From Halichondria panicea (taxonomy: Eukaryota > Porifera > Demospongiae > Suberitida > Halichondriidae): DNA of 64,000 bases. Location: NCBI RefSeq assembly GCF_963675165.1, contig NC_087382.1:1674001-1738000 (forward strand). The letters run 5' to 3'. This document shows positions 1 to 64,000 of the stretch, in pieces (within the stretch, counting starts at the first letter, position 1; each line of letters opens with the position of its first letter). Position numbers and translations under genes: made by a program. The notes under the pieces were generated by a model that saw only the letters and a list, made by a program, of their open reading frames with translations, searched no databases and had not been told where the DNA came from.

Positions 1-269
1 TTCTTGTGTGAGCAGAGATTCTGAGGGCACCATTTTCTGTGGGTCACTTTTTGAGGGTCACTTTCTGCACTATCAGCATTTTTGGGTCCAGTTTTAGTAT
101 GCCCCATCTAAATTTACACCACTGGCTAATTTTGTCATAGATTACGCACCATACATTTTTGCTGACTCAGCAGTAAAATATGACTGGATCTAGGCAGATC
201 TAGCTAGTATGGCTATTATGTACTGATAGGGTTAGGTCCAGTAAACATCATAGACACCAAACACAACTA

Positions 270-556
270 GCTATCAACAAATTCAGCGACAGAAACCATG
301 CAGAAATATTGTCTCATAAATCAGTCTCCCTCTATAACATAGACTCGTGATTAGGCCGCCCAACTTTTAGAGGGCGGCTAACAGTAGACGCTACTGCTGA
401 GTCAGCAAAAACGAAAAGCAATTTGAATGTCATTAAAAGGTCATAATCAGTGAAAGTTCAAAGTGATATCCGACCTCGAGTCTATGTTATAGAGGGCGAC
501 TGATTTATGAGACAATAATTATTTCTGCACGGTTTCTGTCACTGAATTTGTTGAAT
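270..556. repeat. Foldback (inverted-repeat) element
   Basis: An arm at about 272-350 (AACAAATTCAGCGACAGAAA onward) reappears in inverted orientation at about 473-555 (TTTCTGTCACTGAATTTGTT). The arms are roughly 80 bp and imperfect, with a loop of about 120 bp. The right arm overlaps the end of the gene fragment at 505-762, so the insertion supplies the last codons and stop of that open frame. The loop contains a small internal palindrome (GGCCGCC/GGGCGGC). Confidence 0.7.
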
Positions 557-762
557 ATTAAAAGTCTGATGCTCCATCCTTCAAATGAACACTGAGAATC
601 CCCATACACTTTGCTAAGAAGAAGTCCTTTCGCTTTAAATTCTCTAAAGACATCCCAATTTTTCTCAGGATTTTGCTGACCAAGAGGATATACGAAATAA
701 CCTGCTATATACGGTCCAAAAAACTCAATTCTAAAACTACATGTAAAAGCAAAATCGCACAT
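505..762 (-). pseudogene. Truncated fragment of the unknown gene at 40.6-41.7 kb
   Basis: The open frame of 85 codons resembles the C-terminal part of the protein at 40623-41738. Both share the stretch REFKAKGLLLSKVYG / REFKVKGLLLSKVYG, and the DNA around 565-700 matches 40709-40850 in the same orientation. The similarity begins abruptly inside the protein. The last ~25 codons come from the foldback element at 270-556 rather than from the parent gene. I read it as a dead fragment left by duplication or transposition. Family function is unknown. Confidence 0.6.
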
Positions 763-964
763 TAATATCCTTTAGATAGCTTCGTTCCCATGCCGATGTT
801 TTTCTAAGAAACGGATGGAAAAAATACGGTATGTTGCAGAGCGCATGCGCTCAATCGTGCTGTTGCAAACTTAACTGTCACTATAGCTGTTGTTTCATGG
901 AGAACAACAGTACTGTTCTCGGGGTTTGCCGTGCAACATTGATGGCTTGCTAGTCTAGTTACTA

Positions 965-1048
965 GACTAAAGCCACAGCTAAGCTGCTTCACCAGAGTAG
1001 TGGACTTCTTTTTATCTCTGGTGAAGCAGCTTAGCTGTGGCTTTAGTC
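965..1048. repeat. Perfect 33-bp-arm hairpin
   Basis: The left arm 965-997 (GACTAAAGCCACAGCTAAGC onward) is the exact reverse complement of the right arm 1016-1048, with an 18-bp spacer. It is likely a miniature foldback transposable element. Between it and the next repeat (1050-1383) I see no gene or structure. Confidence 0.75.
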
Positions 1049-1383
1049 TTCTATTGTGTTGATTAAGAAGGCTTACACACACTAGTCTGAAGCCAGAAGA
1101 GAGGCCTTCGTCTACCTCAAGACAGTCGTATGGTACATGGTCGGGATGTCTCGAGCTTGGAAGGACAGGCTAAAGCAAGGCAACCTATAGATAAATCTAT
1201 GCTATAGTACACTGCCAGCAGCCCTTCTTCGTGACTGGCCTCATTGCAGATCCACCCCTTTTCTTATTGACAGGAAATGCAATAAACCTCTACATTTGTA
1301 TCATTGCATTGCTATGATTGTATATACATGTAAATATATACATGCTCCCTATCCTCTGGCATCAAGCCATCAGATAGTCCATT

Positions 1384-2335
1384 ATCTCTTTCCTTGGCAA
1401 TCTGTTGTAGAAATTACAACAATGGGTAAGGAATCGTTATGATGAATTAGATGAAGTTGTATGTGAGCTCCTCCCTGACAAACAAACTGTAGTCTAGGTA
1501 ACCGCCTTATCAGTCAAGTAGGCTAAAAATCTGTGTCCTTTGATGTAAGCTTTGATGTCTCTTTGTGCATATGTAGTTATAAAAAAAAAAAAAAAAAAAA
1601 AAGAAACCTTTGACTAGCTAGGAAGAGTAGCAGCAGTAGGCAGCAGCAGTAGTAGCAGTGCAAGCAGGACTAGACTAGATTAAAAAGTTGGTGGAAAGAA
1701 TAACTGACCGTTTGGACGTCACCTGGCTGCCAGACTTTCATCTGGACTCTTCCCCCTGAGTAGCTGGCCTTTCTCTAAGCCACAAAACTGAGCAAGAAGC
1801 TGAAGAAGCAGCTAGACAGAGACATGTACCTAGCCTTGAGAATTGGGAGGCGTGGCTCAACTAGTTAGCCCAGCCCAGAGGAATTGTTACCGTGGGTACT
1901 GAACAACCGTAGAAGTAGGGCTACCCCTGGCTTTACTGAATTAACTAGCTGTGTCTGCTGTCTAGTTGGACCAGATTTAGCTAGATAATGGGGTAGAGAA
2001 TAGTTGAGCGGTGCTGTGTGTAGCTTGAACTGTACTGGCTGGCAAGAATCTAGTAAGCACCCTATGCACTGATAACTCGTCAGAATGGAGGGTATGTTCT
2101 AGGGATCTGGACAGCTGTACATCCAAAGGAGCCAGGGAGTGCCAATCATCTTCTCCCAGTCTCTGACACGCTAAACAAAAGGAGCTAGAACTGGGAGTCC
2201 CAGCTAGAATTGCTAGCCGGATCTAGACTAATAGAATGACTTGGAGGCGTGGTGAGGCCGGATCCACACTAATTGATCGACCTAAAGACGCTCCTGTTCC
2301 AGATTTCACGAATGGCAAGGAAAGGGTTAAGCTCC
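1384..2335 (+). repeat. Dispersed repeat R1, full-length copy 1
   Basis: About 950 bp here match 39605-40560 in reverse-complement orientation along the whole length, for example AGACGCTCCTGTTCCAGATT at 2286 against AATCTGGAACAGGAGCGTCT near 39649. A third, partial copy lies at 20612-20765. The element carries an internal A-run of about 20 (1580-1602), mirrored as a T-run at about 40357. No long ORF is present, so it is probably a non-autonomous element. The ends were set by where the two copies stop matching. Confidence 0.75.
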
Positions 2336-2574
2336 TCATCTTATAATGACTGTGGTTCAGTGTCAACAATAATTGTCATAACATTATACAAAGCGAACTA
2401 ATTACCTCTTCTATAATTATACACTCTAATAGAAAGCAAAACATGGCGAGAGGTACTGTGCAGCTTGCATCACTCGTATCTACTTCAATCCCACAAAAAT
2501 ACTGGAGAGGCATGCACAAAAAGTATAGCTATTCCGATACACTTATATTAATTATAATTATAGGATATAAATCA
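2336..2574. other. Intergenic, no gene seen
   Basis: AT-rich sequence between repeat R1 and the stop codon of the minus-strand GTPase. It would hold that gene's 3' untranslated region. No clear element was recognised. Confidence 0.4.
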
Positions 2575-3663
2575 CTAACTCTTATCATCGTCCTCGTCGA
2601 AATCAAACACTCGAAACAGGTCAACAACTCCGACTCCAATATCCATCATACAAGATATTACTTTACCTGGCAGACCGAGGTGTCCAACTCCCCATGATAA
2701 TAATTGCATGATTGTTTTGTATGTCGGTGTATCATTTGGAAGTTGAATTGCCATGGGGATTTGTCTTTTTTGAAATCCATCTTGATAGTATGCTGGTGGT
2801 GGTTCGATTGATGGGCTCATTTGCGGCATGGGGTAACTTACTGCTGCTGATTGAGGCTCATAAGCTGGAGAAAGCTGCTCTTGCTGAGCTCGTTTTTCAT
2901 TTTCAGTTTTGAACAAATCAAGACAACCTTGGATAATAGCAGGCTTACCATCTTCTTTTACCTTAACAAAACATGATATCCAGAAATTTGAGAACCAGTG
3001 GGATCCATCGGGGAGATATTGGAGCTCTGGAGTGTAATAGCCAGTTGGTACGAATGGTATTTTCTTCACAATTTGTGTTTTTACTTTTGCCTTGCTTCGC
3101 AAAACTTCTTGTAATTTCTTTGTCATCAACTTGAGCTTGTCCGTCATGGCTTTTTTCTTCTTCTCTGGATCGTTGAGACCAGTCTTTGGTCGAACGTTGT
3201 TTGCAAATGTGAGAACAAAAACAGCATTTTCCCAAAACCTCTCACCGAGAACCTGGGTAAACTCACAAATAGTGTCACAATCTTCTTGTGTAACACGGTT
3301 ATCAGTGAGCTTGGTGCAAAAGAGAACAAGATCTAGGTTATCGCTAACATCCACGATCTGTTGCATATACTCCTTTTCTTGGCCTTTTCCATCGTGAAGA
3401 CCAGGAGAGTCATAAAATATTGCCTTTACACCACCATACATCTCAGTTGGGATTGTTTCCACCTTGAAAGTACCAACTTCTATTGAGCTTTCAGGAGAAA
3501 CTTCATAGCCTACTAGTGCGTTTATTAGTGCAGATTTTCCTACACCAGTTTTTCCGATCACAAGTATTTCTAGGGTTGATTTTCCCATGCTGGTGGCAGC
3601 CTGTTGAGCCTCTTCTGACATGCTGGTAGCCTGTTGAGCCTCTTCTGACATACTGGTAGCCAT
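2575..3663 (-). CDS. AIG1/GIMAP-type GTPase
   Basis: Probable GTP-binding protein of the AIG1/GIMAP (IAN) group, 362 codons in one exon. Seen: a P-loop GKTGVGKS at residues 37-44, a switch II/G3-like DSPGLHDG, and a later TFANNV where the G4 base-recognition motif would sit. The family usually has THKD-like G4, so this is divergent. The N-terminus holds a perfect 10-residue duplication ATSMSEEAQQ before the G domain. The C-terminus is a proline-rich linker, then a hydrophobic/amphipathic stretch and an acidic tail DEDDD, which could associate with a membrane as in some GIMAPs (inference). I start at the ATG at 3663; the frame is open 12 codons further upstream but without an ATG. It is head-to-head with the related GTPase at 3835, sharing DL(V/I)LFC and FVLTF(A/G)NNV, so the pair arose by duplication. 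GIMAPs in animals and AIG1 in plants act in immunity or cell survival; the substrate beyond GTP is unknown. Confidence 0.85.
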   Translation of the reverse strand: MATSMSEEAQQATSMSEEAQQAATSMGKSTLEILVIGKTGVGKSALINALVGYEVSPESSIEVGTFKVETIPTEMYGGVKAIFYDSPGLHDGKGQEKEYMQQIVDVSDNLDLVLFCTKLTDNRVTQEDCDTICEFTQVLGERFWENAVFVLTFANNVRPKTGLNDPEKKKKAMTDKLKLMTKKLQEVLRSKAKVKTQIVKKIPFVPTGYYTPELQYLPDGSHWFSNFWISCFVKVKEDGKPAIIQGCLDLFKTENEKRAQQEQLSPAYEPQSAAVSYPMPQMSPSIEPPPAYYQDGFQKRQIPMAIQLPNDTPTYKTIMQLLSWGVGHLGLPGKVISCMMDIGVGVVDLFRVFDFDEDDDKS

Positions 3664-3834
3664 AATTGCAGTTCGACAACCAAGATTTTTGTGAACCAAC
3701 TGATCAAAAGCTTACTTTTACGATGTAATATTTTACATGGAATGTTTAGAACGTCCTGTGAAACAGGAAGCTTATTAAGCTTACATATCTTTGAATAGAC
3801 ACGCTTCAAATGCTCAGAAAAGTGTTGCGGAGAA
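3664..3834. promoter_or_regulatory. Shared divergent promoter region of two GTPases
   Basis: Only 171 bp separate the two start codons, so both genes must use overlapping promoter DNA or longer untranscribed leaders elsewhere. No consensus TATA box is obvious. The call rests on the arrangement only. Confidence 0.5.
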
Positions 3835-4998
3835 ATGGCATCTTTAAACAGTTCTACCTTCGCTTTCATGATTGTAGGAAAAACAGGAGTAGGAAAATCA
3901 TCAATCATCAACAGCGTTGCAGGCTCTGAAGTGGCTCCAGAAGGTGATGAGCTTGATACAGGGACATACTGCACTGAAAGCTACGAAATTGAGCACTGTG
4001 GAAGCAAAATTCAATTTTGGGATACTCCCGGATTGTTCGACACAACATCAGATTCTGACATGTACTTAAAACAAATCCAAGAAAAGTATGAACAGTGCGA
4101 TCTGATATTGTTTTGCTCAGATATGACAGACACAAGAGTTACAGCACAGGACAAACGTACAATTCATGCATTCACACAATTTCTTGGGACTGCTTTTTGG
4201 CACCGAGCAATCTTTGTTCTTACATTTGGAAATAATGTAGAGCACCCTCGACATGGGCGAACACCAGAATACTTCAAAGAGAAGCTAGAGGCTCTGAAGT
4301 CTAAGTATCGTGAAGTACTTATAGAAGCTGAGATTCCTTCGAGCATAGTCACAATGGTTCCTTTTATTCCAGCAGGATATCATCCTTGGTCACCTGACAA
4401 AGAAATGTACATTCTTCAAGATGGGAAAAACTGGATATCTACCTTCTTCATGGCATGTTTTGCTCGAGTGAAAAAATCCCAACAAAATCCTGTATTCCAA
4501 GCTCTTCCTAAGAGACAAGTACAATCGGCAAAGCCTGTTGCAAGAAAACCAACGCGTGATCAGTGCACATTCAATGCTAGCCACAGAAAACATACAAAGC
4601 AAGATTGGTTTGAGTGCAAGACTTGCTGGGGGGGTGTAAATTCTCAATTTGGTTGCTGCTGGCCCTGTGCACTCGACTGTCATAGGGGTCACCAGATAGT
4701 AGCACATCACAAGGTAGATGAAGGCAGAGGTGTTTTCTTTTGTGACTGTGGTCTTAACAATCACCAGCCTGCTGTCTGTACTTTTTATAGTACGAAACAA
4801 GAATTTCGATTGCAGCCATATTATAAATGTTTGTCATGCTTCAAAGACCCACGAGCAGGTGTGTGTTTTCAGTGTATGATTAACTGTCACCTTGGACACA
4901 ATACTAAATATGATGGGGTAAAGAACGCATTTTGTGATTGTGGCCTCCAGTATTGTGCTGTGAGATGTAAAATTCCTGAACCACGATCATATAAGTAG
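3835..4998 (+). CDS. AIG1/GIMAP-type GTPase fused to two UBR-type zinc boxes
   Basis: 387 codons, single exon, ATG at 3835. Residues 10-220 are an AIG1-type G domain: P-loop GKTGVGKS at 15-22, a threonine at 44 for switch I, DTPG at 63-66, and TFGNNV at the G4 position. After a basic linker (about 221-243) come two cysteine/histidine-rich modules, residues 244-315 and 315-378. Each has the spacing of a UBR box: a leading Cys, CxxC, CxxC, Cx(3)CHxGH, then FCDCG and a closing Cys. First box: FECKTC 260-264, DCHRGH 281-286, FFCDCG 301-306. Second: KCLSC 331-335, NCHLGH 350-355, FCDCG 366-370. UBR boxes bind N-degrons in UBR1/2/4/5 or are structural in UBR7 and FBXO11; the FCDCG signature is closest to those. 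No RING or HECT ligase domain is present, so any role in ubiquitin transfer would need a partner. The neighbouring paralogue lacks these boxes. Binding of N-termini is inference. Confidence 0.85.
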   Translation: MASLNSSTFAFMIVGKTGVGKSSIINSVAGSEVAPEGDELDTGTYCTESYEIEHCGSKIQFWDTPGLFDTTSDSDMYLKQIQEKYEQCDLILFCSDMTDTRVTAQDKRTIHAFTQFLGTAFWHRAIFVLTFGNNVEHPRHGRTPEYFKEKLEALKSKYREVLIEAEIPSSIVTMVPFIPAGYHPWSPDKEMYILQDGKNWISTFFMACFARVKKSQQNPVFQALPKRQVQSAKPVARKPTRDQCTFNASHRKHTKQDWFECKTCWGGVNSQFGCCWPCALDCHRGHQIVAHHKVDEGRGVFFCDCGLNNHQPAVCTFYSTKQEFRLQPYYKCLSCFKDPRAGVCFQCMINCHLGHNTKYDGVKNAFCDCGLQYCAVRCKIPEPRSYK

Positions 4999-5769
4999 AT
5001 TTTACACTGCAATAACTATGCAAACAAATATTGTTCAATAGATGTGTGCATGCATGTATATACATACTATTGTGACTATAAGTATTATGCAATTTGTTTT
5101 TATTGTGGACCTTTTCATGTACTTTTTAGAATAATCATTATACGCATGCATGGTAAAAGCTTCATATAATTATACAATATAGAAGTTGCTGCGAAGCATA
5201 AACAAGCCAAACAAAGGTTCTTGCATGGACACAGAGTTATAGCACCACACAATAGTGACATGCAAAACACGAAGCATGTTGTTGATCTTGTACAAAGAGA
5301 GAGATGCCTGCATGCATGCGCATGACGCTTGTTTAGTAAATTAACAAAATGTATAAGGTCACAAATTGGTCATTGGTTTTTTGAGCAATTTCATTGGTCA
5401 CTATTGTATTGATTCCATGGCCCTTGCCAACAGTACATTTTTAGCGGGCAGTATATAACATCCCATGAATTGCCAATGCATAGTATAAGGAAAATCCCAT
5501 GTACAAATTCCATACTCTATATGACTATATTATATACAGAGTCAGCCAGCACCCAGCGGGGATCTATCCAATGAGTTATATATATAGGGTTATAGGGTTA
5601 TGCATATATAATTATACTGATAATTAATACCCATGCAGCATGCTGACAGTGTTGAATTTCCTTAATTCGGATTCCTTATACAAATTAAGCTCAGAGGGGG
5701 GAGGGCAAAGGCAGACTACATGTAGCTATTGAGAATAATATAAGGGCAAGCCAGATATTTGTGTACAAT
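4999..5769. other. Intergenic, no gene seen
   Basis: AT-rich stretch after the UBR-GTPase stop codon, containing its probable 3' end and short TATA-rich tracts near 5520-5620. No ORF with recognisable similarity. Confidence 0.4.
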
Positions 5770-6072
5770 AGTAAGAGTATTATGATAGAGAAGAGAGTAT
5801 CGAACGTAGGCATACTGTACATCAGATGTATGCGGAGAGTATATATAACGTGACTTCCTGCCATGTATCTGTCATGGGCTTGCACACTGACCAATCTATA
5901 AATATGGGTGATGTAATCTACTTTTTTGATAGATTACATCACCCACGCTTGGATTGGTCAGCGCAAACTCCAAGCCCATGACAGATACAGGAAGTCATAT
6001 TATACTCTCCGCATCCTGATGTACATGCAGTATGCCTATATACATTGATACTCTCTTCTCTATCATAATAAT
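5770..6072. repeat. Long imperfect palindrome (foldback element)
   Basis: The arms ~5775-5928 and ~5930-6070 are inverted copies centred on a TTTTTT loop, with the core GTGATGTAATCTA / TAGATTACATCAC. They run outward through CATGGGCTTG, GGAAGTCA, CTCTCCGCAT and TCTCTTCTCTATCATA. Arms are about 140 bp with small indels. Probably a non-autonomous DNA transposon. Confidence 0.75.
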
Positions 6073-6147
6073 ATTATACTTTAAACAATAGTGAATAGAA
6101 GGTGAACATCTATGGGCAGGCCATGAATTACATTTGTGGGCTCCTGC

Positions 6148-6216
6148 TTGGAAACTTCCCTGGGAAAGCACCTTTTCGTGTCTTGAAACTTCCCTGGGAA
6201 AGCACCTTTTTATGTC
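6148..6216. repeat. Two-copy tandem repeat (~35 bp)
   Basis: GGAAACTTCCCTGGGAAAGC followed by ACCTTTT is present twice in direct orientation. No coding capacity was recognised. Confidence 0.6.
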
Positions 6217-6312
6217 CTCATCTGCTTAATAAGGCCATGCACAGAGGAGGTGCGAAGCACTTAACCCCTTTGCTAATCAGGTCTCTAATTGCTGTTGTGT
6301 TAATTGTATGCC

Positions 6313-6372
6313 AGTCTCATGAATTAGCCGCCCTTCCTACATGAATCTTGAGAAGGGCGGCTGATTCAAGAG
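6313..6372. repeat. Short hairpin of the TCTCATGAATYAGCCGCC family, copy 1
   Basis: AGTCTCATGAATTAGCCGCC then CTTC pairs with GAAGGGCGGCTGATTCAAGA. Related hairpins occur at 7758-7824 and 9562-9629, so this is a dispersed miniature element. Between here and 6930 no gene was recognised. Confidence 0.65.
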
Positions 6373-6930
6373 CCTAACCATGAGTACACAGGATCTAGGA
6401 GTGAACTGCTATAAAGATCTCTCTCACTTGCACTGAGGAGATATCAAGCATTCAAGAGCTTCTACAACTGAGATGTGGAATGCTTCTCTTCAGAGATATG
6501 GTGGGCACATTTACACTTCACACCGTCAAGTAAAATTGGAGGAAAGTTCTCCTAAACGAATGGATCCCTCGTTGCCATCAATTATTACTATTTTATCAAA
6601 TGCCTTCATTTGATGTATGTGCGAATATATACTACAATGTGCCAGTCGATCATCCTCCCTCACAAGTTACTGCAATATAACTGACCACAACTATTTATAA
6701 ATTGGACATTGATAATCATGAGCATTATATTCATGGCTAACAGCTATTAATACGTGTATAATTATGATGCATGTTATTGCTGCACTTGGTTGAATTTCAA
6801 TATAGAAATGTACAACAAAAAATGACATGAGCAGTGAACAATGCTATTAGAACATGATTGTTTACAGTCGTGTGAGTGTTATACAATTAAATTAATGCAG
6901 TCATTGGAAATTGATCAATGCAAAATTAGG

Positions 6931-7595
6931 TTAGGCTACTTTATTTGATGGCCATACACCTTTCGTTGTTATGTTAGCAAAAAACCCTGGGCCCATACGG
7001 TATATACCAGTCACTGACATATATTTGACCCACTTGAATGTTACAACAGTAATGTCATTCCTTATGAGGACATCATACACAGCATCCCACATGCATGCTT
7101 CCTTCACTATGTATCCAAAGGAACTGTCTACAACGCAATTGCATTTGGAGTCACAGGATTGTCAGGTTCAACATGTACTTCTATATATAGGTACAGGGAC
7201 ACCTTCGTCAATAAGTACACTTGCTTTTCAGAGTACTTCTGGATATAGTTTTTCCTTAATACATCCGATCACCTTGAAAGGTATGGTGTGTGACTGTTTC
7301 AGACTCTGCGTCTGAATAGTCCGGGGTTCCGTTGGCCGAAAACAAACAGCAATTCCCCTCACTATTATTACCGTCTTGTCTTGTGGATGTAGCACCTGCC
7401 ACTTCCAAATAACAAACACCTTGCCGTCTTTAATTCTCAATCCATCGACATTGACCACATTGGCAAACTCAGGTGTGAATACTAATGAGGAAGAATGCTC
7501 GAGCTCATCAAAATCTTCATTTCTTGTCGTATCTTGAACTGGTTTGGCAACAACAAAATCATTTCGGAGTTGAATGAGCATCACATGCACATTAA
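6931..7595 (-). CDS. Uncertain gene or gene remnant, unknown function
   Basis: A 108-codon exon-like frame runs 7595 to 7273. It is preceded by a plausible acceptor (TTCACACAG) and ends at a plausible donor (AAG|GTGATC). It encodes soluble-looking protein including VFTPEFANVVNVDG and KVFVIWKWQVL. Further downstream on the same strand, another open stretch (about 7130-6931) reads GYIVKEACMWDAVYDVL and FKWVKYMSVTGIYRMG and ends in TAA overlapping an AATAAA. The two cannot be joined in phase by any obvious GT-AG intron, and a stop sits between them. It is either a gene with an intron I misread or a decayed one. I do not recognise the family. Confidence 0.35.
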
Positions 7596-7757
7596 CTGTG
7601 TGAACGAGAATGGATTATTAAAACGTAAAACAGAGAATAAAACTAACTTGTGCGTTTAGCCTAGCTGCTTTGCGACCACTTTCAGTCAAGTATTGAGCTG
7701 CTCCCTCCCACAGTCGAACACAGGGCGGATGAGATGATGTCTTTCAGCTTGTTGGTT

Positions 7758-7824
7758 AGTCTCACAAATCAGCCGCCCTTCCTAGGTCTCTCACTTAGGA
7801 AGGGCGGCTAATTCATGAGACTGG
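7758..7824. repeat. Short hairpin, AGTCTCA...GCCGCCCTTCCT family, copy 2
   Basis: Left arm AGTCTCACAAATCAGCCGCC, right arm GGCGGCTAATTCATGAGACT, loop of about 15 bp. Same family as 6313-6372 and 9562-9629. Confidence 0.7.
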
Positions 7825-7954
7825 CATGCAACGGCAATAGTCCTATTGAGCTAGCTGGTCTTGAAGATACCTACTATATACACAGTAAGTGCAGTATAGT
7901 GCAGTAGTAGTAAATCTAAGAGGTAAACTAATGCTCAAAGATGGTGGAACATTA

Positions 7955-8269
7955 GTTGGGCGGAGCCCGACCGTCCCTGACGGGGAGGTCGGGTTGCAAG
8001 CCTATCTGGGATTTGTTCTGCGCATTATGTAGTACTGCTATGAATATTATTATTCTCAAGTGGGTGTTAACCGACTTGATGACGTGTAAACCACAAGGAT
8101 GGCACAGCAATACTGCATGCGGTTTTGCAACTAGATGCAAGCGGAAGTGTAACCAAGCCACGTGAAAAATGCTGCAATCTGATAAGGCGCCACTATAGTG
8201 GCGCTAGAACAAATCCCAGATAGGCTTGCAACCCGACCTCCCGTCAGGGACGGTCGGGCTCCGCCCAAC
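7955..8269. mobile_element. MITE with ~60-bp terminal inverted repeats and TA target duplication
   Basis: GTTGGGCGGAGCCCGACCGT at the left end is the inverse of ACGGTCGGGCTCCGCCCAAC at the right end. The inverted repeats continue inward through GCAACCCGACCTCC and CAGATAGGCTT. TA dinucleotides flank both ends (7953-7954 and 8270-8271), as expected for a Tc1/mariner-type element. The 315 bp encode nothing recognisable and short ORFs on both strands are shadows. Confidence 0.8.
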
Positions 8270-8414
8270 TAGATCTATCCTCTACACAATTCTGCAGATG
8301 CCAGGGGCGGATCCAGAGGTAGTTCGTTGGGTTCGTACGAACTACCCTTCCAGCTAGTATATATTAGCTAGCTAGCTAACTAACTGTACTGTCGTGACAA
8401 AGTCGTACAAAGCT

Positions 8415-8512
8415 CTCTGCTTAATAAAAGGGTGGGGCTGGTTCTCTTTGCATAATAAAAGGGTGGGGCTGGTTCTCTCTACATAACAAGAGGGTGGGGC
8501 TGGCTACTGCAG
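8415..8512. repeat. Three-copy tandem repeat (~31 bp)
   Basis: The unit CATAATAAAAGGGTGGGGCT plus GGTTCTCT is repeated three times, the last copy diverged. No gene assigned. The neighbouring stretch 8513-8989 has no recognised gene. Confidence 0.65.
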
Positions 8513-8989
8513 CCACATTGATTTGCACCGTGGTCAAGCGATAATATTATTATATCTAGCCATGAATCCTTGACTCCTGGTGTAAGAAGAGGAAAGTTTC
8601 AGGTAAGGGAGAGTGCATGACACTGCATATTGAATGACACTGCATACTTACAGTTACATGTATAATTGCCCTCATTAATATATTGATGGTCAAGTTCTAC
8701 AAGTCTATATATATAGCCAAGTCTCCTCTTCACCAGCCACCACCGTCTGTCTTTCCACTGGGGACCACTACTATCTCTCCTCCAGTCACAACCATCTCTC
8801 CTGTGTTTATAAATCATGAGGGAGAACATGAGGGTTAATTAGTGGGCGTGGTACTTTAAAAGGGGCGTGGTCAAAAATTTCGGCGCTGCGCGCCGAGTGA
8901 AATTCTTACCCGCGCTTTGCGCGAACAAGAAGTACTATAAGAACCCCCCTTCCTTAAATCCTGGATCCGCCCCTGAGATGCCTACTATG

Positions 8990-9219
8990 TACCGTATAGC
9001 GCGAAATTTTCGAGGGGCTTAATTTTCGTGGATTTCGTGGGTTAGCAATCCTACACGAAAATTAAGTCCACGAAAATCGTTCTTTACCTGCTATAACGTG
9101 CAAGATTTAAAGGCGTGGCTTCCGGTAAGCAGTCATTCCGCGAACATTGTGCAACAAAATGGCTTTTAGAGGCCAATCCACAAAATATAAGTGCCTCGAA
9201 AATTTCGCGCTATACGGTA
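8990..9219. mobile_element. MITE of the TACCGTATAGCG family (GCG subtype)
   Basis: It starts TACCGTATAGCGCGAAATTT and ends AAATTTCGCGCTATACGGTA, a perfect inverted terminus. A close relative is at 19823-20060 and a third, interrupted one at 43281-43939. Shared internal sequence includes AAGGCGTGGCTTCCGGTAAG. Confidence 0.85.
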
Positions 9220-9561
9220 TATAAGATGTTCCATCATCCTTGAGCATTAGACTACCTCTTAGATCTACTACTACTGCACTTACTGTGTGTATAGTAGGTA
9301 TCTTCAAGACCAGCTAGCTCACTGACAGTTGACAAACACTCTCTGGGACAAAAACCATTGTGTAGCTCTTACTTCAATATTTCACAAACTTCCTATTCAT
9401 ACATTTAAAACTTTCATGGATTATGAAATGAGAGATACAAAGAGAGAAAAGGCTAAATAAACTATCTGTCAATTCAGTTTCTTGATGTGGCCTTTCCCTG
9501 CAGAGATAGAACAGTTTGAACATGAGTCAAAATAATTGAAATATTGCTAAACACGGGCAAA

Positions 9562-9629
9562 CCTAGTCTCATGAATCAGCCGCCGTTCTTTTGGTTCCAA
9601 AAGAACGGCGGCTGATTCATGAGACTAGG
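9562..9629. repeat. Near-perfect hairpin, CCTAGTCTCATGAATCAGCC family, copy 3
   Basis: CCTAGTCTCATGAATCAGCC through GTTCTTTT pairs fully with its inverse ending GGCTGATTCATGAGACTAGG; the loop is only a few bases. It lies about 100 bp upstream of the first ankyrin gene. Confidence 0.75.
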
Positions 9630-9735
9630 GCAAACCCACTGCCAATCCTATGTAAAACCTACTGGTTTTACTAATCAAGCATGAATGTCAGTAAGGAGGG
9701 GTCCAAACAAAGGGGTGTGGCTACTATCCAAGAAA

Positions 9736-12019
9736 ATGGACATATTCAGGGCTGCCATTGCTGGTGACTTGAGAGCTTTAAAAGATGCCATCAAGAGAGG
9801 AGAGGATGTCAACAGTGTGGATGAGGTAAGCTAGTTTGTGGGTATGTAGAGCTGAAGCTGTGAAAGTCTGTTTTTGCTACTGTCATGCTAATTAATAATA
9901 ATATACGAATGTACGATATCCCTTGATTCCATGCTTTAGTCTTGTCCCCAAATATTGTCTGTCTATCTCAAATGAGAGGTAAGGTTGTCGGTCACCATAC
10001 AGCTGTATTTCAGGCTATAGTAATGAGGGAGCAAACCACTTCAGAACCATACTGTGGTGATAGATAGTTGATGCATGTGCTCTGTCACCAAAATAACTGT
10101 GGACATGGAAAATTGAATTTGATTCGACTATTATTTTCAGTCTTGTGTAGATTTTAATCTGCCGTCGCTCAACTACGAGCTAGCTTGCTGAAAAGTTAGA
10201 GTTAGTGTTACGTACTTTGGTGTGTGGGTGGATGATGTCAGATGCATCCACTCTCTATTATGCCAATCCCCCTTACCGTCTATCACACAGATGTGTTTTC
10301 AAAAGTTACATATACTCTCACTCTTGTAGGATGACTGGACTCCACTCCAGAGGGCAGCCAGTGAAGGTCACACTGACTGTGTTAAAGAGCTGCTCTCCTC
10401 AGGAGCCGTGGTGGACCTGGTTGATGAGGTGAGTATCTGATACTAAACTGATGTGTCTATAGTACGGTGGCCCTGAGGTACACACATAGTAGGCTCGAGG
10501 CTATGGCAATTCTCTACGTCAATTCAACTGAGGTCAGCTCCATTGAACTGAGGCTATGGCAATTCACTAAACTGATGTGTCTATAATTATATAGGCAGCA
10601 TGTTCGTGACCATCACATCATTAGTTACAATTATTTCTTCAAATTTACGCCCCCCTAGCCAGAGCGGGAAATGTATTGCAGAGGTATTTTCTATCTCAAT
10701 AATACACTCCCCTAACTCCATCTCAATCTGCACAAGGTCAAAGGTCATTGATTCATGTCTGCATTCTAATTAACGCAACGTACTTACTTTTGTTGAAATG
10801 ACCATTGATGCAGGTGGGTTGGTCCTACTATACTATCCTGTAGTGATTGTGCATCGATGGCCATTTCAGCAAAAGGAATACGTTGCGTTAATTCGAATGC
10901 AGACAAGATTATTTTATCTATGGTCTATCATACAGATGTGTTGTCAAAATGTACTGTATGCTCTCACTCTTGTAGCGTGGGAGTACTCCACTTTATTGGG
11001 CAGCCAGTGGAGGTCACACTGACTGTGTTAAAAAGCTGCTCTCCTCAGGAGCCGTGGTGGACCTGGCTAACAAGGTGAGTATCTGATACTAAACTGATGT
11101 GTCTATAGTACGGTGGCCCTGAGGTACACACATAGTAGGCTCGAGGCTACGGCAATTCTCTACGTCAATTCAACTGAGGTCAGCTCCATTGAACTGAGGC
11201 TATGGCAATTCACTAAACTGATGTGTCTATAATTATATAGGCAGCATGTTCGTGACCATCACATCATTAGGAATTATTTACAATTATTTCTTCAAATTTA
11301 CGCCCCCCTAGCCAGAGCAGGAAATGTATTGCAGAGGTATTTTCTATCTCAATAATACACTCCCCTAACTCCATCTCAATCTGTACAAGGTCAAAGGTCA
11401 TTGATTCATGTCTGCATTCTAATTAACGCAACGTACTTACTTTTGTTGAAGTGACCATTGATGCAGGTGGGTTGGTCCTACTATACTATCCTGTAGTGAT
11501 TGTGCATCGATGGCCATTTCAGCAAAAGGAATACGTTGCGTTAATTCGAATGCAGACAAGATTATTTTATCTATGGTCTATCACACAGATGTGTTGTCAA
11601 AATGTACTGTATGCTCTCACTCTTGTAGGATGGGTACACTCCACTCTATTGGGCAGCCAGTGAAGGTCACACTGACTGTGTTAAAAAGCTGCTCTCCTCA
11701 GGAGCCGTGGTGGACCTGGCTGACAAAATTCTTTGACCTTGTGCATTTACAATCTGACCAGCAGATTTACTTCTCTTGGAAGGTCACATTTCATTGCTAC
11801 CATTTGCTCGCTGTACAAATAATTAAATAGTGCATACATTATTATATGTACATCGAATAAACATTCTTTTTTACGAGTATTTTGCTATTTTGACAATTTA
11901 AGATCATAAGCTCATACTTTTAAATACTGTCCATTAACTGTATGGAGTGCAAACTACAGTTCCAATATTACACACACCCAAACAAGCATGAATACCATTA
12001 CATGTGCCCCCCCCCCCCC

Positions 12020-12076
<57 letters not shown>

Positions 12077-15000
12077 AGTCACGTTCGCAGTCTGTTCCAG
12101 TCCTACCCAAGAACTGGACTGTCGTTACTGACACAGAAACGTGAGTGAATATTGCACAGTTGAGTCACTAGCTTTATGAATGTGAGTCAACTTTAGGAAG
12201 AAGCCAGTCTACCAGAACAAGGCAGCAGGGGAAACTCTGTCCACACCACCTGGATGTAAGTGTGTGCTTGTGCTGTATCCAGTACATGGTTCTGTGTTTT
12301 ACCTCCTGTGTAGATCCCCTGCACCAAACCTCCGCACACCCTGATGTCACTTTTTACGACGAGCCTCAAGAGAAGGAGTTCACCTCCAGTGGTGGCCATG
12401 CCGACTTTGATAATGGTGTTCAAGTGACTGTTCCAGCTAATGCTGTCCCAGCAGGGACCTCTGTGGGCATTAAAGTCCAACCCAGCCTTGCCTCCAAAGA
12501 GGTATTTGTGATGCCTGAGGGCATTCAGTCTGCCAGTCCGTCCTACTTGATCTCTGGTGAAGGTCTAAACGGAGAGGTGACCCTGAGCATGGAGCATCAT
12601 GTACGAGTGTCCACCCAACAAGAAGCTGATGACCTCCTCTTTCTCCAAGCTGACTCGTCTCCCAAGAGATCTGGTTCTCATAGTGTCTATGAGTACCAGG
12701 AAATACCAGAGGGGAGGTCAAAGTTCACTCCTGGAGGGAACACTGGGAGACTGACGCTGGGCACACGGCTGAAGAACTTCTTCAAAATTGGACGGAAAAA
12801 TAGAGGTTAATACTTAGAAAAATAAATGACTTCCAATTGACCGATTATAATTATTATATGTACAGGCAACACAGACAGTAACCTCTACACTGTCAGAGTC
12901 TACCGGTCTCCTCCACAAACAACTGAGGACAGGATAGCCATCATTGTAGCCAGTCTCTGTGGGAGCTTATACGCTAAGGTAAGATGGCTCAATTGAAGTG
13001 TGCTCATTTTATGTATCTACAGTTTCTGGAGACGCTTGATACAGTGTTGATCCCACGAGACTATCCTGAAGTGTCTTCAAAGTCAATTGACAGGACAAGT
13101 CAAGGACCACTGACGTTTGTTGATATGTGTGCCACTCTCAACATTCCCCCAGTGCAGGGATGGTCTGTGGAACCAGACAAAGAATTGGTAAAATGTGAAG
13201 TTGGACATAGTATTACTCTTAAAATCACATTCTCTTCATTTTCAGATCTTGCGTAGTGGAGTGGATCAGCCTGAGGTAGAGAAGTTCAGACCTGAGGATC
13301 TCCACGACTACCCTCCCAGGATAATCTGCAGGTTCTTCCCTGAGGAGAATGCTCCCAAGAGAACCACCTTTACAATATCCTTGTCTGGACTACTGCCACT
13401 GGTCGAATTTTACGTATCATTGACAGCACCCACCCCCAAAGTTGCTGTGGATACTACTAAACTACAGGTATTCACATTTGTACAGTGTAGCCTCTTGAAA
13501 TGGTGTAGTGGGTACCTTTGACAAACTAAATTTTACTCCTAGATAGATTTGTCCTCTTTGTAGATTCTACTTGCACAGTTGTGTATAAGTTAATTAATGC
13601 ACACACAGTGTTTGTTTACAATGTACATTGTAGTTAAGTCTCATTCCAATTTGTTTAGGAGGCCACTGATGAGTTGAGAAGGTCTGCCCTGGCTGTGAGT
13701 GACACACAACTTGGCTCTACTGTGAAGAGTGTAGTGTCTCTGATGGAGAGAATGACTGCTGCTCTGAGGTACCACTCAATTGTCTAGTGGAAGTCTGATT
13801 ATCCTTTTTTTCTTCTGAAGGTCATCTTCTCTGAGTGAGCTGACAGGCCACACTGACTCCATACGGACAGAGATAGCGTCTGTCCTTGTAGTGACCAGGA
13901 GGGTTGTCCAGGAGTGCACAGTACAGAGCATCAGTGAGAACATGAGAGCCAGTCTCTCTAAGATGGAGACTTTATCTCACCAGCTTTGTCAAGTGACGAA
14001 GGTCAAACTCAGATACTGTCTAGGTGAGAACGTGTGTTTATGATATCAAGTGTTAGCTCTCATTCTCAATGGTACAGACCAGTCAGAGGAGACAGCTGCT
14101 CTTGTTGACCTGGTGGATAATGGAGCTAATCTGTTGAGAGTTGTAGACTGTCTACTCAGGGACATCCGCACACTCAGTGGAGTCAGTGGTGAGTTTACAT
14201 TGTCAGAGTCTGTGTATCGGTATCTACCTACCGTATAGCGGGTATATTTCTAAGGTATAAATTTTCGCGGAAATGCCTTTAGAAATTAAGGTTTTCACGG
14301 ATTTGATTTTCGTGAAATAGCAGCCTATTTGCAGCATGCATGCATACGATATTAAATTCTTGGTACATGCTTAATCCATGACAACCACGAACATGTATAC
14401 CCTCTATACGGTATTATGTTTTGATTTTAGATCAATGATACTCTGCTGCTCAACAGCAACCCCCCTCCCTCCGTTTCTTTCAGCTTCCATAACATGGCAG
14501 TTACAGTAGGATACCATGTTTGAATTTTCCAAGAGGGGCAAACCAAATCCAACAGGAGGGTGGCAAAAGCCTCCCTAATTTCCCCTTGAGATTAATATCC
14601 ACGTACAGTTTTTTGTCGAAATGTGCTGTTTTTTTTCTCCTCCCAAAACTTATAGCCAATGACTGTAGAGCTACAAAATGCATCTTTTAGTAGTTAAGTT
14701 ATGACCTCCTGAAAGAAGCTAGCGTAATAGCTAGGTGCCATATTCCTTTCCACTTCCACTGTATTGTACATACTACATGTACTGTACTTAGTGCTCCAGT
14801 GTGTGGGCGTATCATGCTCTAACCATTTCCTCTTTCACACAGATGTATTGTCATTGTATTGAACTGCATGCAATCCATGTACACCATTTCCCTTGCTGAC
14901 CCTCACCCTATCCACACTACAGGCCTGGCAGAGAGGATAGACATTGAACACCCTCTACTCAACAACAAGATTGACAGAAAAGAGTTTGCATATTTGGCCG

Positions 15001-15251
15001 CTTACTTCGACGACGTGATATTGTATTCTCAGGCATTGGAACTCACTCCTCCTGAGCAAGCTGATGTGAGGCGGTTTCTAGTTTTGTATGACACACGAAC
15101 GGCCATGATGGAGTGTTTGTCCCTGTGGCAAAAAAGAAAGCCTGCTACTACAACATACATCGCTCTTATTAAAGTACTCCAAAAGACAAGAAGAGATGAC
15201 ATCGCAAGTAAAGTGTATAATCATTGCCTAGAGAATAGTGAACTTACATAG
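9736..15251 (+). CDS. Ankyrin-ZU5-Death gene, copy A (exon 4 broken)
   Basis: My exons: 9736-9825, 10330-10428, 10976-11074, 11629-11736 (damaged), 12079-12140, 12197-12255, 12314-12805, 12866-12978, 13023-13187, 13246-13467, 13659-13768, 13821-14023, 14057-14188, 14923-15251. Exons 1-4 each encode one ankyrin repeat (TPLxxAAxxGHTDCV..LLSSGA). The 492-nt exon holds a ZU5 domain (SSGGHADFDNG, VTVPANAVPAGTSV). The next exons fit a UPA-like module and helices. The last exon is a Death domain (PATTTYIALIKVLQK) ending in TAG. Exon 4 has lost its splice donor through a deletion and reads into a stop after DKIL, giving a short ankyrin-only product of 131 residues if used. Because all ankyrin exons are phase 0, skipping exon 4 would restore a 724-residue frame. 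The donor after the ZU5 exon is weak (GTTAAT; copy B has GTGAAT). ANK-ZU5-UPA-Death combinations occur in ankyrins, and ZU5-UPA-Death in UNC5 and PIDD. A death/inflammatory adaptor role is inference. Confidence 0.75.
12007..12074. repeat. (C)n(CA)n microsatellite abutting a splice acceptor
   Basis: A C-run is followed by about 26 CA units, then TTAG and the start of exon 5. The CA tract takes the place of the pyrimidine tract. The same arrangement exists in copy B at 24310-24358 with a shorter CA run and an altered junction. Confidence 0.9.
14229..14412. mobile_element. MITE of the TACCGTATAGCG family in the last intron of copy A
   Basis: It starts TACCGTATAGCGGGTATATT and ends near CCTCTATACGGTA. 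The orthologous element sits at 26514-26702 in copy B, so this insertion predates the tandem duplication. Confidence 0.8.
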
Positions 15252-15479
15252 CACATGTGTAGCGTATTATTTGTTTTGTGATCGTCCGTGGTGCTGGTTA
15301 GTAGAGTTTGAATGCACGTAATATTTTGTGGTTTTTTGGCGTTGTATTTTTTGGATACTATAATGTGACTATGAATGGTGAGTCACTGGTGGGAGTGTAC
15401 TGTCAGGATTGTAAATTATTATTATGCCTTGATTATTTCTGTAACATTGTGTAACTAGCAATAATAGAATTGGCGATCT

Positions 15480-15626
15480 TTACCAAATCACCAAACCAGC
15501 GAAGGAGAGACCCTGCATGCTGGTGCAACTTACAGAGCTCTTGTGAAACTACTCCTAAGAATGAGGAAATATGACATTGCTAGTAAAGTATTGAAACATT
15601 GCCAAGAGAATGGTAAACTTACATAG
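15480..15626 (+). pseudogene. Relic of a Death-domain C-terminal half (copy A)
   Basis: The frame ATYRALVKLLLRMRKYDIAS, followed by a Lys-His-Cys tail and TAG, resembles the last helices of the Death domain ending at 15251. Helices 1-3 are missing. Equivalent relics stand at 27771-27933 and 32463-32619, and small indels differ between them. It is probably the tail of a former tandem Death exon. Confidence 0.65.
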
Positions 15627-16138
15627 TACATGTGTAGCGTAACATAATCTGTTTTGTGATGGATCCATGCTTGTGAGTAGAATTTGCCAGAATGATCCTA
15701 ATTTATACTAGGGATGCATTTGTGAGTCAGAAGTATGTGATCCTCTACCTGCCTACATTGTACGAGAGCTTAGCTTACAAGCCCCCTCATAACAATGACC
15801 TCAAGGACTGATAATGCATTTATCATACACATGAATTGTGTCACATGACTATGTGCTACTGTTTCAATGTTACAGTGTTGTACAGTGTGTGAGGTGTGTG
15901 CCAAGTTCACCTCCATGCCATTGTCACTGAGGTGACGAGTACTGTCTCAATACTAGCCCTTTAAAATGTACACATTTACAATCTGGTCACTTTAATTACA
16001 AGTGGTTGTTAACGTGAGCTAGTTTTGTAGTAGCTAATAGCAGTCTGTTGGAAGGTCACATTTCATTTCTACCATTTGCTCACTGTACATGCAGGCGTAT
16101 AAGTCGGTTGTCATTTGAATATTCCTTCTCTTAATTAG

Positions 16139-16900
16139 AGTGTGTGAGGAGGAGGTCAAGGCGAGGATGGGATTGGTGGAGTGTGTCAACCACAACCTAG
16201 TGGAGCCCTACCATCATCTACGAGAAACACGGTGACTATGTACTCTGAACCTTCATACCTTGGTTACTACACAGCTAACAAGTGTTTAAATCTAGTGCCT
16301 GGATAGTCTGTATCAGCAGTTGTATTATATAAAGTGAAACCTCCGAAAATGTGTGCAGCATTTATTTGTGACGTTTGTTCTCTGTATTGAGCCTGAGGTG
16401 GTCCTTTATTCAGTGGTACCTATAATGTAGGAAAGTGATTTTGTAGACTGAAGCAGTGTCCTTTGTAGCTACACAGAGAGATGTTTAATTGAGTGTCCTT
16501 TATTCAGAGGGTCCTTTATCAGAGGTTCCACTGGTGTTCATATTGATGTTGGTACTGTGTTTCCTGTGTAGGTGAGTATGTTGCACAGATGAAGTTCACT
16601 CTGCTGCTAATGCCCAATGGACCACAAAGGTGAACATCTGAAACTCTCCTGCCTGTACAATTCATGTTGTGTAGTGCAGGCTGTGTGTATCACAGTGTTC
16701 TGTAGTGCATGAAGTTTGAGGTGTACGTACGTATGACATCATTGCCATTGTTTGTCTGGTGTGTTCATGCACTGTATTGGTTTGATTGTGTGTACACTAC
16801 AACATTCAGTGATTGTCATTCCCCACAGACTCACCAGTGGCTCCTTTGACCCTGCATGAGCTAGTGTCTTCACAGCTGAAACTGGAAGACCCTCAACTTT
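16139..16900 (+). pseudogene. PA2G4/EBP1-derived relic exons (copy A)
   Basis: Three exon-like pieces match the C-terminal part of proliferation-associated protein 2G4. 16139-16231 reads KARMGLVECVNHNLVEPYHH; 16572-16629 reads EYVAQMKFTLLLMPNGPQ; 16829-16900 begins LTSGSFDP and, in another frame, SQLKLEDPQL. Human PA2G4 carries the same order (KARMGVVEC..., VAQFKFTVLLMPNGP, ITSGPFEP). Joining exon 1 to 2 at the visible GT/AG sites gives a stop, and exon 3 needs a frameshift, so the gene is dead here. The methionine-aminopeptidase-like fold upstream is absent. Copy B carries the same relic at 33085-33855 with further lesions. Confidence 0.75.
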
Positions 16901-17227
16901 AGGTAACTAGCTGTGAGCTGGCTAAGGCTATGGCTATCTATAGTCACTTTCAATTTGTTTTATATTGTCAAAGCTTTTCCTCGCAATGAGCGATTCTTCA
17001 GGACAAAAAAAAACTCAGTACTTTAGGTAACTAGCTGTGAGCTGGCTAAGGCTATGGCTATCTATAGTCACTTTCAATTTGTTTTATATTGTCAAAGCTT
17101 TTCCTCGCAATGAGCGATTCTTCAGGACAAAAAATTTTGTCCTGAAGATGTAGGTGAAAAAAACAAATTGAAAGTGACTATAGATAGCCATAGCCTTAGC
17201 CAGCTCACAGCTAGTTACCTAAAGTAC
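16901..17227. repeat. Foldback insertion present only in copy A
   Basis: The block TTAGGTAACTAGCTGTGAGC... occurs twice in direct orientation (16901-16998 and about 17022-17133) and once inverted (about 17134-17223). The insertion splits a segment that is continuous in copy B near 33799-33855. About 53 bp of host sequence (TTTGACCCTGC...CTCAACT) is present on both sides (16848-16900 and 17228-17281), an unusually long flanking duplication. Confidence 0.8.
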
Positions 17228-18114
17228 TTTGACCCTGCGTGAGCTAGTGTCTTCACAGCTGAAACTGGAAGACCCTCAACTGAATGTGAGTACATACAAA
17301 TTAGCTCTAATAATTAGGACAGTCAGTTATTTCATGGGAAATTCCTTTAAACCTGTTCCAAGGTCTGTTTCAAAGCTTTCAGAAAATCATAAAAATTGGG
17401 AAATTAGATCAATGATACTAGTTACGGCCATTGAAACCCCCCCCTCTCCGTTTAATTGCTCCTTGGAGGGTGAGCCGGACCATGTTTGATGACTGGTTAG
17501 GCAGCCCCTTTAATGCAACCCGCTAGTTAAATAATAATCAGATGTTTCTATTGCTCCCCTAATTAAGTACTTGGGGGTAAAGACGTGGCCTAACCACCAG
17601 TCATAGCTTCAGCTCAGTCATGTCCTAACCACATGCAGAGAAGCTTTTAGAAAATCATTGACAACGATGCTTATTTATGGAAAGAGCACTTATCTACTCT
17701 TGGTTACGGCAATTAAACTGCACAACCCTCCCCCATCCGTTAATTAATGGTTCGGGGACTCTTTTAGCTGCCATGCATAACTTGAATTCCCTGTATTTAA
17801 TGTTTAGAAAGTATGAAGGTCTCTTTAAAAAATCATAAAATTGTACATGTAAAATTGGATCAGTTACGGCCATTGACAGTTGTTCAACCCTGTATAGAAA
17901 ATAGCTAATGCTTGCTCTTCATATCTGTTGTTCCATATTCCGTTCCATTCCGCATTCCTCCTTTTACAACATGCCTTTCCACTTCCTCCTATTGTGTACT
18001 ACCAGCCATATACAGTGTATTGTACATGTACTGAGTCTATTTGTTCACATTACATGTACTTAGGTCTCCAGTGTGTGGGCGTATCATGCTCTAACCATTT
18101 CCTCTCTCCTGCAG

Positions 18115-18418
18115 GTAACGCTGGCTACAGTGTGCTGGTGAGCTGCAGTGAGAAGATAGTCCAGTCACTCTCTGAGGACTGGGCCCAAAGGCCTTGGCCC
18201 TCCACCTCCTGTCAGTTGGGCTCATCACTGTGTCCATTCTTGAGAAAACCAACGAGTATGTGAATGAGACCAAGAGAGAGAAGGCCACCAGACTGTACAC
18301 TGCCCTGCTGGGTGTGGTCAAACACCACCCCTACAAGTACCACGAGTTTGTCTCCACTCTCAGACTCAACCCACTACACTCTGACTTGGTCACACAATTA
18401 GATAGCAAGTACACGTAG
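18115..18418 (+). pseudogene. CARD-like terminal exon, copy A, frameshifted
   Basis: After acceptor CTCTCCTGCAG the exon reads NAGYSVLVSCSEKIVQSLSE, then a 5-nt insertion (TGGGC) relative to copy B moves it out of frame. The correct frame resumes as LITVSILEKTNEYVNE... through HHPYKYHEFVSTLRLNP to TAG at 18418. The pattern (short helices, LISVSIxxKxN, KAxRLxxxLLxxVxxxPxxYxxFxxxLR) fits a CARD-type death fold, like the N-terminus of the gene at 61884. It enters in phase 1, the same phase as the Death exon of the ankyrin gene, so it could once have been an alternative last exon. Confidence 0.6.
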
Positions 18419-18632
18419 TTTGTCTACACGTACGTACATATACATAATTATGATTGTGCGTACCATCATTCTTTTTGTACTTGAGATTGACCTTGAATTT
18501 ATACATGTACTCACTTAATTGTTGCATGTTTGAGCTGAAGCTGTGAAAGTGTAATTATTATTGCATATTGATCAAGCATGAATGTCAGTAAGGAGGGGTC
18601 CAAACAAAGGGGTGTGGCTACTATCCAAGAAA

Positions 18633-21600
18633 ATGGACATATGCAAGGCTGCCTGGGCTGGTGACTTGAGTGCTTTAAAAGATGCCATCAGGAGGGGAGA
18701 GGATGTCAACAGTGTGGACAAGGTAAGCTGGTTTGTGGGTATGTAGAGCTGAAGCTGTGAAAGTCTGTTTTTGCTACTGTCATGCTAATTAATAATAATA
18801 TACGAATGTACGATATCCCTTGATTCCATGCTTTAGTCTTGTCCCCAAATATTGTCTGTCTATCTCAAATGAGAGGTAAGGTTGTCGGTCACCATACAGC
18901 TGTATTTCAGGCTATAGTAATGAGGGAGCAAACCACTTCAGAACCATACTGTGGTGATAGATAGTTGATGCATGTGCTCTGTCACCAGAATAACTGTGGA
19001 CATGGAAAATTGAATTTGATTCGACTATTATTTTCAGTCTTGTGTAGATTTTAATCTGCTGTCGCTCAACTACGAGCTAGCTTGCTGAAAGGTTAGAGTT
19101 AGTGTTATGTACTTTCGTGTGTGGGTGGAGATGTCAGATGCAACCACTCTCTATTATGCCAATCCCCCTTACCGTCTATCACACAGATGTGTTTTCAAAA
19201 GTTACATATACTCTCACTCTTGTAGGCGGACTGGACTCCACTCCAGAGGGCAGCCTATGAAGGTTACACTGACTGTGTTAGGGAGCTGCTCTCCTCAGGA
19301 GCCGTGGTGGACCTGGCTAGCAATGTGAGTATCTGATACTAAACTGATGTGTCTATAGTACGGTGGCCCTGAGGTACACACATAGTAGGCTCGAGGCTAC
19401 GGCAATTCTCTACGTCAATTCAACTGAGGCCAGCTCCATTGAACTGAGGCTATGGCAATTCACTAAACTGATGTGTCTATAATTATATAGGCAGCATGTT
19501 CGTGACCATCACATCATTAGGAATTATTTACAATTATTTCTTCAAATTTACGCCCCCCTAGCCAGAGCAGGAAATGTATTGCAGAGGTATTTTCTATCTC
19601 AATAATACACTCCCCTAACTCCATCTCAATCTGTACAAGGTCAAAGGTCAATGAATTATGTCTGCATTCTAATTAACACAACGTATTACTTTTGTTGAAG
19701 TGACCATTGATGCAGGTGGGTTGGTCCTACTATACTAGTGATTAGACACTCTTCAAGAGTAGCTCTAGGACCAAATCCAACCAACCTGCACTGTGCATCG
19801 ATGGCCATTTCAGCAAAAGGAATACCGTATAGCGCGAAATTTTCGAGGGGCTTAATTTTCGCGGATTTCGTGGGTTAGAATTCTACACGAAAATTAAGTC
19901 CACAAAAAGTGTTCTTTAATTAGAATTACCTGCTATCATGCAAAGATTTAAAGGCGTGGCTTCCGGTAAGCAGCTATTCCGCGAACATTGTGCAACGAAA
20001 TGGTTTTTAGAGGCCAATCCACGAAATATAAGTGCCTCGAAAATTTCGCGCTATACGGTACATTGCATTAATTAGAATGCAGACAAGATTCTTTGACCTT
20101 GTGCAAACTGGCCTGAACATGCATGTTCTTTGTTCCTTTACTTTATTTATCCTCTCACTCTTGTAGGTTGGGTGGACTCCACTCCAGAGGGCAGCCTATG
20201 AAGGTCACACTGACTGTGTTAAAGAGCTGCTCTCCTCAGGAGCCGTGGTGGACCTGGCTGATAAGGTGAGTATCTGATACTAAACTGATGTGTCTATAGG
20301 CAACATGTTCTTGACCATCACATCATTACATGTACCGTACTCACCCGAAAATACGCCCCCTTTGAATTTACGCCCCCCTAGCCAGAGCAGGAAATATATT
20401 GCAGAGGTATTTTCTATCTCAATAATACGCCCCCTAACCCCATCTAATTATGGCAGGTTCAATAATAGCTCCTGTTAGATCTAAACATAGTTTTATCAGA
20501 GGAGGTTGTCCACGTGTCATCATTCATGTGACGTCTCTGCTCACGTTACCATAGATACTGAACAGCTGTAAAGAAAGTTATGACTACTCTTGCTTTGCTG
20601 AGCTTATAACACCTGACTAGCTGTGCCTGTTGTCTGGTTGGACCAGGATTAGCTAGACTATAGGGTAGAGTGTAGTTCAGCGGTGCTGTATGTAGCTTGC
20701 ACTGTACTGGCTGGCAAGAATCTAGTAAACACTGTATGCACTGATAACTCGTCAGAATAGAGGGGATCGCTGGGGATCAGGTCGGTTAATGAAAGCTCAA
20801 AGTAGCCAGAGTTGTGTATATTTTGCCTTCAGTCTCCAATGACCGTGCAATACCAGCTAGAAGTTTACATAGAAAATCATTGTCAATAAGCTGTGCCAGC
20901 TCAGCAAAAAGTGGTGCACGTGATCGTGTCCAACCTCCTCTGTAGTTTTATATAGTAGCTGGACGAGCAAGAGTTAGCTAGCTACAGATCTACCAACAGT
21001 TAGTGTTCCTACGGTGGCCGAGAAGAGTCACCTGCCTCCGCCTACCACCACAATTAACCGCGCGCTCTTAAAACTAATGTCAATCTGCACAAGATCAAAG
21101 GTCAATGAATTATGTCTGCATTCTAATTAACGCAACGTACTTACTTTTGTTGAAGTGACCATTGATGCAGGTGGGTTGGTCCTACTATACTATCCTATAG
21201 TGCTCTTCAAGAGTAGCTCTTGGACCAAATCCAACCAACCTGCACTGTGCATCGATGGCCATTTCAGCAAAAGGAATACATTGCATTAATTAGAATGCAG
21301 ACAAGATTCTTTGACCTTGTGCAAACTGGCCTGAACATGTTCTTTGTTCCTTTACTTTATTTATCCTCTCACTCTTGTAGGATGGGCGGACTCCACTCTG
21401 GTGGGCAGCCAGGGGAGGGCACACTGACTGTATTAGAGAGCTGCTCTCCTCAGGAGCCGTGGTGGACCTGGCTGACAAGGTGAGTATCTGATACTAAACT
21501 GATGTGTCTATAGTACGGTGGCCCTGAGGTACACACATAGTAGGCTCAAGGCTACGGCAATTCTCTACGTCAATTCAACTGAGGTCAGCTCCATTGAACT

Positions 21601-24319
21601 GAGGCTATGGCAATTCACTAATGTACTTTTATAAGAAGAGGTCTTCAATGTTACAAAATCAGAAATGAGTCTCCAAGCTTCTCCAAGCAAGTTTGTGAAG
21701 AACTAAGGGGTGGATTAGTGCTAACAGAATAGTTACCTATAGGCTAGCTAATGACTCTATATACCGTTGAGGTCTGTAGCCTCTGCTTTAGCCATGACAG
21801 ACAGATAGAGTGTGATTTTCTATTTAAAACACACCTGACATAATTATTTCTAGGGAGTTGAATTGACGTAAGGAATTGCCGTAGCCTCGAGCCTATACTA
21901 TGTGTGTACCTCAGGGCCACCGTACTATAGGCAGCATGTTCGTGATCATGCATGTACGTACAATTATGGACATTGCCGGCATTTAAAACCCTTATTATGT
22001 TTTGCCTATAAGATATGTTATTAATTTGTGTACAAACTGGGCTACATACATTTTCTTGCATGTTGTACACTATTACTGGCATTTTCATAGACTATAATTA
22101 TAGTGATACATTGTACAGTATATACTAGCCTCGTTCTCAGGCTGAGGTGTCTCTAAAATAACGCTAGGTCGCCATGCAACTAGGCCTGGTGAAGATTGCA
22201 TATGGGCAAGGGCGTATACAGAGAAGAGGGCATGCAACTCACTCTATTCTCAGAATCATCTGACTTCGTATTGAGCTATTTTTAGAACTGCCCACAAAAA
22301 CGCCCACGCATAACCTTTGACCACACAAGGTAAATCAAAGTCTTTTTTTATATATCTGCAGGTACTAGGTAGCTAGCTAGCTCGATTGCAGCATAGTAAA
22401 ACTAGTTCTCAGCAGCAGTATGGCTCGTACTAGCAGTGTCAAAGGCAAAGGCAAACCATCCAACAGTTGCAACTCCAAGAAGATGAAACCTAGGTACCTG
22501 TCTTCCTGAGTCTCTGGTACTTAACAATGCGCCCAGCACTTAACTTCCCGCTCGAAGGGGTTGTCTTAGACCTGGCTGGACTAGGACTGGTCATGACACT
22601 TCTCTAAAATAATACTGCACTGTTAATGTTAGCTAGCTAGCTAGCTAGCAAAGGCAGCTCTGATGTACACGCCCATAATTATAACTCCGTAAACAACACC
22701 GCCCACTTCTTCACGTCCGTATACTGGAATCTATTTTTAGCATATCCGGTCTCTGATACGAAGTTGGATGAGTACGTACGGTACATAGTGAGTTGCATGC
22801 CCTCTTCTCTGTATACGCCCTTGATATGGGCGTGGTTTCAGATCTAATTATTTCTCCGTAAAAGCTGCCGTAATCACAAAAATAGCTCCGTGTTACAAAA
22901 TATCTCTTGAAGAAAGCTAACCTAGCTAACTAGCTAACTAGGTATTAGATCTAGGTGGTAGCTATCAAGTTGTGTCAAACAAGAGGCCCCCCTCAATGAG
23001 CGTCAGGTCCAAGCTGTCAACTCCAGTGTGAAGGAAGGGACATTTTGTGTGGTTCCCTACTGTGCTACCAGTTGCTGCAGACAATGAACTTGGAAGCCAT
23101 TAGCTCGATCTACCTGGACACATAGCATAGGTGTATTTTGTGTTGCTAGGGTTATAAACTAGTTATGACACGTGCACTCGGGATGCATGGTGTGTATTGC
23201 ACTCAGCCCTCGGGCCAATATCATATTTCTTTGTCATTTCTCTAGCTGTAGTTTCATTATAGACAATATACCAGATACAATCTATCCCAGGCCTAGTTGG
23301 CGACCTAGCATTATTTTAGAGACTATTAACTCGGCCTGGGAACGAGGCTAAGTGTATACATGCAGTTGTAGATGTACTATTATGAACTTACATGTGCTGA
23401 CAATTACATTTCCCTGTGGATTTTAGTGCTTTAAACTGACGTACTAGCCGGTTTATTTACATGTACTGTACTAGCTGGCTTAATACGTATGACTGTTGTG
23501 CTTGTGTTCTCACTCTAGGATGTGGTTGGAAATGTAGAGCAGTGAATGTCTGTATTGTTCAATGTACATTCATATTGTGTTGTCACTGTCTCCACTCTTG
23601 CAGGTTGGGGACACTCCACTCATGCAGGCAGCCCTCTGGGGACACGAAGATACTGTGAAAGAGCTTCTCTCATCAGGGGCTTCCCCTCTCTCCACTGATA
23701 AAGTGAGCACATGTACTTTATAGAGTATTCATATATAGTTGCGTAGTTATACTTAACAAACAGCTTTACATGTACTGTACACCTATACCTCTTACAGTAG
23801 TTATATTGACTGAACAGAGCTGTCATTTGTACCTGAACAGATATACCCGACCTCTTAATATGCAATTACCGTTGCCAGTATTGCTCTGTCAGCAAAGTAC
23901 ATGTCATACGCATTAGACCACTTTACCTCTTACAATGTACGTCTCATCCCTTCATATGATCATCATCACAGGATGGAGATACTGCTCTGATGGTGGCCAA
24001 GGGATCAGGTAACACTTCAATAATCAAATTGCTTGAGGAAGCTGCTGCATCACATGTGAGTCCATACCTCAATAATGCACACACTGCATGATCATGATGG
24101 TGTTTTAGTTTATTGTGCCAAATAATTAAATAGTGCATACATTATTATATGTACATCGAATAAACATTCTTTTTTACGAGTATTTTGCTATTTTGACAAT
24201 TTAAGATCATAAGCTCATACTTTTAAATACTGTCCATTAACTGTATGGAGTGCAAACTACAGTTCCAATATTACACACACCCAAACAAGCATGAATACCA
24301 TTACATGTGCCCCCCCCCC

Positions 24320-24360
<41 letters not shown>

Positions 24361-27300
24361 AGTCACGTCCGCAGTCTGTTCCAGTCCTACCCAAGAACTG
24401 GACTGTCGTTACTGACACAGAAACGTGAGTGAATATTGCACAGTTGAGTCACTAGCTTTATGAATGTGAGTCAACTTTAGGAAGAAGCCAGTCTACCAGA
24501 ACAAGGCAGCAGGGGAAACTCTGTCCACACCACCTGGATGTAAGTGTGTGCTTGTGCTGTATCCAGCACATGGTTCTGTGTTTTACCTCCTGTGTAGATC
24601 CCCTGCACCAAACCTCCGCACACCCTGATGTCACTTTTTACGACGAACCTGAAGAGAAGGAGTTCACCTCCAGTGGTGGCCATGCTGACTTTGACAATGG
24701 AGTTCAAGTGACTGTTCCAGCTAATGCTGTCCCAGCAGGGACCTCTGTGGGCATTAAAGTCCAACCCAGCCTTGCTTCCAATGACGTGTTTGTGATCCCT
24801 GAGGGCATTCAGTCTGCCAGTCCGTCCTACTTGATCTCTGGTGAAGGTCTAAACAGAGAGGTGACCCTGAGCATGGAGCATCATGTACGAGTGTCCACCC
24901 AACAAGAAGCTGATGACCTCCTCTTTCTCCAAGCTGACTCGTCTCCTAAGAGATCTGGATCAAAGAGTATATACCAGTACCAAGAGGTACAAAGAGGAAG
25001 GTCAGAGTTTACTCCTGGAGGGGACACCGGGAGACTGAGGCTGAGCACACGACTGAAGAACTTCTTTAAAATTGGGAGGAGAAAAAGAGGTGAATATTTA
25101 GATTTTAGAATGACTTTTGATTCAACATAATCTTTAATACATGTACAGGCAATACTGACTGTAACCTCTACACTGTCAGAGTCTACCGGTCTTCTCCACA
25201 CACAACTGGGGACAGGCTAGCCATCATTGTAGCCAGTCTCTGTGGGAGCTTATACGCTAAGGTAGGATTGCTCAATTGAAGTGTGCTCATTTTATGTACC
25301 TAAATCTACAGTTTCTAAAGAAACTTGATAACGTGATTATCCCACGAGACTATCCCAATGTGTCGAGAGAAGTGGCTGACAGGACGACTCAAGAATCACT
25401 GACGTTTGTTGATATGTGTGCCACTCTCAACATTCACCCAGTGCAGGGATGGTCTGTGGAACCAGACAAGAAATTGGTAAAACATGAAGTTGGACACGGT
25501 CTTAAAATCACATTCTTTTCATTTCTCAGATCTCACATAGGGAAGTGGATCAGCCTGAGGTGGAGAAGTTCAGACCTGAGGATCTCCACAACTACCCTCC
25601 CAGGATAATCTGCAGGCTCTTCCCTGAGGAGAATGCTCCCAAGAGAACCACCTGTACCATCTCCTTGTCTGGACTACTGCCACAGGTCGAATTTCACGTA
25701 TTATTAAAAGCACCCACACCTAAAGTTGCTGTGGACACTACTAAACTACAGGTATTCACGTTTGTACAGTGTAGCCTCTTGAAATGGTGTAGTGAGTACC
25801 TTTGGCAGACTAAATTTTACTCCTAGATAGATTTGTCCTCTTTGTAGATTCAACTTGCACAGTTGTGTATAAGTTAATTAATGCACACACAGTGTTTGTT
25901 TACAATGTACATTGTAGTTAAGTCTCATTCCAATTTGTTTAGGAGGCCACTGATGAGTTGAGAAGGTCTGCCCTGGCTGTGAATAACACACAACTTAGCT
26001 CTACTGTGAAGAGTGTAGTGTCTCTGATGGAGAGAATGACTGCTGCTCTGAGGTACCACTCAATTGTCTAGTGGAAGTCTGATTATCCTTTTTTTCTTCT
26101 GAAGGTCATCTTCTCTGAGTGAGCTGACAGGCCACACTGACTCCATACGGACAGAGATAGCGTCTGTCCTTGTAGTGACCAGGAGGGTTGTCCAGGAGTG
26201 CACAGTACAGAGCATCAGTGAGAACATGAGAGCCAGTCTCTCTAAGATGGAGACTTTATCTCACCAGCTTTGTCAAGTGACAAAGGTCAAACTCAGATAC
26301 TGTCTAGGTGAGAACGTGTGTTTATGATATCAAGTGTTAGCTCTCATTCTCAATGGTACAGACCAGTCAGAGGAGACAGCTGCTCTTGTTGACCTGGTGG
26401 ATAATGGAGCTAATCTGTTGAGAACTGTAGACTGTCTACTCAGGGACATCCGTACACTCAGTGGAGTCAGTGGTGAGTTTACATTGTCAGAGTCTGTGTA
26501 TCGAGTATCTACCTACCGTATAGCGGGTATAATTATTTCTAAGGTATAAATTTTCGCAGAAATGCCTTTAGAAATTAAGGTTTTCGCGGATTTGATTTTC
26601 GTGGAATAGCAGCCTATTTGCAGCATGCATGCATACGATATTAAATTCGCGGTACATGCTTAATCCATGACAACCACGAACATGTATACCCTCTATACGG
26701 TATTATGTTTTGATTTTAGATCAATGATACTCTGCTGCTCAACAGCAACCCCCCTCCCTCCGTTTCTTTCAGCTTCCATAACATGGCAGTTACAGTAGGA
26801 TACCATGTTTGAATTTTCCAAGAGGGGCAAACCAAATCCAACAGGAGGGTGGCAAAAGCCTCCCTAATTTCCCCTTGAGATTAATATCCACGTACAGTTT
26901 TTTGTCGAAATTTGCTGTTTTTTTTCTCCTCCCAAAACTTATAGCCAATGTATGTAGAGCTACAAAATGCATCTTTTAGTTTTGATGTAGTTAAGTTATG
27001 ACCTCCGGAAAGAAGCTAGCGTAATAGCTAGGTGCCATATTCCTTTCCACTTCCACTGTATTGTACATACTACATGTACTGTACTCAGTGCTCCAGTGTG
27101 TGGGCGTATCATGCTCTAACCATTTCCTCTTTCACACAGATGTATTGTCATTGTATTGAACTGCATGCAATCCATGTACACCATTTCCTTTGCTGACCCT
27201 CACCCTATCCACACTACAGGCCTGGCAGAGAGGATAGACATTGAACACCCTCTACTCAACAACAAGATTGACAGAAAAGAGTTCGCATATTTGGCCGCTT

Positions 27301-27548
27301 ACTTTGACGACGTGATATTGTACTCTCAGGCATTGGAACTCACTCCTCCTGAGCAAGCTGATGTGAGGCGGTTTCTAGTTTTGTATGACACACGAACGGC
27401 CATGATGGAGTGTTTGTCCCTGTGGCAAAAAAGAAAGCCTGCTACTACAACATACATCGCTCTTATTAAAGTACTCCAAAAGACAAGAAGAGATGACATC
27501 GCAAGTAAAGTGTATAAACATTGCCTAGAGAATAGTGAACTTACATAG
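18633..27548 (+). CDS. Ankyrin-ZU5-Death gene, copy B (intact)
   Basis: My exons: 18633-18722, 19226-19324, 20167-20265, 21381-21479, 23604-23702, 23972-24055, 24363-24424, 24481-24539, 24598-25089, 25149-25261, 25312-25476, 25530-25751, 25943-26052, 26105-26307, 26341-26472, 27220-27548. The lengths sum to 819 codons including TAG with all phases compatible. Residues 1-190 form six ankyrin repeats, one per exon. About 250-340 is a ZU5 domain (SSGGHADFDNGVQVTVPANA). About 390-560 resembles a UPA-like module (PPRIICRLFPEENAP). About 580-705 is helical (GSTVKSV-type, LSELTGHTDSIRTEI). About 730-812 is a Death domain (RTAMMECLSLW, TTTYIALIKVLQKTRRDDIA). It probably acts as a cytosolic adaptor that bridges receptors or membranes to death-fold signalling, as UNC5 and PIDD do (family knowledge; role here inferred). 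It is the intact sister of copy A with two more ankyrin exons. The region about 70 bp upstream of the ATG (AAGGAGGGGTCCAAACAAAG) is shared with copy A and with 39427-39470. Confidence 0.85.
19823..20060. mobile_element. MITE of the TACCGTATAGCG family with matched empty sites
   Basis: TACCGTATAGCGCGAAATTT to AAATTTCGCGCTATACGGTA. The paralogous introns at about 10880, 11530 and 21277 read GGAATAC(G/A)TTGC without the element, whereas here the element is flanked by TA on each side. This defines a TA target-site duplication and an element core of CCGTATAGCG...CGCTATACGG. Confidence 0.9.
20612..20765 (+). repeat. Partial copy of dispersed repeat R1
   Basis: AGCTGTGCCTGTTGTCTGGT through CACTGATAACTCGTCAGAAT matches 1949-2090 of the R1 copy at 1384-2335, same orientation, with scattered differences. 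It lies in an intron of copy B. Confidence 0.7.
21511..21935. repeat. Inverted duplication of intron sequence
   Basis: GTACGGTGGCCCTGAGGTAC at 21512 and following bases recur inverted at about 21845-21935. The same sequence is the standard 5' part of the ankyrin introns, so an intron end was copied in reverse into this intron. Confidence 0.65.
22130..23351. repeat. Nested foldback elements
   Basis: Outer arms: TAGCCTCGTTCTCAGGCTGA at 22130 and TCGGCCTGGGAACGAGGCTA at 23351, extending inward about 70 bp. Inner arms: TATGGGCAAGGGCGTATACA at about 22199 and TGTATACGCCCTTGATATGG at about 22835. Inside the inner element a 29-codon ORF begins MARTSSVKGKGKPSN (22422); I give it no function. Located in the intron between ankyrin exons 4 and 5 of copy B. 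Confidence 0.75.
24310..24358. repeat. (C)n(CA)n microsatellite abutting a splice acceptor
   Basis: Copy B counterpart of 12007-12074. The CA tract is shorter and runs straight into CACTCAG, the acceptor of exon 7. Confidence 0.9.
26514..26702. mobile_element. MITE of the TACCGTATAGCG family in the last intron of copy B
   Basis: Orthologous to 14229-14412, with a few substitutions. Confidence 0.8.
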
Positions 27549-27770
27549 CACATGTGTAGCGTATTATTTGTTTTGTGATCGTCCGTGGTGCTAGTTAGTA
27601 GAGTTTGAATGCACGTAATATTTTGTGGTTTTTTGGCGTTGTATTTTTTGGATACTATAATGTGACTATGAATGGTGAGTCACTGGTGGGAGTGTACTGT
27701 CAGGATTGTAAATTATTATTATGCCTTGATTATTTCTGTAACATTGTGTAACTAGCAATAATAGAATTGG

Positions 27771-27933
27771 CGATCTTTACCAAATCACCAAACCAGCAAA
27801 GAAGAGAAGAGACCCTGCATGCTAGTGCAACTTACAGAGCTCTTGTGAAACTACTCCTAAGAATGAGGAAATATGACATTGCTAGTAAAGTGAAGTGTTC
27901 AAACATTGCCAAGAGAATGGTAAACTTACATAG
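27771..27933 (+). pseudogene. Relic of a Death-domain C-terminal half (copy B)
   Basis: It encodes ATYRALVKLLLRMRKYDIAS and then diverges from the copy A relic through an indel (AAGTGAAGTGTTC against AAGTATTG), which shifts the final codons. No acceptor or N-terminal half is visible. Confidence 0.6.
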
Positions 27934-28188
27934 TACATGTGTAGCGTAACATAATCTGTTTTGTGATGGATCCATGCTTGTGAGTAGAATTTGAATGCTC
28001 CTAATTTGTACTAGGGATGCATTTGTGAGTCAGAAGTATGTACGTGATCCTCTACCTGCCTACATTGTACGAGAGCTTAGCTTACAAGCCCCCTCATAAC
28101 AATGACCTCAAGGACTAATAATGCATTTATCATACACATGAATTGTGTCACATGACTATGTGCTACTGTTTCAATGTTACAGTGTTGT

Positions 28189-28324
28189 ACAAATTTCTCG
28201 TTGCTTGCCTGCATTCCTACGTTCGGGTAAGCCACGCCTACGTAAAAATTTCGTAGAGGTCAGCTTGCCCACGAAAATAACGAATATTTTACCCCACGAA
28301 AATTACCCGCTATATTATACGGTA
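28189..28324. mobile_element. 5'-truncated TACCGTATAGCG-family MITE
   Basis: Carries the right end CCCCACGAAAATTACCCGCT ending TATACGGTA. It matches the 3' two thirds of the element at 29456-29669, and the following ~110 bp, including an exon, are duplicated as well. Confidence 0.7.
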
Positions 28325-28376
28325 CATGCACTGAAACGCAGTGATTCTCACAGTCTAATTGTACCTGCTTCCTCAG

Positions 28377-30288
28377 GTTGAGGCTGGCGTTGCACGGAAG
28401 GTTCCGACTGTAGCCAGGACTTTGGTGAACATTGATGTGCGTTATTTTGTACTCACTGTACCAAACACAGTTCTTGTCTCACTATAATCTGAACTAACTT
28501 ATGTCAGCTGGTAGTTTACCGCACTCAGACTCAGTTACTCATTCTGCAAAAGAATAATTATTTATATCTGGAGGCATAAGTGTTCTATGTACTGCAGATA
28601 ATTCACATATCCATTATAATGATGTCTCCAACATTGCCACTACAATGTGGAAGCTGCTTTGGTGTTATGGTAATTGTTCACGTCACTAATCAGTGTATAA
28701 TTATAGGACCATCCGCTAAACGAGTCACTCTTTAAGAACTAGTAGAGCAATACAATCTGACTGACGAGCAACTCAACAGTGAAATAGAGGTTCCTGATAC
28801 TCCTGAATTGGCCTTATTTTTTGATGATGTGGAAATGTATTCAACTGCAATGGGGCTAGCTATTGCTGAACAAGCCGATGTGAACCAATCACGTGGAACT
28901 CAAACAGCCATGATGAAGTGCTTGCAAATCTGGAAACAGCATAATCCTTTTCAATCAACTTACAGAGCTCTACTGGATATCGCATTGAGATTGAGGAAAG
29001 GAGACACAGCTCATCAAATCTGTCAGCAATTGACCCAACGTAAGTACATGTACACATGTTACTACATGTCAGGTGATAACCACCCTCCGCCTAAGCCCTC
29101 TACTAAGTAGCTATTCTCTATACAAGATTGAAATCACAACAGGAAGACATTTGCCACGATCCCTATGATTGTGTGTATATACCATCATGCGTGCTTGTAC
29201 ACCTCCCTCCTAGACTATACCATCCTGCCGTGCTTGTACACCTCCCTCCTAGACTGCACTGTTGAGTACTAGTGTATGAGAACCTCACCAAACTGATATA
29301 CTGATTGTCTCCATATTGTACAGGAGGTGTGAGAGGTGTGGTCACTGGCTCGGACTGTATACAGGTATCCTGCATGTACTGCTTGTATACAGTTTAGCTG
29401 TAAATGGGTAATAATGAGTTGGCAACTTAAGTTCAAGTATTTACATTTTGCTGTATACCGTATAGCGGGTAATTTTCGTGGGGTAAAAAATTCGTTTAAC
29501 TAGAGAAACAGTGATTTGCGTGAGTAAAAATTTCGTTTAGTCTCGTTGCTTGCCTGCATTCCTACGTTCGGGTAAGCCACGCCTATGTAAAAATTTCGTA
29601 GAGGCCAGCTTGCCCACGAAAATAACGAATATTTTACCCCACGAAAATTACCCGCTATATTATACGGTACATGCACTGAAACGCAGTGTCTAATTGTACC
29701 TGCTTCCTCAGGTTGAGGCTGGCGTTGCACGGAAGGTTCCGACTGTAGCCAGGACTTTGGTGAACATTGATGTGCGTTATTTTGTACTTACTTACATTGT
29801 AATTATAGCTTTAAGTTAGCACAATTAACCGTGTATATACACTGCTAAATGTTGCTAGGCTGACCTACATTGTATGCATGTCCATGTTACAGTACTGTAT
29901 GTTGCAATCTCATTTCTTTTTGCTTAATTATCTTCTGTAGGAAGCCACTGAAGTACTGAGGAGAACAGTTGGTGAGATGACCACCTCACAGCTTGGCTCT
30001 ACTGTGGAGACTGTACTGTCACTAATGGAGAAAATGACAACTGCACTTCAGTGAGTTGTCTACTATTTTAATGGTAGCACTGTATTCACAATATCTCCCA
30101 CCTCAGGTCATCTTCTCTGAGTGAGCTGACAGGCCACACTGACTCCATACGGACAAATGTTATGTCCATTCGTCGACTGGCCGGGAAGATTGTCAAGGAG
30201 TGCAACATTGGAGCCAGTCTCTCTAAGATGGAGACTTTATTTCGTCAGCTTGGACAGTTGGCCGAGGATAAACTCGGAGACTGTCAAG
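28377..30288 (+). pseudogene. Third, partial set of helical/Death exons (set C)
   Basis: Exon-like pieces: 28377-28436 and 29712-29771, near-identical 60-nt exons (VEAGVARKVPTVARTLVNID); about 28755-29036, a Death domain (TYRALLDIALRLRKGDTAHQ) with a donor C|GTAAGT; 29323-29364, a short exon (GVRGVVTGSDCIQ); 29941-30050, homologous to the 110-nt exon 13 of copy B (STVETVLSLMEKM); 30107-30288, homologous to exon 14 (SSLSELTGHTDSIRT). The Death exon precedes, rather than follows, the helical exons, so the order is rearranged. The expected next exon is absent: at 31239-31325 the first bases of a Death exon (GGCCTGGCAGAGAG) are joined directly to a Death tail (TGTTCAAACATTGCC), deleting the domain. 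Some exons retain perfect splice sites, so part may still be transcribed, possibly as alternative exons of copy B. Overall I call it a rearranged, non-functional copy. Confidence 0.55.
29456..29669. mobile_element. MITE of the TACCGTATAGCG family (GGG subtype)
   Basis: TACCGTATAGCGGGTAATTT to AAATTACCCGCTATATTATACGGTA-type right end. It is close in sequence to 28189-28324 and 55711-55909. Confidence 0.85.
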
Positions 30289-30363
30289 GTGAGAATACAT
30301 TGTACCAGGGTTTAGGGCAGGGGATTAAACTTCCCCTAAAAACATTTTGTGGAATAATGGCAT

Positions 30364-31049
30364 CAGGGTTTCATACAGGATTTTTAGCTGGGAGGGGGAA
30401 ACGTTTAATTGAGGGGGGTCTGAGGGTTCTCTCCTTGAAAAATTTTTGAGGAATGGTTATCTGAGGTGCAATTTGGGTTTTTGTGTGCTTCAAACCATAC
30501 ATTTTACTATAGCCTATAATAAGATTGTAGATATTTTAATGGAGAAAAGTCGTACATTTTTATTATGACATCATTAATTTTCAGATTTCTAGGGGGGAGG
30601 GATTTTGGCTGGAGATAGGAAATCCCAGGGCCCCCCCCCCCTCTGTATGAAACCCTGCATTGGCATCATCAATTTATTCAACAAAAACCAGTTACAAGTA
30701 GACTCTACTGTATTAAACACTTTGATATGTACACTATTATCTCTGCCCTACTATAATGCATATAATGGACTCAGGGTTTCATCTAGTGGGGGAGGGGTCA
30801 GGGGTCAGGGGTCAGGGGTGAACAATCCCACTAAAATGCTCAGCTTCCTCCTTGTAGAATAATGACATCATCACATTGGTAATGTAGGTACATGTAACCA
30901 CAGTCATAAGGTAGAATCTACGTACTGTCTATGATGTGCAATATGCAACTATGCACTGTGATACATTAGCATGTAATAGGGGTGTGGTCAACAAATGTGG
31001 CCAAACATTATGCCACTCCCCCCAACTTTTGATCCTAGATGAAACCCGG
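30364..31049. repeat. Two adjacent foldbacks with CAGGGTTTCAT termini
   Basis: CAGGGTTTCATACAGG (30364) pairs with TGTATGAAACCCTGC (about 30643-30658). CAGGGTTTCATCTAG (about 30773) pairs with CTAGATGAAACCC (about 31037-31049). A similar inverted pair (TACAGGGTGTCATACAGG / CTGTATGACACCCTG) is at 47446-47635. Interiors are G/C-run rich and carry no gene. Confidence 0.6.
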
Positions 31050-31717
31050 ATGGTGAGTGTAGGCCCCAACAATTCAACAATTGTGCGGTGCGCTCTACCG
31101 CACATCATCACATAAATGTTCATCCTAGATGAAACTCAGTACATGTGTATGTTGTATATGTGTAATATTAACTGTCAGGAGCTTATTTACTCTGGAGCTC
31201 TTTGTTGAACTGCATGCAATCCACGTACACCATTTCCTTTGCTGACCCTCACCCTATCCACACTACAGGCCTGGCAGAGAGTGTTCAAACATTGCCAAGA
31301 ACAATTAATAGTGAACTTACATAGTACATGTGTAGCGTATTATTTGTTTTGTGATGACCTGTATTTTTATCAGTTTGAATGCACGTATAATTATATTGTT
31401 TGGATGATAATTATAATTTGACAATGCATTGTTAGTCACATTGTTATGGTGGTCATGTACTGTCATGCTCCCTCATGATTGTTATGCCTTGATGCGTATG
31501 GTCCATGCAGGGGCACACAGTCATCTGTTTGTGTGTGTGTGTATATTCCAGCTGTAACTGTCCTTCTATTAGTAATGATAGTTACCAAGTTAATAAGGAG
31601 GACCGCACCCTGCTTGCACATGCGCAGATCATATTTCTACCTCGTGTCTTCATGATCACCTTCACCTATACCTGGTCATTTCCGGTAGAGGTGGGGTTTC
31701 CGGTCCAGCACTTTAGC

Positions 31718-32296
31718 CAGGGATTTGAGGAGTTCTTGCTGTAATGTCGAGAGCGGAAGTACATGTCACGTGAACAGTTACGTAATTATGGCTCATTTCA
31801 AACCAATTTTTCTCCAATAAAGCCTTTAGGCCTGTTTATTTTAGGGGAAAATCGACCTATACAGGAGGCTTTGCTCTGCATATAATTATCTGCAAGCCTT
31901 TGCACCACAGCTAAAGCTATCCTTGAGCCCAATCGTGAGCTACTACTATTAGTCTGTCACACAAACTGTGTATCCAGCTGGAGCTAGCCTAAGAGAGATT
32001 TTACTGAGACTAGTGATACACTTTCAACAGCTTACGGGCAGGCGCAGGCTGGGGCAAGTAGTAGCTCACAAAACTAATAGAATCTCAAGGATAGCTCAGC
32101 TGACAACCTGCTGTGGTGCAAAGCCTTTCCAAAGGCTCTTAGCTTTCTGATGTAAGTCGATGTTTTCCCAGTTTAACAAAAATGAATAGGCTCTATTGGA
32201 GAAAAATTGGTTTGGAATGAATCTCTTTACCAAGGTTCACGTGACAGGTACTTCCGCTCTCGACATTACAGTTGCAAGAACACCTCAAATCCCTGT
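31718..32296. repeat. ~580-bp foldback with long terminal inverted repeats
   Basis: CAGGGATTTGAGGAGTTCTT at the left end is mirrored by AGAACACCTCAAATCCCTG at the right. The arms continue through TGTCGAGAGCGGAAGTAC and the inverse ACTTCCGCTCTCGACA, and inward past AACCAATTTTTCTCCAATA. Absent from the equivalent place in copy A. Confidence 0.75.
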
Positions 32297-32462
32297 AACA
32301 CTATCCTTTTGATAGTGTGACTACGTCCTAGGCCTTATACATTTAAAGGTTCTCTCAGGAGGACCGACCACAGCTTATTAAGCAGTATACAAGCATCATA
32401 TCACCTTCTAGGTACGTATAGGGTCTTTGAATAACGTTGTGTAACTAGATAATAGAATTGGC

Positions 32463-32619
32463 TATCTTTACCAAATCACCAAACCAGCAGAGAAGAGACC
32501 CTGCATGCTGGTGCAACTTACAGAGCTCTTGTGAAACTACTCCTAAGAATGAGGAAATATGACATTGCTAGTAAAGTGAAGTGTTCAAACATTGCCAAGA
32601 GAATGGTAAACTTACATAG
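32463..32619 (+). pseudogene. Relic of a Death-domain C-terminal half (third instance)
   Basis: Same sequence as 27771-27933 (YRALVKLLLRMRKYDIAS, then GTGAAGTGTTCAAAC). It marks the point where the 3' part of the duplicated unit resumes after set C; from here to 35165 the sequence parallels 15480-18418. Confidence 0.6.
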
Positions 32620-33084
32620 TACATGTGTAGCGTAACATAATCTGTTTTGTGATGGATCCATGCTTGTGAGTAGAATTTGAATGCTCCTAATTTATACTAG
32701 GGATGCATTTGTGAGTCAGAAGTATGTGATCCTCTACCTGCCTACATTGTACGAGAGCTTAGCTTACAAGCCCCCTCATAACAATGACCTCAAGGACTAA
32801 TAATGCATTTATCATACACATGAATTGTGTCACATGACTATGTGCTACTGTTTCAATGTTACAGTGTTGTACAGTGCGTGAGGTGTGTGCCAAGTTCACC
32901 TCCATGCCATTGTCACTGAGGTGACGAGTACTGTCTCAATACTAGCCCTTTAAAATGTACACATTTACAATCTGACCAGCAGATTTACTTCTGTTGGAAG
33001 GTCACATTTCATTGCTACCATTTGCTCACTGTACATGCAGGCGTATAAGTCGGTTGTCATTTGAATATTGCTTCTCTTAATTAG

Positions 33085-33855
33085 AGTGTGCGAGGAGGAG
33101 GTCAAGGCGAGGATGGGATTGGTGGAGTGTGTCAACCACAACCTAGTGGAGCCCTACCATCATCTACGAGAAACACGGTGACTATGTACTCTAAACCTTC
33201 ATACCTTAGTTACTACACAGCTAACAAGTGTTTAAATCTAGTGCCTGGATAGTCTGTATCAGCAGTTGTATTATATAAAGTGAAACCTCCGAAAATGTGT
33301 GCAGCATTTATTTGTGACGTTTGTTCTCTGTATTGAGCCTGAGGTGGTCCTTTATTCAGTGGTACCTATAATGTAGGAAAGTGATTTTGTAGACTGAAGC
33401 AGTGTCTTTTGTAGCTACACAGAGAGATGTTTAATTGAGTGTCTCTTATTCAGAGGGTCCTTTATCAGAGGTTCCACTGGTGTTCATATTGATGTTGGTA
33501 CTGTGTTTCCTATGTAGGTGAGTATGTTGCACAGATGAAGAGTTCATTCTGCTGCTAATGCCCAATGGACCACAAAGATGAACATCTGAAACTCTCCTGC
33601 CTGTACAATTCATGTTGTGTAGTGCAGGCTGTGTATATCACAGTGTTCTGTAGTGCATAAAGTTTGAGGTGTACGTACGTATGACATCATTGCCATTGTT
33701 TGTCTGGTGTGTTCATGCACTGTATTGGTTTGATTGTGTGTACACTACAACATTCAGTGATTGTCATTCCCCACAGACTCACCATGCAGTGGCTCCTTTG
33801 ACCCTGCATGAGCTAGTGTCTTCACAGCTGAAACTGGAAACGACCCTCAACTGAA
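33085..33855 (+). pseudogene. PA2G4/EBP1-derived relic exons (copy B)
   Basis: Counterpart of 16139-16900. Exon 2 here has two extra bases after CAGATGAAG (frameshift), and its donor has changed from GT to AT (CACAAAGATGAAC). Exon 3 has lesions as well (extra ATGC after CTCACC, extra C before GACCCTC). So this copy has decayed independently of copy A. Confidence 0.7.
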
Positions 33856-34884
33856 TGTGAGTACATACAAATTAGCTCTATTAATTAGGACAGTCAGTTA
33901 TTTCATGGGAAATTCCTTTAAACCTGTTCCAAGGTCTGTTTCAAAGCTTTCAGAAAATCATAAAAATTGGGAAATTAGATCAATGATACTAGTTACGGCC
34001 ATTGAAACCCCCCCCTCCGTTTAATTGCTCCTTGGAGGGTGAGCCGGACCATGTTTGATGACTGGTTAGGCAGCCCCTCTAATTAATTAGAGGAATGCAA
34101 CCTGCTAGTTAAATAATAATCAGGCGTTTCTATTGCTCCCCTAATTAAGTACTTGGGGGTAAAGACGTGGCCTAGCCATCAGTCTTAGCTTCAGCTCAGT
34201 CATACCCTAACCACATGCAGAGAAGTTTACCCTAACCCTTAACAGCAGATATGATGAGCAAGCATTACTATACAGTATACTATAACAATTAAATACAGGG
34301 AATTCAAGTTATGGCAGCTAAAAGAGTCCCCAAACCATTGACCTTTTAGAAAATCATTGACAACGATGCTTATTGATGGCAAGAGCACTTATCTACTCTT
34401 GGTTACGGCCATTAAACTGCACAACCCCTCCCCCATCCGTTAATTAATGGTTCGGGGACTCTTTTAGCTGCCATGCATAACTTGAATTCCCTGTATTTAA
34501 TGTTTAGAAAGTATGAAGGTCTCTTTAAAAAATCATAAAAATTGGGAAATTGGATCAGTTACGGCCATTGACAGTTGTTCAACCCTCCCTCCGTTTAATC
34601 AATGGTTTGGGACTCTTTTAGCTCCCATAACTTAAATTCTTCGGTACTTTATTTTTAGTGTATAGAAAATAGCTAATGCTTGCTTCATATCTGTCGTTCC
34701 ATATATTCTGTTCCATTCCGCATTCCTCCTTATACAACATGCGCCTTTCCACTTCCTCCTATTGTGTACTACCAGCCATATACAGTGTATTGTACATGTA
34801 CTGAGTCTATTTGTTCACATTACATGTACTTAGGTCTCCAGTGTGTGGGCGTATCATGCTCTAACCATTTCCTCTCTCCTGCAG

Positions 34885-35165
34885 GTAACGCTGGCTACAG
34901 TGTGCTGGTGAGCTGCAGTGAGAAGATAGTCCAGTCACTCTCTGAGGACCCAAAGGCCTTGGCCCTCCACCTCCTGTCAGCTAGGCTCATCACTGTGTCC
35001 ATTCTTGAGAAAACCAACGAGTATGTGAATGAGACCAAGAGAGAGAGAAGGCCACCAGACTGTACACTGCCCTGCTGGGTGTGGTCAAACATCACCCCCA
35101 CAAGTACCACGAGTTTGTCTCCACTCTCAGACTCAACCCACTACACACTGACTTGGTCACACTAG
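34885..35165 (+). pseudogene. CARD-like terminal exon, copy B, frameshifted
   Basis: It opens in frame (GYSVLVSCSEKIVQSLSEDP, ALALHLLSARLITVSILEKT) but has two extra bases (GA) in AAGAGAGAGAGAAGG compared with copy A, so the last helices are read out of frame until a TAG at 35163-35165. The 5-nt insertion of copy A is absent. Each copy therefore broke separately. A local inverted duplication lies upstream at about 34240-34345. Confidence 0.6.
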
Positions 35166-35534
35166 TTATCAACAACATGATTATACATGAGATTGTGTTG
35201 TGCATGCTTTTGGTTCTTTGACTTATTTTTTGCATTGACAATCTTTACTCAAATTAGCTTTTTTGTGCTTTGAATCTACATCGTAAATTTTGGCTAATAA
35301 AGTGATCTGCATGGGGTCCAAATAGCTTAGCAGCTCCGGTCCACCCTCATATGCATGTACCACAATCCAATTCATTGAGACACACATGTACATGGAACTG
35401 TTTCAGAAATGTCATTCATGGCAACAAGGTACCAATTTAAAAAATGAACAAATAAACAAACAAACTAACTAGCTAGCTACCTTTCAATGCAGCTTCAAAC
35501 TGTTCACACACACACAAACATACACCTCAATCAA
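35166..35534. other. Intergenic, no gene seen
   Basis: End of the duplicated block and the 3' side of the minus-strand MATH gene. An AATAAA-like context (CTAATAAAGTG) at about 35295 could serve the plus-strand unit. Nothing else recognised. Confidence 0.4.
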
Positions 35535-36416
35535 TCAATGCAACTCGACTTCATAGATCTGGAACACCAGCGTGTCTTCATGCAGGTATGGTTCCAGTTC
35601 TGTGTGAGGAATGAATTTAATGTAACCCCACTCTCCTTTCCCCACTTCCCCATCTCTCACTCTCGTGCATACACTCTCAACCACGTTATCGTCATACATC
35701 ACTGAACCATTTTTGTGGTTCTGTCCGTGCTGATCTAGCAGTCGCAATGAAATAATCCCACGAAATGGCCATTTTAGATGATCGTCAAACTCTCCTCTCA
35801 TGAAGTGTAGAAACACAGACACGTGAGTCCCTTTTCCAAAACCGTTGCCGTTAGCAATCACCCTCAAGCATATCTTGTAGCCCTGTTGATTGGTGTATAC
35901 TGGGTTGGATGTCCATCGATCGCTGTCTCTCTTGTGATCACTGAATCGTGTCATATTGAATGTTGGGGGATCCACATCAGACACAGTTTTGTACTGAATG
36001 GCCGCACAATTACTTGATGTGATACTCTCTTCGAGGTGCATCATAGTGTCCTTGATTTCGTCAACAAAGTTTCGCTGCCATTTTTCTTGCTCTTTAAACA
36101 AGGTGGATTTGAAACTAGAATTCGTAAGCCATAAGGCCAGAAATGATCCAATGACCACGATCAATATCGACCCGAAAGCTATATTCCATCGCTGCTGATC
36201 ATTCTTCAATCGTTGCTGATCATTCTTCAATTGTTGCTGATCATTCTTCAACTCAGTCTTCAATTGGTGCAGATCATTCTTCAACTCTGCTCTCTGGTTA
36301 CTAATCGTTTGAATAATCTCCCTTTTCAGTGTCCTACTTGCTTCACAGTTTAGTGGGTGAATTCCAGTCTCTGGCTGTGCTTTCTGGAAACAGTCTTCCT
36401 CATGGTCAACGTCCAT
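35535..36416 (-). CDS. Membrane-anchored coiled-coil MATH (TRAF-like) domain protein
   Basis: 293 codons, one exon, ATG at 36416. Order: acidic start, coiled coil about 28-77 with three exact-phase heptads LKNDQQQ/LKNDQQR/LKNDQQR (56-76), one hydrophobic segment about 78-98 (FGSILIVVIGSFLALWLT), a short second helical stretch (100-130), then a MATH/TRAF-C domain about 153-291. MATH hallmarks seen: the SNPVYTNQQGYKICLRV strand pair, NGNGFGKGTHVSVF, MRGEFDD, LKWPFRG, LLDQ, and the closing DTLVFQIYEV. TRAFs use this fold to bind receptor tails and place RING/zinc fingers before a coiled coil; here there is no RING or zinc finger. Meprins are known membrane proteins with an extracellular MATH domain. 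The segment could be a signal anchor, placing MATH outside the cell, or the reverse; flanking charge does not decide. The heptads are encoded by a ~21-bp DNA tandem repeat (about 36190-36260). Confidence 0.85.
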   Translation of the reverse strand: MDVDHEEDCFQKAQPETGIHPLNCEASRTLKREIIQTISNQRAELKNDLHQLKTELKNDQQQLKNDQQRLKNDQQRWNIAFGSILIVVIGSFLALWLTNSSFKSTLFKEQEKWQRNFVDEIKDTMMHLEESITSSNCAAIQYKTVSDVDPPTFNMTRFSDHKRDSDRWTSNPVYTNQQGYKICLRVIANGNGFGKGTHVSVFLHFMRGEFDDHLKWPFRGIISLRLLDQHGQNHKNGSVMYDDNVVESVCTRVRDGEVGKGEWGYIKFIPHTELEPYLHEDTLVFQIYEVELH

Positions 36417-36781
36417 GGCTATTCTCTAATGTGGTTTTCTCGGGTTTGTTTACATTCTTCATACACCCGCTTACTCTCTTAGAGTTCGAGTGTGTCTACA
36501 TTCATTGCGATGTGTGTGAGTAACTTCCGGGCAGTTCCTAAATTATTCATAATGCCAAGCCACAATAATGTCATCAGCTAGCTACTAAACACATACAGCT
36601 CTCAAAATGACAACTGAACGATCTACTAGTAGCTACACGATAACAATAATAAACTAGATAGCTGGCTAGATAATCACTCCCAAAAATACTGATACTATAG
36701 AGCTAATAGCAGACAACTCAATTGAAATGAGGTTAAGTTCAAATCGTTATCCAAAATCGTTGCAGTAGGTCAGAGGGGGCT
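36417..36781. other. Intergenic, no gene seen
   Basis: Promoter side of the MATH gene and 3' side of the next minus-strand gene. No repeats or ORFs of note. Confidence 0.4.
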
Positions 36782-37374
36782 TTACTCAGTCTTGCTTTGT
36801 GAGGGTTCAGATTTCTGTTGGGCCCAAGAAAGAAGTGTTAAACTATCAGCGTTACTCAGGCTCCAGATACTTTGGTTCTCAAAGAGGTCATAGGTGGTGG
36901 TTGAGAGTGTGGTGTCCTCGGAGGGTGAGGTTGGGTCGGTGGTGCCACTGCTGATAGGTAGGGGGCTCATATCGGAGGTGATGTCATTACTGTAGAATGG
37001 AGCATCTGTTGACCACATGTTGGTGCTGTCCCAGTTAGGACTGGTGCTCTGTAGAGGAGAGAGAGAGAGAAGGGGATCATGATCAGATAATACAAACAGT
37101 GTAGAGTGTAGGTCTGTGAAGCATACAGTACATTGCATGCAGTACAGTATACTGCTAAACACACGTTTCACCATGGTCAAACATGCATACACACATGGTC
37201 AAAAATGTAAAGCAATCTACAAAAAAGCAATACAACACACAATGCACTCGGACAATAATCTCTCACCTTTCCCTCCCCAGCAGGCCAGCCAGCACTCCTA
37301 GACCTTCCTGGTGCCAGACTCTTGCTGGAGACAAAGCCCTTCTCCCTGCGAGACAAGAACTGCTGACCTTCCAT
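36782..37374 (-). CDS. Small Ser/Thr-rich protein, two exons, unknown function
   Basis: Exons 37267-37374 (from ATG at 37374) and 36782-37048, joined in phase 0 across a GTGAGA...CTCTACAG intron, give 124 residues. The first exon is basic and G/S-rich (SRREKGFVSSKSLAPGRSRS). The second is rich in S/T/D and ends WSLSNADSLTLLSWAQQ followed by a polar tail. No domain, signal peptide or membrane segment is apparent. An in-frame TGA just upstream supports the chosen ATG. An upstream acceptor (CTGTGTACAG, about 37410) hints at a 5' untranslated exon. It lies immediately downstream of SELENOK on the same strand and could instead be an extra 3' exon set of that gene. Confidence 0.45.
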
Positions 37375-37510
37375 TCACTCACATCAGGAGCAAGAAGACA
37401 CTCTATACCTGTACACAGAGGTGGATAGTAATTATACGACAATTTGCACATATTGTACTGTGTGTATACTTGCTATTTATACAAACTCCACGAGCCATGT
37501 ACAGTACATA

Positions 37511-37513
<3 letters not shown>

Positions 37514-37555
<42 letters not shown>
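37514..37555. repeat. (GT)n microsatellite
   Basis: About 20 GT units, followed by unique sequence up to the 45-bp minisatellite. Confidence 0.9.
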
Positions 37556-37557
<2 letters not shown>

Positions 37558-37624
37558 GTCAATGTGTACACTACAAAAAGGATATCCTAACACGTGTATC
37601 AACTCTTTCTATCACAGCACGCAT

Positions 37625-37980
37625 CACACCACTCACACAATACCTTCCTCATCCACCGCCCACACACCACTCACACCACACACAATATCTTCCTCATCCA
37701 CCGCCCACACACCACTCACACCACACACAATACCTTCCTCATCCACCGCCCACACACCACTCACACCACACACAATACCTTCCTCATCCACCGCCCACAC
37801 ACCACTCACACCACATACACAATACCTTCCTCATCCACCGCCCACACACCACTCACACCACACACAATACCTTCCTCATCCACCGCCCACACACCACTCA
37901 CACCACACACAATACCTTCCTCATCCACCGCCCACACACCACTCACACCACACACACAATACCTTCCTCATCCACCGCCC
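37625..37980. repeat. 45-bp minisatellite copying the end of SELENOK exon 4
   Basis: About eight units of CACAATACCTTCCTCATCCA plus CCGCCCACACACCACTCACACCACA. Most are exactly 45 bp; two are 47 bp. On the minus strand every unit contains GGCGGTGGATGAGGAAG|GTATTG, that is the Gly-Gly-Sec-Gly codons and the splice donor of selenoprotein K. The repeat therefore seems to have grown from the exon/intron junction. Long frames read through it are artefacts. Confidence 0.85.
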
Positions 37981-38417
37981 ATGGGGGGAGGTCCAGCACC
38001 ACCACCAGCACCCTTACCAACACGACCAATACGTCTCCCTTGATCAGCACTGCACACACAAAGGTAGGCATAAAATTGGCAACACAAAACAAAACAGAAC
38101 AGTACAAGAGACACTATAAACGTACACTCCAGATCGCCTATAGTCTGTGCTGCGTGATGGTCCAGTAGCACTAGCTCCAGGGCTTATTAGAGTCTTGAAG
38201 CTGTGAGAGCAGGGAGGGTTGAAACACACTGGCATGATCAGGGTGTGTGTAACTTACAACAAGACAAAGAAGTTAATGACAGTCCAGAACAAGTCAATGA
38301 TACCGTCCACACTCAGCCATGACCTGTTCTCAAGGACTGTACGTACCTGCACACAGTAGAGTATGGAGTGTGTCAGCTAATATCACACTCACACTTACCT
38401 CCTGATAAATTCACCAT
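37963..38417 (-). CDS. SELENOK: Selenoprotein K, in-frame TGA read as selenocysteine
   Basis: Exons 38399-38417, 38258-38336, 38126-38200 and 37963-38049, phases 1/0-type joins all consistent. The start MVNLSG continues into VLENRSWLSVDGIIDLFWTV and INFFVLFFKTL, the single membrane segment of SelK next to its DFFWG-like motif. Then comes a Gly/Arg-rich tail (GRRIGRVGKG, GPPPMGGG) and TGA at 37970-37968 as residue 85, followed by GGA AG|G for Gly-Arg. Animal SELENOK ends in the same PPPMxGG-Sec-Gly-Arg. The protein sits in the ER membrane and works with DHHC6 in palmitoylation and in ER stress/immune calcium flux (family knowledge). The final codon and stop must come from a further exon or from read-through; I could not place it, nor see a clear SECIS element by eye. 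Exon 1 lies about 20 bp from a 15-unit minisatellite. Confidence 0.85.
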
Positions 38418-38436
38418 AGCTTCCTTGAATCTTGTT

Positions 38437-39358
38437 GTATGGAACCACTTGCACTCAGACACTCTGACTTGCACTAGTCTACACTCAGCTCTTCTATTGT
38501 ATGGAACCACTTGCACTCAGACACTCTGACTTGCACTAGTCTACACTCAGCTCTTCTATTGTATGGAACCACTTGCACTCAGACACTCTGACTTGCACTA
38601 GTCTACACTCAGCTCTTCTATTGTATGGAACCACTTGCACTCAGACACTCTGACTTGCACTAGTCTACACTCAGCTCTTCTATTGTATGGAACCACTTGC
38701 ACTCAGACACTCTGACTTGCACTAGTCTACACTCAGCTCTTCTATTGTATGGAACCACTTGCACTCAGACACTCTGACTTGCACTAGTCTACACTCAGCT
38801 CTTCTATTGTATGGAACCACTTGCACTCAGACACTCTGACTTGCACTAGTCTACACTCAGCTCTTCTATTGTATGGAACCACTTGCACTCAGACACTCTG
38901 ACTTGCACTAGTCTACACTCAGCTCTTCTATTGTATGGAACCACTTGCACTCAGACACTCTGACTTGCACTAGTCTACACTCAGCTCTTCTATTGTATGG
39001 AACCACTTGCACTCAGACACTCTGACTTGCACTAGTCTACACTCAGCTCTTCTATTGTATGGAACCACTTGCACTCAGACACTCTGACTTGCACTAGTCT
39101 ACACTCAGCTCTTCTATTGTATGGAACCACTTGCACTCAGACACTCTGACTTGCACTAGTCTACACTCAGCTCTTCTATTGTATGGAACCACTTGCACTC
39201 AGACACTCTGACTTGCACTAGTCTACACTCAGCTCTTCTATTGTATGGAACCACTTGCACTCAGACACTCTGACTTGCACTAGTCTACACTCAGCTCTTC
39301 TATTGTATGGAACCACTTGCACTCAGAGACTCTGACTTGCACTAGTCTACACTCAGCT
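38437..39358. repeat. 62-bp minisatellite, 15 near-identical units
   Basis: The unit TGTATGGAACCACTTGCACT CAGACACTCTGACTTGCACT AGTCTACACTCAGCTCTTCT AT repeats with period 62 from 38441 to 39309. Only the first and last units show visible variation (CAGAGACTCT in the last). It starts roughly 20 bp upstream of the SELENOK start codon, so it occupies the promoter or 5' leader region. Confidence 0.95.
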
Positions 39359-39426
39359 AGCTCTTCGTGGTGGTTTTGATCTCAGTTGTTGAGAGGAAAT
39401 AAGGGAAAAGGTCGTCTATATGAAGA

Positions 39427-39470
39427 AGTTGTAGGAGGGGTCCAAACAAAGAGGTGTGGCTACTATCTGA
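39427..39470 (+). repeat. Solo fragment of the ankyrin-gene 5' flank
   Basis: GGAGGGGTCCAAACAAAGAG followed by GTGTGGCTACTATC matches the sequence about 40 bp upstream of the ATG in copies A (9696) and B (18592). No ankyrin exon follows; the sequence changes at CTGAAAT. Confidence 0.7.
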
Positions 39471-39604
39471 AATCGAATACCTTTATAGAGGGCGTCGACA
39501 CGCTTAGACTATTATCATTTAGAGGGCGGCGGCTAACTAATTCCTTCATTTGAGGGCGGCGACACGTACACCCTACATTTCTACAAAAAAAAAAAACAAA
39601 AAAA

Positions 39605-40560
39605 AAACATTTCTACAGTATCCCTTTCCTTGCCATTCGTGAAATCTGGAACAGGAGCGTCTTTAGGTTGATCAATTAGTGTGGATCCGGCCTCACCACG
39701 CCTCCATGTCATTCTATTAGTCTAGATCCGGCTAGCAATTCTAGCTGGGACTCCCAGTTCTAGCTCCTTTTGTTTAGCTTGTCAGAGACTGGAAGAAGAT
39801 GATTGGCACTCCCTGGCTCCTTTGAATGTACAGCTGTCCAGATCCCTAGAACATACCCTCCATTCTGACGAGTTATCAGTGCATAGGGTGCTTACTAGAT
39901 TCTTGCCAGCCAGTACAGTTCAAGCTACACACAGCACCGCTCAACTATTCTCTACCCCATTATCTAGCTAAATCTGGTCCAACTAGACAGCAGACACAGC
40001 TAGTTAATTCAGTAAAGCCAGGGGTAGCCCTACTTCTACGGTTGTTCAGTACCCACGGTAACAATTCCTCTGGGCTGGGCTAACTAGTTGAGCCACGCCT
40101 CCCAATTCTCAAGGCTAGGTACATGTCTCTGTCTAGCTGCTTCTTCAGCTTCTTGCTCAGTTTTGTGGCTTAAAGAAAGGCCAGCTACTCAGGGGGAAGA
40201 GTCGAGATGAAAGTCTGGCAGCCAGGTGACGTCCAAACGGTCACTTATTCGTTCTACCAACTTTTTAATCTAGTCTAGTCCTGCTTGCACTGCTACTACT
40301 ACTACTGCTACTCTTCCTACTACTACTGCTACTCTTCCTAGCTAGTCAAAGGTTTCTTTTTTTTTTTTTTTTTTGTAACTGCATATGCACAAAGAGACAT
40401 CAAAGCTTACATCAAAGGACACAGATTTTTAGCCTACTTGACTGATAAGGCCGTTACCTAGACTACAGTTTGTTTGTCAGGGAGGAGCTCACATACAACT
40501 TCATCTATAACGATTCGTTACCGTTGTTGTAATTTCTACAACAGATTGCCAAGGAAAGAG
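39605..40560 (-). repeat. Dispersed repeat R1, full-length copy 2 (inverted)
   Basis: Reverse complement of 1384-2335. It ends about 60 bp from the stop codon of the unknown gene at 40623. Confidence 0.75.
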
Positions 40561-40622
40561 TTACAATTACAACAAACTCTACATGAATATTCTCATCAAT
40601 AAGTTGTGTATGCAGACATAAA

Positions 40623-41738
40623 TTAAAATGGGCGAATAATGTTGTGTAAAAGTGTGCACAGACTACTTGGTTCTAAAAGTACATTATAACCTATCACTTT
40701 GAAATTCAAGTCTGATGCTCCATCCTTCAAATGAACACTGAGAATGCAATGAATCCCCCCATACACTTTGCTGAGAAGAAGTCCTTTCACTTTGAATTCT
40801 CTAAGGACATCCCTTCGTTTACCGATTTTTCTCAGGATTTTGCTGACCAAGAGGATATACAAACCTGAAAATACTTCCCCTAATTTCTCGGGGAAAGCTG
40901 AATCACTTATACCCTGCATTGGATTAGGTTGACGACTGTTTTCCACTAACCCCTCTTCTCCACTGCTTTCCTCTAACTCTAACTGTGTTGCATCACCTAA
41001 AGAGACCATTCTGTTCTTAGTGATCACAACATCTGGGGAGCCACAGAAAAGGAATTGACGTTTCGTAGCAATGTCTCCAATTTTGAGACACACCTTAAGC
41101 AAATCAGTGGTCCATGAGAGCCCCATAGTAGCTGTAAACGTAACTGTCCTATCGGGAAATAGCTTTTGAATGCAAGGTACAAGTCTCTTTGTCCAATCAT
41201 TTTCTTGCCAATTAAAAGCAAAGGAAGATATAGGAGTGACGTACGGTGTGCCTTCAGAGGATTCTTCACCTCGAATAATTTTCTCTAGTTTGGTAACTTC
41301 AGACTGGATGCCTGTATTACTTATGTGTGCCTTGTATTGACTCAAAACAGCTTTATTACCAACAAAGAAAGGCAACAAGCTTGCATGAGCTGAACACGTA
41401 CAATTGACTAAATCATCTTCGCATCTATCAACACGCACACAACCACTCAGCTGTGATAACGTAGTACTTGAACATGTTGCATGCTCGCTGTGTTCATACA
41501 CATATATATTTTTGTCGTCTAGTTTTACAAATGACCCATTCAACTTGAATCCTTTCTTTCCACCTACCAAATTTGAATTCAACTTCCGTATGTCTTGCTG
41601 TATGACCTTTCCTATTTCTTCACTAATATCCTGTCTGAAGATAGAAAATGGAATTCGACTCAAAACCGTATCAGATATTCTTGTTTTTAAATGACAGAAT
41701 GTAAGACCAAAGTAGAAAAACTCTACTTCCAAGCAAGA
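40623..41738 (-). CDS. Unknown protein, 3' exon, possible nuclease-like fold
   Basis: 372 codons, open from an acceptor (TTTTTTGCAG) at 41739 to TAA at 40623. The frame continues upstream without an ATG, so a 5' exon is missing from my model. Visible: FRQDISEEIGKVIQ, a cysteine-containing middle (SGCVRVDRC, CTCSAH), a QFLFCGSPDVVI segment and an acidic stretch (LELEESSGEEG). The G-S-PDVVI with preceding conserved helices is reminiscent of PD-(D/E)XK nucleases (GxPDxxx), but I cannot align the catalytic lysine with confidence. A fragment of a paralogue lies at 505-762, so the family is multicopy and may be transposon-related. Function not assigned. Confidence 0.6.
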   Translation of the reverse strand, partial: SCLEVEFFYFGLTFCHLKTRISDTVLSRIPFSIFRQDISEEIGKVIQQDIRKLNSNLVGGKKGFKLNGSFVKLDDKNIYVYEHSEHATCSSTTLSQLSGCVRVDRCEDDLVNCTCSAHASLLPFFVGNKAVLSQYKAHISNTGIQSEVTKLEKIIRGEESSEGTPYVTPISSFAFNWQENDWTKRLVPCIQKLFPDRTVTFTATMGLSWTTDLLKVCLKIGDIATKRQFLFCGSPDVVITKNRMVSLGDATQLELEESSGEEGLVENSRQPNPMQGISDSAFPEKLGEVFSGLYILLVSKILRKIGKRRDVLREFKVKGLLLSKVYGGIHCILSVHLKDGASDLNFKVIGYNVLLEPSSLCTLLHNIIRPF

Positions 41739-41969
41739 CTGCAAAAAAAAAAAACAATCACACACTTCATAATATAGTTATTACGTATAGACTCCACCCA
41801 CAGTACTGCCTATACCATCTTTCTTCTAATTACAGCGCCACTAAAAATTTTGATTAAATTTCCAGTGGCGCACAAATAGAACAAGAGAAAAAAAACAGTT
41901 TGGCGCTTAGCAATAGAACATACAGTACTATACTAGCTGTTTCTATACGAGGCTATGAGATCAGTTGTA

Positions 41970-42040
41970 CATGTGGCCTTGATTTAAGGCTACCTTAAAT
42001 CAAGATTTAAGGCTACCTTAAATCAAGGTAGCCTTTAAAC
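41970..42040. repeat. Hairpin of GATTTAAGGCTACCTTAAATC units
   Basis: TTGATTTAAGGCTACCTTAA is self-complementary and occurs twice in tandem, followed by AATCAAGGTAGCCTT. It lies inside a pair of weak inverted segments with GCGCCA/TGGCGC motifs (41833-42110). Confidence 0.6.
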
Positions 42041-42154
42041 CTAAGCGTCAGCAAAAAATAATTCCAGAATTTACTTGGCGCTCAATTGGAGTATGTGAAC
42101 TAGGCGCTGTAATTGGAAGGAGCTAGGACAGTACTGCGCATAATTATGCCTCGA

Positions 42155-42430
42155 GGCGTAGCCGCACGAGGGATACGGTAAAGCTGACTGTGTGTGTGTG
42201 TCTGTCTGTCTGTCTGTGTGTGTGTCTGTTCCAGCTGTAACTGCTCAACGGTTGCAATGCGACGAAAACTAACAGCTTCTATAGGCTTCTAGCCACGTTC
42301 TCTTGGATTTTGATTAGCAAACTAAAGCTTCTTTCTCGAGTTATGGCTAGTTTGACTCACATTGAAGGCTGTTGCAGTCTCTTCAGAATCTTTCATAGCA
42401 TCATCTGTCCGCACAAACTTTCTATTCAAT
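42155..42430. repeat. Dispersed repeat R2, copy 1
   Basis: GCCTCGAGGCGTAGCCGCAC, a TG/TC-rich tract, then TTCTATAGGCTTCTAGCCAC and CTCGAGTTATGGCTAG. The same order of motifs with moderate divergence is at 57134-57440, so this is an old interspersed repeat. Confidence 0.6.
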
Positions 42431-43280
42431 ATATGAGTTAGCCTTGCACTAAAGCGCTAGCTTTTTGTTAGCTACAAGACTCAGAAAATACCTGTTAAAA
42501 CAGCTAGCTAGCAGTAGCCATTTGTGAAATTGATCCCTTTGGACACACCCTTTAATTATTCCTGTGGATGTAATGCGCATGCGCGCTCATTCCCCATGTG
42601 TGATATCCAAGATCCAGATCCTCCTGGCAGAATCATATTTTTCTTGAGGGCCTGGTAAGCCACTATAATTATAACAATAATTATAGATAACAATATGCAT
42701 GTACACAAGTCTTTTCTTCTTAGATATTATAATTATACACTGAACTACAGATCCTGGAAGAAGAATCAATTTTCTTCTTTCTTGAGGTCCTGGTATTAAA
42801 GCCACATAATACAACAATAGATGCATGTAATAAGTCTTTTCTTCTCAGTGACTTTATATAGATATGCTAACTTTATGAAATAATTAGTAAAATTATGCAC
42901 TTCCGCTTATTGAAAACAAAATCTTCTTCTTTGTTGCTTCCTAGATCCTTGAGGTCCTGGTATAAGCAGCCACAAAACACAACAATGATACCATAATTAT
43001 ACAATTGAATAGATGCAAGTCAGTTTTAGACAGATTATTTTATACACTTTTCCTCTTCTATACTTCCTCTTCTATACTTTTGAGCGAAAGCAAATCATGG
43101 CGAGAGGCATTAGCACAGCGCCAGCTTGAACACTAGTTTATACCGTAATTGTTCTAATTATAGAACCAGTAAAAAAATAATTATTTTTCTAGAAACAATG
43201 GGTCTATTTACTTGACGCTCAATTGAAGTAAAATTAATTGTGAACTTGGCACTTCTAATTTAATAGAGTGGTGCTGTAAT
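42431..43280. other. Intergenic, no gene seen
   Basis: Contains three loosely repeated segments around GAGG(T/C)CCTGGTA...TAAGTCTTTTCTTCT (about 42640-43010). No ORF with recognisable similarity. Confidence 0.4.
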
Positions 43281-43939
43281 TACCGTATAGCGCGAAATTT
43301 TCGAGGGTCTTAATTTTCGCGGATTTTGTGGGTTAGCAATCCTACACGAAAATTAAGTCCACGAAAAATTGTTCTTTAATAGAATTATCTGCTATAACGT
43401 GCAAAGATTTAAAGGCGTGGCTTCCGGTATATGGGGTGCCGTTTGTGTCAAAATATTGAAAACAAAAACACAAGGTTTTGGTGGTATTTAGTAAACAACT
43501 GAGGGTGTTTAGTAAACAACTGAAGGCATTTAAATGACTGAGGGTATTCTCTTCAGCGAGTAAAAGTCAATACTAGGCGTTTGTCTACTCCACTTAATTA
43601 ACAGAGTGTGAATTCATCTGGGCGCAGTAGAGCTCTAGCTATAGCTACAGAATTCTAGAAGTCGTGCACATGCACTGTGCATGCGCACAACCTTGTGCCC
43701 TGCACACCTCCCTAATACTAGGAGCAGATTACAGATTTATTTTTTAGTCAGTTGTTTACTAAATACCCTCAGTCGTAGTCAAAACCTTGTGTTTTTGTCA
43801 TCAATATTTTGATACAAACGGCACCCCATATATCGGTAAGCAGTCATTCCGCGAACATTGTGCAACGAATTGCTTTTACATGTAGAGGCCATTCGATTCA
43901 CGAAATATAAATGCCTCGAAAATTTCGTGCTATATGGTA
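43281..43939. mobile_element. TACCGTATAGCG-family MITE split by a second element
   Basis: The left part 43281-43429 and right part 43832-43939 together match the element at 8990-9219; the break falls inside GGCTTCCGGTAAGCAG. The right terminus has decayed (GCTATATGGTA). Confidence 0.8.
43430..43831. mobile_element. Foldback element nested in the MITE
   Basis: TATGGGGTGCCGTTTGTGTC at the left is mirrored by ATACAAACGGCACCCCATA at the right, with arms of about 100 bp including ACAAAAACACAAGGTTTTG and TTTAGTAAACAACTG. Flanks GGTA and (T)CGGTA suggest a short duplicated target of about 6-8 bp. Confidence 0.75.
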
Positions 43940-44239
43940 GAAATAGGACAGCACTGCCTATAAATATCATATCTCATATAGACATAATTATGCTAAAGAT
44001 CAGTCCTTATATACACCTGATTCTGTTGCCATAGTAATAATTATACCTTTTTAAGCTGTGGCTGTGCACAGAGAATGATTCCTACTTCTTCAGACATAAC
44101 ATGACATTATTTTCAATCCTTGTTCCTTTTAATGCACACTTACTAGCCAGACTATTAATTCCTTTATTGAAGGACGGCTATTGAAACAGTGGACCTCTCT
44201 TCTGTATAGGAGTGTGCACGTGGTCATTTTATTTTAATT

Positions 44240-44414
44240 TTCGTATACTTTTAACTTTTAAACTGCTCATTTTGTATTTTAAATATTCGTACAGCTCAGG
44301 ATTGCGGTAGAATAGTTTCGTAGTTTTAATTTTCGTATATATAATTATACAATTATTTTATGATGCTCACAATACGAACATCTCCACCATACGAAAATAA
44401 CCCGCTATACGGTA
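44240..44414. mobile_element. Degenerate TACCGTATAGCG-family MITE
   Basis: The right end AAAATAACCCGCTATACGGTA is intact. The left end is not clear, but TTTTCGTATAC-like motifs on both sides suggest inverted halves. Confidence 0.5.
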
Positions 44415-44508
44415 TCACAAAAAACTATTTCAAAACTGAAACTACGTAAAATTAAGCACAACAAAATCACACATTACTAAAATATCCTTTATCAAGTTGT
44501 CATGATAA

Positions 44509-47500
44509 CTACTGGTCGCTAGGGGTGTCAGGTGACCTCGCTGGATTGGCCCCACCAGCCGAGCGATGAGAATGAACACACTTCCAATCACCTCCAAATT
44601 TCTGCCAGATCCTGGTCTCTGGAATACTCACTGAGTGAGCCACGCCTTCCCTACACGAAATACAAGTCATGTGATATCACATCACTCACAGCACACCCTC
44701 CCCAGAGGAGGTCCGACACGAGTACCTCGATTAGGCGAGTTAATCAGTCACATGCAACAAACTTTACTGTTGTATTTACAGGTGACCAAGCCTAATCGAG
44801 GTACTCGTGTCTACCTCCTCTGCAGTACAGCATACATGTACAACATGACATACATTCTAAAGCAATTAACATTTTAAACAGGCCTTTCAAAAAGCTCTAC
44901 AAAATGCGAAATTAGACAATTCTTATAAGTTACAGACACTTAAAGTTACCTCTCAAGATAATGATGCATGATTGCATGTGCTTACTTGTTGACTGTTTGG
45001 ATGAGGCGGATGTACGCACAATAAGCGCCTGAGTCTCCCAACATCTGAACCTTGGGTGTGATCATGGACTGTTGTATGGCAGAGGGGGACGCAGGCACTG
45101 TGTGTGTGGTGTGGGTGGGTGGGTGGACAGTGTGTGTGGGGGGGTTGGGGATGGACGGTGTGTGGGGGAGTGGGGATGGACAGTGTGTGTGTGGGGGAGT
45201 GGGGATGGACGGTGTGTGAGGGGTGGGGGTGGACAGTGTGTGTGTGTGTGAGGGGTGGGGGTGGACAGTGTGTGTGTGTGTGAGGGGTGGGGGTGGACAG
45301 TGTGTGTGTGTGGGGGAGTGGGGATGGACAGTGTGTGAGGGGTGGGGGTGGACAGTGTGTGTGTGTGGGGGAGTGGGGATGGACAGTGTGTGAGGGGTGG
45401 GGGTGGACAGTGTGTGTGTGTGGGGGAGCGGAGATGGTGAGGGGTGGGGGTGGACAGTGTGTGTGTGTGTGAGGGGTGGGGGTGGACAGTGTGTGTGTGT
45501 GAGGGGTGGGGGTGGACAGTGTGTGTGTGTGAGGGATGGGGGTGTGTGAGGGGTGGACAGTGTGTGTGTGTGAGGGGGATGAAACTTACAATGGTCAAAG
45601 TAGAACTTGTGAAACTCCATCCCAGTGACAAGTTGAGCGCATGCTTCAGGTTCAAAGCACGTCATGTCTTCAGTACACAGCTTCCTGCACACACAACATC
45701 AAGTAATAATATATACATGTAACACGTACCGTATTACTAACTTAGATGGTAAAAAACCTAGACTTTGCGATCTGGCAAGGACCGTGATGATCATACAAGT
45801 AAATGATGAAGTATTTACGATTATAAAGAGCTCAAAAATCGCAAAATTATGTTTGATGCTTGCAAAACACGGAGCATCGAAATCGGACAATCTGAATACA
45901 AAAGCACTCAAAGATGGCTACCAGTGATTATACTAGATCACGATTGCATAGTTTCCTCAACTCACGAGTATTCTTTGTAGTCTTTGTCAGCAATGGAGTT
46001 GATGAGACGTTGTGTGACCTGAACTATCTCCTTCTCCTCTGCCGTGTGAGAACCTAGGGGTGTGGTGTGTAGGTGTGTGGTGTGTGGGTGTGTGTGATGT
46101 GTGGAGGGTGTGGAGGCAACTTGAGTTTAGAGGCAACAATGTCAAGACTAAACATTTAGGTATTTCAGCAACTATTTTTGACAGCCCCTAAGTTTAGTTT
46201 GGATCAACCTAAGCATTCTGCAGGAGGTCTATCACATGATTTGTTAGATCAAAGATATAGGACTACACAAAATCCATCAATTTCCACTAAAACAAAGGCT
46301 ATAAAATTATGGTTTTAATTGCGTTTTTTTTCACAAGCATTTCGGAACTACATTGTGTATCTGACCAAAACAAAGACTTTCTCCAGAGCACAGCTTTAGG
46401 ACCTCTATATTAATTGGGGCCATAACTACATGTAGATACAGTAAGCCACACCCACCTGAGTCCTCCTCCTGTACTGTGACCTCTGCCGGAGTGGTCGGCT
46501 TGTTAGCCCTGGAGCTGACTATAGAAGAGAAAAGGAATATATTCAACAACCAGTAGGCATACATACAATAAACCATTACAGTATACATGTACGTACAGTG
46601 ATGTGTCCAGCATTTCCCAAGGTGGTCAATCCTCGATCTCAATTCAACACACACATTTTAATTAAGAGCTAACATGTAGTAAACTAGCTAGCCTAAGAGT
46701 AAACTAGACCTAAGAGATGGTTAGTTTTGTCTAGAGGTGGTTAGTTTTGTCTAGAGATGGTTAGTTTTGTCTAGAGGTGGTTAGTACCGCACATCCTGTT
46801 GTGAATATGATATGCCAGTATATGCCAGCTAAACAGCTCAGAGGTCAAATTATAGTTTCTGTTCCAGTCGCATAGTACACTGATTAGATTACACTCAATT
46901 ACCATGAATCCAATTAGCGTAATTAGTGTCAGTGTATGGTCAGAGGAGGTACGACACACGAGTATCCTTGATTAGGTTTGGTCATGTGTAAATTCAACAG
47001 TAAAGTCATTGTTGCATGTGACTAATTAACTCAATTTCAGCCTAATCGAGGTACTCGTGTCGGACCTCCTCTGGTGTATGGTGAGCCCTTTCCATTGATC
47101 TGGGTAGGGATCAACTCGATGTGTTCTACCTATCGATGCAGTCGATAAACACATTGAGACGATTGATCCTTTTATTTTGGGACACAAACACATTTTTGTA
47201 TTTTGCCATCGCCATTTTAGGCTGACCATAGTACAGTACACACATGTAAGCCAACACACTACAAAGCACAAGAAATGATTGTTTATCTTGCACAACGGAA
47301 CCAAAACAAACGCCAAGTACTAGTACAAGCGCAAATGGAACAGAAACTATAATTTGGCCTCTACTGTATTACACGCGTATGTACTACGGACATGTGCTGT
47401 AGCAAGGGATTTGGCCCAAAAAAGGTATGACCTTCATGTAGGTCTATACAGGGTGTCATACAGGGGGGGAAGAGGGGAATATCCCCCCTAGCTCCAATTC

Positions 47501-50500
47501 CCCCCCCTTTCAAGTACTAGTTGTATGACTGAGTGTCCATAGCTGGGTATTGAAATAACAGTTGACCTTTTTTTAGCTGATTACTTTTCTCGTTTCCCCC
47601 TCTACTTCAAAATCCTGTATGACACCCTGGTCTAATCTATACTACCCTTGAATCATTATGAGACTATGACAAGCCCTAGTTCACAGAATGTCCGAGTTGC
47701 TGTGGGGAATACAAAACCAGTCTCGAAATACTGGTGTTTGTGTTTATGTGATTACTCTCTTGGATGCTAATAGATTAAGAAGCTACTACTCTACTGTACA
47801 GCCATTTTTACCATGAGAGAGTTCTAATAATACAAAAAAAAAATCGAAACTATGAGTAATCGAAATACTGTATTAAGTAACATTGAAGGCCATTACATAT
47901 AAAGCTTACAAACACATACAACTGGAATGCAATAATTATTAAAAGAGCTAGAGATCAGGAGATGCGTGTTGTACCTCCTCTGGATTGAGCCAGGCTTCCA
48001 TACAAACTTGCCACACCCACCAACTGAATGTATTATTATACTGTATATCGGGTTTAGAATGCGAGGTTAATCGATTGCGAATGACACTGTACAAGCATTG
48101 ATTGCATTTTTGCATGCAAAGCTGGGAAATTGCATGCACATGCTCACTCCTTGCACTATGTGAAGAATCGCAATTCGTGATCGAAAGAACGTCGCATTCT
48201 AAACCTGATATACGATGACTTACAGAAGGTTGACGACCTCTTGGTGACCAGGAAGACAGTGTGAGCAGCTGCCTTGAGTTTCCTGCGAGCATTGAACTTC
48301 CTGAGGACAGTGATGGTCTCTTGACGGTGAACCTTGGACGCTTCCTTGTCACGGTTCTATAGGGGGTGGGTGGGGCTTAATACTGACCACACCCATATAT
48401 CGTAATGAGTGCGTACCTTGATCCAGGGATGTTGTAGGGCTTCGTTTGCAGTGATGCGTTTTAATTGGTCGCCCGTCATCATCTTGTTGATGAGGTCCTT
48501 AGCCGAGGAAGTCACTGTGTCCCACTCAGGAGCAGGGTACTGTGTGTGTGTGTGGTGTGGGCGTGAGTGTGTACGTGTGTGGTGTGGGCGTGAGTGTGTA
48601 AGTGTGTGTGTGTGTGCAATTTAGTTGACCGTATTGTTAAAATTTCTCACATCAAAACGGCCCTTTTTGATTTGCTCAAACATCTTGGCCTGATTGTCGT
48701 CCCAGAATGGCGGGTAACCGACCAATAGGATGTAGAGCACGACGCCACACGCCCACGTATCCACTGGGTACGAGTAAGGCTCCTTACGAAGCACTTCAGG
48801 GGACAAGTAGCCGGGTGTGCCCGCAAAACCTGAGAGTGTGTGTGTGTGGGGGGGGGGGGAGGTAGAGTGTTAAGTTGACCTATATACAGTGTCTTATACA
48901 ATGTACATTGTACACAGAGATACCATCATTATTGTATAGAATACAAAGTAACAGAATAAAGATACCATGCAACTACTATCATGTACTTCACAAAGGGCCA
49001 CATTTATTATTCATGGTGAAAAACGCATCTACAGAAGAATGATCTCAAAAGCATAAAAATACAAAGGTACAGTATAAATTAATTAAGACACCTTAATCAT
49101 AGAAGACAGAGGGGTGGGGGGAGAGGACAGCATAACTACATGTGTACAAGTACTTCACAAAGATACTGTTACAGAAGACAAGGGGGTACAGTATAATTAT
49201 AGTACTACAATGGTTCCCTAAAGATACCACACACCCACCCACCCACCGTAATAGTGACGTGCGTCCATGGCCTCCACTGCCAGTCCAAAGTCAGCAAGTT
49301 TCACATTAGCTCCGGGAGTACGACTAGCCAGCAGGAGGTTCTCAGGCTGAGGGGGAGAGAGAGGGGTGAGGGGGAGAGGGGTGAGGGGGAGAGGGGGGAG
49401 GGGGGAGAGAAAGGAGTGAGGGAGAGAGGGGTGAGGGTAGGGGGGGTTGAATTGGTATAGGAAAGAATCCATACCACAATAATTATAAGGATTTCTTTCT
49501 GCTAATTAAACAAATTACCACTAGAAGAGGAACACACTATCTGCTAACTATCATGAGAATACACGTGAAACCACTGAAGGAAGTCACACCCACATACCCC
49601 ATATCACACACACACCCCACACCACATCTCACACACAACACCTCACACACCTTGATGTCACGATGTATGATACGATTCTCATGGCAATATTGGACACTCT
49701 CCAGGATCTGCTGGATGCAATGAGAGGCGTCCTTCTCTGAGTAGAACTCCCTAGCAACAATATCATCGAATAGTTCCCCCCCGGTGATGAGGTCAAATAC
49801 CATGTAGCGTACGTCATGCTCTTGAAATACTTGGTGCAGTTGAACTGTGTGTGAGTGTGTGTGTGCGGTGGGTGATGGGTGGGTGGTATGTGTGAGTGTG
49901 TGTGGAGTGTGGGGGTGTGGATTAGGGTCCCAGGGATGTGCTCACACTAGTCGATGGAACCACCTCTAGACAACCTCTTAGGCCTAGTCTACCACATAAC
50001 ACAATGTACATAATAATAGGCTGTAAAAAGAGGCAATTTTGAATGTGAAATTGAGATTGAGGATTGACCACTTTCGAGTATTCTAAGCACATCCACCGAC
50101 TGTCCGTCTAAACACACCATCTGATAGAGCTCCCTAAGAGCTACAAAATACATTTTGAAATCGGACACTCTGGACTAAAGTTACGGGTCCTTCTGTGAGT
50201 GTGGGGGCGTGTGTGTGCGTGTGTGTGTGTGTGGAGGCTGCTACCTCAACACACACACGTACAATGTACATACCAATGTTTTCATGCTTGAGCAGCCGGC
50301 AGACTCTGACCTCTCTCTCCAGCTTCTGCACGTCTGAGGAATAAAGACACAATTACAAAGGAAGTAACACAGCTATAAAAACAAACTGATATTGCTTCCC
50401 ACCTACATGTACATGTCCGTACATGCACCTCCCTAGTAAAGTGGCAGTACAGAATTATAAATTAAATGTTATGCTCATTAAAGTTCCTTAGGATAACTGC

Positions 50501-50664
50501 ATGAACAAAAAAATATACAGTGGATTTTAATTTTCGGAATTATTTTACCACATATTTTAAAGTGGCTGTACCTCGTGAGGTTAGTTTCCGTGTGTTGATG
50601 ATCTTGACAGCAAACTCATCTTTTGTGTCTTTCTGTACCGCTTTCTTGACAATACTGAATGCAC

Positions 50665-50709
<45 letters not shown>

Positions 50710-50765
50710 TGTGTGTGTGTGATGTGTGGGTGTGTGGATGGTGGGAGTGTTGGGAGTGTGTGGTG

Positions 50766-50823
<58 letters not shown>

Positions 50824-51006
50824 CATACATAACACGATATTGAAAGACATCTCTAGCACTGTATGTTTAATTTTACGAATAGTATAATATAGTGCATGTT
50901 GGACCCAACACCTCCTGTACTGTACTGTGTATGTCAGCACTCACTTTCCAAGCTCTTCTTTGATGTCATATTTGGAGGAAAACGGTTTACTGTCTACTTC
51001 ACTCAT
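44509..51006 (-). CDS. CAMK2: Calcium/calmodulin-dependent protein kinase II (complete)
   Basis: 13 exons on the minus strand: 50945-51006, 50572-50666, 50274-50333, 49651-49844, 49247-49346, 48651-48829, 48417-48539, 48224-48356, 46456-46518, 45966-46038, 45590-45684, 44986-45097, 44509-44626. They sum to 469 codons including TAG with phases agreeing at every junction. Start [20 protein letters not shown]; Gly loop LGKGAFSIV; ATP lysine in FAVKII; catalytic [39 protein letters not shown] ends the kinase. The regulatory exon keeps VHRQET (autophosphorylation threonine) and KFNARRKLK (calmodulin binding). A short linker is followed by the association domain ([46 protein letters not shown]), which builds the dodecamer. 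It acts in the cytosol as a calcium-pulse decoder. Several acceptors sit directly in CA repeats. The divergent neighbour is the annexin gene. Confidence 0.95.
44704..44821. mobile_element. MITE of the AGAGGAGGTNCGACA family, copy 1
   Basis: AGAGGAGGTCCGACACGAGT to ACTCGTGTCTACCTCCTCT, with inner arms CCTCGATTAGGC/GCCTAATCGAGG. It lies in the last CaMKII intron. Other copies: 46941-47072, 51129-51229, 52163-52294, 55416-55558. Confidence 0.85.
45100..45580. repeat. GT-rich minisatellite in a CaMKII intron
   Basis: Units of GTGAGGGGTGGGGGTGGACA plus GTGTGTGTGT, about 28-50 bp and variable, repeated over 15 times. It fills most of the intron between the two association-domain exons and touches the acceptor of exon 44986-45097. 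Proline/threonine-rich frames across it are shadows. Confidence 0.9.
46941..47072. mobile_element. MITE of the AGAGGAGGTNCGACA family, copy 2
   Basis: CAGAGGAGGTACGACACACG to CGTGTCGGACCTCCTCTGG, interior ATTAGG/CCTAAT arms, CaMKII intron. Confidence 0.85.
47446..47635. repeat. Foldback with TACAGGGTGTCATACAGG termini
   Basis: Inverted with CTGTATGACACCCTGGT; G-run and C-run rich interior. CaMKII intron. Related in style to 30364-31049. Confidence 0.6.
50669..50821. repeat. (TG)n microsatellite abutting CaMKII exon 2 acceptor
   Basis: About 150 bp of TG units with a short interruption (GGATGGTGGGAGTGTTGGGA). On the minus strand it ends in CACACAG directly before exon 2. Confidence 0.9.
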
Positions 51007-51402
51007 GATTGCAAGTAGTCAACGTCTCTGATCTCAAACAACAACAAAAAACAGCTAACACCAGTGCAGTGCAGTACAGTCACAGTCGAGTCCAGCTCTT
51101 TCCCACTGAACGAACAGGCACAGAGGTCGAGGAGGTACGATATCCGCGTGTCATCCACATTCCGAACTTTGACCTAAGGAATGAGTGTCTAAAACGTTTC
51201 CTTTGACACAGATGTTGTACCTCCTCTGGAACAGGCAGTAATAAAGTGGGAGTGGCTGGATCACGTGACACACCTCAAGGGCTGAGAGCTGACCTCCTAC
51301 TTTTTAGCTTTTCTCTCGCTGAGCAGCAGTACAGTCGCGGCTTTGTACTCTTGTGTCTCTAGTGACCAGATCCTTGCAGCAGTCTATATATATATATATA
51401 TA
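51007..51402. promoter_or_regulatory. Divergent promoter region, CaMKII / annexin
   Basis: 396 bp between the two start codons. It holds a diverged AGAGGAGGT MITE (51129-51229) and a TA microsatellite ending 2 bp before the annexin ATG (TCTATATATATATATATATA). No other motif is assigned. Confidence 0.5.
51129..51229. mobile_element. MITE of the AGAGGAGGTNCGACA family, copy 3, in the divergent promoter
   Basis: CGAGGAGGTACGATATCCGC to TGTTGTACCTCCTCTGG; inner arms less conserved than in other copies. Confidence 0.7.
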
Positions 51403-54400
51403 ATGGCCTACCCTCCACCCGGTCCCCCTGGAGCTGGAGTAAGTGACACATGTACACAGTGCTTGAGTGCTCTATAAATATTAAACTACCGGTAGCTTAT
51501 CTTGTGTATCTGTATTCTTTATATTCTCTAGCTAGCTAGCTTAGTGTGCATGCACATTTAGCTTTGTGTGGTGTGTGTGTGTGTGTACCTTGTTAACATG
51601 AACACTCTCTACATGTTATTGTATAGTAATCGTTCGTTTACAACGAATTTTGTGGGATGATATATTTTATTATGTTAATTATAATTATGTTATTATTACA
51701 GGGTTATCCTCCCCCTGCTGGGGGTCCTGGCTACCCCCCTGTTAGCGGCTATCCTGCCCCTATGGGAGGACTCGGTTACCCGCCCCCTGCTGGAGGTCCC
51801 GCTGGTTACCCCCCACAAGCAGGGTTCGCTAGTGAGTGTGTTCTGTTGTCATTGTGACTATACGCAGTGACCGTGTAATAAAAACAACAATTGAAGTTTT
51901 CGTTTTCAATGATCTGTTTTGAGAGATTCTTGAAAGATAAAGGAAAAAAGCCGTACAATGTATACAGTACATACGTAGTGATCTGATCGACAGTCGTACT
52001 GTTGAATAGAGCTGCCTTCCTGTTAATACAGTGTCAGGTTTCAGTTTAGCTATGTTAACTTCAAATGTATGTAGTGCAAATATGTAGGAGGTGTGTTGCC
52101 TTTAAAAGCATTAACATATTCATAGGAACTTACATGTTATTATGTTATCATGTGCCCTACAGCAGAGGAGGTCTGACATGCCTGCACAAATCACTACCAG
52201 TTCAGTGTATTTGCCCTGAAAGTTATCACGTGACCTAATGACATCAATGCACTGAATTTATAGTGATTCATGCACGCATGTCGGACCTCCTCTGACCCTA
52301 TAGTGCAGTGTCAGTGTAACCATGTACCCCCCACAGCCAGCAGTGTCAGTAGTGTAACTATGTACCCCCCACAGTGCCTATGGGCGGCCCCCCACAGCCT
52401 GCAGGGCAATCCTACGGTGCACCAGGAGCTGGATATGGACAACCACCTGCCACAGGTAAACTTTGCACACGCCTCTCTCCGTGTATAATTATCAAGACTG
52501 CATGAATACACTTCTGATTAGATCTTGTGGTTAGATTGGTGCATGCAGGTATGATAACTAGATTTTATAGCAGGGGAATTTTCGCAGGTGCAAATTTTCA
52601 CTATTTGGCTTGAAAGTGTCAGAAAAAATTGTTGCACTTCAGTGCTCTCTATACAGTTATGCTGAGTTAGCTGGTATCTGGCTAATGGTTAGGCATTACA
52701 CAAGCAGGCGATATCGGGCCCATCTTTCAGAGGAAGTGGGTGTGGGGACGAGGCTATCTATGGAAGTATTTGATTTTGAGCCTGTAAAATGCATTATAAT
52801 TATATGCTCTCCCCACCTTGTCTCAGGCTACCCCCCTGTTAGTGGGTTTGGAGGATATCCTGGCCAACCCCCTGCGGCTGGCTACCCAGGCCAACCCCCT
52901 GCTGCTGGATACCCCGGCCAACCCCCTGCTGCTGGATACCCCGGCCAGCCCCCTGCTGCTGGATACCCCGGCCAACCCCCTGCTGCTGGGTACCCGGGCC
53001 AACCCCCTGCTGCCGCTGGGTACCCAGGCCAACCCCCTGCTGCTGCTGGATACCCCGGGCAACCCCCCGCTGCCGGGGGGTACCCTGGTCAACCCCCTGC
53101 TGCTGGATACCCACAACAACCACCAACAAGTATGTGCTACATACTAGAACTATATAATAATTATAATTATATAATCATAACTATTTAGGTGGTTACCCAG
53201 CGCAACAGCCTCCTGCGACAGGCTATCCCGCTCAAGCCCCACCCACTAACTACCCCCCTCAAGGGCAACCCCCTGCACAGCCAGCTGGTCACGCACCACC
53301 CCCCAGTCAACCAGCACCACCCACTCAACAGGTATATAGCCCCCCCTATACTCTATAATGGAGTTTGCAGAATCTTTGCAATACACCAGTAAAAGCGTGG
53401 AGTGTTATACGCGTTCCGTACATGGATCATATGTACACAGTGTGGTCTGTTTTACTACTTAATGTATGAGCATTTCCCATACAAGGAACGCATAGTGCTC
53501 AACACTTTTATTCGTGTGTTGCAAAGATTCTGCAAACTCCAGTATCCTTATTTAGATACCACTTGAGTGTATTTGATTATTGTTGCTATACCTGGTGCTC
53601 TATTACTATCTGCTATCTGCTATTAAATATGCTTTTTTACATCTGCATGCAATATAAAGTACGTGCATTAATCAATGTTAAATTGTATAGCAAACCTTCT
53701 GGGGATTTGTTTTCTGAGTTTTCCAAGTTTTTCCGAGTTTTTAAGATTTATCCCTAATCTTTCTTGGTTATAATGATATTATTACTTCAGGTGACAGCTG
53801 CCATGTCCAAGATGACTGTATCCCAGGGTCATGGTACAATCATTGCTGCCGCGTCTTTTGACCCCGAGACTGACGCTGCCGTCTTCCGTAAAGCAATGAA
53901 AGGAATTGGTAATTATTTTTTATTTTTTTATTCGTTACAATGTATGTGGATTGTATTTTGGTTTGTTGTCTACAGGTACGGACGAAGCTGCCATCATCAA
54001 TCTACTGGTTGCTAGGACCAACGCTCAGCGACAACAGATCCGACAGAAGTTCAAGCTCATGTATGGAAAAGTACGTGATCTATGTGTTTCTCGAAAATTA
54101 GCTATTTTTGTCTGCTCTAGACTCTAGTTGGAATTTTCCAATTTACAGCTAAAATGTACATTTAGTACATAGCTCATTGACAGAGCTACAAGATTGTGCG
54201 TTTAGATCAAATGTTTATTCCGAGTCGACTCGACTCTAGTACCTTTGTATTTTATCAAAATTAGCCTGTTTTGATAGTTAATAAAAATATTATTGGTACA
54301 GTACACCATTGTTATCATTACCTGTTTCTCTCTCACAGGATCTTATTAACGAGCTCAAGTCTGAGTTGAGTGGCAACTTTGAGAACGCTATCCTGGCCAT

Positions 54401-54917
54401 GTTGGAACCCTCCACCCTGTATGATGCCAAGTGCTTGCGTAGAGCCATGCGTGGAGCTGGCACTGATGAGGGTGCTCTCATTGAGATCCTCTGCACTAGG
54501 ACCAACAAGGAGGTACTGGACATCAAAGCCGAGTACAAGAGCCGTGAGTGGGTGTGTGTGGGTGTGTGTGTGTGTGCTAGTGTACGTGGGTGTTAGAGGC
54601 TACATGTATGTGCATGTGTGGGGGGGGGGGCTAATGCTTTCCAATGAAGAGAAAGCATAGCCTTTGTGTTTTCTCCGAAATTAGCGTGTGGCTGGAATCT
54701 GTATGTGTATAGTGTGACAGTGACAGCTAGTCTGTGCAGTGTGTACAAGGCAGTGGCAGAGTGTACCTCCTACGTGTGATATTATGGTATTCATCCATAC
54801 CACTCTAGACTATGGTCGTGACCTAGAGAAGGATGTTGTGAGTGAGACCAGTGGACACTTCAAGCGTCTCCTCGTGTCAATGTGTCAGGTACTAACAACA
54901 TCGGTGATGATTATGCC

Positions 54918-54997
<80 letters not shown>

Positions 54998-56712
54998 TGT
55001 GGTGTGGTGTGGTGTGGTGTGTGTTTAGCTTGGTATCTTTGAAGGGATTTAGTTTTTCAGTGAGTAATTTCAAGACTAAAATATGCATTCTGTAGCTCTT
55101 AGGGAAGGGAGCTCTGTCACATGGAGTGTGGTTAGTAGACTTTGACTTGTCCAGATCGACCACTTTAATTTCTAATTATGTTGATTTCCACACAATAATT
55201 TATTTATATGTACGACAGGGTGCCCGTGAGGAGAACACTACTGCAGACATGGAGAAGGCCAAGCGTGAGGCAGGGGAACTGTATTCGGCTGGAGAGAAGA
55301 AGTGGGGCACTGATGAGAGCAAGTTCAACCACATCCTTGCCACCCGTAGTCAGGCACAACTTATTGCCACCTTTGAGGAGTACATCAGGGTATGTTGATA
55401 TACTATACACATAGCCAGAGGAGGTAAGACAAGCGCAGTGCAGCTCAAGCAATTAGCCTTTAATTGGAGCATAATTATCTGCCCACGCCCCTCCCACGTC
55501 GTATGTTTTTACTAAGAGTAATCACTTGAGCTGCACCGCGCCTGTCGTACCTCCTCTGACATATAGCTGGGATGTACACACTGGTGGTGGTGGTTGGTAC
55601 TAACCACCCCTAGACCATATCTTAGGCCTAGTTTACTTGACATGACTGTACATAAAAAAAGGCACATTAGTGCATGTGTTGAATTGATCCTACTGCACAC
55701 TATGTTAGTATACCGTATAGCGGGTAATTTTCGTGGGGTAAAAAATTCGTTTATCTAGAAAACGGTGATTTTCGTGAGTATAAATGTCGTTTAGTCTCGT
55801 TGCCTGCACTGCATTCATACGTTCCAGTAAGCCACGCCTACGTTAAAATTTCGTGGAGGTCAGCTTGACCACAAAAATAACGAATTTTTACCCCTCGAAA
55901 ATTACGGTAATAAAATTAATGACACACACAATTGTTCTAACTTGTGAATGCTGTGTGCAGATTTCCCAGCGTGATATTCTCAACTCTATCGAGCGTGAGA
56001 TGTCAGGTGATCTGAAAGAGGGCATGAAGACCGTGGGTAAGTGTGTGTGGAGTGTGTATATGTGTAGGTGTGTGTGGAGTGTGTATGTGTGGGTGTGGGT
56101 GTAGGTGTGGAGTGGGTGTGTGTGGGTGTTTCAGTATTACTGTAGTAATTTCGTTTATGCAATAAATCATGTGCCCCCCTCTCCTAGTCATGTGCATGCG
56201 TAGTCGCCCCGCCTACTTTGCCGAGAAGCTGTACAAGAGCATGAAGGGAGCTGGTACTGATGATGACACACTGGTCAGGGTGGTCGTCTCCCGTTCTGAG
56301 GTATAGTTAGAATAATGTCTAATACCTTACTGTTAATTTAGGCCAATCTAGAATTGCTTGTCTATACATACAAAGTTGAAGATATGCGTGTTGTGTAATA
56401 CCGTATAGGGGGTATATTTCGAGGGTATAAATGTTCGTGGTTTTCACGGATTAGGCATGCACCGCAAACATTTATACACAGTAAGATGATGAAAGGCATG
56501 TCTTTTTATGTAAAAGGGTTGAATAAGCTTTCATATAGAAGCATGTTGCACATTGTATCTTACTGTTCCCTATATATATACAGTATGACCTTGTGGAGAT
56601 CAAGAAAGAGTTCCTTACTCGCTATCACAAGACAGCCTACAAGATGATACAAGGAGACACCTCTGGTGATTACAAGAAGCTCCTCTTGGCTATAGTCCGT
56701 AGTGATGTCTAG
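51403..56712 (+). CDS. Annexin of A7/A11 type with long GYP-rich N-terminus (complete)
   Basis: 13 exons: 51403-51438, 51702-51831, 52375-52455, 52827-53129, 53189-53331, 53791-53908, 53976-54070, 54339-54543, 54809-54888, 55219-55389, 55961-56036, 56188-56300, 56584-56712; 559 residues plus TAG with consistent phases. Residues 1-230 are Gly/Tyr/Pro/Gln-rich: [18 protein letters not shown], then nine GYPGQPPA units in one exon, then [14 protein letters not shown]. Four annexin repeats follow with calcium loops [22 protein letters not shown] and KGAGTDDD. The third loop is the least canonical. Annexins bind acidic phospholipid membranes with calcium; long GYP tails in A7/A11 bind ALG-2/sorcin-type EF-hand proteins and can phase-separate (family knowledge). 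CaMKII lies divergently next door. Confidence 0.95.
52163..52294. mobile_element. MITE of the AGAGGAGGTNCGACA family, copy 4
   Basis: CAGAGGAGGTCTGACATGCC to GCATGTCGGACCTCCTCTG, in annexin intron 2. Confidence 0.8.
53352..53548. repeat. Foldback in annexin intron 5
   Basis: AATGGAGTTTGCAGAATCTT at the left pairs with AAAGATTCTGCAAACTCCAGT at the right (last 20 bases), continuing through TTGCAA...TTGCAA and GCGTTCC/GGAACGC. Confidence 0.7.
54921..54998. repeat. (GT)n microsatellite in an annexin intron
   Basis: About 38 GT units, then GGTGT repeats. Non-coding. Confidence 0.9.
55416..55558. mobile_element. MITE of the AGAGGAGGTNCGACA family, copy 5
   Basis: CAGAGGAGGTAAGACAAGCG to GCGCCTGTCGTACCTCCTCTG; inner arms GCAGCTCAAG/CTTGAGCTGC. 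Annexin intron. Confidence 0.85.
55711..55909. mobile_element. MITE of the TACCGTATAGCG family (GGG subtype)
   Basis: TACCGTATAGCGGGTAATTT at the left. The right end is shortened to CCCTCGAAAATTACGGTA. A further left-end fragment (TACCGTATAGGGGGTATATT) is at about 56399-56470. Both are in annexin introns. Confidence 0.8.
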
Positions 56713-58327
56713 AAACACAGACATTATATATAGTAACAGCGACTGCTAAATTTTAGTGTAGTATTGTAGTTTGTGTGTGCATGTGCTGGTCGATGTAGCT
56801 AGAAACACTTGACTTGTTAATTTTTAATAGTTTAAATAGAATTGTTACTTTTTGACCTCCAAGATCAAAGGAATAGCAGTGCCAATATAATTATGGCATA
56901 TTGCACTTGTAGCCTCAATCCCAGGCCGCACTTCACTCAGGGAAGTGGAGGCCGGTGAAGGAGGCTAATTGCACTGTGGTCAGTCTGTATATGGCATACA
57001 GAAAATTGATCTTTCGGTGAAGTGCCCACCTCCCACCCAAACTGTCAAATCATTGCAGTGCACTTGCTAAAACAAAACCACAATCAGATAAATTATTCAA
57101 GTATGAATATCATTTAGTTTACTTTTCCATGCCTCGGTGCGCATGCGCAAGCGAGGTATACGGTAGTACGTGTGTTTTGTGTCTGTGACGTGTGTGTGTG
57201 TGTGTAGACTGCTACAGCTGCTCAAGGATGAATCAAGTGCAAGTAAGAGTTTCTATAGGCTTCTAGTCATGTTTACTTGGATTTTAATTGCAAAATAATG
57301 CTTTGTTCTCGAGTTATGCCTAGTTTTGCTGTTACTTGGAATGCCATTGCAGCCTTTTCAGAAGAGCCCGTAGCAAAACTTGTTCACCGAGTGTTACTAC
57401 ACTACTTAGCAGTTAGCTCTGCACTAGAACGCTAGCTGCAAGAGTGAGCAGAGAGCTGCAAGGCTCTGCTGACTTGCAGCCATTAATTTTAGACTTGAAC
57501 TTTAAAATTTTCTACGAACATAGCTAAGGGCGGATTGCAACGTGGGTACTGTATAGCGCGAAATTTATGTACGTGTAGAAGCAATTCTGTGTTGTATATA
57601 CAGGTTTGAAAATTGCAAAATATGTTTTTATTTCTTTTGGCATCGATCATTTTTAACAACAATCATGGTTGATCATTACCCACTATTCAGTTAATTACAT
57701 GCAGCAAATTAAAATATAAAGATGTTCATCATGATAATTATAATCAATGTGTGTATAAAGTAGCTTTATGTTATGTAGCTTTGGCACCTCCACCGAGGCA
57801 TCAGCACCCGCGGTGCTTTCATTAAACTTGGCACTACCTCTTTACTACAGGTAGAAAGCATAGAGCCAACTGAAATGACAACCAATTTTTCAGCAGACAC
57901 TCATTGAACCTCTCTATACTATAGACATTCCCCCCCCCCCCCCCAAAGAACGTAATTTACATGCATGACATTTACATACTGTATAGTCAGTCAAGCATTC
58001 TTGAATTGTATTTCTATATGTTCATAGACTGCTAAGCTTTTCAAGAATGCTATCATAAAGTGTCCATGAGTGAGACTAATAGGAGTGACCTGAGAATATC
58101 TATATATAATCGCAGGGAGATGTGTGACTGAGCACCCTTTTGGGCTTTAATTCCCCCCAGCTTGTAGATCCAATTTGCTCATACATACCTATATATATAC
58201 GTTTAGATGTTCAATGAGATTCTAGTCTCGTGGATCGACCAGCCGATATATCTGGGTCCGCGAGACTAATGAAATTTTGCTAAAACAATTGTTGTAATAA
58301 AAGTGCAAGCTGAGCTTAGAATTATTA
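56713..58327. other. Intergenic with old repeats, no gene
   Basis: Holds the annexin 3' end, repeat R2 copy 2 at about 57134-57440 (TTCTATAGGCTTCTAGTCAT, CTCGAGTTATGCCTAG), a decayed MITE end at about 57548, a C-run at 57930-57945, and a hairpin TAGTCTCGTGGATC...CCGCGAGACTA at 58221-58266. Confidence 0.5.
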
Positions 58328-59275
58328 TTGGTAATGAATTCATGTCTGGTGGTTTTGCTGCAAGTGCATGCACTGCAATCCACTGCAGATGTAGTCCACA
58401 CCGGTTATGGTTCCTGGGAAATTTACCAGACAGCATGGTTTCGATCCGCTAGTGCCAGGTACAAAAATAAAAGTCGAGTATTAAGACTAATGGCTGCTGA
58501 ATTAGTAATTGGTGAGAGTTTCTCTTCCTATATATGGAGAGCTAGATACAAACATAGATAAACGAAAGAAAAGAGTAGCTATAGGTCCTATCAGAAGGAC
58601 AAATTTGTCCAGTTATAAAAGAGACTCTAGAACATTAGAGATGGCAAAGAAACGAGTTCCAAAGCATGTGGAAGGTGCCTGCTCTCATGCATCTACTATA
58701 CAATTCATTTTGCTTGTGTTTTGGGAAAGAAGTATATATAAGAAACGAGGGCGTCCAAAAGGAGCAGAGAAGACAGTAATTAGTTTTCATTCACGCAAAA
58801 GGTTTAAAGGAGACCAAGTTAGGAAGCCAGTCAGTGTCATTTTTGAAGAAATCTACTTCTAACAAGAATGAAGGTATTTAAGGCTGCCACAGCAATTATA
58901 TATAATTGTACTTTTTTGCGATTATTCTATCATGGTTTGTTGACCGCCAAGTTAAAGAAGCTGTGCTGGCAAAGACAAGGTTTATAGAAGAGGAAGATGT
59001 GGAGATAAGACCGGAGCGAATTCCAGTTTCATGTCTGGATAAGAATGTTTGTGTGCAAAGCGTACAGAAATAAGTGAAGATGCTTGGGCTGCTTTGAAAC
59101 AAGTTATAGAAGTTGTTTAAAACAATGCAGTGTGTTATTGCGGAGTGTGTTCGAAGGCTATAGATGCATGACGATGGTGAAAACTGTGATTCATGCCTAT
59201 CTTGGTTTCATTTTTGTTGTGTGTCTCTAAAAAAGTCCGAAATGTAAGCAATGGTGTTGTCGCCAATGTCATGCT
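58328..59275 (+). pseudogene. Broken AT-hook / PHD-finger ORF, probably transposon-derived
   Basis: Successive open pieces in different frames: one with KKRGRPKGAEKTVISFHSRK (AT-hook-like RGRPKG, about 58738-58800), one with EEEDVEIRPERIPVSCLD (about 58978-59040), and one with a PHD-like pattern CGVCSKAI...CDSCLSWFHFCCVSL...CKQWCCRQC (about 59130-59272), a C4HC3 spacing. At least two frameshifts and a stop separate them. PHD fingers normally read histone H3 tails. The mix with an AT-hook and the flanking foldback suggests a mobile-element protein, but the family is not identified. Confidence 0.55.
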
Positions 59276-59559
59276 TAACTCATAAGTTTTTCCTATTAAA
59301 TCAATGTGCTTTCGAAGAAAAAAAATTGTTTCCTGGTCAAATCGTGAGTGTATAATTATAGCAGTGTTTCGTGGCATTTTCAGCAAAAAAAAAGGGTGAA
59401 TCAAAATGTAAGTATAGAGAATGCATGTCCGCACATTCAAACCATATTGTCATTGCTACCATTATTTTGATCAGATTGTTAGCTCCGACTGCTGTGTATA
59501 ATGTAGCAATGCTAGTGCGGTTACCGGACGGATAGCCACTGCGTAAGCTTCAGGGCACA

Positions 59560-61370
59560 ACAATAGGCCAACATTAATTCATGAAGCAGTAGTGGATGAT
59601 GATGAAAGCCTCCTAGAGCTGTATATAGCTCTACTTACTAGTCTAAGTAATTAAACTACTATATGAGTACATTGATACCAGGACTCCAGTGAGCAAGCTA
59701 TCGAAACAGGTGCAGGTGGACGACGAAAACAGAATTGTTACCAAAATAAGTAAAAAAAGTAATAAACAGTTTAAGGTCATTCAAATAATTATTGTAAATA
59801 GTGAACATGATTGTAGGACCATTCCGGGCAATTGAAGGTCATGCACAATAATGTTCGATGGCATCCCATTATTGTTTCGAGCATTCGAAAGCAGCACTGC
59901 CATGGAGTTTGGTCAGCATGCAGTGCTTCTTCACTTCAACATCTAGTCAAACACGTCTCCAAGATACACGCGTACACACAAAGTGGGCTGTCTAGCACAC
60001 ATTCATGTATATGAGTTGATACTTTCCATCATTTGCTGTTTCCATTGAACCCAGTAACCATTCACTCGGATCTAGAAGATGAAAGCAACAAAATTGCAGC
60101 TCTAACGTATTCTTAACAGAAAAGTGGAGACAACAAAATGTAGTAACATTATGATATTGTCGGAGACATAAGACAGGTATATGTCGTCACTTTTAAAAAC
60201 ATACATGCATAACTTGAATTCTTTATATACATTTTGTAGGCCAAGGAAAAATTACTGGAATGAAACGCTCCATTAAGGACCATCTAGTCTCAGCCACAAA
60301 GCAGATTTGTTTCACTACACGTTTTAAATAATGTAATAATGTATGAACATATAATTATACATGTATGTAAATGGAATGTTTGACAGGGAGAAAAAGAGGT
60401 GCAACGAATGCTCTAGCTGAATGTAAAAGAAGATAGTGATTTGTGTAAAACATGCATGCCCAAAGACATGCTGTTGGGGGCAGTGTACGCAAGAAACAAT
60501 GCTGTCAACATAGAAACTGCGTTAAATCAGTTAATACGCAACTTATAATCATTGATACTCACCGGCACCATGCAGGCATCTTGTAACCAAGACAATCTTC
60601 TCTTTTACATTCAGAGCATTCGTTGTACCTCTTTCTCCTTTTTTCTCCCTGTTTGTCATAATCAATATCCTATGCATTTACATGCAGACGTTCATACAGT
60701 GTGTAGTTAAACAAAGAATTTACTGCTTTGTGCATGGCTGAGATTAGATGGACTCGGGAGCGTTTTCTTCCAGTAACAGTGTAATTACATTTTGTTGTCT
60801 CCACTTCTTTTACCGTTAAGAGTACTTGCTTTAGAGCTGCAATTTTTGTTGCCTTTGTTTTTCTTTTTGAGTGAATGATTGCTAGGTTCAATGGAAACAC
60901 CAAATGATGAAAAGTAGCAACTCGTGTACATGAATGTATGCTGGAAAGTCCACTTTGCGTACGAGTGTACCTCAGAGACATATTTGACTAGATGTTGAAG
61001 TTTGTCCCTTAAAGTATTGCTGACCATGCAAACTATCCATGGCAGTGATGCTTTCGAATGCTCGAAACAATAAATGGGATGTCATCGAATGAAAAATTCC
61101 AAAATACCGTTACTTAAATACATTAATTTTAACTGTCATTACCTTTAACTGTCATATACTTACTGTCAGTACTTACTTTGGTAACAATGGAAGTCTGTTT
61201 TCGATCATCATCCACCTGCAGCACCTTACTCACTGAAGTCCTGGTATGATATCAATGTACTCAGTGCAGTAGCTATGCAGCTCTATATAGGAAGAATTCA
61301 GCATCATCCACTACTCCTCCATGCATGTACATAGTAATATTGTTGGCCTATTGTTGTGATCAGGGCAGCC
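59560..61370. repeat. Giant ~1.8-kb foldback
   Basis: Left arm about 59560-60440 and right arm about 60590-61370 are inverted relatives. Examples: CAACAATAGGCCAACATTA against AATATTGTTGGCCTATTGTTG (outer); ACATCTAGTCAAACACGTCT against GACTAGATGTTG; GGTGCAACGAATGCTCT against AGAGCATTCGTTGTACCTC (inner). The loop is about 150 bp. Arms differ by many substitutions and indels. The right arm, read on the minus strand, keeps a 100-codon frame (KQVLLTVKEVETTKCNY) of unknown type. Two head-to-head copies of one element are the likely origin. Confidence 0.7.
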
Positions 61371-61826
61371 TTCCCTACCCTGTTGCCTTCACTTCAACTG
61401 CTTATAATTATGTGAAGAATTCACGGGGGTGTGTTGTGGTTAAATTTAACTTCTGTTCCTGGCATTAAAAATCTATTAATTTTGTGTTGAGTTTGACCTT
61501 CATAAAGTTGTATAACTTTGTCATACTTTAAAGTTTCATATACCATTGGATTCCTTGTTAAAAAGCGCTTCTATCTATATGCTGTAGAGCTGGTAAGCTC
61601 CAACCAGTTAAAAGTTAGCATTTAGGTATAGTTATATCTATATTAGAAACAGACAGACAGACAGACAGAAGGTACGTATGAAGGAAACCATGCATTCTGT
61701 GTGTGTTATGTTTTGGTGTATAGCCATAACCTATTAATTATGAGACTGAGTACGTCTTTTTTCTACAGAGATTCTGATGTATCCTGAAAAGTGATATAAT
61801 TATAGGTCTCAGATCTGTACCGAAAC
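61371..61826. other. Intergenic/promoter region of the CARD-SH2 gene
   Basis: Contains a (GACA)n run at about 61650 and AT-rich DNA. No gene seen. Confidence 0.4.
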
Positions 61827-61865
61827 ATGGCCTCTATAAAGTCAGCTCCTAAAAGCAGCGACTAA
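61827..61865 (+). CDS. Upstream ORF of 12 codons
   Basis: ATG GCC TCT... gives MASIKSAPKSSD and stops 18 bp before the ATG of the CARD-SH2 gene, in a different frame. The ATGG context is good (A at -3: AACATGG). If transcribed in the leader it could lower translation of the main ORF. Only arrangement supports it. Confidence 0.35.
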   Translation: MASIKSAPKSSD

Positions 61866-61883
61866 TCTGTTGAATACAAGACG

Positions 61884-63197
61884 ATGGTCAAATGTGCATC
61901 CTCAATTTTAGATTGTATTAAAGCGTCGCCGAACAGCATTGGAACAGCAATGTTTGCAAAAGGCTACATCTCCGAGTATGTTAGAGATATTGTTGGTTCT
62001 ACGAGTGTATCCGGAGTCGACAAAGCACAACGGCTTTTGAATACCATAACTGATCGTGTAAAAACTGATCCCCTTGCTTACAATGGCTTTGTTGATATAA
62101 TCAAAAAGGAAGGCATATGGACATCTTGTTATTTAGATGAGTTTCAGAAAGCCTATGAGGAGCCTAGCAGTGAAGTACTGTTGGGAAATTGTTGCTCACA
62201 TGCTGTTGTGGCAGAGAAGTTAGAGTTGCCATCATCATACTTTCAGGTACGACAACAACATCACGGCTTGACTATATATCTATATATGGAACTTCAGTCA
62301 AAGTATATAATGTGTACAAAATTCTGAAATTGCAATGTCAGCGTGTTTGCAGCAATGTTTAACTATAGTCCAGCACGTGATGTTATCGTACCTCCTTTGG
62401 CGTAGTCATCTAAAATGCCGGTCAGTGTGTACCGTATACTGTAAATAAGGCCCCCTTCTCTCCCATAATTATAAAAGCACCATATAAATTTATCTGTTGT
62501 TCATACGCTATAATTATAGCCTTAAAAACATAATTATTAAAATCAGCGCTTTATAATCAGAAGAAATTTATTTTCCTGGATCCACCCTTCAGGCATTTGG
62601 GATTTGTGCCATACCTTTCTAGCTTGTTCGCAGGCATGCATAGCTAATTGTGTATAATCGGAAATAAATGATTGTTTCATAATTATCATGCAGGCAAGTT
62701 TCCCAATAGACGAGCTCCCAGAAACCAATCAAATTATGGATATTCAGCATGACAGTTACCATGGCGAAATCTCTGGAAAAGAAGCTGAATTCAGGCTAAA
62801 AGCATTCAAAACTCGAAGCTATCTTACATGCTACAGTGTAAGTCACGAGCAATATCTACTGTCCGTATACCAACCAGTACTAAGAGGGAACGAAATAAAA
62901 CATGAGATGAGAAACTTTGTGATAACTTTCAAGCACGATGACAAGAAAATCTATCGGATAACCGACAGAGAATTTAACAGCCTCGAAGAAATGCTTGAAA
63001 CCTATGAGAGGGAGAGTCTACACCATTCTCTCCCAAACATTGGAAGAATGGTATCTGAGGAAGAATATCTTCAATTGAGGCAACAGCAACGGCAAGGCCA
63101 TTCTCTCCTAAACATTGTATCTGAGGAAGAATATCTTCAATTGAGGCAACAGCAACAGCAACAGCAACAAGATTGTCCAAAATGCCTAATTTTATGA
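61884..63197 (+). CDS. CARD-SH2 protein with CaaX-like end
   Basis: Exons 61884-62246 and 62694-63197 join in phase 0 (TTTCAG|GTACGA ... ATGCAG|GCAAGT) to give 288 residues. Residues 1-95 have the CARD pattern: ILDCIKASP, MFAKGYISEYVRDIV, KAQRLLNTITDRVKTDPLAY, FVDIIKK. Residues 143-235 form an SH2 domain: YHGEIS, EAEFRL, a beta-B strand YLTCYS, YLLSVY, FVITF, YRITDREFNSLEEMLETYE. In the beta-B strand the invariant phosphate-binding arginine of FLVR is replaced by Cys167, so classical phosphotyrosine binding is doubtful. The tail has two SEEEYLQLRQQQ repeats with YxxL tyrosines, a Gln run, and ends CPKCLIL, matching a CaaX box with Leu (geranylgeranyl type). Likely a membrane-tethered adaptor for CARD signalling (inference). 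Start: first ATG in frame; a short upstream ORF precedes it. Confidence 0.85.
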
Positions 63198-63260
63198 ACT
63201 AAATGACAGATGCATGAGCTTGAGTATTTTTTATTGACATGTACGTTTTACTGTGTGTAT

Positions 63261-63572
63261 TACCGTATAGCGGGTATATTTCGAGGGTATAAATTTTCGC
63301 GGATGGACCTCTACAAAGGATTTCGCGGATTTTATTTTTGTGGTCTGAGTTCCAGCCTTTTGGCGCATGCGCACATCAACATGCAGCGCTGTACCTCCAC
63401 ACCGTTAGCCTCGAATCCAGGCCTAGCTTCTTTCAGCCTTTTCCCCTTTTTATCGATAGGTGTGGTCAATAATACTGAACACGCCTACATTTTAATAAGA
63501 TATAAATTTTCGTACGTATAAATTTTCGCGGTACAGGCTCAATCCGCGAACATTTATACCCGCTATACGGTA
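63261..63572. mobile_element. MITE of the TACCGTATAGCG family, long form
   Basis: TACCGTATAGCGGGTATATT to AACATTTATACCCGCTATACGGTA-type right end; 312 bp. It starts about 60 bp after the CARD-SH2 stop codon, so it may lie in that transcript's 3' UTR. Confidence 0.85.
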
Positions 63573-64000
63573 TATATCCACTGGTTGCAAATGCTAGATA
63601 TTACAGAACGATCTTTGCCTTAATTGTCTCTTCATTATAGACTTGGCAAAGAATCGTTTATAATTATTTATTCATGACCACCTGGTGGAACGATCATTGC
63701 CAATTATGTATACCAGTATAATTATTATGTCCTAGTACATGTACTAAGTTTTGTTTCAACAATAATCACATGTTGTCTTAACAATGATAGAATTAACATT
63801 ACGTGTGCAAAAATCCACTCTGCAAAGCATCACCTACTCATTAAATAAAATACAGTATATGCCACTGCACACAGAACAAAATGTACACAATAAGCACATA
63901 CATAGAACAATTCCGTGACAAATAGTATGATTTAAGAGTTCAAATTTATTATTACGTTCATCTATCGAGTTCCATTTCACCAAATATCTCGATCGACAAT
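63573..64000. other. Window end, no gene seen
   Basis: AT-rich sequence with a loose inverted pair (CCAGATTG-free; GAACGATC...GATCGTTC near 63608-63694). No ORF of note. Confidence 0.4.

Follow-up and report, generated by a model that had tools for sequence, protein, structure and literature searches.

The window analysed here, a stretch of 64,000 nucleotides from the genome of the sponge Halichondria panicea, carries near its beginning a gene in which one continuous open frame joins an AIG1/Toc34-type GTPase domain to two zf-UBR boxes, and which lies head-to-head with a second GTPase gene (Table 1). At the level of the predicted protein this fusion, first proposed in a first-pass annotation of the same DNA, is confirmed: GKTGVGKS and DTPG occur at residues 15-22 and 63-66, where the annotation had located the P-loop and the DTPG motif of an AIG1-type G domain; the two Cys/His modules with UBR-box spacing end, as it had described, in FCDCG (residues 302-306 and 366-370); and in the profile search which it had recommended, AIG1 and zf-UBR both scored above their curated cut-offs, the tail being assigned to zf-UBR. 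The description of the gene as a single exon is compatible with its continuous frame. The linker between the G domain and the UBR boxes is about 25 residues long, and because it is so short an open frame across it is weak evidence alone; the two parts might thus represent adjacent genes, or exons of separate genes, that share one frame by chance. However, no stop codon intervenes between them, and 30 of the 33 places in the genome (131 Mb, 39 contigs) that match the protein, the gene itself counted in both figures, are stop-free inside a single frame, which indicates that intronless genes are usual in this family. We consider the two-gene reading very improbable.

Table 1. Features of the GTPase-UBR gene and its head-to-head neighbour (positions within the window)
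Feature	Position	Strand	Remarks
Sister GTPase gene	2575..3663	-	362 aa, without UBR box; head-to-head with GTPase-UBR gene
Gap between the two start codons	3664..3834	.	171 bp; probable shared promoter (inferred)
GTPase-UBR gene	3835..4998	+	One open frame, 387 codons/aa, stop-free
G domain of AIG1/Toc34 type (residues 12-155, the core matched by Pfam)	3868..4299	+	Pfam AIG1 and fold match
P-loop GKTGVGKS (residues 15-22)	3877..3900	+	Sequence motif
G3 motif DTPG (residues 63-66)	4021..4032	+	Sequence motif
Arg101	4135..4137	+	Nearly invariant in family; aligns with Toc33 Arg130 of the dimer interface
UBR box 1 (residues 244-306, to FCDCG end)	4564..4752	+	His253 replaces UBR4 Phe1671
His310	4762..4764	+	Putative eleventh zinc ligand (box 1), judged solely by spacing
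UBR box 2 (residues 315-370, to FCDCG end)	4777..4944	+	Phe324, Phe366 and Asp368 correspond to UBR4 Phe1671, Phe1713 and Asp1715
Cys374	4954..4956	+	Putative eleventh zinc ligand (box 2), judged solely by spacing

Several other features were noted in the window. Downstream of the GTPase-UBR gene an inverted repeat at 5772-6076 (30-nt arms, 93% complementary, with inner palindromes seen by eye) is perhaps a foldback or MITE element. Near-identical ORFs matching ZU5, together with ORFs whose Death match falls just under the cut-off, are found at 12172-15251 and 24456-27548, and the spacing of these repeat units (about 12.3 kb) suggests a recent segmental duplication. An ORF at 35538-36425 (minus strand) ends in a TRAF-type MATH domain (Pfam 7.8e-29). 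Two further minus-strand ORFs, at 505-762 and 40623-41777, have the segment REFK.KGLLLSKVYG in common when compared by eye and perhaps represent a repeated element or family. Finally, in L032, a member of the GTPase family, some 140 residues precede the AIG1 domain, and a region resembling this N-terminal part by eye (no Pfam match) is present at 61866-62327, directly preceding an SH2-domain ORF at 62658-63197. The ZU5, SH2, MATH and near-threshold Death matches in the window are in keeping with an animal origin.

The AIG1 profile (PF04548) matched residues 12-155 of the protein with 62.6 bits (E 4.1e-17; curated cut-off 27), covering profile positions 4-147 of 212 with the C-terminal part of the profile outside the match, and a Toc34/33-type fold match reaches past this core to about residue 218. 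G15, G20, K21, S22, D63 and G66 are invariant in the 30 aligned family rows. The original label "GIMAP/AIG1" holds for the AIG1 profile match; the closeness to GIMAPs that it implied does not, for among solved chains Toc34/Toc33 came ahead of the GIMAPs by phmmer, Foldseek and VIA Z. By this measure, which applies to solved structures and to a set with no invertebrate GIMAP, the nearer match of the G domain appears to be chloroplast Toc34/Toc33, ahead of the human GIMAPs. It also falls far outside the Toc34/33 subgroup proper: NCBIfam TIGR00991 gave 48.3 bits against a cut-off of 421.55, less than the score of the AIG1 profile. With 30 family members AlphaFold modelled the G domain well and the tail with low confidence; in the VIA comparison of this first model the rows mostly span residues 1-220 and are uninformative on the tail. 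A tail-only AlphaFold job with 5 rows reached a mean pLDDT of 38.5, and its model was kept out of the fold search.

The nature of the tail is judged from profiles, pairwise matches and zinc ligands. The zf-UBR profile (PF02207) matched the protein in two stretches with together 48.5 bits (E 9.2e-13; curated cut-off 25.2). Taken by itself, box 2 scored 37.4 bits (E 2.7e-9), and box 1 had no Pfam match at E <= 1. Against solved chains the best hit of box 1 was 9hyf (E 1.1e-6), labelled as a "UBR-type domain-containing protein" and by its match a relative of UBR4, followed by plant BIG, human UBR4, FBXO11 and UBR5; box 2 matched the solved UBR4-type boxes with E about 1e-9 and FBXO11 with 6.8e-7. 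With 9hyf as query, the top two places in the whole genome were box 2 (1.4e-9) and box 1 (3.8e-8). Of the ligands for the three zinc ions expected per box, all ten mapped Cys/His positions of human UBR4 are present in each box in a hand alignment, and the spacing C-x16-C-x2-C-x(8-10)-C-x2-C-x3-CH-x2-H-x(9-15)-FCDCG, a pattern composed after the protein had been inspected, occurs twice in the protein and not once in 200,000 shuffles of residues 239-387. We considered and rejected a recent tandem duplication as the origin of the pair: the two boxes are identical at 19 of 59 hand-aligned positions, but comparison with three UBR4-type boxes gives 22-26 identities in 58-59 positions, so that they are closer to UBR4 types than to each other and are not a fresh tandem copy.

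The G domain belongs to a large family in this genome. The AIG1 profile had 50 genomic matches, 48 of them above the cut-off, and among the 30 aligned members all matched MMR_HSR1 and 29 matched AIG1 (E <= 0.01). When the 25 tails of at least 19 residues were scanned alone, zf-UBR was found in the GTPase-UBR protein only; other matches were few and weak, with Gly-zipper models the commonest (3 members each). Three zinc-finger-like patterns were absent from L012, L021, L031, L032 and L034, which have no such tail, and from the 29 others searched in full; the scans for zinc patterns and tails covered the family apart from L029 and L033 and a short match located on contig C1. A hydrophobic stretch (19-residue mean of at least 1.5) is present in 20 and GxxxGxxxG in 21 of the 24 other tails, whose Cys content is at most 5.3%, compared with a maximal hydrophobic mean of 0.53, no GxxxGxxxG and 12% Cys in the GTPase-UBR tail. 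Since four of the 24 other tails also stay below 1.5, loss of the membrane tail is not unique to the GTPase-UBR protein. The occurrence of zf-UBR in just one family tail is what would be expected of a recent private fusion that has no selected function or is decaying. Against this, frame and motifs are intact, and although the boxes differ from each other at 40 of 59 positions, none of the mapped zinc ligands has been lost, a constraint that could nevertheless predate the fusion; we regard a functionless fusion as improbable.

The protein of the head-to-head gene is the sister of the GTPase-UBR protein (44% identity; support 100/96), and its tail has a hydrophobic mean of 1.72 and no GxxxGxxxG. 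Among 38 family ORFs (the 33 family matches and 5 AIG1 matches, the weaker AIG1 rows being left out), 16 neighbour pairs lie under 5 kb apart, of which 7 are head-to-head, 8 tandem and 1 tail-to-tail (7 against 1 for head-to-head versus tail-to-tail, one-sided p 0.035). Besides the pair at 2575-4998 of the window, head-to-head GTPase pairs recur on contigs C1, C6, C8 and C9, and one more is found on C15 among the weaker rows left out of the count. The pairs L015/L051 and L027/L031 look like the products of an ancestral pair that was duplicated whole, since L015 groups with L031 as its sister (99/96), and L027 and L051 share a larger, loosely resolved group. Co-expressed hetero-partners would fit such recurring pairs.

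In UBR4, the N-terminal amine is held by Asp1715 and the oxygen of Phe1713, and the first side chain by Phe1671 and Phe1713, and in UBR2 Arg is selected by Asp153 (PMC10687169). The equivalents of Asp1715 and Phe1713 are kept in both boxes of the sponge protein, as Phe302/Asp304 in box 1 and Phe366/Asp368 in box 2. Box 2 thereby has all three of the UBR4-type N-recognin residues; box 1 has two and lacks the full set, with a His at the Phe1671 position. An equivalent of UBR2 Asp153, a residue which we take to sit immediately after FCDCG, is absent from both boxes in the alignment with the UBR4/UBR2 positions, where Leu follows FCDCG. Judged by these residues, both boxes are UBR4-type and not UBR1/UBR2-type. 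The earlier designation of the boxes as N-degron readers thus keeps its basis in the amine-gripping Asp, loses it with regard to the Arg-selecting Asp of UBR1/UBR2, and is corrected to UBR4-type. Because the Phe1671 equivalent exists in box 2 only, box 2 may bind N-termini in the manner of UBR4, box 1 less surely, and N-degron reading chiefly by box 2 is possible.

The main rival explanation is that the boxes are plain protein-binding zinc modules which do not read N-termini and instead attach the GTPase to a single, fixed partner. The His in box 1 and the missing Asp153 equivalents are in line with this, as is the lack of N-degron binding in many UBR-box proteins (PMC4506424). Fixed docking does not, on the other hand, account for the amine-gripping Asp and its neighbouring Phe in both boxes, nor for box 2 having the complete UBR4 trio. 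We regard it as a serious, if somewhat doubtful, possibility. Far less credible, indeed barely so, is that the protein acts as a ubiquitin ligase in its own right, its RING-like boxes recruiting an E2. The UBR box has been argued to derive from a RING-like treble clef (PMC4506424), which would suit such a role, yet no RING, HECT or other ligase or transfer domain was matched in the 387-aa protein by Pfam at E <= 1, in agreement with what the first-pass annotation had stated about RING and HECT. Since no ligase domain was found, an adaptor or sensor is likelier than a ubiquitin-transfer enzyme.

Our tentative preference, plausible though held with somewhat less than even confidence, is that the gene encodes a soluble, dimerising GTPase adaptor of AIG1/Toc34 type in which two UBR4-type boxes have replaced the usual hydrophobic C-terminal tail and act as a putative reader of clients or protein ends. 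Toc34/33 and GIMAPs dimerise when GTP-bound. In a similar way, the GTP-bound G domain of the adaptor would form homodimers or pair with its head-to-head neighbour, and the dimer would gather up to four UBR boxes, by which weak single contacts could add up to firm client binding. Clients would probably be gripped via their free N-termini, by box 2 first, and the adaptor might hold them or pass them on, perhaps to UBR4 or another E3; alternatively, its output might be to signal the presence of clients in a cell-defence setting. Counting against the adaptor are that box 1 alone stays below Pfam detection, that neither box has the Arg-selecting Asp and that box 2 also resembles FBXO11, which is not known to bind N-degrons. 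In addition, when UBR4 was stripped of its UBR domain, no obvious targets were reported to be enriched (PMC7618180). A more specific proposal, which we consider unlikely but conceivable, is a GTP-gated N-terminus sensor, in which GTP would drive the G domains to pair, perhaps with those of the sister, and the UBR4-type boxes brought together in this way would bind ends freshly exposed by proteases; sensing of proteolysis would then be tied to a GTPase of immunity type and not to a ligase. Taken as a whole, the interpretation given in the first-pass annotation is partly supported.

Possible donors of the boxes were sought in the same genome. Other exons with UBR boxes were assigned by eye to UBR7 (L002), a UBR1/2-like gene (L003), FBXO11 (L004) and UBR5 (L066); a further candidate (L073) was rejected as a UBR-box gene, being by eye RING/B-box (TRIM-like). 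Exons for the C-terminal part of UBR4 (E3_UbLigase_R4) are located at 5.27-5.59 Mb of contig C10 in several copies, some with internal stops. Near these exons no UBR box was detected by the zf-UBR profile (4 matches in the genome at E <= 0.001, 7 at E <= 10), by the FCDCG pattern, whose 21 matches (10 in the reversed control) all lay outside 5.2-5.6 Mb of C10, or by reading 20 kb for motifs. This does not demonstrate loss of the UBR box of UBR4, since introns may interrupt the box, or it may lie beyond the 20 kb. Scans of prokaryotic genomes and viral contigs brought up no relative, an outcome that was to be expected and does not argue against relatives in animals.

Compared with known systems, the G domain resembles the chloroplast import GTPases Toc34/Toc33 in sequence, in predicted fold and in the aligned Arg of the dimer interface; it differs in being encoded by an animal genome, in scoring far under the Toc34 family cut-off and in being followed by UBR boxes instead of a hydrophobic C-terminal stretch. 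With the GIMAP/AIG1 immunity GTPases it shares the Pfam AIG1 domain, although it is nearer to Toc among solved chains. AIGs of the snail Biomphalaria bear extra death, kinase, ARM or Hint domains, and the main text of the same paper, in which "ubr" has 0 occurrences, reports the sponge Amphimedon to be without AIGs (PMC7053062). In another sponge, D. avara, two AIG1-family genes are described whose expression goes up on exposure to symbionts (PMC11229196). The box of UBR4 (BIG, p600) is the best solved match of both boxes, which keep its zinc ligands and amine-binding Asp; UBR4 itself, however, is a ligase of about 5000 aa with one box. FBXO11 (UBR6) offers a second example of a UBR box in a chain without RING or HECT. 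It carries an F-box and beta-helix repeats, unlike the GTPase partner found here. Partners of UBR boxes include RING, HECT, ZZ, PHD, ClpS, F-box and rarer domains, and "gtpase" and "aig1" are absent from the main text of that review, whose full list is placed in an additional figure (PMC4506424). The first-pass annotation knew of no protein linking the two parts, and likewise no description of an AIG1/GIMAP GTPase joined to a UBR box was found in the full text of open-licence papers. Both parts are thus known, each with varied partners, and their join is new within the literature searched.

For AIG1/GIMAP GTPases dimers are known, and known inputs are few. A candidate member of this family that grips free protein ends would provide the family with a defined and testable class of ligands and would at the same time be a UBR-box protein outside ligases. 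Moreover, within the single gene pair that the GTPase-UBR gene forms with its sister, a membrane-type tail has probably given way to a reader domain.
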